Source: Sclerodactyla briareus (taxonomy: Eukaryota > Echinodermata > Holothuroidea > Dendrochirotida > Sclerodactylidae). From it: a DNA stretch of 64,000 nucleotides. The position numbers were made by a program, and so were the translations under genes. Positions 1 through 64,000 of this stretch are shown in pieces. The first letter of the stretch is position 1. Each line of letters begins with the position of its first letter. The stretch covers positions 10,001-74,000 of the forward strand of contig JAODTK010005853.1 of NCBI GenBank assembly GCA_026419785.1, in the 5' to 3' direction. Under the pieces are notes generated by a model. That model worked only from the letters and a program-made list of their open reading frames with translations, was not told the DNA's origin and searched no databases.

Positions 1-14
1 GGGCTTGCACAACC

Positions 15-72
15 GAAGAATTTCTTGTACGCTTTGAGCCTTACTGATGATGGCGCTCGGCTTAGATAGTAT
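15..72 (-). repeat. Family A repeat, partial copy
   Basis: Read on the minus strand this carries the family A core: a version of CTATCTAAGCGGAGCGCCA, then a degenerate second arm, then GTACAAG. Only the core is present and the hairpin's second arm is poorly conserved. It is probably cut by the window edge. Confidence 0.5.
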
Positions 73-472
73 TTTGTACCCCTGAAAAATATCCCCCCTC
101 CAGATGCTAATGGCCTCAGTTTGAATGTTTGTTTTTCTATTCGGAATTTTGTAGCCTTTTTCACCCTTCTAATCACGCCCTCATGGGGGCCGTAATTTTT
201 TAGTAGAAAACTCAGGCCTATCTAGGTTAGATCAGAGAGGGTCAGTGCAATGTCGTCGGTCAGTTGGATATCTGCAAAAAAGTGGGGTTCAAGTGTGCTA
301 TGCCTATTTCATTGCCTTTCATGACCGTAAACCTGCACTTGCTTCGTATTTTAGAATGTTAAAGCACCAACGCAATACTTGACTTGATCCTATAAGGCGA
401 TAAGTTTTTGGGTGGACCTTTCCTAAAATAAACATTTGTTATCAATAGGCATGCTGCTTTACAGTCCCATAA

Positions 473-640
473 GGCACGGGAAGTGCCGTTCCTGCATCTA
501 GGGGGTCTGTCAAACGAAAAATTTTCCTTGTACGCTACGCGCCAACCTGTGGTGCGCTCGTTTTAGATAGTATCTCATCTCGTATGTCCCACCCCCCCCC
601 CCCGCTCCCCCAATCGCCAACACAAATCGCCACCCTAGCT
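473..640 (-). repeat. Family A repeat, well-preserved copy
   Basis: On the minus strand the order is a G-run (C-run at about 592-604 on plus), ACTATCTAA, GCGC hairpin arm, GGCGCG second arm, GTACAAGG, ACAGACCCCC, a TGCAGGA version and GGCACTTCCCGTGC. This is the full core order seen in the copies at 4.9, 24.4 and 41.6 kb. No coding potential is visible. Confidence 0.65.
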
Positions 641-1060
641 TGTCATTGTTGTTTACAGGTTGATGACGTCGTATTGTCTGACGAGTGCGTGATGGAGGGC
701 AAGAGCAGATTTGCTTATAGAATTTGGCACCAAGTCCCCCCCCCCCTCACGTCACAGAGCAGGGAAACACCGTGGTTTTCACTCGAATTTCGTGTCCGAA
801 ACTGACAAACTGAGGAGATTCAAAATTGGCGTAAGTGATCTCGATAATTGTTTTTTTTTTCAATCTGAGAAAGTTTGTGGAAATCGTCCATTGTTCTTTA
901 ATATGTATGATAATAATACAATATACAAATACCAATTACAACAATAGGGGCCCTGATAACAACTTTGGGCTGACTCGAGTCAGTTTCCCATGACTCGGAA
1001 CTCGAATCGAGTCTTACCGGATGCTACTACTACTACCACTACTAATAAAATAATACTAAG
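641..1060. other. No recognised gene; C-runs and ACT triplets
   Basis: AT-rich sequence with a second C-run near 737-746 and a short (ACT)n stretch at about 1024-1044. The short open frames here have no recognisable domain. Nothing else was identified. Confidence 0.4.
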
Positions 1061-1063
1061 ATT

Positions 1064-1158
1064 ATGTGCAAATGATACAAATACATTTTTGATGTAAATT
1101 ACATGCACTAATATATTTGTATCATAAATGTATTTTGTAATTTGTATCATTTGCACAT
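1064..1158. repeat. AT-rich inverted repeat, 19-bp arms
   Basis: ATGTGCAAATGATACAAAT at 1064-1082 is exactly complementary to the sequence at 1140-1158. The intervening 57 bases are AT-rich and partly self-complementary around ACATTT/AAATGT. It could be a decayed MITE core or a cruciform-prone site. Confidence 0.6.
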
Positions 1159-1226
1159 GATCTTTTGTTCATTCTTTGATAGATTATTTTGGCAATTGTT
1201 CTTTCTTGGTGTTCATTTTCATTCAG

Positions 1227-1416
1227 GCAATTAAAGGACAACTACTGGATTGGAGACCAACAGCGGTGTTATAGTGGAGATCCCATTGGAGAATGGAAAA
1301 CACTATCTATAGATCCAAAACCGATTCAATACGATGTTCCTATGTGGAGGTATTGGCCTTCAAAGTTTTGGTCCATTGCGCGAAGAAATCGGGGAGAATC
1401 CCACCATTCACAATAG
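1227..1416 (+). CDS. Candidate 3'-terminal exon, weak MACPF-like character
   Basis: A pyrimidine-rich stretch (TTCTTTCTTGG...TTTTCATTCAG) ends in AG at 1225-1226 and looks like a 3' splice site. The frame from 1228 stays open for 62 codons to a TAG at 1414-1416. The peptide is not low complexity. It has aromatic residues (NYWIGD, FWSIARR) and a segment of the form C-x-x-GDPIGEW-x-x-x-x-x-DPKPIQYDV. I compare this with the 'W...NP.PI.Y.L' region near the C-terminus of membrane-attack-complex/perforin domains, but that is recollection of a pattern and not an alignment. No upstream exon was found in the window and no polyA signal was noted directly after it. It could equally be a gene relic or a chance open frame. 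Confidence 0.25.
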
Positions 1417-1654
1417 GCATGACGTCACACTGGACAACCGGGAAAAGAAGCTATGTCATGATTTCATTGTTTCATTTTGTGATTAAGTCGCATTAGGCAG
1501 AGTTCTGCTGTCTTTTTTCACAAAGTAGCCATCAACACCTACCAACCCACTACACCAATCCTCTTTCATAGACTAAATGCTTCACGAAGTGAAAATACTG
1601 AATTTCAATAGAAAACGAAGATTGTTTGCAGGGGTTTGTTTGAGTTTGACATCG

Positions 1655-1660
1655 TTTATT
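1655..1660 (-). promoter_or_regulatory. AATAAA polyadenylation signal
   Basis: Minus-strand AATAAA lies 22 bases beyond the stop codon of the candidate terminal exon at 1682-1897, a plausible distance for 3'-end processing of a short 3'UTR. Confidence 0.3.
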
Positions 1661-1681
1661 ATTGCATGATGGGATGTTTTC

Positions 1682-1897
1682 TTATCTTGCCCAATACTCA
1701 GGCACAAACTTCAAAGGACTGTAACTCTGTAACGGAAAGTTGTTATAAACGTCTCGGGTTCGGATGACGCATTCAGTTTTTTCTCCAGCTAATGTATTAA
1801 CCTCTTTATGATCATAGGCGGTTGTGCCTAACCAATCCGTGAGTGATGTACATCCACATTTAGTAGTACATAGCATTTCATTTAAAGTTGATGTTTT
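1682..1897 (-). CDS. Candidate 3'-terminal coding exon, function unknown
   Basis: On the minus strand a splice-acceptor-like TTCTATCACCAG ends at 1898. The following frame is open for 71 codons and ends in TAA at 1684-1682, with AATAAA 22 bases on. The translated stretch contains a CxxKCGC cysteine cluster near residue 12 and ends with an aromatic tail (FVPEYWAR). I do not recognise a family. Acceptor, open frame, stop and polyA signal in the expected order favour a real last exon, but each element is short. The candidate plus-strand exon at 1227-1416 is only 265 bases away and points towards it, so the two would be convergent genes or one is spurious. Confidence 0.28.
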   Translation of the reverse strand, partial: KTSTLNEMLCTTKCGCTSLTDWLGTTAYDHKEVNTLAGEKTECVIRTRDVYNNFPLQSYSPLKFVPEYWAR

Positions 1898-1978
1898 CTG
1901 GTGATAGAATAAGTGATTGATGAGTATGAAATCCTACTCATATGGTTTATCAATTATGTGCACTTTGTTTGTGGTTAG

Positions 1979-2337
1979 CTTCTTATTCCTTGATAAAGTC
2001 AGAGGAATATATGTAGTCATGCCGGAGTACATGTACCCACTGTTACTATACCTATCGCGTACTTGAGAGAACGGTCTGGTATATAATATGTTATTTTTTA
2101 TAATAATTATAGGCCCTATACCTACTATTGGGCTTGTTTTTTTTTAAAATTGTAATGATATTACAGATACTATTATAAAAAGGGAACTTGTATGACTATA
2201 ATAAAATGTTAGTTCTTTTATTCCTTGACGAAGTCAGAGCTGGGAATATATTAGTCATTCGGAGCTCAGTATACCCACCTGCCCAGCGGTTTACTACCGT
2301 ACCCTATCGGGTTCGCGTACTCGAGAGGACGGCCTCA
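1979..2337 (+). repeat. Direct repeat pair (TTATTCCTTGA..AAGTCAGAG)
   Basis: Two diverged direct copies, at about 1979-2080 and 2217-2337. Both read TTATTCCTTGA-x-AAGTCAGAG, then AATATAT, TAGTCAT, CGGAG and TACCCAC, and end near CGCGTACT-GAGAG-ACGG. A short piece of the same motif (GAAGTCAGAGGAATCTATGC) recurs at about 42087. Noncoding, function unknown. Confidence 0.6.
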
Positions 2338-2397
2338 CCCTTCGGTTGCACGTGAACATCGGAACACAGCAGTAGGCTAACCTTACTTAAACGCCTC

Positions 2398-2530
2398 GTG
2401 TTATGCTTCCACCCAAAGGTACTTCAGCTGACCTAACAAACCTTAGTCGGAAATTGTAGATGGTCCAATTTTGGGTGTGGAAAGAGTTGCAAGGCACAGT
2501 ATGGCGTCACCAGGGGGCACTTTACAAGCT
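2398..2530 (+). repeat. Dispersed repeat copy, partner at 55.3 kb
   Basis: Sequence running GTGTTATGCTTCCAC, AAAGGTACTTCAGCTGA, GGAAATTGTAGATGG and TTTGGGTGTG matches 55329-55410 in the same order with scattered substitutions. No coding capacity is visible. Confidence 0.55.
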
Positions 2531-2653
2531 ATTCCGCATTGGTTGTACTGAATATAATCCCTACTCTAATCTCTGATCCTAACAATAGACAAAATTGACT
2601 CCTATACAATACCGACAGCCAATCACGGAGGTCGCTGTAAATGGTGGTGTTAA

Positions 2654-4494
2654 AGCTATGTTCACTCTTGTGCTATACGAAAGGATACGATAAATTCATC
2701 GGATGGAGTGTTTCACACTTGAGGAATAAAATGTCGTACGATAATTTTTTCGGACGTCTCGGCGCCTAACATAACGTGGTGGGATTTCAGTGGGAAAAAA
2801 AAGCCACCAAGTTTCCCCCTTTTATCGCTCCAGACGGTGGAACAGCCTGGTCGGCAGAATTTTGGAATACCAAGAATTGTAATTTCAAAGCAATTGGAAG
2901 CTTTTGTCTTTTCTCAGTACTTGTAGGAGGCGTGAACTAAGTGTTTTTATCGACCCATTTACAAAACAAACCAACAACAGGCTACAGCCTTCTTTCTAGT
3001 CGTGGAGACATCACGCGCAAATAGGGACACCTGAATAAACCATTTTCTGGACATTACTGAACTTCATTCCATACATAGATTTCCTCATGATTCATTCTGC
3101 CCAAATCACGGAAGCGCATGCCTGGAAGGCACTTAGCTGCATCTATCGCCGCTTCCAATCACCCACCCTCCTCTGAGCAAGTGTCCAGGCTTAGCCTGTC
3201 CCTGTCACAAGTGTGAACTGCCAAGGGCTGTTTGGCGTGAATAGTGGGTTTTAGTGATTAAATCTGAGGGTTTGATTAATGTATTGGGTAGTGACGTATC
3301 CGGGAAGACATTGCAAATGCAGGAGATATGCAGTTGGTAGTGAGTGGCTGTCTGTAAGGGGCAGGGGTAGGAGAGAGTTTCCCAGAGGGGGTCGATCTAG
3401 CCTGACGTCTTGACGGGAATTGCACCCTAACCCTCATGTGAAGAAAGAGGCGGGAAAAGAAACGAAGAAGGCAACGGAAATATAGGGGGATATAATGTGA
3501 TCTAACGCCAAGTTAACAATGTCTTGTAGGTCAGTGAGGAAAGTAGTAGGGTACAAGGTGGAGCCGTAGGCTTCATTTTTACAATGCTTGTTCTGAGCAG
3601 AGTAATCAAGATCCAATTTTCAGCTCCATTGACTGAATTGACCCAATTTACTGAATGCTTTCTTGGCTACCTCACTTCGCCGTATTCTTGGATACCGATG
3701 CTAATTAAGACTGGGTGTCCAACAGAAGGGTAGGCGGGGATGGTGAGGTCAGCTGCCTGATTAGTGATCGTCAATTGCGCTTCTTGGGCATATGGCGCGC
3801 CTCCCGGTGGACGATCCCGTCCACCGCGTTCTGTTTCCACGAGACCCCTTGGCCAGCTGGGTTATGGCTGTCCGAAGAGGGGGGGGGGGCAGGTGCTCAA
3901 TGTCTGGCGCACTGCGTCGGGTACCTCGGAGAGTTAGAGGGAAGGGACAGCCTCAGCCTGGTCACTTGCTCAAGAAGGTTAGGTGATTGATAGCGGCGGG
4001 TGGGCTTCAAGTGCCTTCAAGGCATGCGCTCTCATGATTGATTGTGTTTTGGGCAGAATGAATCGTGAAAAATCTATGCATGGAATTAGATTCAGTAATG
4101 TCCAGAAAACGGTTTAATCAGTTCCCCTATTGCGCGTGATGTCTCCAGGACTGGAGAAGGGCGGTATGGTTTGCTTTCAATAGGTCATTAAACACTAATT
4201 CACGCCTCTTACAAGAACTGAGAAAGAACACAAACTTTGAATTACTTTGAAATTACAATTCTTGGTATTCAAAAAAATTGCCGACCAGGCTATTCCACTG
4301 CCTGAAGCGACAAAAGGGGGGAAACTTGTGCTTTTCTCAGCTAAAATCCCATCACTTTCTCCGTTATATTAAGCGCCGAGACGTCCGATAAATTATCGTA
4401 CGGCATTTTTATCGCACAAGTTTGAACACTCCACCCGATAAATTTATCGTTATCGGGATTGTAATCGTATGCGCCCCCAAGTGTGAACAGCGCT
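2654..4494. mobile_element. Foldback DNA element with long inverted arms and TTAA flanks
   Basis: The left arm (about 2654-3205) and right arm (about 3955-4494) are inverted copies of each other over more than 500 bp with moderate divergence. Matching blocks include CCAAGAATTGTAATTTCAAA, AACAGCCTGGTCGGCA versus its partner, TGGAGACATCACGCGCAA and GGACATTACTGAA. The ends are AGCTATGTTCAC on the left and, read inward, AGCGCTGTTCAC on the right. Each is abutted by TTAA (2650-2653 and 4495-4498), the target duplication expected of piggyBac- or Kolobok-type transposition. The unpaired centre (about 3230-3950) has no transposase-like frame, so this is a non-autonomous element. Superfamily assignment is inference from TTAA only. 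A weaker reading is an inverted segmental duplication. Confidence 0.75.
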
Positions 4495-4649
4495 TTAATC
4501 GATGAAAGATATCTACCTGGATATGGAAATTCAAGCAATCAAGACTGAAAATGAAAGTGGGAATAGCATGAATGACGATGGCTGTTTCGAAAATCAAAAA
4601 GGGGTTTCCAGACTCAGGAGTGGGAGCGGAATGGTACTTATGCTTCTCC

Positions 4650-4887
4650 ACATTCTCACTGGAGGGGGGGGGGGGGTCTCCATCCCCCGGTTCCTACTCC
4701 CTTGTGGACCTGAATGTGCTTCATCTAAAGGAGGTCCTACAAAGGTGTTTCTCCGGGGATATACACGTCGGCGTTTTACCCGCCTTCACATGTCTCGTTT
4801 GCATGTGTTAATAGTGGCCAAGGGGGGGGGGGGGTGTTTACTTGAAACTCATCTTGACAGCACACTCCGCAAGTGTTGACGTGTGGT
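4650..4887. other. Unrecognised sequence with G-runs
   Basis: Holds two long G-homopolymers (about 4663-4676 and 4822-4834). The open frames spanning them look artefactual because the G-runs suppress stop codons. Confidence 0.35.
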
Positions 4888-5960
4888 TAGCAGTGGCGTA
4901 GATTTGTCTGTGGCTCGGGGGTGGGGTGATTAGTACGAATACTATTTAAGCGGGGCGCCACGATTAGTTGGCGCGTTGCGTACACGAAAATCGTTGGATT
5001 TCAATACCCTTCAGATGGCCGGAAAAGGCACTTGCCGGGTGTTCCGAGCTGCATTTGACCAGCCTTGAAAATATGTATCGCATGTCTGCAATACTAATTC
5101 GATGAGAGGAAAAAAATCAATCTATAGAAATGGTATTACATATCCGATGAGTCGAGATGATACAAGGGATCATATCTACATGCACCGCTCTCTTCATGTG
5201 TCCATCCGCCAAGTTCCATACTAACTAGCCCTTCACATAGCAAGTTAAATTGGTTTATCAGCTCATCCATAAATAGGCCTACATGCTCCAAACTTGTCGT
5301 AATTTGAATCATAGTACAAGCCGCACCAATTTTGCTGAAGTGGGCAAATCGTCGTCAATGTCGGGTTCAACGATTTCTATTAAATATTGAGAGGGAACAT
5401 ACGTGGTTGGTACCATATTAGTCGAGCGCCACCATAGTTGGCGCGTAGCATTCAAGAAAAAAATCATTTTACAGACCTCCCAAATTGCAAGAAAGGGCAT
5501 TTCCGAGCCTTATGGCAGTGACTCATGAGGCAGCAGCACTGAAATTGACAATGAATTTCCGAAAACTGTTCAATGTTTATTCCTTCATCGTGGCCTTCAT
5601 TCTACCATGTCTCTACTTTTTAGAGGTATTTCACTGCCTATAGACCCTTCCAAATTGGCTAGAGGTTGCTCGCATCTTGGAAATTTGCCTCATCACTGTG
5701 ATAGAAAATGTGTGCATTTTTCGGGCTCCTGGTTTGAAGAAAAAAATCGAGCCCGTCAGTAGAATATTTGGTAATTTTTTCATGTCCCAGAATTGTTTTG
5801 TCCAGCCTTCGCGCCTATATATTTGCCAAACGCCAATACGTGAACCTCCAAACTGATGTGCACGATCCCCCGCCCTGTTGCTTCTTGTTGCATATAGCTT
5901 CATCAAGAAGCAGCACGACAGGCCGGGCAATGCCGAGCCTGTTGGAACAGGCGTTCGACT
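4888..5960 (+). repeat. Family A repeat, long copy
   Basis: Starts with AGTGGCGTAGATTTG and a G-rich stretch, then ACTATTTAAGCGGGGCGCCA, a GTTGGCGCG second arm, TTCAGATGGCCGGAAA and GGCACTTGCCGG. A second core follows at about 5415-5520 (GAGCGCCACCATAGTTGGCGCGTAG in order, ACAGACCTCCC, GGCATTTCCG). The tail at 5550-5930 matches 25065-25450 block by block: CCGAAAACTGTTCAATGTTT, AAAATGTGTGCATTTTTC, CCCAGAATTGTTT, CCGCCCTGTTGCTTC. It is therefore one of two long copies of a roughly 1-kb element in the window. No conserved reading frame is shared between the two. Confidence 0.7.
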
Positions 5961-6119
5961 AATCGACTTGGTTCACCCCGTATCAGCCTCTTATATTATA
6001 GTCCGGCAGATAAAGTGGATGTTTTAAACTAACCTGGAAATTTTGTACATAGTTTTCTTCTTGGATGATTTCCATAGTTTAAAGGGTGTTCTAGCTTTCA
6101 AATTCTGCCGGGTGATATC

Positions 6120-8480
6120 GTGTCACCCTTCAAGGTTTTCAAATCAGAAGTCTTCCCAGTAGATTATCAGAAGAATGTATTTCGCAAAGACCGGACTGAT
6201 CATGGGTGCGGAGTTTTTCTGGCATTTAAAGATGGCTATGTCTGCATGTGGGTAATGAACTCCAAGGAACAGAGAGCAACTGGGAGGCTGTTTGGGCTGA
6301 GGTTGCTATCTCTAACCATCATCACCCCTTTACATCTGCTCCTTTTATAGACCGCCTGGCTCACGCCCAGAACCAATTAGGCAATTAGATGAAGTTATCA
6401 AGAAGGTCAATGTTAAAGGCAGCAAACACATAGTAATTGCTGGCGATATTAACTGTGGTCATATAAATTGGTCTGATACATGCGTCAGAGATAAAGCCAC
6501 TGAATCAGCTGCACATAAAGAATTACTTGCCCTTCTTAGTGACAACTTTCTGACTAACTCTCACCTTTCTCCGACTAGGGAAGGAAAACATTTTGGATCT
6601 TACCATTGACTCCAAAACCATCTTTAGTGAAGTCACAGCAGGTCATCCCTATATAAGCGACCATGACATCATTGTTATAGATTCTGAGGTGAGACCAAAG
6701 TTTAACCATCAGTTCCTAGGAAACTCTACTATAATAAACATGCTAATTGGAGTAGTATTAAGGAGGAAAAGAAAGGCTTTACCCGCCATTATGCCATGAC
6801 ATCCGGCCAGCACACGGTAGATGAAAACTGGCTACTATTTAAGAAACACTTACCCCAGATGCTCAACGAACACATTCCGTCAAGATCAAGTCAACCCGGT
6901 ATAACCTCCTTGGATGACCCCACAATTGCTAAGATCAATTAGGCGCGAGCATGGCTATACACTTGGCGAAGCGAACAACTGGTATTACCAAACAGGCTGA
7001 AAATTGGTCCGAGTGGGCAAGAAGTCTACTAAAATGGCAATTAAAAAGACACTGATTTTATTGAAAACACCATGGTGAATGCATTCAAACCATGCACACA
7101 GGAACACCTTCCCTACTGGGATTATATCAAACAACAGAAGAAGGAGGCCAGTGGTGTATCACCTCTTAAAGATCAGGTACTTTAATAGTCATAGTTGTGA
7201 CAAGGCTGAGATTATGAGCGAGCAATTAGCAATTTTTTCACACGTGACTCATGGATACCATTCCCCCCCCCCCCCAATAGTCGGTGATCCTTGCCCAGCG
7301 ATAGACCCATTACTTGTCACTTGTCCGGAGGCTGGTGTTTACGAACTGTTGTTAATGTTGTGGAATCCCGGCTTCTCCAAGGTTCGTGGGCCGGACAACA
7401 TACCAAATCGGCTTCTGAAAGAACTTTCAGTTGAATTAGCGCCAATTCTCAAATCACTGTTCAATTTCAATCATGTCTGAAGGAGTTGTGCCACAGATTG
7501 GACAAAAAATGCTAACATCGCTCCAATCTACAGAAAAGGCGATAAACATTCGGCTGCGAATTATCGTCCTGTCTTATCTTACGTGGGTCTGCTCAAAACA
7601 CTACCGGAACCAATGTTGTGAAACACATTATGTCTCATCTAGACCGTTTTGCAATCTAACAGATTTCACACGGTTTTAGGAGGAATAACTATTGTATAAC
7701 CACAACTACTTATGACAACGTCTCCCGATTTACATCACTATTACGACAATAATGTTTCAAGTTGACATGGGCATCTTGATTTGAATCAAAGTACCTTCGA
7801 TGTTGTGTCTCATCGTAAGTTGCTGGCTAAGATCAACCACTATAGTATTCGTGGTCATCTTTTCCATTGAATCGATAGTTTCTGACTCAAAGAACTCAAA
7901 GTGATGTGGTTATTGATGGTACTTCCATCAGCCCCGCTCTGTTGTTTTTTGGTTCTATAAATGATATTACCCACCAAATTGATTCTTAACTACGCCTATT
8001 TGCTGATGATGCTTCGCTATACAGGCCAATTCGCTCATTCGACGATCACCTTATTCTCCAGAAGGATCTGAAAACTCCTGAGTCCTGGGCAAAGGCATGG
8101 GATATGACATTAAATCCATCTAAATGTAAATGCTATGATGTCGATCAAGCGTAGTGGAGCCAAACCAATTTTTTCTAATTCATTATAATCATTTTTTGGA
8201 GTGTGTTATCTCACAACACTATCATCTCGTTGTCTCTCCTGAATGGAAAACTCGTCCTTTTTCTAACTCACATTGACAGTATTTGCTCAAGGCAAGTAGA
8301 ACTCTCGGGTTTCTGAATAGAAATCTGCGTTTTAATTGGCCCCCAGAAGTGCGCGAGCTTGCCCATACCTCCTGGTGCCGTTCAACCCTAGAGTATGCTT
8401 CACAATTTGGGATCCTTATAAAAAACTCTTATATAAATAAAATCGGAAGAATTCAAATAGAGCTACACGTGTGGTGATAC
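6120..8480 (+). pseudogene. Decayed non-LTR retrotransposon (endonuclease + reverse transcriptase)
   Basis: The fragments lie in the order of an APE-endonuclease/RT LINE. The endonuclease start (6126-6245) has FRKDR and a GCGVFLAFKD-type stretch. The GDxN core is at about 6440 (AGDINCGHINW), followed by DLTID and SDHDIIV (6590-6690). RT entry motifs (about 7375-7570) include RGPDNIPNRLLKEL, then IYRKGDKH and ANYRP. The polymerase palm FADDASLYR is at about 7995-8024. The C-terminal region (8283-8480) has RTLGFLNRNLR, STLEYAS and a KIGRIQ helix. The parts sit in different frames with internal stops, and the 5' end, and probably the 3' end, is missing, so it cannot encode an active enzyme. The motifs resemble the CR1/L2/jockey group, but the exact clade is uncertain. 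At 7262-7275 there is a C-run inside the element. Confidence 0.88.
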
Positions 8481-8507
8481 GTGACTTCCGTAGACAGACA
8501 AACATGG

Positions 8508-8600
8508 GCGTCGATCCTGGGGGGACAGAGGGACACGTCCCCCCCCCCCCACTTTTCGAAGTGGGGGGGGGATCATATCAAATGTCAGGTGCCCCCACTT
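8508..8600 (+). repeat. C/G-run hairpin with TTCG loop
   Basis: GGGCGTCGATCCTGGGGGGA precedes a perfect 13-bp stem. C9-ACTT (8542-8554) pairs with AAGT-G9 (8559-8571) around loop TTCG. The sequence then runs into ATCATATCAAATGTC and a second C-run. Related arrangements (G-run, TGATATT, GTCCCCC, CCA) recur at 22.0 and 26.3 kb, so this is a repeat-family end rather than a unique structure. Confidence 0.65.
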
Positions 8601-8655
8601 CTTGATACTCGATGAAGACGACATTACAAGTCCGTTCACCACACGGTAGTCGTTA

Positions 8656-8707
8656 GTGGTCTTTGTGGGATTAAATGTTATTGAGGAAGCAGCCTCACAA
8701 AGACCAC
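8656..8707. repeat. Perfect 12-bp hairpin
   Basis: GTGGTCTTTGTG (8656-8667) pairs exactly with CACAAAGACCAC (8696-8707) across a 28-base loop. It has no T-run, so it is not an obvious Pol III terminator. Its function is unknown. Confidence 0.6.
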
Positions 8708-8709
8708 AG

Positions 8710-9460
8710 TAGCCTTATTCCAAACCTGATTGTCCAAAATTCCGCGCGCTACGCGCGCAGACAACCTATACCCCCTGTTTCTATAGTTTTTTTTTTTCGT
8801 GGAGGATGCATTTTAAGGCAAATTCTGACGATATGAAGCTTTTATGCGAGTTTTCTCACTCAGAAACATGAGTCAGACTATTCTTCTCTCTTTTTAAAAA
8901 AATAAACTAGGTAGATTCACAATAAAATTTCCTTTGATTATAACACACACAGCGGGCGTTTTTTTGGCATACAAGGCGGATTAGGGGGAGTCCCGACTGC
9001 CTCCAACACTTATTGAAGTGACGGCAAGTTTTGCAGATCGAGGAACACCCGCCCGGGCAAATAATAGGCACAATTCGGGCAGACAAACCTGCCAAAGAGG
9101 ACAAAATGCCACAATGTCAGCAGATTGCCGATTTCTCTTGTTGAAAGCCCGATGAATGAGCAAAATTTTGTCAATCTTGTCAAGTTTGGACGTTGTGGTT
9201 TTAGTCCAAATTTCCAGAGGCCAAAATACATAACGGTAATAGGCGCTGCCTGGAAAATATTTGTCTCCCTTCATACGCCTTCAGTCTTTTAACATACTTT
9301 TGGAACAACCTTTCAAATAATTAATCACATGAACCGTGCCAAATCGCACTCTTCACTTAAGCTGTCTCGACGTAGCGGCGGAACTCAGGGGGTCAGTAAG
9401 GGGTGTCTACTCCCCGACCTTTCCCGTCTCCCCGAGCCCTCTCTTCCTTTCTTTTTTGTC
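8710..9460. other. No recognised feature
   Basis: Several overlapping short frames on the minus strand (8907-9274) have no family resemblance and overlap each other in different phases. A CGCGCGCTACGCGCGC near-palindrome is at about 8744-8758. Nothing else is supportable. Confidence 0.35.
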
Positions 9461-9468
9461 CAAGAATT

Positions 9469-9780
9469 ATGCAAAAAATTGTCCGTTTCTGTATCCTGAT
9501 AGTTGTTTCGATCGCTGTCAGTATTGTAGACCACGTGCACGATGGCTATGAGATTCCGTGCAAAATATATAAGGGGAACTCCAGGCGAGAGGCATGTTTC
9601 CTTGCATTTCTAAATATTTTTCAGACTTTCCCTAACGGTGTTTTGATGGACTTGAAAGACCTCCGTTATCATTGTTACAGTGAATTCAAAGTCTCGTCCT
9701 TGGTTGCATGTCATAACACAGCGCGGTACAGTGCACAGCGCCATTATTGCACAACTTTTCAAATATCCCTCATATCGTGA
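9469..9780 (+). CDS. Possible small secreted protein, unrecognised
   Basis: The frame opens at an internal ATG (9469) giving 103 residues. The N-terminus reads MQKIVRF followed by a hydrophobic run (CILIVVSIAVSIV), which fits a signal peptide or single membrane anchor. The remainder has six more cysteines after the hydrophobic run (in IPCK, EACF, YHCYS, VACH and HYCTT contexts), compatible with an extracellular disulfide-bonded domain. I chose this start because the upstream extension is proline- and serine-rich and crosses low-complexity sequence. No splice donor, homologue or polyA signal could be confirmed, and the flanks look non-genic. This may be a chance open frame. Confidence 0.22.
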   Translation: MQKIVRFCILIVVSIAVSIVDHVHDGYEIPCKIYKGNSRREACFLAFLNIFQTFPNGVLMDLKDLRYHCYSEFKVSSLVACHNTARYSAQRHYCTTFQISLIS

Positions 9781-9789
9781 CGAAGTCAA

Positions 9790-12480
9790 CGACCAAGAAA
9801 CCAGCATAGCCTCAGTGTGTACACGTACGTACGTGAGTTAGCGCTCATCGCCCAGAGAAGTAGCAGAAAAGCCAGTTGTCCTTTCTATCATAATTCTTTC
9901 AACAAAGAATACCTGTTAATGAGAACAAAATTGGATGCAAATTGCACTGGTGGGGATCTCCAACTCATTTCTAGTGAAGTTCTGGCCTACAAACCGATTC
10001 AGAAATATCAATCACCAGACAAGTCCAGAACATACATTGCCCACTCAATTCGGGAACTCGCCAACATTTTTTGCGAACTCGCTCGATCCGACGTTACACA
10101 CAAAGTCTATTAGAGATGCCCATTGATTGAGTGTTTTTGGCGATTCCACTGTACAAATTTCTCATTGACAGTTGTCGTAGAAGGCGCATAATCTGATTGG
10201 TCATTTTTATTCATGTGACTGCTTGTTTTTGGTCAGATTGATTTATGTCGGCAAAATCCAGTCATTTTGTTCGAAATTTTCGACAAGAAATTTGGGGTGA
10301 AAATGCTAATATAAAAGGTTAAGGGGTGTACAAATTATAAAGTATGAATTGGGTTTCGACGAGGCCATGCTAAAACTCGACTGACGTGATCAAGTAACAG
10401 TTCATAAAAAAGTTTTTGGACTGGTATAACATTGCTATCGTGGAATATTCGGTTATAATTAGCAGTCCGGTTCGCCGCTTACGTCACAATTAAGGAGGAT
10501 TCGCGATAGTCACGCTAAGATGGCGCTGTGCACAGTAGCGCTGCGTTATGGCGCATTAGCCAAAGGCGGGAAGTTTGAACTCAGTGTTTTGATCTTGGAG
10601 GGGGTCGTTCGGAGCGCTCAAAATACGGATGGAAGTGGTTTGAAACGATGCAAGAAAAGTTAGGGGAAGACTGTCTCTTGCCTGGAGTTCCTCTGCCATT
10701 TCTAGCCAGCTGAAGGCCCATTGAACAATATTAAAATCTTGCACGTCCGATTTCAACTGAACAAAAACACTCTGGCCAATGGTCCGACAAAACGAGACAG
10801 CCAAAAAATTGTGGGAGCGGTCGAGAAATTTCCTACATGTAATGCGCTATAGAAGGATATGTTACAGTGTTATTTACCGAAAAACAGGCAAGAAAATGTG
10901 GTATTCTAGCAAAGATGAGAAACAATTTTGAAATCTAGGCTTTTACAGGAAAAGACAACACAGTGCGAAACTAGCACCTTTCGAGGGTGTGGGTTCTTTA
11001 CCCCTTCATGGATGCAACAAAATTGTGATATTCCGTCAAAATTTCCATCCGACGAAAGAACCGGGTACGAGGCAAAACAGAATTTATAACCTGGGTTCTC
11101 TTGAGTCTGGATGGGTTTATACCGGTCTGAATTCCAGGCCTTCCCCTGACCCCACTGAGGACATTCGGTGGTCCCATGGAAGGTAGGCTTCAGACCAATA
11201 ACCAAAAGAAGAGAACTTACTGTCCTTGGAGGTCAGTCATTTTGGCACAAGAAATCACATTTTAGAGCATGGATTTGCACCTAAAGCCAAAACGTTTCAA
11301 TGGGACGGGTAAACCCGGAGGACCCTCTTCACAGACGCCCTAATAAATGTTAGCTCCTCGCCTAGTCAAACATGTCTTACGTCACTGCTTGCCGACAGAG
11401 TGAAAAGAAAAAAGACCTCAGTGACAGATTCGAAGTTTTACTTCTGTTGCAACATGAAATCACATGGCACTTACTAATCCGCAGGGCAAAAATTCTTCAA
11501 CCCCCCAAATAAAATCATTTTGAGTCACGCCCAGCCTGGACAGAGAGTAACTAGGCTACATTCGTTGTTCACAATTACTAATTGTAAATCCAAACTGCTT
11601 TTTTGATTTCTGGCTCAAACTTACCAATTCGCGTAGCCCTTTAAAGAGGGCAAAGTTTTTCTGAAAGAAAATTCGAGCAAAAAATGAACAATATATCCTG
11701 GGAAAATGAGACAGAAAAAAGGAAAGTGAAGGAAAGGCCTTAAAATGTCTGCGACTGGCCGGAATTTTCAATCAAGTGCCCGAAAACATGCAATTGTCCT
11801 CGCGCGTCCGCGTGCGGGTCTGTTTCTGTTCGTTCTATTTAGGCAAAACATTGTTCTGCCCTAAATTGGAAAAATTCTTGAAATTGTCTTCAGTCCACTA
11901 AGTCCAGATGCGGACACCAGGTGAAGAGCTGGACCCCACTAGGACCAAAGTCGAACGGATTAGCCATGTTTCTTACTGAGTCCAGAATTTTAAATCGAAT
12001 AGCAAAAGTGCATAAATTTCCAAGGTTTCGAACGCAAATGGCGTTTTTCTACCAGCCGTCGTGGCAATATGGATGTGTAGGAATGTGTCGAAGCAATTTT
12101 GTTCACTCAATAAATTTCTCCCCGGCCCTTCCCCCTAATTGTTTGAGATGAAAATAGGGCAAAAATTCATGGAAATTTGGGGGGAAAAAAAGCGAAGGGA
12201 AAAATGCCCTGAATTTTCAACAACACTGAAAATTCGCGCGCGCTGGTACTTCCGAATGACGGACTGAAAATCAGGCAAAAAATTTTGACCCCAAATTGGA
12301 TGGTTCCGTACGCCTATGGCTTTTCCCTCCGATTCCACAGGGACTGTGCGGTAGACCCCAGGATCCCATGCAAACAAAGTCAGAGTAAAAAAGGTAATAA
12401 AAGATACCATATGTGTATGCCATAAATCATCTTGGAATGCCAACAATGACAACTTTTGTAGTTGGCTTTTACTCAAAGCA
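9790..12480. other. No recognised gene
   Basis: About 2.7 kb of moderately AT-rich sequence. Frames on both strands (10556-10804, 10906-11205, 11556-11771, 12135-12485) show no domain, overlap frames on the other strand, and lack supporting splice signals. A TACGTCA motif is at about 10479-10485 and a GATGGCGCTGTGCAC stretch at about 10518; neither is interpretable alone. Confidence 0.35.
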
Positions 12481-12499
12481 CACATGTAGATGGGGGTAT

Positions 12500-12640
12500 C
12501 GAGGCTGGCAAATGCCTTTCCGGCGATCTAGAGGTATATGAAAAGCTAACATTCTGTGCGCGCTTCGCGCCAACCGATGGTGGCGCTCCCCTTAGATGCT
12601 CAATGGCATTACGATGGTTCCCCTCCCCCCACTTTTCAAA
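12500..12640 (-). repeat. Family A repeat, minus-strand copy
   Basis: Plus-strand order is CCTTTCCGGCGATCT, then GCGCGCTTCGCGCCAACC, ATGGTGGCGCTCC, CTTAGATGCT and a C-rich run. This is the reverse complement of the family A order (G-run, CTAAG, GGAGCGCCA, GGTTGGCGCG, CGCCGGAAAGG). Confidence 0.6.
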
Positions 12641-13160
12641 ACAGATCGACCCCATGCAGACAAGGGTGACAGATATACGAAGTCCCTAAACTGAACCACT
12701 GGAGGAAAATAGCCAGCTGTGACTCTTTCTAAAGTTATCAATTGGCATCGGTGGCAGTTCCAAATAAATTGAGACATGGTAGGCGTGGTCGCTACATTTA
12801 AATCCCCCATAAATATCGAGCCTTCCAGTACAGTTTCTTCTCGAAACTATTAGTAAGGAATAATAAAATTAAATACCTGTTAAGGAAAGCCCCAGTCCTG
12901 AAGTTGTTCAAGTCCTTGTGCCTACCCCACACAACAGTACTGGTGCTGCATGATGATTCTAAAAACACCGACATCCTCGTTGTGATACCCGAAAGGGGTT
13001 TGGTTTTTAACGAGTCGAAGCAGAAGCAGAAGAAGCAGGAAAGAAAAGGAAATCCTTGAGCGTTTTGAGTAATGCAAGATTTGGCGTCAAAACTAGCAGA
13101 CCTCTAACATATTTTTTCTCCATAACAAAGCTCACATTCAGCAATGAATGAGACTTTTGG
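12641..13160. other. No recognised feature
   Basis: Unique-looking sequence with a purine-rich (AGAAGC)n patch at about 13018-13040. No frame with recognisable content. Confidence 0.35.
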
Positions 13161-13164
13161 TGTC

Positions 13165-13620
13165 TATTGGTATGTGTTGGAGGTCAAACAAGCACTGAAA
13201 TGAATGTACTGGGGGTCTATGAATCACGTGACATTAATCCAAGATGGCGTCCAAAATGGCCCCCCTAACGCATGTTTACCAGACCCCCCCCAAAAAAGCT
13301 TCCATTTAGCCCCGAATAATACTTGTGGTGGTATGTTGTTCTGGAGGGTCAACAAATCCATTCAAGTTAAATGTGTGGAGGTCAGTGATCACCGTGACAG
13401 TAAATCCAAGATGGCGTCCAAAATGGCCGCAATAAACAGGTTTCTCCCCCCCCCCCCCCCCCCCAACAACGTTTATATTCAGCCATAGAGTCCATATGAT
13501 ATAATTATGTCTATCGACATGTTCGAGATCACCTAATTAATAAAGCCACACAACTGTTTTGGGAAATCACGTGACAATAATTTAAAGATGTCTCCTCAAA
13601 ATATGTCCTTTTGACGCCAT
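13165..13620 (+). repeat. Three-copy tandem repeat, about 170-bp unit
   Basis: CCAAGATGGCGTCCAAAATG occurs at 13239 and 13406 (167-bp spacing), each preceded by GGAGG-TCA and ATCAC-GTGAC and followed by a long C-run. A decayed third unit follows at about 13565-13610 (AATCACGTGACAATAAT then AAAGATG). The AAGATGGCG core resembles a YY1-type site (AAGATGGC), but in a repeat this is not evidence of regulation. Confidence 0.65.
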
Positions 13621-14275
13621 GCAGTCGATTCATATTATGGCAAGTATTGGAAAACCCCATAATAATTACCTGGATGGTCGCCAGAATACTTTCCGACTTT
13701 ATGTGATTGCGATATCAATAGCAAGGGTAGGGGTAAGGGTTAGTAGAAATAAAGCATGCTTGGGCATGACCCCTTCTTTTACAGTGTAGATTGCTTGACC
13801 CAGAACATACAATAGACACATTATTATCCATTTACATGAAAATATTTGTTAAAAAAGCTTTATCATGTGGACTATTTTGAACACCAGTCTGGATTTAATA
13901 ATGCCATGTGTCACTAAGAATCATCGTATTAGTTTGAGTGGTATTTAGCCCGAAACATAGCATAGACACATTAACCATCCTCATTTTTGGTGAATGAAAC
14001 CTACGGTTATGCCAAAAATTATGTGGGACATAATATTATTATTTATGGGCTCCTATGGCTGAAGGTGACATTTCAGGTTAACATAAGTGTCTCGAACTAT
14101 CTGTGCAGGAGACGCTTTAAAAAACCATTGGAGATTTGCCCAAGCAAATTGTTGGTAAATTCGACCATGGTTTATAACCAAGAGTAATAGCCCCCTCTAT
14201 TTTAAGGCACGGCTCCCCCTCATATAAGTGATGTCCTTGCCGACGTAAAAGGGATCTAATGCGACTCACGCACCT
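13621..14275. other. No recognised feature
   Basis: AT-rich sequence with a partial internal duplication (ACATA-ATAGACACATTA at about 13806 and 13957). No convincing frames. Confidence 0.35.
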
Positions 14276-14277
14276 GC

Positions 14278-14349
14278 GTATGTGTGTGTGCGTGTGTGTG
14301 GTGTGTCTGTGTGTGTGCGCCCGTGTGTGTGTTTGTGTCTGTGTGTGTG
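14278..14349 (+). repeat. Interrupted (TG)n microsatellite
   Basis: About 70 bases of TG dinucleotides interrupted by CG, TC and GCCC. It is followed directly by TTGTCAGCACGAT-type minisatellite units. Confidence 0.9.
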
Positions 14350-14354
14350 ACACC

Positions 14355-15090
14355 CTTGTCAGCACGATCCTCTAAGAACGCAAGCCATGTACAATTTCAA
14401 ATTAGGCATGTGGGTTGGACATATAGAGAGCTGACCCCTTTGTTTTTGGTGCCATTCAATGTCATTCAAGGTCACGAGAGAGCAAACTCCAGACGCTTGT
14501 CAGCACGATATCTACTAACGAACGCAGCATTATCAAAATTAAAATTATGTAGTGGGTGGGGCACGTATGGTGAGATGACCCTAAATTGTTATCTGGTGTT
14601 GTCGGTCATTTAAGGTCACCATAGGACAATCCTTGTATATCTTGACACCGAACATTTATAGGGATGTCGTAATGGAAAGTTGTGTTCGGCTGGTTTGCGA
14701 ACTACATCAGGTCCCCCTTTGACTTCCTTTGACCTGTTTGACCTCGTTTGACCTTTTGACATTTTAACATGGAGTGCTAATTTTTTGTGATGACCAGATT
14801 GGTCTCGTATAGACAAACCATAAAGTGAATTAGAATAATGTAATACAGCACTCCTATCACAAGCTATCTCAAGGAACCCACATGTGTGAAGGTCAAGACA
14901 GCCTAAAACCCTGGAATGTTGTTAAATTTGACGATTCGACAACGAGCATGTTAGAAACGATTTTGTAATGGAAGTTTTGTCCGTCTAGGCGAATGCATGT
15001 AGTTTTCTCCAGTCGCCATGCATGGGTTTCCTACTGTCCGTTTGACTTATGAATATTTTGTTGTGCCACCTGTCACTCACAAATTTTACG
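14355..15090 (+). repeat. TTGTCAGCACGAT / AGGTCA minisatellite
   Basis: Diverged units of about 140-170 bp. TTGTCAGCACGAT is at 14356 and 14498, AAGGTCAC at 14469 and 14613, and GATGTCGTAATGGAAAGTT at 14663 with a later degenerate version (TTTTGTAATGGAAGTTTTGTC) at 14961. A run of TTTGACCT half-sites lies at 14715-14760. The same order recurs at 45838-46090, where TTGTCAGCACGA and GATGTTGTAATGGAAAGTT are 105 bases apart. Confidence 0.65.
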
Positions 15091-15099
15091 AAAATATTT

Positions 15100-16640
15100 G
15101 ACTAATTGTGCCCAGGCCTCCGACATATATCCCTCAAGCATGGGTATGTGATACCCAGTTTGAGAAATCCTGCACCTTCAGATGCCCTAAGTAATAGTGT
15201 GGTAATTTTAACTGTAAATACACCTGTATGCCTCCCAAATGTCCACTTTTCATCATACCCACAATTTCCTCCCTGGACAGACTGTTATTGTCTTGTGGCA
15301 CGCAGTATAGGCATGAAGTCCTAATCACCCAGGCTGTCCTATAGTCAACAGTGGGTCTTGTGTTATTACTGTCGCAGTCTCAGGACACACCTATAAAACT
15401 TCATGTTTTATGTTTATTAAGCTATCAGTGTAGCCATACATACTCTAACTCCCAGTGGCCTATGACAAACTTTAATGAATATTTATCGGTATTCCTCCAC
15501 AAAGTAATGCCAATTTAAGTTAATTTGGAAAGTATATGGCAGAGTGTGAGGGTGGAGTGGCCGCCCCCTCCCCCCTGACAGGTTTCACGGGAAGAAAAGC
15601 CTGAAATACAGGAGTTAGGTGGCAGCAGAACTTCCTTTTTTGATACACTGTTTCCAACAATGTGCGGTACATGTAATACCCCCTCACTGCGGTTAGCCCT
15701 ACCCAGCACACTGGAACAGTATATCCCTACTATACCACTAACCCCCACCCCCTCTATCACGAAAGGTCCCGCACAAAAGGCACAATTGATTTTGAGGCTG
15801 AGTTGGGCTTACAACAGTAGTAGTAATGCCTTTCTAAAGGCTCGGGGAATTTACATTTAGCATGTCTCCAGACTCTATTTCGGTTAAAATAATATTATTA
15901 TTCCACTTAATTAACAGGGAACCATATTTTTAACTCGGGAAACAATGGCAGAATGGACCCGATTTACATCCCTGCTCGATAGAATCCGGTTGTCATCGTG
16001 GAACCTCCAATCCGACCGATACCTGGCGCCGACTCCTCTGTTGTTGCCTGTTCACGTTCACCCCCCTCCCCCTCCCTCCGTTGTTGTGTGGTCGGTCAGA
16101 GGCTTATCTTAGGTTAACAGAGTGCGATCGATGTCTGAAATGCCCGTCAACCAATACCTACCCAGCCAGCAGGAGTCTTATCATTTTACCCTATGTGTAC
16201 TGTCGCGAATCAATTGTCTGTTTTTCTTTTGAAATGGACCGTGTTCTATCTATTACTTTGCATGTACTAACTGCTTACAGCCCATTAATTTGAATAATTC
16301 ACGCGAAAATTTAGGTTTGTCCTATGTGAACAAAACTTGCCGCATGGGACTTCATTTGTTCCTGACAAAAGTCAGGTTCGTTTAGAAGTCACCGGAGGTC
16401 AAATTTGCATGCTTTTTTTTTTGATTTTCTAAACTTTCAGAATTGAATAATACTTGGTGAATGGGGAGGTCAGTTGTTCTCCACAAAAGTAGTAGAGGGA
16501 GAGGAGGGCAAAAGAAGGATAATATTTGGGGGAAAATTCCAAGTGGCGACTTTTTTAGAAAGGAATTTCAAGTAAGCAATATCTAATAGGAGTAATACAG
16601 TTTTCCGGTTTGGCCTCAGTAGCCACAAGCCTGTCAGCTA
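15100..16640. other. No recognised gene
   Basis: About 1.5 kb without a recognisable frame. The open stretches at 15106-15328 exist on both strands, which argues against either. C-rich patches are at 15560-15575 and 16060-16080. Confidence 0.35.
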
Positions 16641-16654
16641 TGGCAACGAATCGC

Positions 16655-16760
16655 GACACAGTTTTTTTTTTTTTTCTGCATTTTGGCCTCCTCAAAATTT
16701 TGTTTAAGCATCCTATCAGAAAGATGTGTTAGACCTACGTGTTATGGCCGTACTGTAACT
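16655..16760 (+). repeat. Dispersed repeat copy, partner at 26.2 kb
   Basis: A T-run, then GCATTTTGGCCTCCTCAA, CTATCAGAAAGATGTGTTAG and TGTTATGGCCGTACTGTA match 26208-26298 in the same order (TTTTTTGCATCTCGGCCTTC, AATAAGAAATATGAGTTAGA, GTGTTATGGCCGTAACTGTA). Confidence 0.6.
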
Positions 16761-17595
16761 TCGTTGCTACCCCCATTTCATTTTATTTTAGGATAGGCAT
16801 GCCTGGATCATGTGGGGGAGGGGCGGGGTGATCACATAGGCCAGTCCCCAAATCAAATATTGGGGGATGTATCCCCCCTCTCCCTGCTTTACGTCTAATG
16901 GAGGTAAGTTCATTTTAGTCTTTCTGCCATTCTTCTGCCACTTGCCTCTCAGATTTAATATTCAGATTTTAGGTGAACTTGAAAGTCCCCTTTTGTTACC
17001 AAATTGTTCAAATTCATAGGGACTGTTCATCTACCCATATATCCGGTACCAAACCTAGGTGCAAACCAATAACCATCAGTACCACGACTCGTCTGTAATC
17101 TTGCTAGCAAGCCTAAACAATAAATTACACAAAATACACCAATTGCCCTACCTAAATTCGTGAATTTTGTGCCAAAAATCTCATCAGATTGTGTTCACGT
17201 CAAACAGATACTATCAATTTTTTATTCAATTTCATCAAAATCTCTGTTCAGTACCGTAAAATGGGGTAACTTTGGCTGTTTTTAGGGTTTTTGCCACATA
17301 TTGAAACCTTTTTGAAACTCGCGCTCCGGAAGTGCACTTCGACCTGAAATTCACATAAAAGAGGCTAAATAACCCTCTTTTTTACCTTTCTCAAATGGTT
17401 TCGGAGACAGAATGCTACAAACTAGGTTCACACGGCATTGGAAAGATAAGTTGTGTTCCTTCCTGGTTTTTCTAACAATAAATATTTCTGTTTACTTCAA
17501 GTGTCCTACCTCCTCCGCGGCCGTCATTTTTTAACTTCTAAAAAGGCATTTTGGCTAAATTACTGTGTAACATCGACATGAGCGTCAATTCATTT
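16761..17595. other. No recognised gene; possible element end at 17.26 kb
   Basis: Contains GTAAAATGGGGTAACTTTGG at about 17256, which looks like the terminus of a transposable element, but I found no matching inverted end nearby. No coding frame. Confidence 0.35.
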
Positions 17596-17599
17596 CGAA

Positions 17600-18170
17600 A
17601 CGTGGGGTGGGGGGGGGGGGACGGGGGGGACTATTCATGATTCACTATCTAAGCGGAGCGCGACCTTTGGTTGGCGCGTAGCGTACCAAACATGTTGGCT
17701 TGTTATACCTCCCAGATCGCCGGAAATGGCACTTGCCGTTCCTAATTGCAAGCATTTAGGTGTTTCACTTTAGTGAAAGGAAAATGTTGAAGAATTGCCA
17801 CGCATCTACGACCTCTTTATATGCTTGTGAAGGAAAATGTCAGCAAGTGACTACAAACCAAATAATACCAAGAACCCACTGCAGGTGTACAATTTAGGGA
17901 CGAGGCTGACTGCGATACACTATCTAAGCGGAGCGCGACCTTTGGTTGGCGCGTAGCGTACCAAACATGTTGGCTTGTTATACCGCCCAGATCGCCGGAA
18001 GTGGCACTTGCCGTGCCTAATTGCAAGCATTAATTGTGCAATTTTAGTGAATGGAAAATGTTGAAGAATTGCCACGCATCTACGACCTCTTTATATGCTT
18101 GTGAAGGAAAATGTCAGCAAGTGACTACAAACCAAATAATACCAAGAACCCACTGCAGGTTAACAATTTG
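17600..18170 (+). repeat. Family A repeat in a 275-bp tandem duplication
   Basis: Copy 1 (17643-17917) and copy 2 (17918 to about 18165) are near-identical. Both run CACTATCTAAGCGGAGCGCG, GGTTGGCGCGTAGCGTACC, CAGATCGCCGGAA, GGCACTTGCCGT, AATGTTGAAGAATTGCCACG and ACCCACTGCAGGT. Copy 1 has a short insertion near 17758. A G-run with 'GGTGGGGG' (17605-17630) precedes copy 1, as in other family A copies. The high identity suggests a recent tandem duplication or an assembly duplication. Confidence 0.85.
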
Positions 18171-18259
18171 GGTACCTTGGAACAGATCATTGAGGGAATT
18201 TTGAATGAAATGAGTCCTCCAGATTGCAGGATACGGTACTTTTGGTACACGAAAGTTGA

Positions 18260-18320
18260 ATCCAGCGGCGTAGCTAGGATTCTTTTTCAGTGGCGGAGCG
18301 GAGGGGGGGGGGGGGCTGGA
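18260..18320 (+). repeat. Family A 5' end only
   Basis: AGCGGCGTAGCTAGGATTCT, then CAGTGGCGGAGCGGA and a 14-G run. This matches the leading part of the copies at 4.89, 24.38 and 31.27 kb. The ATCTAAGCGG core is absent, so the element is truncated here. Confidence 0.5.
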
Positions 18321-18329
18321 CTAGTTATA

Positions 18330-19220
18330 GGTCTTCTTTATCTATTTTACTGCGCTGAAGCAGTAGCGCGGCCATATTATTTAGTATAGGCTCAGTGTAT
18401 TGAATGGTGGGCTTGTCATACTACCGGTATTCAATTAAAATTACCCGAATCTCAAAAAAAAGTTGCTAAAATTCACTGATTGAGTTCATGTTGGCCATGT
18501 AGGGTGAACATTTCAGTTTCGCTTCAATCTGCTCGTATTTCTTCATTTCCCTTCCCTCCCCGCCCGAATTATGTTCACTTGCACCACTCGAGTTATCGAG
18601 TCGAATCTCACTTGATTCGACCTTTGCACTGACCCGGAGTCCTGTGATGATGCGTTAACCCTGACGTGGTTTCCTATGCCACCTGACTGTACTGTCTGAC
18701 TATATTGGGCAGGAACGTTGACCCGATCTCAGGAAAAATTTACCCTTCTTGAATAAGATACTCCAATGTTGTGTTAAAAAGTTTACAGAATAGCGAGCTA
18801 GTATATACGGAGTACCAGTTAGGGCGAAAATGTAAAGTCTGTGTTATGCCACAACTAGACAGAAACTCGTTGGTGTCAAGCACATCGTCACACGATTTTT
18901 AAAGTCTTCATATACAATTATGGGCGTTCGCGCCGTCAACAGAAAATGGACTTCATATAGAGCAAATTAGCGTGTTAATGTACTTCCAACTATATGAACG
19001 CTTTCCGCCGATAAGGCAGGCGGATTTGATGAAGGTTCAGAAGGAATTTGTTTGAGAGGGGGGTAGTAGAAACCCAGTGGCATAGGAACGTAATTTTGGG
19101 TTTGGATGGGGGGGGGGGGGGAGGGTCCCTCCCCTTTCAAAAATTTCCGGTGGCCATAAGATGCAATTTGGTTGGCAATACAGCACTCCAAAATACTCAC
19201 TTCATTCCATAATATTTTCG
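18330..19220. other. No recognised gene
   Basis: Non-coding-looking sequence with a G-run at about 19108-19120 that extends a spurious minus-strand proline-rich frame (18967-19230). No other structure was seen. Confidence 0.35.
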
Positions 19221-19224
19221 TCAT

Positions 19225-19985
19225 TTCCACATGTTCTTATAGATGCGACTTGCTGCTCTGAATCTTGTGCTTTCTCTGGCAAATCAATCGAGGGCAGTAA
19301 GATTTAGTAAGTCTAATCTCACTTTTCAGAGAACCGCCGAATCCCCCCTCCTCCCACTTTAGAAATGTTTGCATTTCCTGTGGACTTAGATCAATCTGAT
19401 GCATTAATGCACTCCTAACACCACTCTCTTGTGTCCAAAATTATTTTGTATTTTCCGTCCCTAGGATGCGACTCAGGATGATCTTTGATTTTTTTTCTGC
19501 CAAATTGTCTGACTTCCATGCGCGGTAAGTAGGCTCTTCATCGGGAGTTGGTGTGATTATTTTTACATAACAGCGGACCTCCACAATATGGGCATACGTG
19601 ACCATTCCATTTATGGACCGAAAAAAATGCCCGGAAATTGTGCTTTTTTTCGGGCAATTTATTAAATTTGGTCAGTCAGCAGAGGATTCGAAGTTTCAGC
19701 TAAGTATGTTTTTTTTTTTTTACTTTTGCCGTTTCGCTGCCAAACTGTTCACGAAGTTTTGTCATTTTTGCCCCACATTTCTCATCTCAGAAAAATGTGT
19801 AGGGCAGTCTGCCTCCCCCCCCCCCCCCCCCCTCGTCGTGAAAATATTTTGCATTTTCACATATCTTTTAGATGCAATTTGTTGCTCTGAAACTTGTGAT
19901 GTTTTCCTGCAAAAAGGTGCTGCGCACATGGCAGTGAGTGCCCCAGCGTTGTAGCTGGTCTGAAATCTCACTTTTTTCAGGGACC
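19225..19985 (+). repeat. Two-copy repeat, spacing about 630 bp
   Basis: ACATG-TCTTATAGATGCGACTT, GCTGCTCTGAATCTTGTG, TTCTCTGGCAAA and CTAATCTCACTTTTCAGAGA (19228-19330) recur as ACATATCTTTTAGATGCAA, TTGCTCTGAAACTTGTGA and AAATCTCACTTTTTTCAGGGA at 19858-19983. A long C-run (about 19816-19832) precedes the second copy. Confidence 0.55.
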
Positions 19986-19989
19986 GTCA

Positions 19990-22900
19990 AGAGCCTCCAG
20001 TCAGTCCGTACAAGATGACCCAGGTCATAATTTTTTTTTGCCACTTTCCCGTTTCTTCTTCCGACTTAAAATCGTTCAAAAATCTTTGAAGCGTTTTCCG
20101 ATTGAGTGCACAGATGACGGGAACCTGTACGTAAAATACACCTAAGGATATTGCGTGCGAAGCGCGCCAAAACTTTTGCACAATTTTGTTACATTAAATT
20201 TAAAAAAATTACCCTCGTCTCATCTTTTCTGAATTTCGCATTGTCGTTTTGAATTTTGATCAATTCCTGTCTAGAAATTCCCGTCCCCCATTGTTTATAT
20301 ATCCATTTCCGGCTGTCTCAGTTGGACCTGATAAATTTTCTTTTGTCCGAATTGAGTGCTAAATTGTGAGGCGAGAGCTGCCTCCTCGTAATGTCCACAC
20401 CACACCTTCATTACTAACAGGACGCGATTTGTATCTTTAGTCACCCCAATTGCAGAATTATAAAATTGCACGAGTCTATTGTAAAAAAAATGCTTGAGGG
20501 TCAATTCATATTTTTTTTACACAAGTTATTTCCCCGCATTGTTGTACGTGAACTATTTCCGACCCTATTGCTAATCAAACCAATATGCACACTCGAATTG
20601 CGTCCTAGAATAACCCGACAGCAATCACGTGCGGTTGTGTAAATATGTGTGTTAATATTGACGAAAAAATATTATTATTGCAAAATTTGGGCAATTTAAA
20701 AAAAGAAGAGGTTTTAACACGCTCGAGGTTGAAATGGTACCCCCCGTCCCACATTATCACTGGGGGGATCCCCCCCCCCGATTCCTACGTCCTACTCCCG
20801 TTGGTCGAACCGCGCCTGTTGAATTGGTTTCAGGGCAAAGAACACGACTGTTACGTCTTTGGTGGAATTGGTTAGTTTACACACGTCAAGCAATAAACGA
20901 TTCATGTAGATACACTAATCTGTAGGCTCTAGCATTGCCCCGGAACGCTAGATGACTCCCTAATTGAATTCCGGTCGCATTGCAATTTGTTATGTTGGTA
21001 ATAACTCTGTCTCTTCAATTCGAAGATGTCGGTAAATGTAATTTTCAGGCCCCTAATCATGTTTTGGGAAACGTGAGGCGAAATTTGTGTAGGTGGAGAG
21101 GCAGGGATTAGTCGAGAACCGGTCTCGGTCGTTGAATAATTTCGAATAATTGGTTTTTTGGGCTCGACTTTCGGGGCAGAGAGCGCCAGACCTACAGTGT
21201 ATATAGATCTCAAAATGTAGGCTGGTCTCGTGCTATCCGGTCTCGACTACATCCCTGGGGTAGGCTAATAACTGAAGGTAATCGTCTCGAATAAATTGCC
21301 ATCAATTAAAATCTATGTTGCTTTGATCGAGTCCATTATTGATTTTATTTTTTGAACTTTTTGAAGAATAAAGTATTCTTCAGGAACCGATGACAAAACT
21401 CATGCTCCATACTTGGCATTGCAAACGAAGAAAAAACAACAACCGCCGCGCGCTAAGCGCGCCGCAAAAAAAAGGCGACCATAGCCGAAATCTAAGCGGG
21501 CCACGATCAGTGGATTGGAAGTGACTTCTCCTGGGCTCAGCATTTCATTGAAGGAAGTCAATTAAGCGTGGAAGTCTAAGTCAAATAGAACGGCTAATTG
21601 TGGGGTCTATGCAACTTCAGCTACTGTAAAATGTAGGGAACGTGAGTCAGGGCCTTGTTGAAATTGTTGATTCTGCGAGGGCCTATGCCTATTTCTAAAT
21701 ATCGAAAATGGATGAAAGTATTTGATTTAGAGTTGACAAAGTGAATAGGCCATCGGGTCAGAACATTTCCGTAAAAATAACAAATAAATAAAATTCGAAA
21801 CAAATTGCAACCACCCTGGAAAATGCGCGCGGAGCGTGCGAAAATTTTCGCACTCTAAACGCGGGCATTCGATGAAACATTGAGCGTTTTAGGGACCTTA
21901 ATTGGTCCGTCATCTTGCTAATGCCTAAATGCTTCAATTCCCGCGCCTAAATGGAGAGATCAAAAAACCAGAGGCAATGTCATGCGACCTCATGTCCCTC
22001 ATCATACGCCAAAACGTGGCGGGGGGGGGGGGCATGATATTGTGTCCCCCACCATCGAAATGGTGGGTGGAAGTGTCCCCTCGTCCCACCAGGATTCATG
22101 ATTGGACGCCATGAACATTCAACGAATTCACTGTTTATTCTATTCATTCCTTCCTAACTCGAGAAACCCTACATCCGATCACTTTGGTTCACACGGCAGT
22201 TGAAACGATAAACATCTCAGCTTGTTGTCGTAAAAAATCGTTACCAGTTACGCAGGCATTCACCTCCGTCTTCAGGTTGGGGCGAGAAGAAAAATATATT
22301 ATTACTTGTGTGAGCCCCCTATATGGCTCTATCAGTGTACAACACTGTAGGTATGGGGACCTCCCATAATTAACTTCAGAACAATAATTTCACCCTGTCC
22401 GTCCTACATAGTGTTGACACATTTTGAACCAGAAATCAGAAAACTATTAACATATCTGAAAGAGGAAAACTGTTCCCAATCAGTTAAGTACTTTTTTGAG
22501 GTATGATGAACTAGTGAGAAATCATGCAGTTTACCAATTTGAGTCAGATGAAATTTTCTGTGTCGTGGAGAACTGGGGTTCGGGCTGGGGGAGTCCGTGA
22601 TCAGTAAAGGACAAAAAGCGTTTCAGATGTTTTTGGGAGGTGCAATGAATAACCAGGTATTTCTTTAAGTTAAAAGTTACAATGGCAGTCTTAGGTATTT
22701 TGAGCAATCAAATTTGATATAAAATTTGTGGTCTATGCTATAAAAAACTTAAGGCGTATGTTTGACCAAAAAATACATCTTCAATTGTGCGGGCAACTTT
22801 GGCAGGTATAAACAAAACGAACAGTTGTAAAAAAAATGAGAGACTCTTTTGGGCAAACTGGTTATCGGTAAGGGTGTCACACCTTCGCCGCCCCATCTAA

Positions 22901-24350
22901 AGAAAATCGACTTTCGTCATCATTACGGTGAATTTCCAGTGCCATGATCGAGAGCGCAATTATGATGCTCACCCAGGTAGCCCCTTCCAGCCCCAGTGGC
23001 CATCCCACTGTGTTCACGTGGTTAGCAGTATCGGGACTTGCCAGTCGTTAGGGGTTAGGTGGGGACGAACAAACACTGGAAAGATTACCATGTTTTTAAA
23101 CTTGGTTCCTCGAATTATTTTTTACAATAGTTGACCAACTAGTGAAAAATTATTACGTACGTTTGAAAGACACCGAAAGTGGGACAAATTGGTGGAATTG
23201 GTACGTACATAACACCTTTTTCACTTGGTGATGAACTGTTGTAACAAACAAGGAAACAAAAATATTTATTGTTGTATCGCAACATCTATGATACGCAGTC
23301 GGATCATTTTACAGCAAGGCGCAGCCACTGTCTGAAAGTGGGGGGTCAAGAGCAATGTGATGAGAAACATGTGTGTGTGAAAAACCATCATTATGTATGG
23401 AAGGGGACTTCCCGGGAAGTTGGAAGGTCATGACCCCCGGACCCCACTAGGGGTTGCGCCTTGTTTCACAGTATACAGTTTGATGCATAATAATGCTGTT
23501 GTGTGTCTTTTTTATTTGAAAACGGTATTAGTAACACCTAAAGCCGATATATACTGCAAGATAGTGAATGATAAAGGCATTCAAAGACATGTTATTTGGG
23601 GTATTTTTCATGGTCATCATGAAGCGTTTTACATTGTCGAAACTTTTTTTCAATGTCCGAAACTTATTCATCGATGTGGCACTAATGGGCTTCGTACTGA
23701 AACAAAAATGCAAGCATCACTTTTCTATTAATAATCTAAGGACTAATTTTTTCAATGTCCCACTTTTGTTGCCAAGTATTGTAGCCTTGTACATACAACA
23801 ACAAAGAGCGGTAATTCGATTACGATTTCACTACAAGCTGGGATAATCGCCTACCAAGGCGAACCCGCAACGGGTTTGATACGGCAGCATTTGTTGAACT
23901 TAAAATGGATACTAGTTTCACAGTTATTCAGGCCTGTTATAATCTATTGTCCTATATTCCACAATCAATTTTCCGCAGATCGGTACCTTGATAGTTTAAT
24001 TGTCGATGCTGTTGTTAAAGTTCAGGGTGGACGCCCCCACTTTATTTTATTTATTTTTTTTTGGGTGGCGTCCCCCTCTCCCCCCGCCCCCCCCCGCGTG
24101 CGCCGCCTTTGAGTATAAGACACATTATTCACCTGCTCTATACACACATAAAGATGTCCTGACCGCAACAATATTGAAAACCCTGAATCAATACAGTATG
24201 CGTTCACTTATATACATTGCTGACTGCCTGCTATGTTATTTACTTTCAGACTATACCCTCAGAGATTAGCCCACAGTTCTGGCCTGGTGGTGGGGTGCTT
24301 ATGTAAACAAATCCCCTGACCCGATAATTTATGGTCAGTGCCCGGGGGGG
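19990..24350. other. No recognised gene; scattered repeats
   Basis: About 4.3 kb in which I recognise no gene. Some open stretches such as 23393-23846 exist in two or more frames at once. CGCGCGCTAAGCGCGC-type near-palindromes occur at about 21446, and a G/C-run hairpin is listed separately at 22.0 kb. Confidence 0.35.
22017..22105 (+). repeat. G/C-run hairpin repeat
   Basis: A 13-base G-run is followed by CATGATATTGTGTCCC, then an 8-bp stem CCCACCAT/ATGGTGGG (22048-22055 with 22060-22067) around loop CGAA, then GTGTCCCC. Same architecture as 8508-8600 and 26336-26425. Confidence 0.55.
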
Positions 24351-24354
24351 GGGT

Positions 24355-25480
24355 GGGGCAGATGAAGTGTTGACAGCAGGGGCGGCGATCCGTGGGTTAT
24401 AATTGGCGAAGGGGGGGGGGGCATATGAGGTAGCACCATCTAAGTGAGAGCCACCATGGGTTGGCGCGCAGCCTTGCAAGGAATTTTTCGTTTTACAGAC
24501 CCCCCATATTGCAGGAAACGGCCTTCTGGGTTCTCTGTCAGTGAGCAACATCTCTAAAATGGTCAATAATTTCCCGAATTTTTTTTTTCAAGAACATTCT
24601 TGTTTTCAGACTACCGTTCCTCCAGATTGCAGGACACAGGCAATTCCCGCGCTGTATGTCAGTGAGCAAGTCTCCTAAAATTTTCAGAAATTTGTATTCA
24701 AGAAACGTTCTTGCAGGAACTAATCGATGTTTATTCCTTACAATTTGGGCCAGCATCATGGGTCCTACCAAAAGATAGGTACAAGGGATGTTTTGCCTTA
24801 CGAATCCGCCCAGATTGCTGGAACTGTACTTCCCATAGTGGGCAGTAAGCAACATCCCCTCGACATTGAATAATTTCTGAAATGTATATCTCAAACCCTC
24901 TGAGGAACTGATCTACGTTTTTTATTCCACTCGGCCAACCATCTCAGTTTGCAACGCGTACCGTACAAGAAAATAGTCTTACAGACCCCCCACCCCCGCC
25001 CCAGCTTGCAGGAGCGGCACTTCCCGCGAACTATGGCAGTATGCCAATCACTGAAATTGACAGTAGATTTCCGAAAACTGATCGATGTTTTAATCCTTAC
25101 AATTTCTTCATCGTGGGCATCATTCCGAACCATAGCCATGTCTGAGAGATATCCATCCGGGGACCCTTCCACTTGGTTGGATGCGCCCCGCAGATTGAAA
25201 TTTGCTTGAACATCACTGTCATGGAAAGTGTGTGCATTTTTCAGAGGCCATTTTGTTTAAAGATTGAGCCAGTCAGCATACAATTTGGTAATTTGTTTCG
25301 ATTTGTTTCCGCTCAAATTTTTCCGTCCAAATTTCCCGTGTCTCAGAATTGTTTCGACCCGCTCCGCGCCTGTATCGCTCCATACTTCAATCGCGTAAAC
25401 CTCCATGCTAATGTGCACAATCCCCTGCCCTGTTGTTTTCGTTACATATACTTCAGTTTCTATTGAAACACACGTCAGGC
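24355..25480 (+). repeat. Family A repeat, long copy with internal reiterations
   Basis: Leading part is GGGGCGGCGATCCGTGGG, a G-run at 24411-24421, CCATCTAAGTGAGAGCCACC and GGTTGGCGCGCAG. The segment TACAGACCCCCCATATTGCAG is then repeated with variation: 24494 onwards; 24608 (CAGATTGCAGGACACAGGCA); 24810 (CAGATTGCTGGAACTGTACT); 24981 (CAGACCCCCCACCC, GCTTGCAGGAG). Each is followed by a GGCAGT-AGCAA stretch. From about 25065 it parallels the copy at 5550-5930. No shared open frame. Confidence 0.7.
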
Positions 25481-25677
25481 TGCATCGCCAATCTGACATA
25501 AGGATCAGAAGTAGACTACTGTGTGCAGTGTCATATAAGAAAATGGCAGTTGGATACCCGCATTGTTGTAGTGGGGAGAGGGGGGAGGGGGGGGGGGTGC
25601 AACATGAATCAAATCCTAAACTAAATTCTCCTCGTGGCCTACCCGTATATGTTCACCACACTTGAAGTAGACACGTA

Positions 25678-26108
25678 TCCCAGCGAACAGGAAACGTTTT
25701 CGAAATATGTTTCGCATATGTTTTTTTGAAAACGTTTTTTCGTTGAGTAATACTAAGGTTACGGAACGTTTCCATACCATCCCAAAAATGTTTTGGGGGA
25801 AAATATTCTAGAAACATTTCAACTTTACTTCAAATTTAGAGAGTTACAGCAAACCTAGGAAACAAAACGATAATAAATACTGTCGACAACACAACATCAT
25901 TAATCCGTTTTGCGCAAATCTTTTGCCACCAAAGCCCTTTTAGAACTCACTTTCAGAAATTTTTTGGAAATGTTTTCAAAACGTTTCTTCAAAACGCTTT
26001 GTGAAACGTTCTGGAAATTCTCCTTCGTTACTCAACAAAAACGTTTTCGAAACAATCAGCACACCATTGTTTAAAAATGTTTTTAAAACGTTTTTGTGTT
26101 TGTAGGGA
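25678..26108. mobile_element. MITE-like element with TA flanks, AACGTTTT-rich
   Basis: The left end TCCCAGCGAACAGGAAACGT and the right end, read inward, TCCCTACAAACACAAAAACG form imperfect terminal inverted repeats. TA lies immediately outside both (25676-25677 and 26109-26110), the duplication expected of Tc1/mariner-type transposition. The subterminal regions are crowded with AACGTTTT and its variants, themselves self-complementary (AAACGTTT). At 431 bp it has no transposase. Superfamily is inferred from TA only. Confidence 0.6.
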
Positions 26109-26204
26109 TAGACAAAAACCATATTTGCCAGAATCTGACAAAGTTATCGTGGGCCTACTGTATTTTACATGTAACGGGAACCATAGGATACAGCGCGCGC
26201 AGCG

Positions 26205-26300
26205 CGATTTTTTTTTTTGCATCTCGGCCTTCTCAACATAAATTAGGCAATCTAATAAGAAATATGAGTTAGACTCTTGTGTTATGGCCGTAACTGTACA
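26205..26300 (+). repeat. Dispersed repeat copy, partner at 16.66 kb
   Basis: Preceded by GCGCGCGCAGCGCGA and a T-run; matches 16655-16760 in order over about 95 bases. Confidence 0.6.
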
Positions 26301-26335
26301 TAGGATTATAGGATTTTTTTTACTAGTCCGCAAAA

Positions 26336-26425
26336 TATTGGGGGGGGGGGATATTTGATATTATGTCCCCCACCAAAAATATTGGGGGAGGGACATTTGT
26401 TTTCCCCCCCCCCCCCCCCCCCCGT
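26336..26425. repeat. G/C-run hairpin repeat
   Basis: A G-run, ATATTTGATATTATGTCC, CCCACCAAAAATATTGGGGG, AGGGACATTTG, then a C-run of about 18. The outer G- and C-runs can pair and enclose a second stem (ATGTCCC with GGGACAT). Confidence 0.55.
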
Positions 26426-26559
26426 GATCGCCGCCCATGGTTGACAGGCGTGACTGAGGTTCCCTGTAAGCTCATAGTAGCTGGTAAGAATAAACATTGG
26501 GGTAGGAAATATTAGTAAAAAAATGTATGGAGTTTGGTAGAGGCTATTAAACTCATTTC

Positions 26560-27560
26560 AATACTTCTCACATTAGTAGTCTGATAATTGGCCTCATCAC
26601 AAATAAGCACCAATGTCTCAAACCTCCGTATGTGGCCGGGACGCATAAGTCTATTTTTTGAGTTTTACATGAAATGTTATTATTTGGCAGTTTCTGGTCC
26701 ATAAATGACCTTGAATGACCTTTGATGACACAACGGTTTCCATGACAAATGTTACCCGTGAGACTAGGCAGATGTCCCAAAATTTCAGGCATATCGCACA
26801 AAGTCATTAGAAGTTATTGCAGAAAATGTTATTAATTGGCAGTTTGCTGACCTTGAATGACCTTTGAATACATGACGGTTTTTATTAAAAATTCTTGCCT
26901 CGATGTGATGCCCCAAGCCCCAAAAGCATTCTGTAACGAGTTACCCACACCCTAAAAACCATAGCTATCGCCGAAGGTATCAAAACCGAACGCGACATTT
27001 GACCCGGCCCTTGTAACTTGAAGACTCAGGTTGTCGCAGGTTTAGCACTAAGCACACAGAGCTCTATCACATACCAAAGATTCACCGTTTCTTTGCCCCG
27101 TAACTCCTAAATATGCACATTTTTAATCTCGACCTTTGATCTTTCGACCTCGTCATTAGATGATGGTTTGATCCATTAAAAATTACCAATGACGAATGAT
27201 CTATGAACACCTATCTGAATGCACCCATTTGCAATGTTATTGTCCTTGTACAACGAACCTTTGAAAATTGCATAATTTATGCAAATTAGTCACATTAAAT
27301 GACCTTTCACTGACCTTGACACTGTTGTTAAATTGATCAGGATTGAAGGTGAACCATCTAATCAGTTCATAAAAATTCAACCAACTTTAAAAATCCGCAT
27401 AAATTTATAGGCAAAATTATTTGGACCACTTAAAAGTAAATTAGCTCATTAAATGATCTCTGTTGACCTCGTCTCTACTGTAAAATTTATATTGAGGAAT
27501 ACATCTCATGAGTTTTATGAAAATCCAACAAACTTTAAAATTTGACATAAATCATGCAAA
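26560..27560 (+). repeat. TGACCTT-rich minisatellite
   Basis: AATGTTATTA-TTGGCAGTTT, TGACCTTGAATGACCTTTGA and a GACGGTTT/AACGGTTT block occur twice (26672-26745 and 26826-26885, about 155-bp unit). Looser units to 27560 repeat TTATGCAAATTAG, TTAAATGACCT and AAATCCAACAAACTTTAAAA-type strings. Reverse-oriented relatives of the repeats at 33.8, 37 and 51 kb. Confidence 0.55.
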
Positions 27561-27866
27561 TTAGACTGACTCGAGTAAGCACATATAATGCTAGAAGCCT
27601 AAGAGTTCATCTACACTTGGTAGGTTGTTTATAAACGCCCGCGAACTACATCACTAATGCATGACCGATTAAGAGATATCTTGTACACACGCTTTTAGTT
27701 CAAATTTCCAAAATATTGCAAAAATTTATGCAAAAACAAAAAAAAAAGTAGTACGTCTTCTAGGACAAAAGTAGATGCATCTCGACAACTCTCCACCGTA
27801 CACTCACAAGAAGGTTACAGCTTACAGCATGACGGCTCCAAGGTTTAGGAGATTCGACACGGTACA

Positions 27867-27900
27867 TACGGACAGACAGACAGACAGATAGAACACACAA
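27867..27900 (-). repeat. (GACA)n microsatellite
   Basis: GGACAGACAGACAGACAGATAG, the minus-strand equivalent of the TCTG run that follows the hairpin heads at 33.5 and 39.6 kb. It marks the end of the repeat block running leftward. Confidence 0.75.
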
Positions 27901-27943
27901 CAAAAGTGATCACTTGTCTCTCCGGCCCTGGACATAAGTTCAG

Positions 27944-28120
27944 GCGGAGACAAAATGCTACATGTATTGATCATGATGTTCTTACACCGAGGCGACCATA
28001 CATTAAAGTGATTTCATCGCTGTATAAACACGGAACCAGCCGAAGCCATCATTCACAACCGCTTCCGCCGAGGTTACTGTACTCAACGAAGACTAACGAA
28101 CAGAACGGCTTTGAGTACAT
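27944..28120 (+). CDS. Candidate internal coding exon, unrecognised
   Basis: Begins after an acceptor-like TCTCTCCGGCCCTGG...TTCAG (AG at 27942-27943) and ends at a strong donor, GTGAGT at 28121-28126. The frame is open throughout 177 bases, exactly 59 codons in length. The residues are mixed (ATCIDHDVLTPRRPYIKV, then a Ser/His/Pro-rich part, then NEQNGFEY) with no recognised domain. It lies at the left edge of a roughly 2-kb low-repeat interval, the kind of place where a gene segment is most likely. No neighbouring exon with matching phase was established. Confidence 0.25.
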
Positions 28121-28129
28121 GTGAGTGAC

Positions 28130-29875
28130 TGGGTGCGTGAGGGAATGGAAAGTATTATAGTATACCTGGGTAGTCGGAACATGGGGTAAAAGCGGACACG
28201 GTTTTTCGAGCGACCGTACCTAGCAACACGTAATGAACGTTCGCGGAACTAATCAGGCTAGAATTATTATCCAGCGAATTGGGCCGATAGGAGTGAGTAC
28301 TTTACACGAGGATGGCCGAATGAGGGATTCAGACTCGCTTTTGACAGGTGACATTCATCGTGCATATTGTTGTTTCAAGTTTCAGTAGCGCTGTTGTATG
28401 TCAAAATGCAATATGGATGACATAATTGATACGTTACTGCATTAGTATGTCCGCTTTTTAGCCAGGTTCTAGGATGGATTTCAGCGGACGGGACGGCCGG
28501 GAAATCTTGAAATCCACCTTGAAGTCATCATTTTGAAAGTCGATCGATCTATATTATGCTTGTACACACCACCCTCTTGGATTATATGAGTGGTTTCCGC
28601 TGTATTTTGCGATTGAATCTTAGAAAAATTGACGCATACCCTTAAGTGTCCGTCACGCCAGGGACCATTATTACTGGAGTTACTATGTAACTAAGTTCTG
28701 CATTTTGCGCGAGTGTGCTCCAGATATAGCTATGTGTATACACATTATGTTTGGCAGCACTAATTCGAGACATGGCGGCAGCCTAAATGTAACACGTATT
28801 GTACTGTTGCCGTTGATATTAATTTTTCGCAAAAATTTTCAGATTCGATTTTCTGTCGTTGACTGATGAGGAGATAAATACGTCGGTTTGATGCTCATAC
28901 GGTGCTTATTTATTAGATTCTTGGACGAGTGAACCTCGCCACACTGCTGGAGTTCACAATAGATGTCGTGTTCACTTGGGCTAACATAACATGAATAGTA
29001 ATATTCGTTAGCTATTGAGACGACCCCAGTGTACATTGAGAGAATCTGTTCATTAAGAAACTCGCGCAACCGGTTACGTCCCATACTCATTGCACGTAGA
29101 GTTCAATCGAATTTCAAAGGTGGGGCCTATGCCTACCACTTGAAGCATAGACCTTTTCGCAAAATAGCACTTTGCGGTTCCCTGTGGGATAGTTTTTTAT
29201 GTCATGCTGGGATACTTCAGGGGGCAGTTTTCGGGTTAGCATGTATTGGAAAAACTACCTTTCTTATTGTCAGTGCACTATTCCTCTCAAATTTAGTATG
29301 TGTGTCCCCGATAATTTTTTTACTTTAAATCTTTATCGTGACAAATCTGACTAAATGTGAATTTTTCGCTAGGAAGAAAAAATTTTCATCTGCTGAATTT
29401 CCTATTTGGCCTCATAGATGCCTAATTTGGCCCCCTGATCTCGCCTGCCCTATACCAAATGCATTGCGAGCGCTATGGTTGGGCAAAAGGCTAATTACTG
29501 GTCGAAGAATAGGCCTGCTTCTTCTTATGCTTCCCGAATTGTGTCTATTAAACCTTGAATGCAGTTCCACTAGGCCTATAAATAACCCATCCCATGTAGA
29601 TGGTCTCTTGAATACTGTTTTATTATTCTTTTTGTAGTGCTTTGACTGCACATGAATTTGTTGTGTAAGTTCTTTCTGATCTGAAATCCTAGGCCTACCT
29701 TTGGTACGATAGGGTTAAACAGCCTGGTTTATTTTCACCCATTCTCTTCTGGTAAATTCTTTCATAGAAAGGAAAGAAATCCCATATTATTATTAACATG
29801 TCAAGTCTCTTATGGATCTGTATCTGGTTGAATACTGTGCAAACTCCTTGGTGTAGGATATCCCGCACAGGGCAT
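28130..29875. other. Low-repeat interval, no confirmed gene
   Basis: Lacks obvious repeats. An imperfect inverted pair, GGTAAAAGCGGACA (28185-28198) and its counterpart at 28448-28463, bounds about 280 bp and may be a MITE. A minus-strand open stretch (28839-29090) of 83 codons has mixed composition but no recognised family, and the same is true of 29338-29637. A gene in this interval is possible but not demonstrated. Confidence 0.35.
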
Positions 29876-29879
29876 CAAG

Positions 29880-30900
29880 ACGCGGTACATGCGCGCTTAG
29901 TGTAGGGCTCCTTCTGTAGCACCTAGTACTTTGCCTATTCTGTTCTTAAACATTTGAAGGTTGGTGATTCTCTAATGGCAATGGGCAATATGTTCCACTG
30001 AGCTACTGTTCTTGGGAAGAATGAGTACTTATAGCAATCTTTATGAGGCCTTGGGCAGATAAAGGAAACAGACAGCTCTGCCGGGTATGTTTCCTTGCAG
30101 TAGTGTTTGGTATAAAGTATGATGATTAACAAAGACCAGATGGTGATACGCTTTGTGGAGAAGGGTAAGACGAGCACCCTAGTCTTCTTCCCTGGAAGCA
30201 TTTCCAGTTAAGTTCTTGCGACCTTGCTGAGACAATGATGCTCCGTTTCTAATAATATCTTCTTCACAAATTGGCAGCCCGCGATTCTGGACAGTTCAAT
30301 GTTTTATGTCTGATTGATGATAAGGGTCCCAAATCGTAGCGCAGTATTCTAGTTGAGGTCGAACAAGTGTTTTATATGCTACCGCTTTGACTTCCTGAGA
30401 ACAGTGAAAGAATGCGACGTAGTATGCCCAAGTGTCATACTTTATTAACTGTATTGTGAATAGGATGCTTCCAACTCCACTTTTATTATATTTAGAATAC
30501 CCAAGTCATATGTTTTCAGAGACTGTACTGAGAGCCTTCCAGATTGGTAATCTGTAAGAATTCTGTTCTTCTTGTGGGTGATGTGCATTGCGAAACATTT
30601 CCGGAGTTGAACTTCATCAGCCACTTGTCTTGCCAAGCGCAGAGAGCATCTATATCTCTTTGCAAGGTCTTAGGGTCACCAGCCGACTTGATTTGCCTAG
30701 GTACATGATGCAGTCATCTGCCAAGAGTCTCACAGGGATTTTAGTCCGGTTTAGGTCATTAGATATAGGAGAAACATTGCTGGACCTAATACAGTACCCT
30801 GTGGGACGCCTGAAGAAACATGAACCTTGTCCGAGCAGACTCCATCCCTTATACCTGCTGAGATCGTTTAGTGAGAAAACATGCATCCATTTAACTAGAG
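29880..30900 (-). pseudogene. Decayed non-LTR reverse transcriptase fragment
   Basis: Minus-strand translation gives, in N-to-C order, a VPQGT-like remnant (about 30800), an INDL-like remnant and LLADDCIMY at about 30735-30703 (the palm catalytic block). Then come DALCAWQDKWLMKFN-type residues (about 30650-30600), MHITHKKN, and near the 3' end YKYSFFPRTVAQWNILP with AIRESPTFK (about 30050-29945). The fragment covers roughly the second half of an RT domain plus the C-terminal region of a LINE ORF2. It switches frame several times and has internal stops. No endonuclease portion was found, consistent with the usual 5' truncation. The SFFPRT..WN motif is typical of CR1/jockey-like elements. It is not an obvious duplicate of the copy at 6.1-8.5 kb. 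Confidence 0.85.
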
Positions 30901-30959
30901 CTGCAGAAAGTCCACTGCAGGACTATTTATATCTTAGAGTGGCAACTGGTATTTCACAA

Positions 30960-31265
30960 ATCAAACAATGTGATCAGTTATGCAGTGTTAAGGGAGATTC
31001 TGACTGACTGATTCAGGGTAAAATATTGGTAATTTCAAACCTGCCAAAGACCAATATGGGGAATGAATGATTTCTAAACCTTTTTCTTAAAACTATCAAT
31101 AATTGGTCTTGTCAGAAACTGAAGTGAAACCGAAGTAGGCTGCTTAGCGCTAGCCTAAAAAATAGCCTAGGTCTCGAGTTGTGAACGCAGGTTTAGCTAC
31201 AAGTACTAAAGCCAGTGAGGCAGGCTAGGCTAGGCTAGGCCTGTATAGGCAACGTGCGAAACTCA
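30960..31265. other. No gene; short (TAGGC)n tract
   Basis: Only a (TAGGC)n run of about four units at 31222-31240 stands out. Confidence 0.5.
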
Positions 31266-31269
31266 TTTC

Positions 31270-31420
31270 ATAGGCAGGGGCGTATGCAGGATTTGTCAAC
31301 CCGGGGGGCGTGGATCACTATCTAGGCGGAGCGCCACAATGGTTGCGTGGAGCTGTAAGGAAACTTTGAAGTTCAACACCTATCAGATCGCCGGAAATGG
31401 CCCCACGGTGGCCTGAGAGA
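31270..31420 (+). repeat. Family A repeat
   Basis: GCAGGGGCGTATGCAGGATT, CCCGGGGGGCGTGG, then ATCACTATCTAGGCGGAGCG, CCACAATGGTTGCGTGG, CAGATCGCCGGAAATGGC. Shows the complete 5' end joined to the hairpin core, confirming that the two belong to one element. Confidence 0.7.
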
Positions 31421-31424
31421 GACG

Positions 31425-33455
31425 GTTTATACTCATACTATCGGTTAAAGGCTCAATCCATAAATTAGGGGTCCAATAGTGTGACATAATGACCAAATTT
31501 CAAATCATCATATTGATTGAAATTGATACTATTGGAAGAGGAATATCAGAAGTATTTTAAAAAATCTGAATATTCATATTTAAACGATGAGTAACAAAAG
31601 AGGAACACACTCTTTGCCTATTTATTGTGTAAATTGACAACATAACTGGGACACCAAAGCATCTTCAAGGTCCCAATAGGAAAATAGGTTTTTTAAAAGG
31701 GTGGAATAGCATATTGAATTACAGCTACTAACCCTTGAAATATGAGCAGAATTCTTTTTTGGAAAAAATGGACATACATGGCTATTGAAATGAGGGTTTT
31801 ATTGTTTTGATACTTTCAAATATGAAGAATTCCACATTTTTTTCACTAATTTGCCCACTATTTCACTGTATACTACTTTCAAATAAGCACCAAATGTTCA
31901 AATTCTCATGTAAGATGCCTTTGCATCATCAGACAACATATTTGCATTTGATGTTTCCCCCTGAGATTTGTGATATGTCCAATTTTTACATTCCAAATCG
32001 ATGCCTGTCACTGGGGACCCCACAAATTGTGTCCCCATTACACGCGACATGAATAATCCAGCATTGCAATTTTGGAAATGGTGAATTGGCCGGGAATGTC
32101 CACATAACTTTGTCACTGTTTGCAGTACTCAGATGTTGTTACAAATACTAAGTTTTATGAATTTGGGTCATTCCATATCAGAATGGACCAACATAACTAT
32201 GGTACAAGGGGGGGACACCAACAATTCAAATGGATCCTCAGCGAGAGAAACTTCATTCAGAAGGCAGGTTATCATGCTGCATGGTACCACAATTTGGTCA
32301 CCTTCACTCCTTAAAACCCAATCCATGATCATTTCATCTGTTTTGGGTGAATTCTAGCATCAACACCCAAATTCATATTAGTTTGGGGACTCAATGAATT
32401 ATTGTCTAATTCTTCCGAAACTGGCACTTTTTTTTATACAGGTTTGAACTGATCCTCAGATTGGATTACCTTTTTCCACTCAAGGATACCTAATTTTTTC
32501 ATGAGAATGTGCAGGAAAAATGGTTTAAAAACCAACATAATAGGGGGACACCATGATGACATTATCTATGGGCCAGGCGAGAAATTGGTGAGTGTTAGTA
32601 CTAATTTTGTGACAGTGTTCACTCTGGTGATAAGCTCACTATATTATTAGAGCAAGGGGTTCAGGACATTGGAAATAATCATTATCAGATATTTCAGATT
32701 GTATATTTAGACGTACCAGCATGGAACCCCAAAATCAGGGGGGACACAAACAACATGTCCATAACTCAAAAATCATACGAGTCGACATTCGTAGTGTTGC
32801 CAGAAACGCCAATTGTTATGCATAAGATATTACCTCACACCTGGAATTTGACTGTTCCATTCGTTGGAATCAGCATGATGAAAATCAGTGAAATCCCTAT
32901 TAGACCCCTAATTATTGACCCCTATGATTGAGCGCAAAAATCAAAGTGCCTCCTTGTTGTGGAATTACACTGAGAACCAAAATGATCTGCACTCTTACTG
33001 AATGTAGAATGGTGAGGGTTGGGTTCTGCCTTCTCCACCAACATATTCACACATCTATATAAATAAACAAACGCCATATGAGTGACGTCATTGATTCGGT
33101 GCTCGTCAGCCATAAAGTATTACCGGCACTAACAAACTCGCATTCGGGACAATATGAATGATTACTGTGCTGTGTTATATACTTGTTTTAATCTTCAAGA
33201 ACAAGAGAAAAATTAATGTGACAATGTTTTAGGTTGAATAAATGATGTGTAAGTGTATGACATGTGCAATTCTTCTCCTTCATAACAAAAACATTCATAT
33301 CAGGCTTGACAGATCCATGATGCACCCTCCAAATACGGCTTATCTCTATATAATTCAGTCGAACAGGAAGAGGAAAAACTGCTGGGCTTGGCCGCTGCAG
33401 CTGAGCTGGGAACTGCGCTACAAATGCATGAAAGGAATACGAACCACCCAATTTG
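31425..33455. other. Unrecognised; loosely repetitive GGGGGACAC stretches
   Basis: About 2 kb in which AAGGGGGGGACACCAACA (about 32206), ATAGGGGGACACCATGATG (about 32540) and CAGGGGGGACACAAACA (about 32736) recur amid AT-rich sequence. Many short frames, none recognisable. Confidence 0.4.
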
Positions 33456-33464
33456 GTCTCGCCT

Positions 33465-33850
33465 GAACTTTGTAAAGGAGAGGGACATAGTGGTCACTTT
33501 GTTGTGTGCCTGATCTGTCTGTCTGGTCGTCTGTCCGTCCGCGTGCGTAGGTGCGTTAGTAGATATTCCTGAACTGTGGAAGCCATCAATGCTGGACCTT
33601 CTTGGGGAGGGCGCGGTGAAGAGTTGCGATTGTGCATCACTTTTCGTCCCAAAAGACCATTCCCATTTGCATAAATTTGCATATTTAATGAAAATTGGCC
33701 CGAAAGCGGTGTACAAGAATCTCGTGATCGGTAGATGCTTTGGTGGAGCCGTTGAGGGTTATATAACAACTATAAGAGTACACGAGCGCTCAGATTGCAT
33801 GCATGGCAGGATATATGCTAATTAGGTGGTGTAATTTGCATAAGTTCTGC
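33465..33850 (+). repeat. Repeat head module (hairpin + TCTG + octamer tail), copy 1
   Basis: Starts CTCGCCTGAACTTTGTAAAG (a decayed hairpin), then GGACATAGTGGTCACTTTGT, (TCTG)n, GTCCGTCCG, then AAAAGACCAT, CATTTGCATAAATTTGCATA, AATGAAAATTGGCCCGAAAG and ATGCTAATTAGGTGGT. The copy at 63040-63420 has the same blocks in the same order and orientation. A 138-codon minus-strand open frame crosses it but is not shared with the second copy. Confidence 0.7.
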
Positions 33851-33939
33851 GATGTTTTTGAAGCTTGTTGGATTGGATTTGACGAAGTTTGGTGGAGATG
33901 GTTTTTATCTATAGTCCCAATGAATTTGACAGTAGGGAC

Positions 33940-36800
33940 TAGGGCCCCAGAGGTCATTTAAGTGACTAATCGTCATTCAAGGTCAATTAGGGGTAAAAAA
34001 CTGTTTAGGCCATAATCGAGAATTGATATCCGTGAAGCTGGAAGGTTCACCGTCGTGATATAATTGTTGACTGATGTGTGTGACCTCTGACCTCAATTTG
34101 ACCCTGTCGGGGGGGTCATGTGATGGTTTTAAGGTGAGTCTGATACATGTGCTTATTTAAGGAGGTACGGGCAAAACATAGAGACAATGGTATTTTGGAG
34201 ATGTGATAGACCTTTGTTGGCTTTATGAGGGAGACCAACTCCCGCTTCGATCGGTTACTTTGGTAGTTACAAGGGGTCAAAGTAATTAAAGCTTTTCGCA
34301 ATAACATTGGCGGTGTTCATTGGAATGAAATGCTTATAGGAGTGGATGCATCGATGGAGATACATTTTGGATTAAAAACCGCCATGTCATCGACGGTCAT
34401 CAAAGGTCAAGTAGGGTGTAAAAAAACTGATTTAGTACTTTTGGCAATAGCACTGAGGCATGTTAATCAGAATGCAAAATGCTCCTAGGCTAGGAGTGGA
34501 TGTATCCACATGGAGAGTTACAATTTTCCTAAAAAAACTTGCCATGTCATTAAAAGTCATCAGGTTCCTTAGGGTCAAAACGGTTTTCTGGCGTAATTAG
34601 AGAATTGAATATTGTGAAGGCTGGAATGGTTCACCATTGTGAGATAATTGTTGACCGCATGTGTGTGACCTCTGACTCAATTTGACCTCGTCGGGTAGTC
34701 ATGGGTATTAAAGGGTGAGTCTTGAATAAATGTGCTTATTAAGGAGTTCGGGCAAAAAAATAGAAAACTGGTTTGTTGGATATGTGATGACCTTTGTGTG
34801 CTTCATGGAGGAAAAACCAAACTCACGCTTCGACCCCTCGGACCTTACTTTGGTAGTTAAAAAGGGTCAAAGTTTAATTTTCATGCTTTTTTTCGCAATA
34901 ACATTGGTCGTGTATTGGAATGCAATAGCTTCTAGGAGTGGGATGATCACATGCGAGAGGTAACAATTTTGATAAAAACCGCCATGTCATTGAAGCGCAT
35001 CAAAGGCCACGTGGGGGTAAAAAACTGATTTTGGTTATTTTTGGCAATAGAATGGGCATGTTAATCAGAATGCAGAATGCTCCAAGGAGAGGATGTACAC
35101 ATAAGAGGTACAATGTTCATAAAAAACTGCCATGTAATTAAAGGTCATTAAAGTTAACTTAGGGGTAAAAACTGTTTCCTGGCAATAATCGGAGAATTGA
35201 TATCTTCGAAGGCTGGAAGGTTCACCATTGTGATATAATGTGACCTGCATGTGTGTGACCTCTGACCCATGACCCTGTGGGTGGTGACATGTGGGTTAAA
35301 GTTTGAGAGTCTGAATAAAAGGCTTATTTAAGGAGGTTACGGGCAAAAAAATAGAACTGGTATTTTTGGTATGTGCTAGACCTTTGTGAGCTCATGGAGG
35401 AAACCAAACTCCCGCTTCGATTCGGACGCATACGTTGGTAGTTACAGGGGTCAAAGTTTCATTACTAGCTTTTTCGCAATTAACCATTGGCCGTGTTCAT
35501 TGGGATGCCAATAAGCTTCTCGGAGTGGATGCATAACAGGGAGAGGAACAATTGTTATAAAAAAAAACCGCCATGTCATGAAGGTCTCAAAGGTCACGTA
35601 GGGGTAATAAAAAACTGATTTTAGTACTTTTGGCAATAGCAATGGGCATGTCCTCAGAATGCAAAATGCTCCTAGGGTGGAGATAACCAGAAGAGGTTAA
35701 ACCCCCCCCCCCCCAAAATTGGTTTTTTATAAAAACTGCCATGTCATTAAAGGTCATCAAGGTCACTTAGGGGTCAAAAACTGTTTCTGGCCATATCGGA
35801 GGAGAATTGAATATCTGTGAAGCTGGAGGTTCACAATCGTGATATAATTGTGCATGCAGTGTGTGACCTCTGACTCAATTTGACCTCTGTCGGGTGGTTA
35901 TGTGGTTGAAGGGTGAGTCTTGAATTAAATGGGCTTATTTGAGGAATGGTACGGGCCAAGAAAAAATAGAAACTGGTTATTTTGGATATGTGATAGACCT
36001 TGTGAGCTTCATGAGGAAACAAACTCCCGCTTCGATCGGCGAAATACTTTGGTAGTACAAGGAGTCCCAAAAGTTTGATTAATAGCTTGTTCGGCAATAA
36101 CATTGGGCGTTGTCATTGGAATGCATAGGCTTCTAGGAGTGGATGCATCACATGGAGAGTAAACAATTTTTAGGAAAAACCGCCAGTCATTGAAGGTCAT
36201 CAAAGGTCACGTAGGGGTCAACAACTGATGTTATATTTGACTATAGCACTGGGCATGTTCCTCAGACTGCAAAATGCTCATAGGAGTGATGGTATCCCAT
36301 GGAGAGTTACAATTTTCTAAATAAAAAACTGCCCTGTATTAAAGGTAATTAAAGTTAACTTAGGGGTAAAAACTGTTTTTGGCCATATCAGAGATTGAAT
36401 ATCTGTGAGGCTGGGAAGGTTCACATGTGATATAATTGTTGAAGGCATGTGGTGACCTCTGACGTCAATTTGGCCTCTGTCGGGTGGTGATGTGGTTAAA
36501 AGGTTGAGTCTTGAAGAATGTGCTTATTAAGGAGTACGGGCAAACAAAATAGAAACTGGTTATTTGGATAGGTGATAGCCTTTGTGTGCTTCATGGAGGA
36601 GAAAGGAGGGGAAACCAACTCCCGCATCGATCGGTCGCATACTTTGGTAATACAAGGGGTCAATGTTTAATTCAAATAGCTTTTTCGCAAGAACATTGCG
36701 GGTGTTCATTGGAATGCCAATATGCTTCTAGGAGTGGATGCATCAATGCGAGAGTAAACAAATTTTTAAAAAACGACCATGTCATTGAAGGTCATCAAAG
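33940..36800 (+). repeat. Tandem array, about 590-bp unit, nearly five copies
   Basis: GAGTCT-(6-8)-GTGCTTATTTAAGGAG-type strings start at about 34136, 34716, 35305, 35912 and 36505. Intervals are about 580-610. Each unit also has CCATGTCATTGAAGGTCATC, TCACGTAGGGGT, TTGGCAATAGCA, GAATGCAAAATGCTC, AAAACTGTTT, GGCTGGAAGGTTCAC, GTGTGTGACCTCTGAC and TTTGACC. Units differ mostly by one-base gains and losses, including in homopolymers. One unit carries a 14-C run at about 35702-35714. No reading frame is conserved between units. Confidence 0.85.
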
Positions 36801-36809
36801 GGGCAAAAT

Positions 36810-38290
36810 TGATTTTTGTTTCGCCTTAATTTGTGCAAAGAGGAGACCAAGTGGTCACTTTGTCAGGTTACACCTGCAGTAGCTCTGGATGGTGAATAGC
36901 TGGGGGGGGGGAGAACTCCCTTGCGAGGGTGGTAAAAATGGATCTATGGGTGACACTGAGGATATACAGACACACTTTATTAGATAGGACAGTTTAAATG
37001 AGCTGTGGTCTACCTTTAGTCTCGCCAAATGTTTAAACCATTGAAATCAGGTCCACTAGGGGTTAGGCAGTGTTTGTAATAAATGCGTCATCATGCCCAA
37101 TGGTTGAATTCCCATGAAATGGATTAAGTGTGGTTCACAATTGGTCCTGAGATAAGTGAACTGATAATGGGTCAAAGCAAGTTGATTATGGTCTAATTTG
37201 CATAGATTAGGCAATCTTAGTAACATTTCACAAAACTTAGATGGTAGACATTGTCAATAATCAGTCTAGGGATTGAAATTGGTCACTGATATGTAGGGGG
37301 TTTCTTGTCAATGCTAATACCAGAATTTTAAAGAAACTCATTAATGCCTTGTATGGTCGCATGCTGACTAATAGATGAAAACACGGATCGCGTTAACAGC
37401 GGGACACTGGGGGCGGTCGCCTTGTTTGTGGCACTCCGCCTTTTTGGGATAAACAATCACTTTGCTTCACTGCTCGTATCATCCCAGTTTTTTCTCGGAG
37501 TTGCGCTACTCGAGTCTGATTAGGGCACTGTCTCGGGATGACCTCTGGCAATTAATGTTGCCCAAACTTGGTTTTTAATGCCATTGCTGTACTGTCACTA
37601 TTGGCGGGGGGTGGTGTTGTGTGTCACACTTTCTGTTAGCAGGATTTCTCAACAAAGGGAGGACGAACTATGACAAAAGTTTTTTTGTGGTTGACGGGGT
37701 TGGGTGAATACGATCTGATTAGTTTTGGGCAGCAAAGTCATCAATCACGTTTGGGTAATTAGCGCAATGTAATGTCAATTATGGCTTCTTAAGCTCGTTA
37801 TCAGGATTATGCAAGAACCTTATGTGAATACAGTGATGTTCGTTTTTTGGATGGAGGACTTGGATGACAGGTAGAGGAAAATGATAGATTTCAGCTAAAA
37901 TATGCTAATTGAGTGGTCGCATTGCCTATTCGTGCAAATTTTTCAAGTTTGATGGATTCTCACGAAACTTGGGGATGTGGTCTACCAAAAGTGAGAGCGG
38001 GGGTAACTGGAGGTCATTAATGTTGTGTTTACTTTGCATAATTGATGCAAAGTTTTGAGTTTGTTGGATTTCCACAATGACCTTGGTAGATTGTGCTCCA
38101 CCTTTGATCCTGATATTTTGAGGTTACGCTGGGGCAGTGAGGTCATTGTAGTGCCTGTGATTGCAAATATATTCATATTTCCAAATTGGTAAGAATTTCG
38201 CCAAACTCAGTGGGTATGGTCCGTTAACATTTTTCTGAATCTGTTTGTTGATGTTCGGGGATTTGATTGAATTCCATCATATAATGCTTC
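36810..38290 (+). repeat. Octamer-rich repeat module with GATCGCG ends
   Basis: Begins with a degraded head (TTTGTTTCGCC, GTGGTCACTTTGTC), then loosely tandem units of about 110-130 bp containing TAATTTGCATA, TTTGTTGGATT or an equivalent, AAACTT and GGTCATT. A GATCGCG...GCGGGACACTGGGGGCG end motif sits at about 37386-37425. The module restarts near 37610. The copies at 50.8-52.0 kb share the order. Confidence 0.6.
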
Positions 38291-38329
38291 TGTTAGATAA
38301 AGCACTGAGACGATAAACCATAGCTCCTG

Positions 38330-38955
38330 TTACAATTGTGTGGTTCTAAGCCTGTCCACAAGCAACCCCTCTCTTACCCAACCAATTTGGATAGGTTCAT
38401 TTAGACCTTCAAAAATACTGTAACATTGTTCCTTTCCTCTCTTCTCGTCTTCTCGCCTGGGGACTGGGGACATGTGGAGTTTCCTAAAGATATAGTTTGA
38501 CATCTTTGCCTGCGCTGCATGGGGATAGTTTGTTGGGTGTTGGGGGAGGCGTGGGAGGGTGTTTGCTGGCCTGGCGGGGGGGGGGGGATGGCATGTCCTG
38601 GCTGCTTGGAAAAGCAAAGGCAATGAAATAATGAATGGAATGATTTTAAAAGGCAAAGAACCCAGCTGCTAAGGGATTCAAACATTTCAATTGATTTTGG
38701 GTAAAGAGTGAGTTGAGGAGCGATAAAACTATTCAAATTTGGGTATTATGGAGAGAGAGTTAAACTATTGGTCAGTCAATTTTAGGATTCCAGGAATTTT
38801 ATGTGTTCTATGTTAAAAATATTGATTTCGCTTTGCATTACATGGTCCTGGCATGAACTAGTTGGTTGTGCCTAGTGTGTAGTGTAGTGAATAAATGAAA
38901 CCACCGATCGCGCAACCAGGGCGAGATACTTTTGGCGATCGCCTGTTGGGTTTTC
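38330..38955. other. No gene; repeat end motif at 38.9 kb
   Basis: CCACCGATCGCGCAACCAGG and GGCGATCGCCTG at 38901-38946 are the third copy of the GATCGCG end motif. The C/G-run at about 38576-38587 supports spurious proline-rich frames on the minus strand. Confidence 0.45.
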
Positions 38956-38959
38956 CCCC

Positions 38960-39170
38960 ATATTTTTTCACCACCCCCCCTTCCCCCTCTCTCTTATTTC
39001 CTCTTCCCCTTTTTCTTCCTCCCTCTTTCCTTTCTTCTCTCCTTTTCTCTCTCTCCCTCTTTTTCTTCTCCTCTCCCCCTCCCCTTTCTTCTTCTCCACC
39101 CCTTCTTCTCCCTTTTCCCTCTCTCCCCTCTCTCCCCCTTTTCCTCTTTTCCCTCCTTCCCTTACCCGGG
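38960..39170 (+). repeat. Polypyrimidine tract, about 200 bp
   Basis: Almost uninterrupted C/T on the plus strand, with only a few purines. Opposing low-complexity frames (Pro/Ser/Leu/Phe on plus; Arg/Gly/Glu/Lys on minus) follow from composition and are not genes. Confidence 0.9.
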
Positions 39171-39522
39171 GGAAGCACGCCCCCACAAGCCCCCCCTGGA
39201 TACACGCCTGAAGGGGCCTTTTTGTTAGCAGTCATGGAGCAAGCCAGGAAAATCACAATATTTCACTCATTTTGGGTGTATCCCCACCGAATCATGATAG
39301 TTCATTCTTGTTGTTATACTTAACATAAAATTGTAGTAATCCTGATTGAAATCTGATTTTTCCAACGTAAATCAAGCAATTATTTAGGTTTTTGGCCCAA
39401 TATGTTTTCCATGAAGCCTAGCCTCCACTGTTTTTCATGGTAGGATCTGCGTTACGGCGATTGGAAAAACGGCCTCATTTGAGTTAGAGAAGTCTGATTT
39501 CAATCGAATTTCTGCAATTTTT

Positions 39523-39610
39523 AGCTCAAACCGCTATGCTGGTTGAGCTATTTGAATCTGCATGTCACTCCATCTATCTATCTGTCTGTCTGTCTGCCTG
39601 TCTGTCTGTC
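39523..39610 (+). repeat. Hairpin head (AGCTCAAACC) plus (TCTG)n
   Basis: AGCTCAAACC (39523-39532) pairs with GGTTGAGCT (39541-39549). A CACTCCATC spacer and TCTA/TCTG repeats to 39610 follow. Same layout at 46411-46485 and 62722-62795. Confidence 0.7.
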
Positions 39611-39637
39611 CTCGAGGCCATTTTTTCTGCCTGCCCA

Positions 39638-39680
39638 GCCTCGGCCTCATGGCTTCCGGCCACTGGTTTTGGGCCGAGGC
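39638..39680. repeat. 9-bp GC-rich hairpin
   Basis: GCCTCGGCC (39638-39646) pairs with GGCCGAGGC (39672-39680), loop 25 bases, directly after the TCTG microsatellite module. Confidence 0.6.
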
Positions 39681-39689
39681 CAGACAGTA

Positions 39690-40540
39690 TTTTTCTGGCT
39701 ATTAAAATTAAATTGAAAAATTATGTCAAAACTGATACTTTTTTTGCATTACCGCGACAGACTTGAACTAACGTAGCATACTCGGTATCACCCAAGACAC
39801 ATATCACAATATGCCGATCTAATGTACTGACCTGCACTCGACCGCCGATCGCCATGCAAGTCCCCAGTGCAGTGCTAGAGTGCCGGTGTAAAAGGAAATA
39901 CCGGGTGCCATGAGATAATGCGCCCTCGTCGATACGGTATATCGCGACTACAATTGTCACTGCACGATAGTTTCAATACAGTCGGACGATTTGGTATCGT
40001 GGCATCGTGCAAATGGCACCGTCCATTACTTGCCATGGGGGTTATGAGATGACAGCGCCGCTTTTGAAGCTTCCCATGAAAAAGAAGAGAACTTGTACAT
40101 TATGTTCAGAAAAGAGGAATGACATCAAGCCAAACATTGATTGCTATGGTGGTTACCATAAGTCCTTGACTACTATTGTGTAAATATAGCCAGCAAGGGC
40201 GTAATCCATCATGATTTATTGGGTGGAGGGGTGGAAGTACTCGCGATATTCCCTGCGAAATCAGTAAGCGCTCTTTGATTTCATATTTTTTTTTATATCT
40301 GAATATGTCACTGAAAACTGGGTCTGGAGTCACGCATAGGGCATAGGGGACCCTTGCATTTTTTTTTGGGGGGGGGGGACGAACGTTTTTGCCCGAATCT
40401 TAAAAGTCATTTAGCCCATTGGAAAAATTCTACTATTACTGCGCGCGGAGCACAAATTGCTTTTGCACATTTGTGCGGCATTCAAATAAAAAAGGGGTTA
40501 CCATTTGTCTCCCTCTTTGTTGCCCGGATTTCATTCACAG
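39690..40540. other. No recognised gene
   Basis: Nothing recognisable; a T-run plus G-run at about 40360-40378. Confidence 0.35.
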
Positions 40541-40544
40541 TTTT

Positions 40545-40900
40545 TGTTTTGCCTGAACGAAGTTCAGGAAGTGACGTGATGATTTCTTTGTCGAGTGTGT
40601 GTATGACTGTATGAATATATACGTGTTTGTGTGTGCGTGCCTCTATTTGTATGCAGGAGATCTCTCTAACAGTAGTTGCGATTGCGCAAGAAATTTCACG
40701 GTAGCATGAGGTTGGCTGTGCTCAATCTGAATCAAATTTTGCGGGAAGGACCCAAAACGTATGGATGTATGTACGTGTGTGGTGTGCTGTTTGTATGATG
40801 TGTGTTTTTTATGTATTTAATTTATGTGTGGTTGTGTGTATGTACGTACGTTGATGTAGGGTAGGACAGTAGGTGGATGCCTGTGCGCTTGTAGTGTGTA
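40545..40900 (+). repeat. Hairpin head plus degenerate TG-rich tract
   Basis: CCTGAACGAAGTTCAGG (40553-40569) is a 7-bp stem with a GAA-type loop, preceded by TTTTTGTTTTG. This is the best preserved version of the head seen at 33465, 50825 and 63040. It is followed by TG-rich sequence to about 40900. Confidence 0.55.
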
Positions 40901-40904
40901 ACAA

Positions 40905-41625
40905 AAACGCCATGGGCTTTGATTCCTAGCCTTGTAGATTAGATAGATCAGTTGGTTTAGCTGTGGTCTGCAGTTAGATTCTTATAGACTGATCAGATTT
41001 TTCAGTAGGCTTAGCTTTTAGGCAGGCACAATTGGTTCACCGCCCAGCAATGCAAATGATTGGATCTAAGCATGACCTGTTGCGAATCACAAAAAGGCAT
41101 GTTTGAGCAATATCGTACATAGGGTTGTCAAGATATTGACATTTTTAGACATTTTTCTAAAACATACCCAGTTTTTTTTCTCATGAATATAATGGGAAAG
41201 GCACTACAAACAATAGGGAACTACATCACCATGGGTCGTCTACCCCCAAGTATGATATCAAGAATACCTTCCGTGCGTCTTTCACTTCACTAGTCAACAG
41301 CCAAGTGGGCAGTTACGAACAGGCCCAACCACCATGAATATTTATGAGCTGGTTCAATGTGCACCCTCCCGTAAACCTGTTCCAAATCACATCGAAGCAA
41401 ATCTGAGCAAAATTTGACATCCTGATTCTGAGATATCAACATTTTAGAGAAGAAAAAATCTACTAAGCCATGTCGCGGGAATGGCCCATTTCCAGCCTCT
41501 GTGAGTGTTTTCGTGTACTGAATTTCTTGATGTCTCAAGGCCTATTTTCCCCCGATTTTGAATAAGAATATTTTTATGATTTTCATGCATCAACTTAGAC
41601 TAATGCAGCGAGCGATTTGTGCTGG
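40905..41625. other. No recognised gene
   Basis: AT-rich sequence with diffuse AATGAATATT/ATATTGACATTTT similarities to nearby minisatellites; no coding evidence. Confidence 0.35.
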
Positions 41626-41634
41626 AGATTAAAA

Positions 41635-41795
41635 GCGAATACTATCTAAGCGGAGCATCACAAGTTGGCGCGACTATAGCCTACAAGAAAACTTTCCTTT
41701 TGTCAGACCCCCTACCAGATTGCAGGAAATGGCACTTCCCGTGGTTTGGAAGGCAGTAAGCAGCATCCTAAATTGGGATATTATATATGTTTCGA
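41635..41795 (+). repeat. Family A repeat
   Basis: ATACTATCTAAGCGGAGCAT, CACAAGTTGGCGCG, TACAAGAAAAC, CAGACCCCCTACCAGATTGC, AGGAAATGGCACTTCCCGTG and GGCAGTAAGCAGCAT: all core blocks in order. Confidence 0.75.
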
Positions 41796-42116
41796 AACTG
41801 TTTATTTAGGGAAAAGTTCTCTGAGGAACTGACCGCCTCTTGGTCCATGGGGGTAACAACGTGCAGAAGTGTCCCAAATTAAATGGAAGACAAAATTGGG
41901 TTGGTTGTTTTTACACTTCCCTTGCAGGCTAGGTTCTACGAAGCGCGAGAATTTGCAGAGTATTGGTGATATGTCGGTCAGCTTGACTCAACTACTGACC
42001 GCATTGCATGGACTTAGTATCAGTCAAAAAGTTATTTTGATCAAGCCCACCGATGACTTGGTGAATTACGACCCCCGTTTTTTAGAGGAAGTCAGAGGAA
42101 TCTATGCAGTCATGAC

Positions 42117-42150
42117 AGTGTGTGTGTGTTGTGTGTGTGTGTGTGTGTGA
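42117..42150 (+). repeat. (TG)n microsatellite
   Basis: GTGTGTGTGTTGTG(TG)n immediately upstream of the AACACGATAA minisatellite, the same juxtaposition as at 14.3 kb. Confidence 0.9.
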
Positions 42151-42154
42151 CGCC

Positions 42155-43340
42155 CAACGTTGTTAACACGATAACTCGACCACACCTGACTGGATGAAAT
42201 TCATACTTGGTATATATGGTTTTCCCCTAATGAAAAGTAGATGATCCCTATTGTTTTGGGGTCAGGTCAAAGGTCATCCGAGGTCAGAAGAAGTCAAAGT
42301 ATGAAAATCTTGTTAACACGATAAGTGAAGAATGCTTTGTCCGATCGGAATGAAATTTCAGTGTACAGCGTCCCTTATGGAGAGTATAGGAACCCTATTG
42401 TTTGTGGTGTCGACTGGGGGTAAATCTTTATTATCTGATAATTTGGCGAATTCTTCCGCTCGTTAACACGATAACTCGACTCCACCTAGATGAATGAAGC
42501 TCATACTTAAAGGGAAATTCCAGCCAAATTATTACTCTTCTTATGTTGAAGAGGAAAAAAAAATCATTCAATATTACTTTTTCCAGGCGTCATAGGCAGT
42601 TCGGTTAGGAGATTATGGCTTCCTCAAATTTCATATAATTTGCTGATTTCGGCAAACTGGCAACCGTTGTATGATGTCATATCTACCAATCATCAGGGGG
42701 AAAAGCACAAATTTCTTAAACCTTTTCTCTCAATTGGTAGAATGACATCATGAAATGTTGCCAATTTGCGAAATTGCTAAATTAGCAGTGATATTTGTTA
42801 ATCTTTGAAAATTCAAATTCATAACTTTATAATGGAACATGCTATGAACATGAAACAAAGTTTGATTGGCATGATTTTTAATGCACAATGAATGACATAA
42901 AATTTTTGGCTGGATGTCCCTCTTAATATATGGGTTCGGATAATGAGTACTATCTCCCATTGTTTTTGGGTCAGGTCAAAGGTCATCGTGGCCAAGATAG
43001 GTCAAAGTTCACAATCTTGTTAAAATGATAAGTCCAGTATGCCTGATCTGGTTAGGTTGAAATTAGTATTCCAACTCTCTCATGGGTACAGGAACCCTAT
43101 GCATTTGGTGTGGACCGGGGGTCAGTTTTGAAAAATTGGAGAATTGTGAAAAAAACTGATAATGGCAAAAATTTTAGCTCGTAAACAGATAAACGCAACC
43201 CACCTGGACATGAATGAGGTTCAAAACTTGACATGTAGATTCTCTATGATGAGTACATAATCCCATTTGGGGGGGGCTCGGAAGTCAAGAGAATCAAATT
43301 CCGAAAATCTTGTTATCTTGTTAAGTCCAGAAGTGCCTGG
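42155..43340 (+). repeat. AACACGATAA / AGGTCA minisatellite
   Basis: TTGTTAACACGATAA occurs at 42157 and 42310 and GTTAACACGATAACTCGAC at 42461, with decayed units later. Blocks include TGAATGAA-TCATACTT, TATTGTTT-GGGTCAGG and perfect AGGTCA-A-AGGTCA pairs at 42264-42276 and 42973-42985. The unit is about 150 bp. The array is split by the element at 42511-42922. Related units lie at 63.5-64 kb. Confidence 0.7.
42511..42922. mobile_element. 412-bp palindromic MITE, TTAA target duplication
   Basis: Ends AGGGAAATTCCAGCCAAATT on the left and, read inward, GAGGGACATCCAGCCAAAAA on the right. Flanked by TTAA at 42507-42510 and 42923-42926. The inverted similarity continues inside: GGCAAACTGGCAAC and ATGATGTCATATCTACCAAT on the left have their complements at about 42733-42770. 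Joining the flanks across one TTAA restores the neighbouring minisatellite phrase (TCATACTT..TATATGGGTT), so this is a nested, later insertion. No coding capacity. TTAA suggests mobilisation by a piggyBac- or Kolobok-type enzyme (inference). Confidence 0.8.
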
Positions 43341-43344
43341 TCCG

Positions 43345-44185
43345 ATCATGTTTGAATTGGATGCCTCAAAGACCTCACCTGGGTGGAGGAGGAAGTGCCA
43401 AACTGATGTGGAGTTAGCATAATGAGTACTGCATGACCCTATCGTAAATTTTGTAAGCATGTGAAGTGACATGCTTCAGTTGATTCAAGTCAGGATCAGC
43501 AGGAATCACGAGCTTTGGCTTCTTCTGGTACTTTTATGCCGTATCATAAGTGCATGGGACACTTCCAGTTGGAAGGCAGACATTGTTTGCTGAAATCTCG
43601 AAAGTGCCAGAATTCCTTTGAGATTCATGTGCACAGAGTGAAGGTCAAAACACCACAGCGCAGAAAGCATGCGAACATGTTTACGCCTTTCCGGGCACTA
43701 GATTTTTTTTTAACCCACCTTTGAGAGGGGCTGTGGCCCCCGTTGGCCCCTCAGCTCCGTCAGTAGAATAGTATGGCTAAGAAAAAATAATTGGTAATTG
43801 GGCATGAATGGATGATGTTTCACGAGGTGGACATTGCAAAACTGTACTACATACATGTATACTAGCTAATACTGACTATTGTTTCATTCAAGCAGAGTGG
43901 GTAGGAGTTCACTCGGTGTGAAACATTTTGCAGATGTAATTGTATTTCATTAATGACTTTTCTACATGGCAGAGTGCAGTGCCACTTTGATTATAAAGTG
44001 ATTGTGTTGTTATCTGGGAAAACGAGTGTTAATTTAACGTCAGGCCATGTTTCAGAGTGCCTTTTTGTCTTATTTCCAAAAACAACGAATTTCTGTTTAA
44101 TATTTACAATTGGTTTAATGCTTATTAGGCTCTATTAAGAAGCTAGCTCATAAAAGTCATAAACATTCAGAATAGGATACAAAAC
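43345..44185. other. No recognised gene
   Basis: Short frames only (43515-43724, 43953-44138), unrecognised. TTATAAAGTGATTGTGTTG and a T-run are unremarkable. Confidence 0.35.
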
Positions 44186-44189
44186 CTGT

Positions 44190-45510
44190 TTAGGTTTACA
44201 GTTGGAAGTTGTCAAAGGTCATGAGGAGGGTGTGAGTTGGCAAAGTTGACTCATATCCTTCGCCAGAAAACTGCTGAACAGTTTTTGGAAGTCGCCTTGC
44301 CAAAAGTACAATGGATACCTCCAGCAGGAAGGAGACAGGGGACTTGTCCAAATTCCGATACTCATCAATACTAACACAGTAAAAAATGACATTAAATGGT
44401 TCATCATTAAAGTACAATGTGTCCTGTGAAACATAACTGAATGCTATTTTGGTGTCTTTTGCCTAGTATATTTAGGAAAAACTCAAACTTCCGAAAAAAT
44501 TTCAGGCAATTGAGTGTGAAAAGGAGACAATTCTGCCATTGTGCAATGTGCCACGGCGACGTTACGAGAATAATCAGGGACCCTGTGTAATACATTGTCA
44601 ATTGCAAAAATGTGTGTAACAGGGGATCTGAATGAAAACTTACAAAATTCATTAATTTGAAACAATGTATGAACTAATCTTTTTCTGTTATATGGTGCAA
44701 AATATCCCCGGTCACATATGTGAAGTCAATAGGCCACCTTGGCATGGTGAGGTTCATCCAGTACGGTGAAATCAAATAAGAGTAAAACAAATAACTCAAA
44801 CAAGGAACATGACAGAATCGCCCAAATTTTGGTTGTGTGGTTTTGACATGTCCTCTTTTTATTTCCAGTTTAAGAATGATCTGTTGCTGACCATGTCCTG
44901 TAAAGAGTAATGACAGTTTGAAAATAAGCTATAATGATACTGTGGGTAAAAATTAAAAATTTGTCTGTAGCTAATGTGATACTATACATTGATATTTCAA
45001 CATTTTAACACACTGATATAATGCAATATTTTGCTGGCCTTGACTGGTCAGTAGTGAAGCACTGCAGAAATATGATTGTGGCTGACTGGAAACAAGATGT
45101 TACCCCGAATTGGAAAAATCATTTTTTAAGTTAGACCAGACTAAGTGAGAATAACATAAAAATAGGAAATACGGAGTATAATTGGCAAAGTGAGTCAGAC
45201 GTGTCGCCAAAACAACGCTGAACAATTTTCGCAAGTCAAGGTGAGTCACTAGTACGAAGAAAACTTTCAACCAGGAATCCAGGATTGGGCAAAAAATTCC
45301 CCCATTAGTGATCAACAATACACAAGGAAAATAACATTGAGTGGTTTCTTTATTTTAAAAGAGTAGTGATGGTTAAAAAAATAAGCCATAATGATACTAT
45401 GTGGGGAAAAAGGCATTGTCTGGTACTTGTGATTGGGAGTGGGGGCAGATTGCAGATTTAGTGGTTGAGCATGAGCACTAGGAAATTCTCCCATTCTCTT
45501 CAACATTTTA
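44190..45510 (-). repeat. Diverged duplication, about 900-bp spacing
   Basis: TTGGCAAAGTTGACTCATAT, TTCGCCAGAAAACTGCTGAAC, TTTTGGAAGTCGCCTTG (44236-44300) parallels TTGGCAAAGTGAGTCAGAC, CGCCAAAACAACGCTGAAC, TTTCGCAAGTCAAGGTGAG (45182-45245). AAGCTATAATGATACTGTG (44928) parallels AAGCCATAATGATACTATG (45383). On the minus strand both give a frame with a (G/L)D(F/L)(Q/R)KLFS core, so an ancient coding duplication cannot be excluded. I do not recognise the protein and both frames end quickly. Confidence 0.4.
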
Positions 45511-45829
45511 AAATGGTCAACAAATGAGATAAATTAGCTTCGTAATCACTGAATATTGACAGTTTAAAAATGGCCAAAATGATTACCAAGGTAGGGACAA
45601 ATGTTGTCTTTACCTCTGAGTGTAAGCCCAGATTAGCTGTGAACATGAGCATTGCAATTGTTTATCTGAATTATAAGCATATTCTTGAAACTAAATGAAA
45701 AGTGGAAACTAATGTACATTCCTAATTACTGTGAACTGTTTTCTGAATTTCTAACTTTGAGATGATGTTCCAACATTGGAAACAGTAGTGGCGCAGGGTT
45801 TTACTGACGGAAACAGAACAAAGTTATAA

Positions 45830-46100
45830 AAATCATTGTCAGCACGAAATCTCATGATAGAAAAAGATGTGACGTAATGTTTTTCATGTCAGGTCAAGGT
45901 CATTGAAGGTTCCCTATATTTGCAATGAAGCAGTTCAGAGCGATGTTGTAATGGAAAGTTCTATTCGTCTTGGTGAACTCAATCTGTTGACATTTATTTT
46001 AATTTGAACATTTGTCATTTGACTCTTCACCTCACTTTGATCTAATGACCATTGTAACCTCGGGCCATTTTTTGTGACGACCAAGACTATTTGATTGCAG
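45830..46100 (+). repeat. TTGTCAGCACGA / AGGTCA unit, partner at 14.5 kb
   Basis: CATTGTCAGCACGAAATCTC, GTCAGGTCAAGGTCATTGAA, GATGTTGTAATGGAAAGTTC, TTTGACTC and TTTTGTGACGACCA appear in the same order as at 14498-14800. Confidence 0.6.
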
Positions 46101-46410
46101 CAAACTGATATTCACTTGTACTGATGTACTAAGACCACTGCTATCACTCACTATTCCAGCTATGTTCCCATGTAAAAAATGGAAAAGAAAAAAACAGTAC
46201 ATGTAGTAATATGCCAAATTCACCTCAACTGCACTAAAAAGAGTAAAAAAAATGTGCTTTGGCATGTACTAGTGGTGAATTTTGGTCCCGTGCTCTCTCG
46301 TATCTCCGCAACTTTCTGCCTCATGGCCCCACAGCTTATATTGGGAAGGAAATGAAATTATGTAGCATCATTCTCATTGACCGGGAACACATTACAATCA
46401 ACCTATTTTT

Positions 46411-46485
46411 AGCTCAACCAGCTAGCTGGTTTGAGCTATTGTTATTCGCCAGTCATTCTATCTATCTATCTATATATCTATCTAC
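46411..46485 (+). repeat. Hairpin head (AGCTCAACCAG) plus (CTAT)n
   Basis: AGCTCAACCAGCTAGCTGGT then TTGAGCT: near-perfect stem 46411-46437, followed by CATT and (CTAT)n at about 46457-46485. Confidence 0.75.
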
Positions 46486-46499
46486 TACTTCTTCCTGTG

Positions 46500-47060
46500 T
46501 GTCCACAAATTGAATCTCACAAGTGTCTTTTTTGGCTCCAATTGATCATCTTTGGACTGATGTTTGACCAACTTGACATAATGATCATTGACCTCTGGAC
46601 TTTTCGGACCTTGTGAAGTTCAAGGTCAAAGGTCATTAGAGCATCACTATTGGCATTTGTTCAAATTCAAAATGTATCTTCTCCTACAAAAAGCCTTAGA
46701 TTTTCTTGAAACCATGTCATGATGTGTATGGGTGGTAGTGTCCTTTCAGATTGTACACAGGTTTGATGGAACGTCATATAATGCCATAGAGTTAAAAGAG
46801 TAACATTGGTGAAAGAAAGTATAATAGGCCCTTAACGGTCTGACTGGATGGATGTAGACTGAACTTGGAAACAATGTTCATTGACCCCTGGGACAACTTG
46901 ACCTTTGTGAAGGTCAAATTCAAAGGTCATTGAAGAGGAATAGGGGACTAATTTGTTGAAATCTACAAATGAATTTCTCTATGAAGAGATTGGATTGATC
47001 TTCACATTCATTCTATTGGTTTCTCGAAAAGTGACTCTCCATGGCACGTTCACAAAAATG
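46500..47060 (+). repeat. AGGTCA-rich units following the hairpin head
   Basis: Units with CTGATGTTTGACCAACTTGA, ATTGACCTCTGG, AAGTTCAAGGTCAAAGGTCA (DR1 at 46623-46635) and, about 300 bases later, GACCCCTGGGACAACTTGAC, GAAGGTCAAATTCAAAGGTC. Noncoding. Confidence 0.55.
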
Positions 47061-47226
47061 ACAGGTCATGTATCTTAGGTAGTGGGTAGTTTGAGGTTTC
47101 TTTATGGAAAGGTGGACATATTTCCCGTGATCCTTTTCATTTCTCCCCTAATTCACTTGGAGATAATGCACTCGCAATCTAGTTGTTACTGTAGATACCA
47201 TTGTCGACATTGCAGCGTTCTTTCGA

Positions 47227-47244
47227 ACCTCGTATATACGAGGT
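47227..47244. promoter_or_regulatory. Perfect 18-bp palindrome
   Basis: ACCTCGTATATACGAGGT is exactly self-complementary. It lies about 480 bases upstream of the candidate first exon at 47727. It could be a dimeric factor site or chance; the function is inference. Confidence 0.45.
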
Positions 47245-47726
47245 AGAGCGGACCAAAAACCAAGAGTGTTTGTGACTGCGTCGCGCAACCGTTGAAAGGC
47301 CAGAAGGTGTGTATTCACTCTATCTGGGTTTAATCACCAACGTCACCAGTTCGAAAGAAACGCCACCTAATAACCTCAAACAGAAAATGCCAATGCCATG
47401 GACGGGGACCCCGAGCGATTCGCGTAGGCCACCCGAGAAGTGCTGAGAAGGGCTCTTCATTAGTAAATGACTTTCCTGTAGTAAGCAGTGAGATATGGGA
47501 CTTGATTCATGAAGGGATATATTGTAGAGATGGAAACGTGGAAGTTTTAAGTAAGATCGTGATCAATAGACCCTGAATCAAGGTTTCTGGAGCATACTTC
47601 ACAGCGAAGGTTTGAAGCACAGGGCCGAGCATTTGACTGCTATACCCATATGTAGCGGCTAGGCCTATTAGCTAGTATAGCATTAATACTAGTCCATCGA
47701 TAAGTAGGTCAACAATACGAGCCGCC

Positions 47727-47740
47727 ATGGTTTGGAGAGG
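47727..47740 (+). CDS. Candidate first coding exon (Kozak ATG to splice donor)
   Basis: GCCGCCATGG (47721-47730) matches the vertebrate-style optimal initiation context at every position. The coding start ATG-GTT-TGG-AGA-GG runs directly into GTGAGT at 47741, a consensus 5' splice site. Only 14 coding bases would be contributed, leaving phase 2. The 500 bases upstream (47210-47700) are low in repeats and contain CG-rich patches, compatible with a promoter and 5'UTR. I could not find the second exon; the candidate last exon at 48957-49175 is downstream on the same strand but any link is speculation. Confidence 0.3.
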
Positions 47741-47749
47741 GTGAGTATC

Positions 47750-48080
47750 GGAAACAGTTCAATATTTTGCACAATCTTTGCATACTCATATAATTGTGTG
47801 TCGAAATCGTTACAATGCAGGACATGAGAGAAACACTATTTTATGTTTGCAATGGAATGAGTCATGAATTCTGCAGAAACGGTGCGTGTACAATTATGTT
47901 AACCGTGTGAAATGAGACCAATTCACGTTAATAACGTTTAAAATCTGCACTCAGAAAAACATTTGAAAATCATCAGATAATGAAAGGGCAATGGTAGATG
48001 GATTGATGCAAACACACATTTCACAGAAGATGTATCAGGTTATTTGCAAGGTGTCTTCACATATTCACTTTTCTGATCTA
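47750..48080. other. No recognised feature
   Basis: Would be intronic if the exon call at 47727 is right. Nothing else was seen. Confidence 0.3.
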
Positions 48081-48084
48081 CATT

Positions 48085-48330
48085 TTGGACAACATACCTT
48101 GGGACCCCCCCGCTCCCCCGTTCAATGTTGTGTCTGCAGCGGAGAAGTTAACAAGGTGCAACATGTCAGGGAGAGGGGGGGGGAAGGGGGTGGGGGGATG
48201 AAACTAGGACCAAGTTTTTCCAGGCTGGACACGATACTCGTGTACACCATCGACAAAGGTCTTTTCTGCTCGACATGCTGCAAGTGTCCCAACTTTTTTG
48301 TTCAAGATTGTCTGAGTGCCCAGTGATCCG
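48085..48330 (+). repeat. Dispersed repeat copy, partner at 50.2 kb
   Basis: CCCCCCGCTCCCCCGTTCAA, TGTCTGCAGCGGAGAAGTTA, a G-rich patch with AAGGGGGTGGGG, CACCATCGACAAAGGTCTTT and AAGTGTCCCAAC are repeated in order at 50170-50360. Confidence 0.75.
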
Positions 48331-48956
48331 ATCAAAACTCGGGAATGGTCCTTAATCAGGACCATTTCAACGGGGGTGTGTAATTTGGTTTCTCGCAGTA
48401 AGTAGTAAACAGTTTTGAAAAACTCTTTCAGGCAGAATACAAGACGAAATCCTATTGTAACTGTCGTGAAGTGGAACATTTGTGTAATCAGATGTAGACA
48501 AGGTATTGGCAGTTCGGATATATAATTCGGGTGCAGAATGACATTTATCCTGAACAAGTAGCACGACCTGAACTTCCATAAGCCAGAAAAAAGTTCATGC
48601 GCCAAAAACGTAGATTCTTTGTACACTAGTTTTATCACCTACGTGCTATGGATTACATGTTCATTTAGAAGTTACAGTGTCTTCTGTAATAGACTAGCAT
48701 ACCTCACTTCGACAATACCTCATATGGAGGGGAATTTTTGAATACCGATAGTGGTAACTCCTTACTTATAATTGTCTGTATAAATGTGATTTGTCTCACT
48801 ATGACTGCATTCTGATAGATTGTGGTAACTACATGGTAGTAATACATATCTAAGTATTCATCAGTAATGTCGTATGACCCTAATGGCAGAGGTCATACGG
48901 TTCGTTTCAGGGTCAAGATACCATTTCGCGGCAACTGGTTGCTTGCGTTTTTGCAG

Positions 48957-49175
48957 ATCATCCCTACGGACGTAAGAGCACGTTGCAGGTTTACTTGGTT
49001 GTGTCCGTTTCAAAAGATCAACCACATGTTGCAAAAACTCTTTGTTTCCAACGAAAGAAAGAAACCTCAAATGTTAATCGCCATGACTCACATATGTGTT
49101 ATTCCACGTCCACAAGGAGTGGGGCCACTTTGGTTAGAAACGGTTTTCAAGATGTTACAAAATATGACCGTTTAG
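48957..49175 (+). CDS. Candidate 3'-terminal exon, unrecognised
   Basis: An acceptor-like GCTTGCGTTTTTGCAG ends at 48956. The frame continues for 72 codons to TAG at 49173-49175. AATAAA occurs at 49207-49212. The peptide (FQKINHMLQKLFV, then IAMTHICVIPRPQGVGPLWLE) has protein-like composition but no family I recognise. A second frame from an alternative acceptor (GTTGCAG at about 48982-48988) is open to 49180, so the phase is not certain. Two competing open frames lower confidence. Confidence 0.22.
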   Translation: MIPTDVRARCRFTWLCPFQKINHMLQKLFVSNERKKPQMLIAMTHICVIPRPQGVGPLWLETVFKMLQNMTV

Positions 49176-49206
49176 CTTGAAAATTCCAACGGTCTACATG
49201 AATATC

Positions 49207-49212
49207 AATAAA
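49207..49212 (+). promoter_or_regulatory. AATAAA polyadenylation signal
   Basis: Lies 32 bases after the stop of the candidate exon at 48957-49175. Confidence 0.25.
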
Positions 49213-49224
49213 AAGTACTTTAGT

Positions 49225-50150
49225 GAACATTACTAAATTCCCCCGGTGGTAGACCGTGCGGTCTCTTTTTTTTTTGCATTGGCTTCGGGCAAAAAGTGCG
49301 ATATCCACAAATTACTGTTCTGACTCGTCCACGTGAATCTCCTGACAAAATGTTGCCCACCACTGTTATAATTGACGTTGGTCATATTAAGGGCCAATCG
49401 AGAAAAAGCCTATGTGCTTAGCTTTTCACCGGGAAGGTCGTCCCATTTGCTCGCTGTACGTGAAACAATAATCTACAGGCGGGCGAGACTCGATCCCATT
49501 CCACGCTTCGATCGGCCCCTATGCACGTGTTTGTGTGTTGCTACAGTTCGCTCCACATTACAACGATATAACTCTAATTGATGTTATGTCTAGCCAAAAG
49601 TGTACAAACTTGCAGAAATTGCATAAAGGGTATTTTCAATTATTCGAGCGCATCTTCAGATCACCTTGCAAGCATTCAAAGACCAGAAATGCATAGTTAT
49701 TCTAATGCAAAAACCGACAGCCAGAAGATTTCGTGGAAACTGCTTCCACGTCCGCTGGGGTTATAAATATATGACGATGTATGGTCGCAAAGGGACCATA
49801 AGCGGTGTGGGGCGCATAAACGTACTATTATAAGTAGAAGAGTGATGCGGCTCTCGTAGCCTCTGCTTGGAGGTTGAGAGCCTCTGATAGGGGTCACCTA
49901 CATTTCACATGACGGGTCTCCGTAACTAAAGCTTGCCAACATCCTTTATAATCTGTTGTCACCGACTTCTGTCACCCCACTCTACCACCCAATATCTGAT
50001 GTGTAGAGGGCTACATCAACATCATAACAAATAATAAATTATACTTACTCAGCAACCACCGACACCGAGCACTATCAAGACTGGGGATATTCCGCCTATG
50101 TTCGGCAGCGAGCCGCGCATCCGACTCCGACCATACAAATACTCAGACAT
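49225..50150. other. No recognised gene
   Basis: A T-run at about 49266-49277 and no convincing frame. The GGTTATAAATATATGACGATG stretch at 49760 is TATA-like but has no gene attached. Confidence 0.35.
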
Positions 50151-50152
50151 CT

Positions 50153-50385
50153 TGGACAAAATACCTGGACACCCCCGCTCCCCGTTCAATGTTGTTATCT
50201 GCAGCGGAGAAGTTAAAAAAGGGCAACATTGTTCGGGGGGGGGGGAAGGGGGTGGGGGATGTAGACCAAGTTTTTTTCCGGAAACGTGCTAATGCACACC
50301 ATCGACAAAGGTCTTTCTGTTTCTTTTTGAAATGCTGCCAAGTGTCCCAACGATTTTGTCCAAGATTGTAGGCTAAGTGTGGTCA
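50153..50385 (+). repeat. Dispersed repeat copy, partner at 48.1 kb
   Basis: Same block order as 48085-48330, with a G-run at about 50236-50246 and one short deletion before CACCATCGACAAAGG. Confidence 0.75.
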
Positions 50386-50389
50386 CTGT

Positions 50390-50815
50390 CCAAAATCATA
50401 GCCAGTGTGATGCCAGGAAAATGTTGCCGTTGAAGGATTTGCCCTTTCGGCGACAGTCACGTAGATATGGGATGGAAAGCATGAACGGTATGGCATGGGG
50501 TACCATTATCCCCCGTGGGCATGTACCCACTGTTTACAGTGAACTTGTGTAGCAGTAGTTTGCAATGTTACTCCCATTGGAGAGGTCAGGGAGACAAACT
50601 TGGGCCAAGAGGGAGGCTGTTGAGATTGGTATTAGGGGTGGGGTCAGGGATTAGGAGTGGGCCTGAAGGTTACGGTAGGTTCAGATGTTTGTAACAACAA
50701 GAATTTGAGAAGACATCTGCAATTGGAATCTGATACTCTAGGCTCAATCCTGACAACTGTGTAACTAATCTAATACATCCAAGTACCACATGGGTAAACA
50801 TTCAAGTAGCAAATA
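50390..50815. other. No recognised feature
   Basis: Nothing recognisable beyond G-rich patches (50640-50680). Confidence 0.35.
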
Positions 50816-50819
50816 ATGA

Positions 50820-52025
50820 CGTTTTGTTTCGCCTGAACTGAAAAACTTTCGTTTTAGCAGGGTTTCTCTGAAACGGTGAGGCCAATTCTGAAGGTTTGTA
50901 TGTAGTATCAGGGTTGGGAGAACACGATCTCACTAGTTCTTGGGCGCAAAACTCACTATAAAGGAGGGTATTGGCCTATTTTATATATATTCATTGTTTA
51001 AGCTCGTAGGCAAGATGTACAGGATGAACCGTAACTGTCTATGGTGGACTTGGTTGGGCACATAGGTGAGGATATGGAAGTCGATTGGGTTGGAGAACTG
51101 ATTAGAGTTACAGCGTTAAAATATGTAATTGAGTGTCTAATTTGCATTATTTTTGTGAAATTCAAGAGGGGATTTGTAAGATTTTCCTGAAACTTGACAG
51201 TAAATATGGTCTAATCCAGTCCTGAAATTATTTAACAGAGATTCAGGGTCAATGGAGTATCAAATAGTGTAATTTGCATGTTATGCAAAATCATGAAGTT
51301 GGTTGGATTTTAATAGAAACCTGGTGGGTATGGTACCTTCAGTTCCAAATTTTTCATCATGGATTCGGGGGTCACTGGAGGTAATCAAATACTGTCTAAT
51401 TGGCATAATTTATGAGTAATGCTAAAGTTTGCCTGATTCTCATAAAACTTTGTAGGTATGACTTATCCTTACCTTCCAACATTTCTTAAATGAAAAATGG
51501 AAGTTATTCGTATTATTAAAATCAGTTAGTCTTATTTTGCATAGTTCATTCCAAATTTCAAAGTTGTTAGATTTTTTTATTTTATGAAGCTTGATGCGTA
51601 TGGCTACCATCGACTCGAGTCACTGGGGGTTATTTCAGGTGTGTATAATTTTGCTCCATTCATGCAACTGTTCAAGTTTGTTTATTCCCAATGAAATGGT
51701 GTAAGTGTGTGGTCCACCATTGGTCCTGAGATATATATTTGAAATGAGAAATGGGTCAAATAAGTGAAATGTTTGTTCTATAATTTGCATAAGGTCAGAC
51801 AATTCATTCATATTTCCACAAAACCAATACTCATCTCCTTTGGTAAACATGGTCAACCAGTTCCTATGAGATTTGAAATTGTTCACTAGTTATTAAGCTT
51901 GTTTTTCCTGTAATACTAAACAAAAATGCGGGGAGCAAGACATGGAATGACTTGTAAGGGTTGCAATTGTGACTAATAAGAAAAACCATCGATCGTGCAA
52001 AACCAGGCGGGACACTGGGGGTGAT
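50820..52025 (+). repeat. Octamer-rich repeat module with GATCGTG end
   Basis: Head TTTGTTTCGCCTGAACTG at 50823. TTTAGCAGGGTTTCTCTGAA and AACACGATCTCACTAGTTCT follow as at 37634-37720. Units with TAATTTGCAT, TTGGATTTTAATAG-AAACCTGGTGGGTATGG and CACTGGAGGTAAT follow. The end motif GATCGTGCAAAACCAGGCGG with GACACTGGGGGTGATGGCCTTG is at 51990-52032. The 51635-51886 minus-strand frame lies within it and is not conserved in the other copy. Confidence 0.65.
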
Positions 52026-52034
52026 GGCCTTGTA

Positions 52035-53175
52035 CAGTACCTCTTAACATCTTTCTGAATAATTGAAAGTTTACAAAATAATACAATATTCTAAATTTCC
52101 CCAAAAGAGCGGAAGGGGACGATCAATATGTTTATTTATTTTTACTTGGCCTAAGTTTACCTGGCCTTGGATGGCTATTTTGTGGCTAAATGAGAACCTG
52201 GTAAAGTTAAACTACGATAGTCAGTACAGTTTAATCCTCAATGACTGACTGTGTGTTCAGTGGGTTACACACACTTCCCGTCAACAGACTGTTTACATTG
52301 GGAGTATTCAGTCCTCTGTTGAGGACTATTAATAGGCCTCAGCCAAGGGCATATGGCCAACATTTCTTTTGTATGCCCTATATTAACCTACCTGCTTTCT
52401 ACAAGTTTTAAGCCAACAACCGTTTCAGCCAAGTGCCCAGTCAGCTAACCTGATCCATGATGTTTCGGCCAACCACGGCTAGAAAAACCAAGTTTTTTGG
52501 CCAGCCTGCCTTCTGGTGGCCGCCTGCCTTAAATTAACCAACATACTCCTAATATTCATTCCATTACTGGTGCTAATGCAATAATGGTGTGACCTGTTCT
52601 AACCATAGATGCTTGAAGATTCTCGATACAACGCATCGAATACGAATGCCCCAGCATTGTATTTGAAGCCCAAGAATTTGTTACAGGTGCAAAAGACTTT
52701 ATTTATTAACACTTTTTTTTTTGTATAACCTCAGGTGTGTAGAGCCTGAGGTGCTGACATTACAATCGTTGACCTCATCGCGGCTATAGGTCAGAGGAAC
52801 TTGAAGAATCACAAGCATTCACATGAAAGTTCTGGTAAGTCATAATGGCTCCCTTGTTGATCATTCTGAGTGAAATATTATGAGGCATTTTATTTGGGTT
52901 TTGAGCTCCATCCCCATTGGTGCTCTTGTTGATTAGTAAACTGGCCTCTGGTCTATTTCTCGACCATGAGGATTTGGTTACTGCAGTAGCTTCGGCTAGC
53001 AGGACTGCTTGGATTTTTATGCCACACGTTCTCTCCTGGGAACTGCTTCCGGAAGCTCCTATGCTCGCTCGGACATGACTCATATCATGAGTTAGCGAAC
53101 AGTAGAGCTCAAGCGAGTAAAAGTCTCAATTTTTTTTTGGGTGGTGAGTTACTGCTTTTGAAAATTTGAGTGTGT
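52035..53175. other. No recognised gene
   Basis: AT-rich. CAGCCAAGGGCATATGGCCA and later CAGCCAAGTGCCCAG are weakly reiterated (52335-52445). A minus-strand frame (52784-53083; Ser- and Asn-rich) is unrecognised. Confidence 0.35.
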
Positions 53176-53179
53176 AGCT

Positions 53180-54170
53180 GGTTTATTGTGGGAGTACAAA
53201 GCACCCTATTATTTTGGTGATACCAGGAGTCATTTGTGCGAAAAGTGGAAATTGTGAAAAATTTATACGTTTGGCAATTTCAGTAAACACAAATATCTAT
53301 GGGGTTAATAACGGGTCTGTAAGATTGCCTATATTGGTTGACAAGAAATTGTCTGCCCTTGGTACAGTTCTAAGGTATTACAAGGTCAACGAGGTTGAAT
53401 CTCATATATATCTTTATAACACGTAACATATCAGAAGGAAGGTCAACAGAGCTCCTGCTTAGCCTGGGGTGCCATATGACGGAGAGGATGATATGATTTT
53501 CAGTATTATTCCAAGGTCATTGAGGTCGTGGGAGGTAAGAATGAAAAAAATTGTCAAACAAGACAAATAGGGCAGTCAAATGCCTACATGGCTCATACTT
53601 GGTCTGTATTTGCCACTACACCAAGTAAAAGAAATCTGTCAAGACTTAATGTTGTTCCAAGGTCTTTCGAGGTAAAACGAGGTCACCACCCCCCCATAGG
53701 AATTTTAGTAATGCGATATCTTTGTGAAAGAAATATCAACATGGCTTGAACTGGGCCTGTGGTGCCTAGGCGAGAGAAGATATATCCAATACCTCTGCAG
53801 TGTATGTTCTAGGCCTTTGAGGCCATGGGAGGTCAAAAGACTGAAAAATTTGTAAACATGAAACTGGAGATATATCCAATTCCGACAGGTTCATTATTCG
53901 GTTTGTATATTACCTACACATATTACAAGATTCTGTTTATGTGCGGGTAGTTTCAGATCATTGAGATCAACAGAGAGGTCGAACCCATATAATTTTGTGA
54001 GCGGTATCTTTTTGGAAGAAGTATCTACATGGCTGATACTTAACATGTGAGTTGCCCATATAGAGAAGATATATCCGATATGTTAGTGTCATCTCAACGG
54101 TTATTGAAGTCAAGTGAGGTCAAACATAGGCAAACTTGTGAACAGCATAATTATATTCCCCACATGGGGA
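53180..54170 (+). repeat. Diverged minisatellite with GAGGTCA units
   Basis: TTCCAAGGTCATTGAGGTC-type strings (53510, 53652, 53812, 53955, 54090) separated by about 140-160 bases, each followed by an AAACTTGTGAAC- or AATTGTGAAA-like block and ATATCCAAT/ATATCCGAT. Noncoding. Confidence 0.55.
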
Positions 54171-54339
54171 GATTATGGTTTTGTCTTTGCCGCGCCGAGC
54201 CGCCGTCTCCACCGCCGCCCCGCCCCACCGGGAAACTTTATGGGTTAATGCGATGACTCTCCAACGCATTGTCGGACGACTTGAACTTTGCAACAATGTT
54301 TATCGGAGAAAATCTTGGTTATCGGCTGATTGCGCGTTT

Positions 54340-54600
54340 GAACAAGACGATCGTTCTGCGACCCACTTTCATTTTCGCCCATGGGACCCCACGCGGTGGC
54401 CATTTTGAATTTGTTTGCAAGACTTTTTATTGCGGATTTGCATGTTTCGCACATGGTAATAGTTTGAGACAACTTCGTTTCCGCCCGGTAGGACCCCACC
54501 TGGCGGCCATTTTGCATTTTTTTTTACGAAAATGTTCATCACAGATTTGCACATTTGGAACATGCAGATCCTTTTGGGACCAACCTTACGCTCAGCAGGC
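54340..54600 (+). repeat. Two-unit tandem repeat, about 107 bp
   Basis: GGGACCCCACGCGGTGGCCA then TTTTGAATTTG (54383-54413) parallels AGGACCCCACCTGGCGGCCA then TTTTGCATTTT (54489-54520). Each is followed by GCGGATTTGCATGTTTCGCA or CAGATTTGCACATTTGGAAC. Frames on both strands here are by-products. Confidence 0.6.
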
Positions 54601-54604
54601 AGTG

Positions 54605-55320
54605 TATATAGATAGAGAATGCAAATGCTCAGGGCTAATAGTTGGTCTATCAATTGCTCATAAAACATTCACAAGGGCCTATTGTTTCTGATGGGGTTTG
54701 AGGTCATCTGTAGTCAACAATGTCAAACCCTACTATATTGGTAGAGTGTTATATAATTGACGCGAATGTCTAAGGGCTCAGTACGGATTGCCGTAAGAGT
54801 GGATAGTCTAGCGGTCCTTCCAAGGTTGTCACTTTAAGGTTAACAGAGTTGAGCGCTTCCAATCGACTGGAAATGACAATATGATTGGCCTGGTTGTCCC
54901 AGTACTAATTGAAGTGTCATTTCATTGAGGATGAGAGATGTCAAAGCGTTTGGTGTGAGGGTTTTGATTATATGATGATGTATGTTATCCCTATCAACTT
55001 TGATGTAACTCCAATCCCAATGTAATTGTGGTAAACAAAGTTACACTTAGGTTTACACTTAGATTCCAGAGGAAACAAAGAAGTGGAATCTTGTTCCATG
55101 GCCAAATCAGTGTCATGATTGGCCAACATCAATTGCCTTTGTTTCCTAATCATCCTCAATGCTCAATAAATCTGGACAACAGCAAAGAAGTAGCAGGCGA
55201 GGGGGAAATGCCAAGTTTGTTGCTTAACCTTAATTGAAAAATGGTGATATGATCTTAAACATTTCCCATTTAATAGTTATTACTACAGAAATGTAATGAC
55301 AGGGAAATGTTTACTTTAAA
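54605..55320. other. No recognised gene
   Basis: No domain-bearing frame. TTACACTTAGGTTTACACTTAG (55042-55063) is a short tandem. Confidence 0.35.
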
Positions 55321-55324
55321 TAAG

Positions 55325-55440
55325 CCTTGTGTTAGCTTCCACCGAAGGTGCTTCAGCTGATAGGAATCCTTATGTCAGAAATTGTAGAGGCTCCATTTGG
55401 GGTGTGAAGGGGACACCTATACTTGCCAACATGTGAAATT
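55325..55440 (+). repeat. Dispersed repeat copy, partner at 2.4 kb
   Basis: TGTGTTAGCTTCCACCGAAG, GTGCTTCAGCTGA, CAGAAATTGTAGAGG and TTTGGGGTGTGAA match 2398-2485. Confidence 0.55.
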
Positions 55441-55444
55441 GCAT

Positions 55445-56245
55445 TGACTCTGAGTTCATCCAACAGAGAACAAATCATTGTGAGATGAGGCGGAGCATGG
55501 ACTAATGTATGTTCTGTTCCCATAGTCGGTAAGTCAAGTTCTCTTATTAGCGATGAAATCACTGTATTGTAGACGCTTTGAACGAAATGCAGCTTTTCTG
55601 TAGTTGTTTCGCAGTCGCTTCGTAGAATGTTTGCCAATGAAAGTCATGTATAACAGGTAATGTCTAACAGACGTACAGGGTGTTCAGGAATTTCCGGTCC
55701 AAGGTCCCACTTGGGCCTGGGGCCCATTTATGAAATTTCACATTAATAAATTAATACATCTCCTCCTACAAGCCTCAATTGATTTACTTCAAAGTTACAG
55801 TAATGGTCCTTGGGGTAAAGGGCTATTGGGTGTGTGGAGGAATTTTGGGCCCAGTGCCCATTTTGAGGCCCTAGGTCCATTAGGTGGCACACCCCATTAG
55901 GCTCCCCCATGACTTAGAATACTAAACAGGACCTCTTCACCCCCTGTAGCGACCAGTGGGGAGTTACGCCAAGCGCATGCAACCCACCATTTGGTAGCTG
56001 ACAAACTGCCCTATCATGGCACATCCAATTACCATACCTTGACCAGGGGATTGTGAGATGGAAACAGCTTTAACAGCGGGACATGTTTCAGACACTCTGG
56101 CATTGGGGAAACCCCATTCTGACTGTGGCCACAGGGAAGCTGGAAAAATTGTGAAGTACCTGGCAGATTCATCCCAAATTTACATCATCTTAATTTTGAA
56201 TGTACTTTTCCAGATTAGGGCAGATAGGATCCAGCAGACCAGGGT
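55445..56245. other. No recognised gene
   Basis: GGGCCCAGTGCCCATTTTGAGGCCC and similar G/C-rich words near 55720-55900, otherwise featureless. Confidence 0.35.
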
Positions 56246-56248
56246 TTT

Positions 56249-56370
56249 CGGGAAATATTAATATTTCCCGTCGGGCGGGGGGAGGAAAGGGGGAAAATGG
56301 AAAAGGGAAATAGTGGTAATACGGGAAATAGTGGAAAAGAATACCCGGGAAAAAGTGGGAAATATCGGGA
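56249..56370. repeat. 22-bp perfect palindrome plus GGGAAA-rich tract
   Basis: 56249-56270 is exactly self-complementary (centre ATATTAATAT, arms CGGGAA/TTCCCG). It is followed to 56370 by purine-rich GGGAAA words, several of them GGGAAATAGTGG or CGGGAAA. Confidence 0.7.
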
Positions 56371-57726
56371 GATTTACCAGTCAGAAATGAGGCTACTAGC
56401 CATCTCAGATGAATGGCTCAGGAAATGGCTCACTCTGTATAAAACATGTTGTGTCAATATTCAGGCCAAATATTTGCCACAACAGCATGTGTAAAAAAGC
56501 AAACTTAGTTCAATTGTTCAAAATTTAATCTCAGTCCAGAATCTAGACTATGTCTCACCAATCAGTATTAGGGAGGGGGGGTTCAGGGAGATGTCATGTG
56601 GTTCCTCTCTTGCACATGGATACTCCTTTGGGCCTTCTCCTTTCCTTTTACATAGACCAAATGTTTCAATGATTTTGTCATGCAATGAGGCATAATAGTC
56701 TTCTGCGGGCATATGGTCAGCTACACTTCATGACAGACCGGATTCTACTGTAGCACTCAACTGAAAAACTAATTAATTAGATCTTTTAGATTAGATAGCC
56801 CAAATAATTTCCTAAAAGTACAGTTAAGCATAGGGCAAAACTTTCATAACCTAGCAAAGTGTGTTTCAAAGTATCCATAGTTCCTTAGGTCTAGAATGAG
56901 GGAAGCTATTGCCTCTTGAATTTAAAGGCCATTTTATGAACTATTTCACACTGGGAAGGGTTAAGTTTTGTCATTGTAAGGGGGTTGGATACCGGGCAGC
57001 TAATGTTTTTTGATGCCCAGTATCTGACCGTCCCGAATAAAACAGCTACAAAAAGTGCGGGATGAATCTTAAATGCTGTTTTAGGGCATTTTCATGGGAA
57101 ATAATTAGCTTTCATTCACTGTGGTGAAGAACAAGCGCAAGTCGAAACCGTCTTGATAGCTGCTGACAGAGAAGGTAAACACTGCTCGGCAGAGGGATGG
57201 AATCATGTAAACAACAAACCTCTGTAACAGAGAGCTAGCTCTATGGAAGTTGGAAATCCGGTAAAAAAAATTTAATTGGATTTGATTAAAATCTGATCAC
57301 ACTATTGCAAACATAAATGTAACTGCCTGCCAGTGGGAATGATTCATCCAAACACCAAGTTTTAACATGACTCGCATGTACGGTTCAGATGAAAGTTGAC
57401 GAAAGAAACGGATGAACAAACGAATTAACGGACGGACGAAAGAATCGAGCGGACGAACGGACGAGAGACTGATGGCCATGTAGAGTGCTTACCCGCAGCT
57501 AAAAAGTGCATTTAAAGAATATCTGGAAAAATCTGGAAAATTGAAATATATAATCATTATCAAATTTGCATTATTTGACCCAAAAACTGACAAAAATAAA
57601 ACTACAATAGAGCAGTGACATTCAATTTCACATAAAAAATAAAATAACAGATATTTCTGATATTTTGGTGTGGAAATTTTCCTAAGCTCGAAAAAAGGTA
57701 ACCGCAGACCAGTATTTTAGAGGAAC
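56371..57726. other. No recognised gene
   Basis: AT-rich sequence with no recognised frame; (GGACGAACG)-like purine repeats at about 57430-57460. Confidence 0.35.
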
Positions 57727-57737
57727 AATATTTTAGC
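57727..57737 (+). repeat. Left 11-bp direct repeat (target-site duplication)
   Basis: AATATTTTAGC abuts the first base of the tRNA-like array and is repeated exactly at 61777-61787, immediately after the last base. Confidence 0.75.
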
Positions 57738-57900
57738 AATTAATGATGGAGGTTGGCGTATCGGCACATACCATGATACAACTGAGAACTAACACTCACC
57801 CCCTGCGGAGATTTTATCCATGCCGAAGGTGGTTCAAATCCCAAGTCGTGGCGAACCTGGCCATTTAATCCAACGAGGGAAAGAACGTAGAGGAAAACCG

Positions 57901-57972
57901 GGTACGAGCAGGATTCGAACCGCGACCTTGTGCTTCACGTGCACACCGCTCTGCCTGCTGAGCTATCGTACT
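57901..57972 (-). tRNA. tRNA-like module L1, both Pol III boxes intact
   Basis: Minus strand: A box TAGCTCAGCAGG and B box GGTTCGAATCC are perfect. A six-pair acceptor stem GTACGA/TCGTAC, a four-pair D stem GCTC/GAGC and a T-arm loop TTCGAAT are visible. The anticodon arm can be drawn TGTGC-loop-GCACA with loop ACGTGAA, giving GTG in the anticodon position, but base 33 is C instead of T. A functional tRNA is therefore doubtful. TTTT follows 4 bases past the end, a Pol III stop. Confidence 0.5.
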
Positions 57973-58219
57973 CGACAACGCAACCGTGACTCATCCCACT
58001 CACCCTCTTTCCTCTAGCTAGGACGCCGCCAATTGAAGACTCCGCCGCATACTTACAATTAATGATGGAGGTTGGCGTATCGGCACATACCATGATACAA
58101 CTGAGAACTAACACTCACCCCCTGCGGAGATTTTATCCATGCCGAAGGTGGTTCAAATCCCAAGTCGTGGCGAACCTGGCCATTTAATCCAACGAGGGAA
58201 AGAACGTAGAGGAAAACCG

Positions 58220-58294
58220 GGTACGAGCGGGATTCGAACCCGCGGCCTTGTGCCTTTACGTGCACCCAACTCTGCCTTTCTGAGCTATCGTACT
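58220..58294 (-). tRNA. tRNA-like module L2
   Basis: B box GGGTTCGAATCCC is intact with a full GCGGG/CCCGC T stem. The A box is disturbed (CAGAAAGG in place of CAGCAGG) and the anticodon region has an extra base. TTTT downstream is kept. Confidence 0.4.
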
Positions 58295-58539
58295 CGACAG
58301 ACAGCAACCGGTGAACTCATCCCAACGCAACCCGCTTCCTCTAGGACGCCGCCAATTGAAGACTCCGCCGCATACTTACAATTAATGATGGAGGTTGGCG
58401 TATCGGCACATACCATGATACAACTGAGAACTAACACTCACCCCCTGCGGAGATTTTATCCATGCCGAGGTGGTTAAATCCCAGTCGTGGCGAACCTGGC
58501 CTTTAAAATCCACTAGGGAAAGAACGTAGAGGAAAACCG

Positions 58540-58614
58540 GGTACATCGGGATTCGAACCCGCGGCCTTGTGCTGTACGTGCCACCACTACTCTGCCTGCT
58601 GAGGCTATCGTACT
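58540..58614 (-). tRNA. tRNA-like module L3
   Basis: B box intact. An extra base sits in the A box (TAGCCTCAGCAGG) and the acceptor 3' strand is damaged (GATGTACC). Probably a pseudo-module. Confidence 0.35.
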
Positions 58615-58879
58615 CGACAGACAGGCAACCGGTGTTTTGAAATCATCCCAATCAACCCAGCTTTCCGCTAGACGCCGCCAATTGAAGACTCCGCCGCCTA
58701 CTTACAATTAATGATGGAGGTTGGCGTATCAGCACATACCATGATACAAACGGAGAGAAAACTAACACTCACCCCCTGCGGAGATTTTATCCATGCCGAA
58801 GGTCCGAAGGTGGTTCAAATCCCAAGTCGTGGGAACTGGCCATTTAATCCAACGAGGAAAGAACGTAGAGGAAAAACCG

Positions 58880-58954
58880 GCGTTTCCGAGCGGGATTCGA
58901 ACCGCGGCCTTGTGCTTTACGTGCACACCACTCTGCCTGCTGAAGCATCGTACT
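58880..58954 (-). tRNA. tRNA-like module L4
   Basis: B box GGTTCGAATCC kept. The acceptor 3' side is changed (CGGAAACG) and the A box is altered (ATGCTTCAGCAGG). The anticodon arm TGTGCACGTAAAGCACA is intact. Confidence 0.35.
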
Positions 58955-59201
58955 CGAGCCAGGCAGCAACCGGGGAACTCATCCCAAGCTCAAACCCAGT
59001 TTCCTCTAGGACGCGCCCCATTTGAAGGACTTCGCCGCATACTTACAATTAATGAGGGAGGTTGGGTACGGCACATACCATGATTAATGAGAACTAACAC
59101 TCACCCCCTGCGGAGATTTTATATCCATGCGAAGGTGTTCAAATCCCAATTCTTGGCGAACATGGCCATTTAATCCACGAGGTAAGAACGTAGAGGAACC
59201 G

Positions 59202-59276
59202 GGTACACGTATTCCGAACACCGCGGCCTTTGCTTTAAAACTTGGCACAGCCGCTCTGCCTCGAGCTAATCGTACT
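59202..59276 (-). tRNA. tRNA-like module L5, degenerate
   Basis: The B box is broken (TGTTCGGAATAC) and the anticodon arm is rearranged. Retained only by position in the array; almost certainly non-functional. Confidence 0.25.
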
Positions 59277-59527
59277 CGCATAGACCGCAACCGGTGAACT
59301 CATCCCAACTCAAACCCAGTCTGTCCTCTATGAACCGGCCGCCAATTGAAGACTCCGCCGCATACTTACAATTAATGATGGGGTTGGCGCATCGGCACAT
59401 ACGAAAAATTGAGAACTAACACTCACCCCCTGCGGAGATTTTATCCATGCCGAGGTGGCTCAATCCCAAGTCGTGGCCGAACCTGGCCATTTAAATCCAA
59501 CTAGGGAAGAAACGGAGATTGAAAACC

Positions 59528-59600
59528 GGTACCGAGCAGGATTCGAACCCGCGGCCTTGTGCTTTACGTGCACACCGCCGCCTTGCTGAGCTATCATACT
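59528..59600 (-). tRNA. tRNA-like module L6
   Basis: B box GGGTTCGAATCC intact, anticodon arm TGTGCACGTAAAGCACA intact. The A box is nearly intact (TAGCTCAGCAAGG), with one acceptor-stem change. Confidence 0.4.
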
Positions 59601-60003
59601 CGACAGACAGCAAACCGGTAACTCACCAACTCACCACCAGCTTTCCTCTAGGACGCCGCCAATTGAATACTCCGGCCCACCCTTCCAAACCTTAATGATG
59701 GAGGTTGGCGTATCAGCACATACCCTGATACACACAACTGAGAACTAACACTCACCCCCTGCGGAGATTTGCCATGCCGAAGGTGTTTCTAATCCCAACG
59801 TGACGAACCTGTCATTTAATCCACCGAGGGGAAGAACGTAGAGGAAAACCGGGTACGAGCGTACCCGGTTTTCCGGTTGTCCCATGGTAGTGCCGTACGC
59901 AACCTCCATCATTAATGGTAAGTATTCGGCGGAGTCTTCCAATTGGCGTGCGCCTGAGGAAAGCGGGTTGAGTTGGGATTAGTTCACCGGTTCGGTCCTG
60001 TCG

Positions 60004-60074
60004 AGTTACATAGCTCAGCGGCAGAGCGGTGGGCACGTTAAGCACAAGGCCGCGGTTCGAATCCCGCTCGTACC
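60004..60074 (+). tRNA. tRNA-like module R1
   Basis: A box TAGCTCAGCGGC, B box GGTTCGAATCC. The acceptor 5' side is altered (AGTTACA) against an intact TCGTACC. TTTT at about 60078-60081. Confidence 0.4.
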
Positions 60075-60323
60075 CGGTTTTCCTCTACGTTCTTTCCCTC
60101 GGTGGATTAAATGGCCAGGTTCGCCACGACTTGGTATTTGAAACCACCTTCGCATGGATAAAATCTCCGCAGGGGGTGAGTGTTAGTTCTCAGTTGTATC
60201 GATGGTATGTGCCTATACGCCAACCTCCATCATTAATTGTAAGTATGCGGCTGATCTCAAATTGCGGCGTCCTAGAGAAAGCTGGGTTGAGTTGGGATGA
60301 GTTTCACCGGGTTCTGTCTGTCT

Positions 60324-60393
60324 AGTACGATAACAGCAGTCAGAGCGGTGTGCACGTAAAGCACAAGGCCGCGGTTCGAATCCCTCTCGTACC
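60324..60393 (+). tRNA. tRNA-like module R2
   Basis: Acceptor stem AGTACGA with TCGTACC, B box GGTTCGAATCC and anticodon arm TGTGCACGTAAAGCACA are intact. The D-arm/A box has a two-base loss (TAACAGCAG). Confidence 0.4.
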
Positions 60394-60633
60394 CGGTTTT
60401 CCTCTACGTTTTTCCTCTTGGATTCAATGGTCCATGTTCGCCACACTGGGATTTGAACCACCTTCGGCATGGATAAAATCTCCGCAGGGGGGGATTGTTA
60501 GTTCTCAGTTGTATCAGTATGTGCCGATACCCACCTCCATCATTAATTGTAAGTATGCGGCGGAGTCTTCAATTGGCGGCGTCCTAGAGGAAAGCTGGGT
60601 TGAGTTGGGATGATTTCACCGTGCTGTCTGTCG

Positions 60634-60710
60634 AGTACGATAGCTCAGCAGGCAGAAGCGGTTTGTTGCACGTAAGCACAAGGCCGCGGGCTTCGAATTC
60701 CCGCTGTACC
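60634..60710 (+). tRNA. tRNA-like module R3
   Basis: A box TAGCTCAGCAGG perfect. There are insertions in the anticodon arm and in the B box (GGGCTTCGAATTCCC), typical of the one-base length errors throughout the array. Confidence 0.35.
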
Positions 60711-60956
60711 CGGTTTTCCTCTACGTTCTTTCCCTCGTTGGATTAAATGGCCAGGTTCGCCACGACTTGGGATTTGAACCACCTCGGCATGGATAAAATC
60801 TCCGCAGGGGTTGAGTGTTAGTTCTCAGTTGTATAATGGTATGTGCAGATACGAAACCTCCATCAGTTAATTGTAAGTATGCGGCGGAGTCTTCAATTGG
60901 CGGGCCTAGAGGAAAGCGGGTTGAGTTGGGATGAGTTCACCGGTTTGCTGTCGTCG

Positions 60957-61028
60957 AGTACGATAGCTAAGCAGGCAGAGCGGTGTGCACGTAAAGCACA
61001 AGGCCGCGGTTCGAATCCCGCTCGTACC
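60957..61028 (+). tRNA. tRNA-like module R4
   Basis: Acceptor AGTACGA/TCGTACC, anticodon arm and B box GGTTCGAATCC intact. The A box has one change (TAGCTAAGCAGG). One of the best right-arm modules; TTTT follows at 61031. Confidence 0.45.
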
Positions 61029-61274
61029 GGTTTTCCTCTACGTTCTTTCCCTCGTTGTATTAATGGCCAGGTTCTCCAACGACTTGGGATTTTGACACCT
61101 TCCGGCCATGGATAAAATCTCCGCAGGGGGTGAGTGTTAGTTCTCAGTTGTATCATGGTATGTGCCGATACGCCAACCTCCATCATTAATTGTAAGTATG
61201 CGCGTAGTCTTCATGCGGCGTCCTAGAGTAAAGCTGGGTTTGATTTGGGATGAGTTCACCGTTGCCTGTCGTCG

Positions 61275-61346
61275 ATACGATAGCTCGCAGGCATAGCGTG
61301 TGCACGTAAGCACAAGGCCATGGTTTTTTCGAAACCCGCTCGTACC
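61275..61346 (+). tRNA. tRNA-like module R5, degenerate
   Basis: The B box is replaced by GGTTTTTTCGAAACC, with an early T-run that would end Pol III transcription. One base is missing from the A box. Non-functional by inspection. Confidence 0.25.
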
Positions 61347-61584
61347 CGGTTTTCCTCTACGTTCTTTCCCTCGTTGGACTAATGGCCAGGTTCCCACGCT
61401 TGGGATTGAACCCCCTTCGGCTGGAGAAATCTCCGCAGGGGGTGAGTGTTAGTTCTCAATTTTTCGTATGTGCCGCTACGCCAAATCCATCATTAATTGT
61501 AAGTGTGCGGCGGAGTCTTCAATTGGCGCGTCCTAGAGGAAAGCTGGGTTGAGTTGGGATGAGTTCACCGGTTGCTGTCTGTCG

Positions 61585-61655
61585 AGTCCGATACTCAGCA
61601 GGCAGATCGTGTGCACGTAAAGCACAAGGCCGCGGGTTCGAATCCCGCTCGTACC
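61585..61655 (+). tRNA. tRNA-like module R6
   Basis: T arm GCGGGTTCGAATCCCGC and acceptor TCGTACC perfect. The A box lacks one base (TACTCAGCAGG). Anticodon arm TGTGCACGTAAAGCACA intact. TTTT at about 61659. Confidence 0.42.
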
Positions 61656-61776
61656 CGGTTTTCCTCTACGTTCTTTCCCTCGTTGTATTAAATGCCTGGT
61701 TCGCCAAGACTGGGATTTAACCACCTTCGGCATGGATAAAATCTCCGCAGGGGGTGAGTGTTAGTTCTCAGTTGTA

Positions 61777-61787
61777 AATATTTTAGC
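61777..61787 (+). repeat. Right 11-bp direct repeat (target-site duplication)
   Basis: Exact copy of AATATTTTAGC found at 57727-57737. Confidence 0.75.
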
Positions 61788-61789
61788 TT

Positions 61790-62715
61790 TTATTATTAGA
61801 ATGCAAAAACATTTTGGTGGTGGTCCATAGCCTGCTGGTACAAAGGGTTGAATTCTGGGACAACTAGGTTGAATGTCTGGCTATTTTTTTTATACAGAAA
61901 GCTGGTAAATATCTTATTGTTATAGAATTCCTGTTGTCTATATTAGTGGTTTTCAGACACCACGACTGCAGGTCAATTGAATCAAGCATTGAGAAATGGA
62001 GCAATTTTCCCTTAAGGGTTGATACTGGGCACTTTAAACCCTACACCTAGGTGTCTGCATTAACCAACCCCACTGTCTTACCAGCTCTGGTTTTCTTTTC
62101 ATCTATCTGTTTAGACATTTGAACTCATAAGTTCAGAAAACTGAAATCCTACTCTCTTTTAATATTTCCTCCCATTTTCCCCATATTCCCCATTAAGGGT
62201 AAGGACAAGAGTGTTCCGTTTTTCTAAAATAGAAAGCGGAATTTGATAATCCCGAACACTAGTTCAAGGGAAAACCTTAACAACAGATTACAAATCAAAA
62301 ACAGATTTTTGGATTTAGAAAACCGTAAAATCTTGTCTCTAATTGAGGGGTAATATTTCCAACGCGGCCCAACCCGGCAGCATACTAGAATAACTCCTCA
62401 TAATCATCCGGTCTCAAAGGGAAAATTTAGGACCTATTTTTTGAAGGGGAACGTTCGGCGGATTTACATCAAGTGTAATAGGGGTGTGCTACCTTATATG
62501 AAATAACACAAAATCTTGTATCTTCCAAAAATTTTGTTGCACAGTGAATGCTGTTTTGTCATAATGATAATATAATAGCCATACCCTTAGGGTGCCCAGG
62601 GATTTAGCCATCGTGTGGATTACCCAAAATGCTTTCTCCTCTTACAAGTTTTGGTGCACAGTGCTGACATTCGGTCATAATGATGGTCTACCGCAACGCT
62701 TTGGGGTGGTCATGA
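61790..62715. other. No recognised gene
   Basis: AT-rich sequence without recognised frames or repeats. Confidence 0.4.
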
Positions 62716-62721
62716 TTTTTT

Positions 62722-62795
62722 TAGAGCTCAAACCAGGTTGCCCGGTCATTCTATCTATCTATCCTTCTATCCTCCTACCCTTCTATCTATCCAGT
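62722..62795 (+). repeat. Hairpin head (AGCTCAAACCAGG) plus (CTAT)n
   Basis: TTTTAGAGCTCAAACCAGGTTG then CATTCTATCTATCTATCC and further CTAT units; a decayed form of the head at 39523 and 46411. Confidence 0.6.
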
Positions 62796-62799
62796 CTGT

Positions 62800-63030
62800 A
62801 AACTTTTGGTTTTTGTGCACAAACTGTTTGTGCTTTGATTAATCTTGACCAACTTGGTCACCATGTGTATTAACTGATGGGCTCGTTACCACCTGAGGAT
62901 CAAGGTCAAATGGCATTGGAAGGGGCACAATGGGCCAAAAAGTGCAAACGCTACTCCTACAAATTTTGGTGCGCAGTGCTGATGTTCGTTCATATTGATG
63001 GTCTAACCGCGTTCTTCGGGTGTTCAGGAA
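62800..63030 (+). repeat. Units following the hairpin head
   Basis: TTGACCAACTTGGTCACCAT, AGGATCAAGGTCAAATGGCATTGGAAGGG and TCCTACAAATTTTGGTGCGCAGTGCTGA recall 46.5-46.9 kb; the last phrase also occurs at 62640-62665. Confidence 0.5.
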
Positions 63031-63034
63031 TTTT

Positions 63035-63420
63035 TGTTTGTCTCGCCTGAACTTTGTTCAAGGAGAGACATAGTGATCACTTTGTTGTGTGTGTGGTCTG
63101 TCTCGTCCGTCCGTAGGTGCGTTCATTATCTCCCTGAACCGTGGAAGCCATCATGCTGAAACCTTTTCATGTACTGTGTGCGGTGAGAGTTGGCGATTAT
63201 CATGAACCTTTCATTCCAAAAGACCATACTAATTTGCATAAATTCGCACATTTAATGAAAATTGGCCCAAAAGCTTGTGTACAAGATATCTCTTGATCGC
63301 TAGATGCATTGGTGATGCAGTTCAGAGTATATAACAAATATGAAGATTACACCCCACTGATTATTCCATCATATTATATGCTAATTAGGTAGTCTAATTT
63401 GCATGAATTCTGATTCCGTG
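63035..63420 (+). repeat. Repeat head module (hairpin + TCTG + octamer tail), copy 2
   Basis: CTCGCCTGAACTTTGTTCAA, GACATAGTGATCACTTTGTT, GTCCGTCCGTAGGTGCGTT, AAAGACCATACTAATTTGCA, AATGAAAATTGGCCCAAAAG, GTTTGATATAACAA-like block and ATGCTAATTAGGTAGT; same order as 33465-33850. Confidence 0.7.
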
Positions 63421-63439
63421 GGATGAGTCGCATCTATGC

Positions 63440-64000
63440 CGCCATGCCAGTGTGTCTGTGCGTTTTGCGGGTGGGTGCGCACCACCCAGCTCTGTAAAAC
63501 GATCACCACCCACCCTTGATAGCTGGGCTCATACTTGGAATGTGTGTTCCCCATGATGAGTAATATAAATCCTATTATTTTGGGTTCAGGTCGAGGTCCC
63601 ATATGTCAGTCTGAGAACCTTGTAAACACGATAAATCCAGAATGGGTGGTCTGATCGGGTTGAAGGTGTGTAGCTTTCTTATGAGGAGTACAGGAACCCT
63701 ATTGTTTCTGGTATAGGTCGGCGGTGAATTTTGGTCAAGATAGGACATTTGTGGAAAAGTCAATATTTAGCAATTTTGCCAGTAAACACAATAACTTGAC
63801 CCCACGGGGATAAAGCTGGATACTTGGTATGTGGGCTCGCCGTGATGGATTGCATGACCCCTTGTCTGGGGTCAGGTCAAAGGTTATCTGAGTTCAATAA
63901 TGTGCAAAGTCGGGAAATCTTGTTAAGAGGATAAGTCCAGAATGCTGGTCTAATCAAGGTGAATTTGGTGTGTAGCTTTATTATGTGGAGTGATAAGGGA
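63440..64000 (+). repeat. AACACGATAA / AGGTCA minisatellite, runs off the window
   Basis: AAACACGATAAATCCAGAAT, GTACAGGAACCCTATTGTTT, GTAAACACAATAACTTGACC, GGTCAGGTCAAAGGTTATCT and AGAGGATAAGTCCAGAATGC. Same family as 42.2-43.3 kb and truncated by the window end. Confidence 0.6.

Follow-up and report, generated by a model that had tools for sequence, protein, structure and literature searches.

The closest known relatives of the repeat family described here are tRNA-derived SINEs, in which an A box and a B box lie in a tRNA-like head and the unit is typically a monomer whose 5′ end is fixed at that head. Tandem SINE multimers are on record: one report on jerboas (PMC10702118) gives multimers of up to eight units for nearly half of the copies of Dip, and the SINE-derived satellites of reptiles are further tandem relatives of the closest kind. 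Other described elements share parts of the architecture. Animal (non-LTR) retrozymes are multimers of tandem units of a few hundred base pairs with target-site duplications (TSDs) longer than 4 bp; one account (PMC7229834) gives units of 150–450 bp and, in Acropora, dimers to 62-mers. Twin-primed (5′-inverted) LINE-1 insertions have outward-facing 3′ ends, segments that meet at their 5′ sides and a TSD, and Foldback elements (Drosophila FB and Galileo) have inverted arms made of tandem repeats. Here we describe a block of opposed tandem arrays in a 64-kb stretch of Sclerodactyla briareus DNA (the window), which is probably a single recent retro-insertion from a SINE-like, tRNA-headed family, copied from a multimeric RNA template by priming at two ends.

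The block consists of two inverted arrays between exact copies of AATATTTTAGC (Table 1). Tandem-array calls covered 57737–59861 (319-bp period, 6.5 copies) and, in the inverted direction, 59884–61776 (6.0 copies); a sequence-only reading had counted about 6.5 units each way, which is right for the left arm and slightly too many for the right. AATATTTTAGC occurs exactly twice in the window (0.05 occurrences expected), each copy directly abutting the outer end of an arm, bearing out the exact 11-bp duplication proposed for these borders. None of 300 random right-hand flanks matched as well as the observed TSD, and none of 200,000 random pairs of flank 11-mers was identical. A search with the left flank gave no empty site and matched nothing but a dispersed repeat, at query positions ~25–414 of 641, and six ORFs of the window had no Pfam match. 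Because the tRNA-like sense strand of the left arm is the minus strand, the left border corresponds to the 3′ end of the element. The left arm starts with AATTAATG (phase -2 to 1 of the unit) and the right one stops at phase 38. The outer ends sit at different unit phases, and the hairpin marks the point at which the arms meet at one and the same phase.

Table 1 Features of the block in window coordinates
Feature	Position	Strand	Basis or remark
Left TSD copy, 11 bp, AATATTTTAGC	57727..57737	.	Exact match, flank randomisation
Left arm, ~6.5 units of ~319 bp	57738..59861	-	Tandem-repeat and phase mapping
tRNA-like head, best-scoring of left arm	57900..57972	-	Rfam tRNA, 35.3 bits
tRNA-like head	58219..58294	-	Rfam tRNA, 34.2 bits
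Unit variant TACGAAAAATTGAGAAC, unit a6	59400..59416	-	Common to unit b6, absent from mirror unit b2
Arm junction, 32-nt hairpin and phase jump	59843..59874	.	15-bp arms, 2-nt loop, then ~110-nt jump in unit phase
Right arm, ~6.0 units, sense on plus	59875..61776	+	Outer (3′) border at unit phase 38
tRNA-like head	60957..61029	+	Rfam tRNA, 35.0 bits
Unit variant TACGAAAAATTGAGAAC, unit b6	61452..61468	+	Identical to variant of unit a6
tRNA-like head	61585..61656	+	Rfam tRNA, 29.7 bits
Right TSD copy, 11 bp, AATATTTTAGC	61777..61787	.	Exact match, flank randomisation

The units had been called tRNA-like, and four positions in the block do pass the Rfam tRNA cut-off of 29 bits. The anticodons of these parts are inconsistent (His, unassigned, Cys and Tyr). 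Both an A box and a B box were found in the consensus of young copies, whereas in an old unit, at locus L014, the B box alone gave a match. The young consensus also has a TTTT 2 nt past its tRNA-like part; this motif should weaken full-length transcripts by pol III and speaks against the retro-insertion favoured below. The 3′ end of the unit is CCAACCTTACATCAGTA in old copies and CCAACCTCCATCATTAA in young ones. Non-consensus states common to both arms number 0.27 per 100 columns in the mirror register, against 0.59 for all arm pairs, and the idea that one arm was copied from its mirror was rejected, as this register has no excess of common states. The earlier description as a 4-kb palindrome is therefore correct as to the opposed orientation of the arms but not as to a mirror image, given the unequal end phases and the lack of any excess of common variants. 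Between units, indels outnumber substitutions (94 versus 67 in the left arm, 83 versus 50 in the right), and changes are mostly private (276 singleton column states versus 99 shared).

This excess of indels resembles uncorrected long-read error, and either a noisy long read folded back where an adapter was missed or an erroneous gap fill could have made the inverted structure, with arms joined in a hairpin at the same unit phase. Indel-rich sequence is found elsewhere in the assembly: an unrelated dispersed repeat has 1.9–7.9% indels (19 copies, including the one in the window), and 21 loci of the family range from 0.3 to 7.0% through intermediates at similar substitution levels (0.3% at 5.3% in L015, 6.1% at 7.6% in L020), comparisons that are no reference for natural indel rates. 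On contig C2865 there is also an inverted duplication of 5 kb; gap openings number 332 in its main piece, against 394 mismatches. The indel-rich differences between units are probably assembly noise, because the unrelated repeat has them as well, and the number of units and the centre of the block therefore need long reads. An error-prone reverse transcriptase was considered as their source and judged unnecessary, the copies of the unrelated repeat varying to a similar degree in their indels, as L015 and L020 do within the family. A folded read, however, would be expected to re-enter the complement of the left flank, whereas the right flank differs in sequence and bears the second copy of the duplication. 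The mirror register argues against folding too, both orientations recur at other loci, including L015 with its few indels, and L011, inserted elsewhere with a 9-bp duplication of its own, almost matches the block at both ends. We consider an artefact improbable; the folded-read explanation that the sequence-only reading had named as a possible refutation is unsupported, an outcome drawn from the assembly, which itself contains indel-rich sequence.

Whole-genome searches placed the family at at least 43 other places, of which 40 were read and three (C22, C2228 and C2899) left out; copy numbers are minimum values, as scoring in the second search extended to 40 of 57 candidates. The resulting 41 loci count as 40 independent ones, since the inverted duplication on C2865 contributes both of its arms, L042 and L044. 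Exact TSDs flank four of five young copies (11 bp in the block, 9 bp in L009 and L011, 12 bp in L024), and the fifth, L010, has no exact one. The block had been taken for a mobile element inserted as one piece, and the 9–12-bp duplications carried by other young copies agree with this. Among 16 old loci tested, a set that does not include L030–L049, only L021 reached p < 0.05, and its match is a (TA) repeat. The unit boundary is crossed in 24 of the 41 loci by a scripted count, which is not expected from a monomeric RNA with fixed ends; the template is therefore head-to-tail. Accordingly, we did not find the monomer, its 5′ end fixed at the tRNA head, that marks tRNA-derived SINEs, although the 9–12-bp TSDs of young copies are a likeness to them. 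Unlike those SINEs, copies of the family start and stop at many phases, and 10 of 41 loci contain both orientations.

L023 shows both orientations at looser thresholds only and is not among these ten. Inverted copies face outwards in 8 of the 40 independent loci (9 counting L023), and L027 has a different layout, an internal inversion. That a plain head-to-tail array at every locus might overturn the proposal is answered by these inversions. Copies with the same boundaries and different flanks had also been predicted, and one copy comes close: L011, a 263-bp inverted copy whose first bases are AATTAATG and whose far end lies at phase 39 (38 for the block). Across the family, 3′ borders fall at phase -4 to 5 in 14 of 49 cases and at phase 27 to 44 in 15 of 49. 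The phases were entered by hand (L027 by eye; without L042), and because the 27–44 bin was picked post hoc, the binomial statistics serve for description only. Of 50 3′ borders, 18 have a (TA) run of at least 8 no more than 40 bp away, compared with 2 of 32 5′ borders and 19 of 1,609 background positions. The 5′ ends are spread over many unit phases.

These ends and orientations bear on the possibility of a foldback DNA transposon of the FB or Galileo type, in which a transposase acts on internally repetitive inverted termini. Arms of tandem units and a target duplication would suit such an element, and Galileo F copies have ~210-bp tandem repeats within their inverted termini, according to a report (PMC3573991) that also gives a 7-bp TSD. 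Here, by contrast, the block and L011 have AATTAATG at one outer end and phase 38–39 at the other, the duplications vary (9, 9, 11 and 12 bp) and 31 of 41 loci have a single orientation. The data do not uphold the label of foldback-type element if FB or Galileo is meant by it, and we regard a transposon of this type as very unlikely.

A retrozyme-like element, its units reverse-transcribed in rolling-circle mode from a small RNA circle, agrees with the unit size, the tandem multimers and the TSDs longer than 4 bp. In L039 and L012, moreover, the two units of one insertion agree in 24 of 27–29 and 12 of 13–14 substitutions, respectively, by which they differ from other copies. This likeness would also follow from a homogenised tandem source or local expansion, and in L013 (part), L026, L028, L041 and L048 units within an insertion diverge about as much as units of different insertions. 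Units a6 and b6 carry a variant absent from the others, which means that the template of the entire block was not a circle of one unit. Searches for the hammerhead and other ribozymes gave no match in the block or in nine other loci, the best score in the block being Twister-P5 at 15.3 bits (cut-off 37.6, E 9.9); by eye, an old unit holds a hammerhead core-like string without an adjacent stem II. The family thus differs from animal retrozymes in its tRNA-like head and in the hammerhead not found, and we think a retrozyme-like origin unlikely. A ribozyme-free, tRNA-headed analogue is a similarly doubtful proposition: RNA of the ~320-nt unit would be circular or a rolling-circle multimer, with circularisation perhaps following processing of the tRNA type, both break ends would prime, each at one of two preferred sites, and inverted multimers would be a regular product rather than an accident.

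Retro-insertion with priming at two ends remains the reading we favour. The RNA template would be a head-to-tail multimer of the ~320-nt unit, and an enzyme acting in trans, possibly a LINE-type or Penelope-type reverse transcriptase, would nick the target. The left break end would then prime copying of the multimer at the element's 3′ end, and the right break end would prime a second copy at an internal preferred site near phase 38, templated by the same RNA (twin priming) or by a second one. Joining of the two cDNAs in the centre would leave arms with their 3′ ends outwards and an 11-bp target duplication. The borders, duplication, arm orientation, multimeric copies, two preferred 3′ start phases and recurrent inversions are observed; the enzyme, the two-ended priming and the cDNA joining are inferred.

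The block and L011 have outward 3′ ends and a TSD, as twin-primed LINE-1 insertions do, and in L014 and L015 the inverted segment starts at the very phase at which the other arm ends (gap 0), the exact template adjacency of such insertions. With arm phases entered by hand, segment gaps of at most 1 nt occurred in 2 of 18 possible pairings (0.17 expected, P = 0.012), of at most 5 nt in 2 of 18 (P = 0.13) and of at most 25 nt in 5 of 18 (P = 0.15). The signature is exact in two old copies and weak across all inverted copies. Because adjacency is not significant at the wider limits and the gaps in the block itself are -133 or -42, that is, non-adjacent, the data do not establish twin priming on a single RNA. 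The family further differs from twin-primed LINE-1 in that a non-coding tRNA-headed multimer stands in place of a LINE mRNA, (TA)n lies near many 3′ ends and template adjacency is not general. A comparison of human and chimpanzee (PMC2912911) gives 5′ inversion in 1 of 5,554 Alu, 4 of 477 SVA and 639 of 2,068 L1 insertions; by analogy, its near-absence from SINEs in these species would count against retro-insertion with inversion here.

The ingredients are known, and their combination is unusual for a tRNA-type repeat; a limited search of the literature gave no account of frequent inversions in a tRNA-headed multimer. If the favoured reading is true, ordinary steps of retrotransposition can build a striking ‘palindrome of tRNA genes’, a tRNA-headed non-coding element integrates like a LINE, and the family would offer a natural system for two-ended priming and for the origin of multimeric templates.

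Two opposed tandem arrays of a tRNA-headed unit make up the block (Tandem Repeats Finder, run on the window; table below), and AATATTTTAGC has two exact occurrences in the whole window, both flush with the block's outer ends. These opposed arrays and the exact duplication show that the layout noticed in the sequence-only reading, a palindrome of tandem units, is real, but the arms are not mirror images, because the left arm starts with AATTAATG and the right arm has its outer end at phase 38 of the unit. Past a central hairpin, the right arm picks up about 110 nt away in phase. The sense strand runs outward in both arms, placing the element's 3′ side at both borders and its 5′ sides together at the centre. 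The unit head is a degenerate tRNA-like sequence (Rfam tRNA, 29.7–35.3 bits at four places in the block) in which ARAGORN found no consistent anticodon; the young consensus carries an A box, a B box and, 2 nt past the tRNA-like part, TTTT.

Features of the window and related loci
Feature	Location	Details
Left arm	57737-59861	319-bp tandem array, 6.5 copies
Central hairpin	59843-59874	32 nt
Right arm	59884-61776	inverted array, 6.0 copies
Dispersed repeat	6900-7900	at least 47 genome matches including its own (40 of 59 candidates scored)
ORF in that repeat	7079-7480	by eye resembles a LINE piece; no Pfam match found
Tandem duplication	17639-18169	274 bp, 1.9 copies, 94% alike, almost without indels
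High-copy dispersed repeat, left flank	57124-57513	ends ~220 bp before the block; 925 candidates at first look, 40 of them scored
Inverted duplication (L050/L051)	G000:C2865:154-5235 and 8623-13752	5 kb, 3.4-kb spacer, at contig start
3′ borders with (TA) runs		L013, L014, L017, L018, L019, L021, L023, L025, L027, L030, L032, L033, L035, L036, L037, L044, L045, L047

The window spans positions 10001-74000 of contig C3096, in a genome of 319 Mb and 3171 contigs. Searches of this genome with the block's unit and an older relative returned at least 43 other places, 40 of which were read. Two subfamilies are separable, one young (the window copy, L009, L010, L011 and L024) and one older. Exact target duplications flank four of the five young copies: 11 bp in the window, 9 bp at L009, 9 bp at L011 and 12 bp at L024, with equally good matches in fractions of 0, 0.007, 0.01 and 0, respectively, of 300 random right-hand flanks. 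No exact duplication was found at L010. Among the older loci, the test covered the 16 retrieved before a later set of 20, and of these 16 only L021 fell below 0.05, its match lying in a (TA) repeat. L024 is a 72-bp 3′ fragment, as expected under 5′ truncation, and L011 is an inverted copy of 263 bp whose two ends are nearly those of the block.

Indels outnumber substitutions in both arms (94:67 and 83:50), and of the block's 375 non-consensus column states, 276 occur in one unit only. Family copies at 21 loci carry between 0.3 and 7.0% indels, intermediates included, at similar substitution levels; a dispersed repeat unrelated to the family has 1.9–7.9% in 19 copies. We infer that the indel differences between units are assembly error, and the block's exact unit number and centre are uncertain. 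Less doubt attaches to the layout of the borders: had a read folded back, the sequence would re-enter the complement of the left flank, but the right flank is a different sequence bearing the second AATATTTTAGC copy. In the inverted duplication on contig C2865, the main piece has 80.7% identity, with 332 gap openings versus 394 mismatches; it looks like uncorrected long-read sequence and is perhaps a chimera.

Because the unit boundary is crossed in 24 of 41 loci, the template consisted of units joined head to tail. At L039 and L012, nearly all substitutions are common to the units within one insertion, as either a circular RNA or a homogenised tandem source might produce. Two observations do not fit a one-unit circle: units within one insertion lack such sharing at L026, L028, L041, L048 and part of L013, and a6 and b6, units of the block's left and right arms, have a variant in common.

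Inversion recurs, with both orientations present in 10 of the 41 loci. When L042 and L044 are taken as one duplicated locus and L027, inverted but of another layout, is set apart, inverted copies number 8 among 40 independent loci; L023, which is inverted only under looser thresholds, would make it 9. Twin priming on a single RNA is described in PMC2912911, which gives 5′ inversion in 639/2068 L1, 1/5554 Alu and 4/477 SVA insertions. At L014 and L015, the inverted segment begins at the exact phase where the other segment ends. Taking either arm as the first in nine inverted copies gives 18 pairings, of which two have a gap of 1 nt or less (expected 0.17, P 0.012), two a gap within 5 nt (P 0.13) and five a gap within 25 nt (P 0.15). 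Single-RNA twin priming is thus suggested at L014 and L015 and is no more than a candidate mechanism for the family. The block's own gaps are −133 or −42. Outward-facing copies fit priming of reverse transcription from both ends of a break, on one RNA or two; the two cDNAs would then be joined at the block's centre, where the short hairpin could be a snap-back patch from the joining, and a putative enzyme would carry out integration.

Of 49 3′ borders, whose phases were entered by hand, 14 fall at −4..5 and 15 at 27..44, a bin picked after the data were seen. Runs of (TA) of at least 8 lie within 40 bp of 18/50 3′ borders, 2/32 5′ borders and 19/1609 background positions, and may be either a slippage-made tail or a target preference for such sequence. 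(TC)n adjoins L031 and L035.

The foldback-type element proposed from the sequence alone is at odds with the family's ends and target-duplication lengths, which are a poor match for a foldback DNA transposon such as Galileo (PMC3573991). Animal retrozymes resemble the family in unit size and multimers (PMC7229834) but have a hammerhead, whereas none was found in the block or nine other loci; we therefore do not file the family there. Multimerisation by itself is not new, because tandem SINE multimers are already on record (PMC10702118). Our verdict is that the block is a tRNA-SINE-like element whose copies integrate in multimeric form and are frequently inverted.
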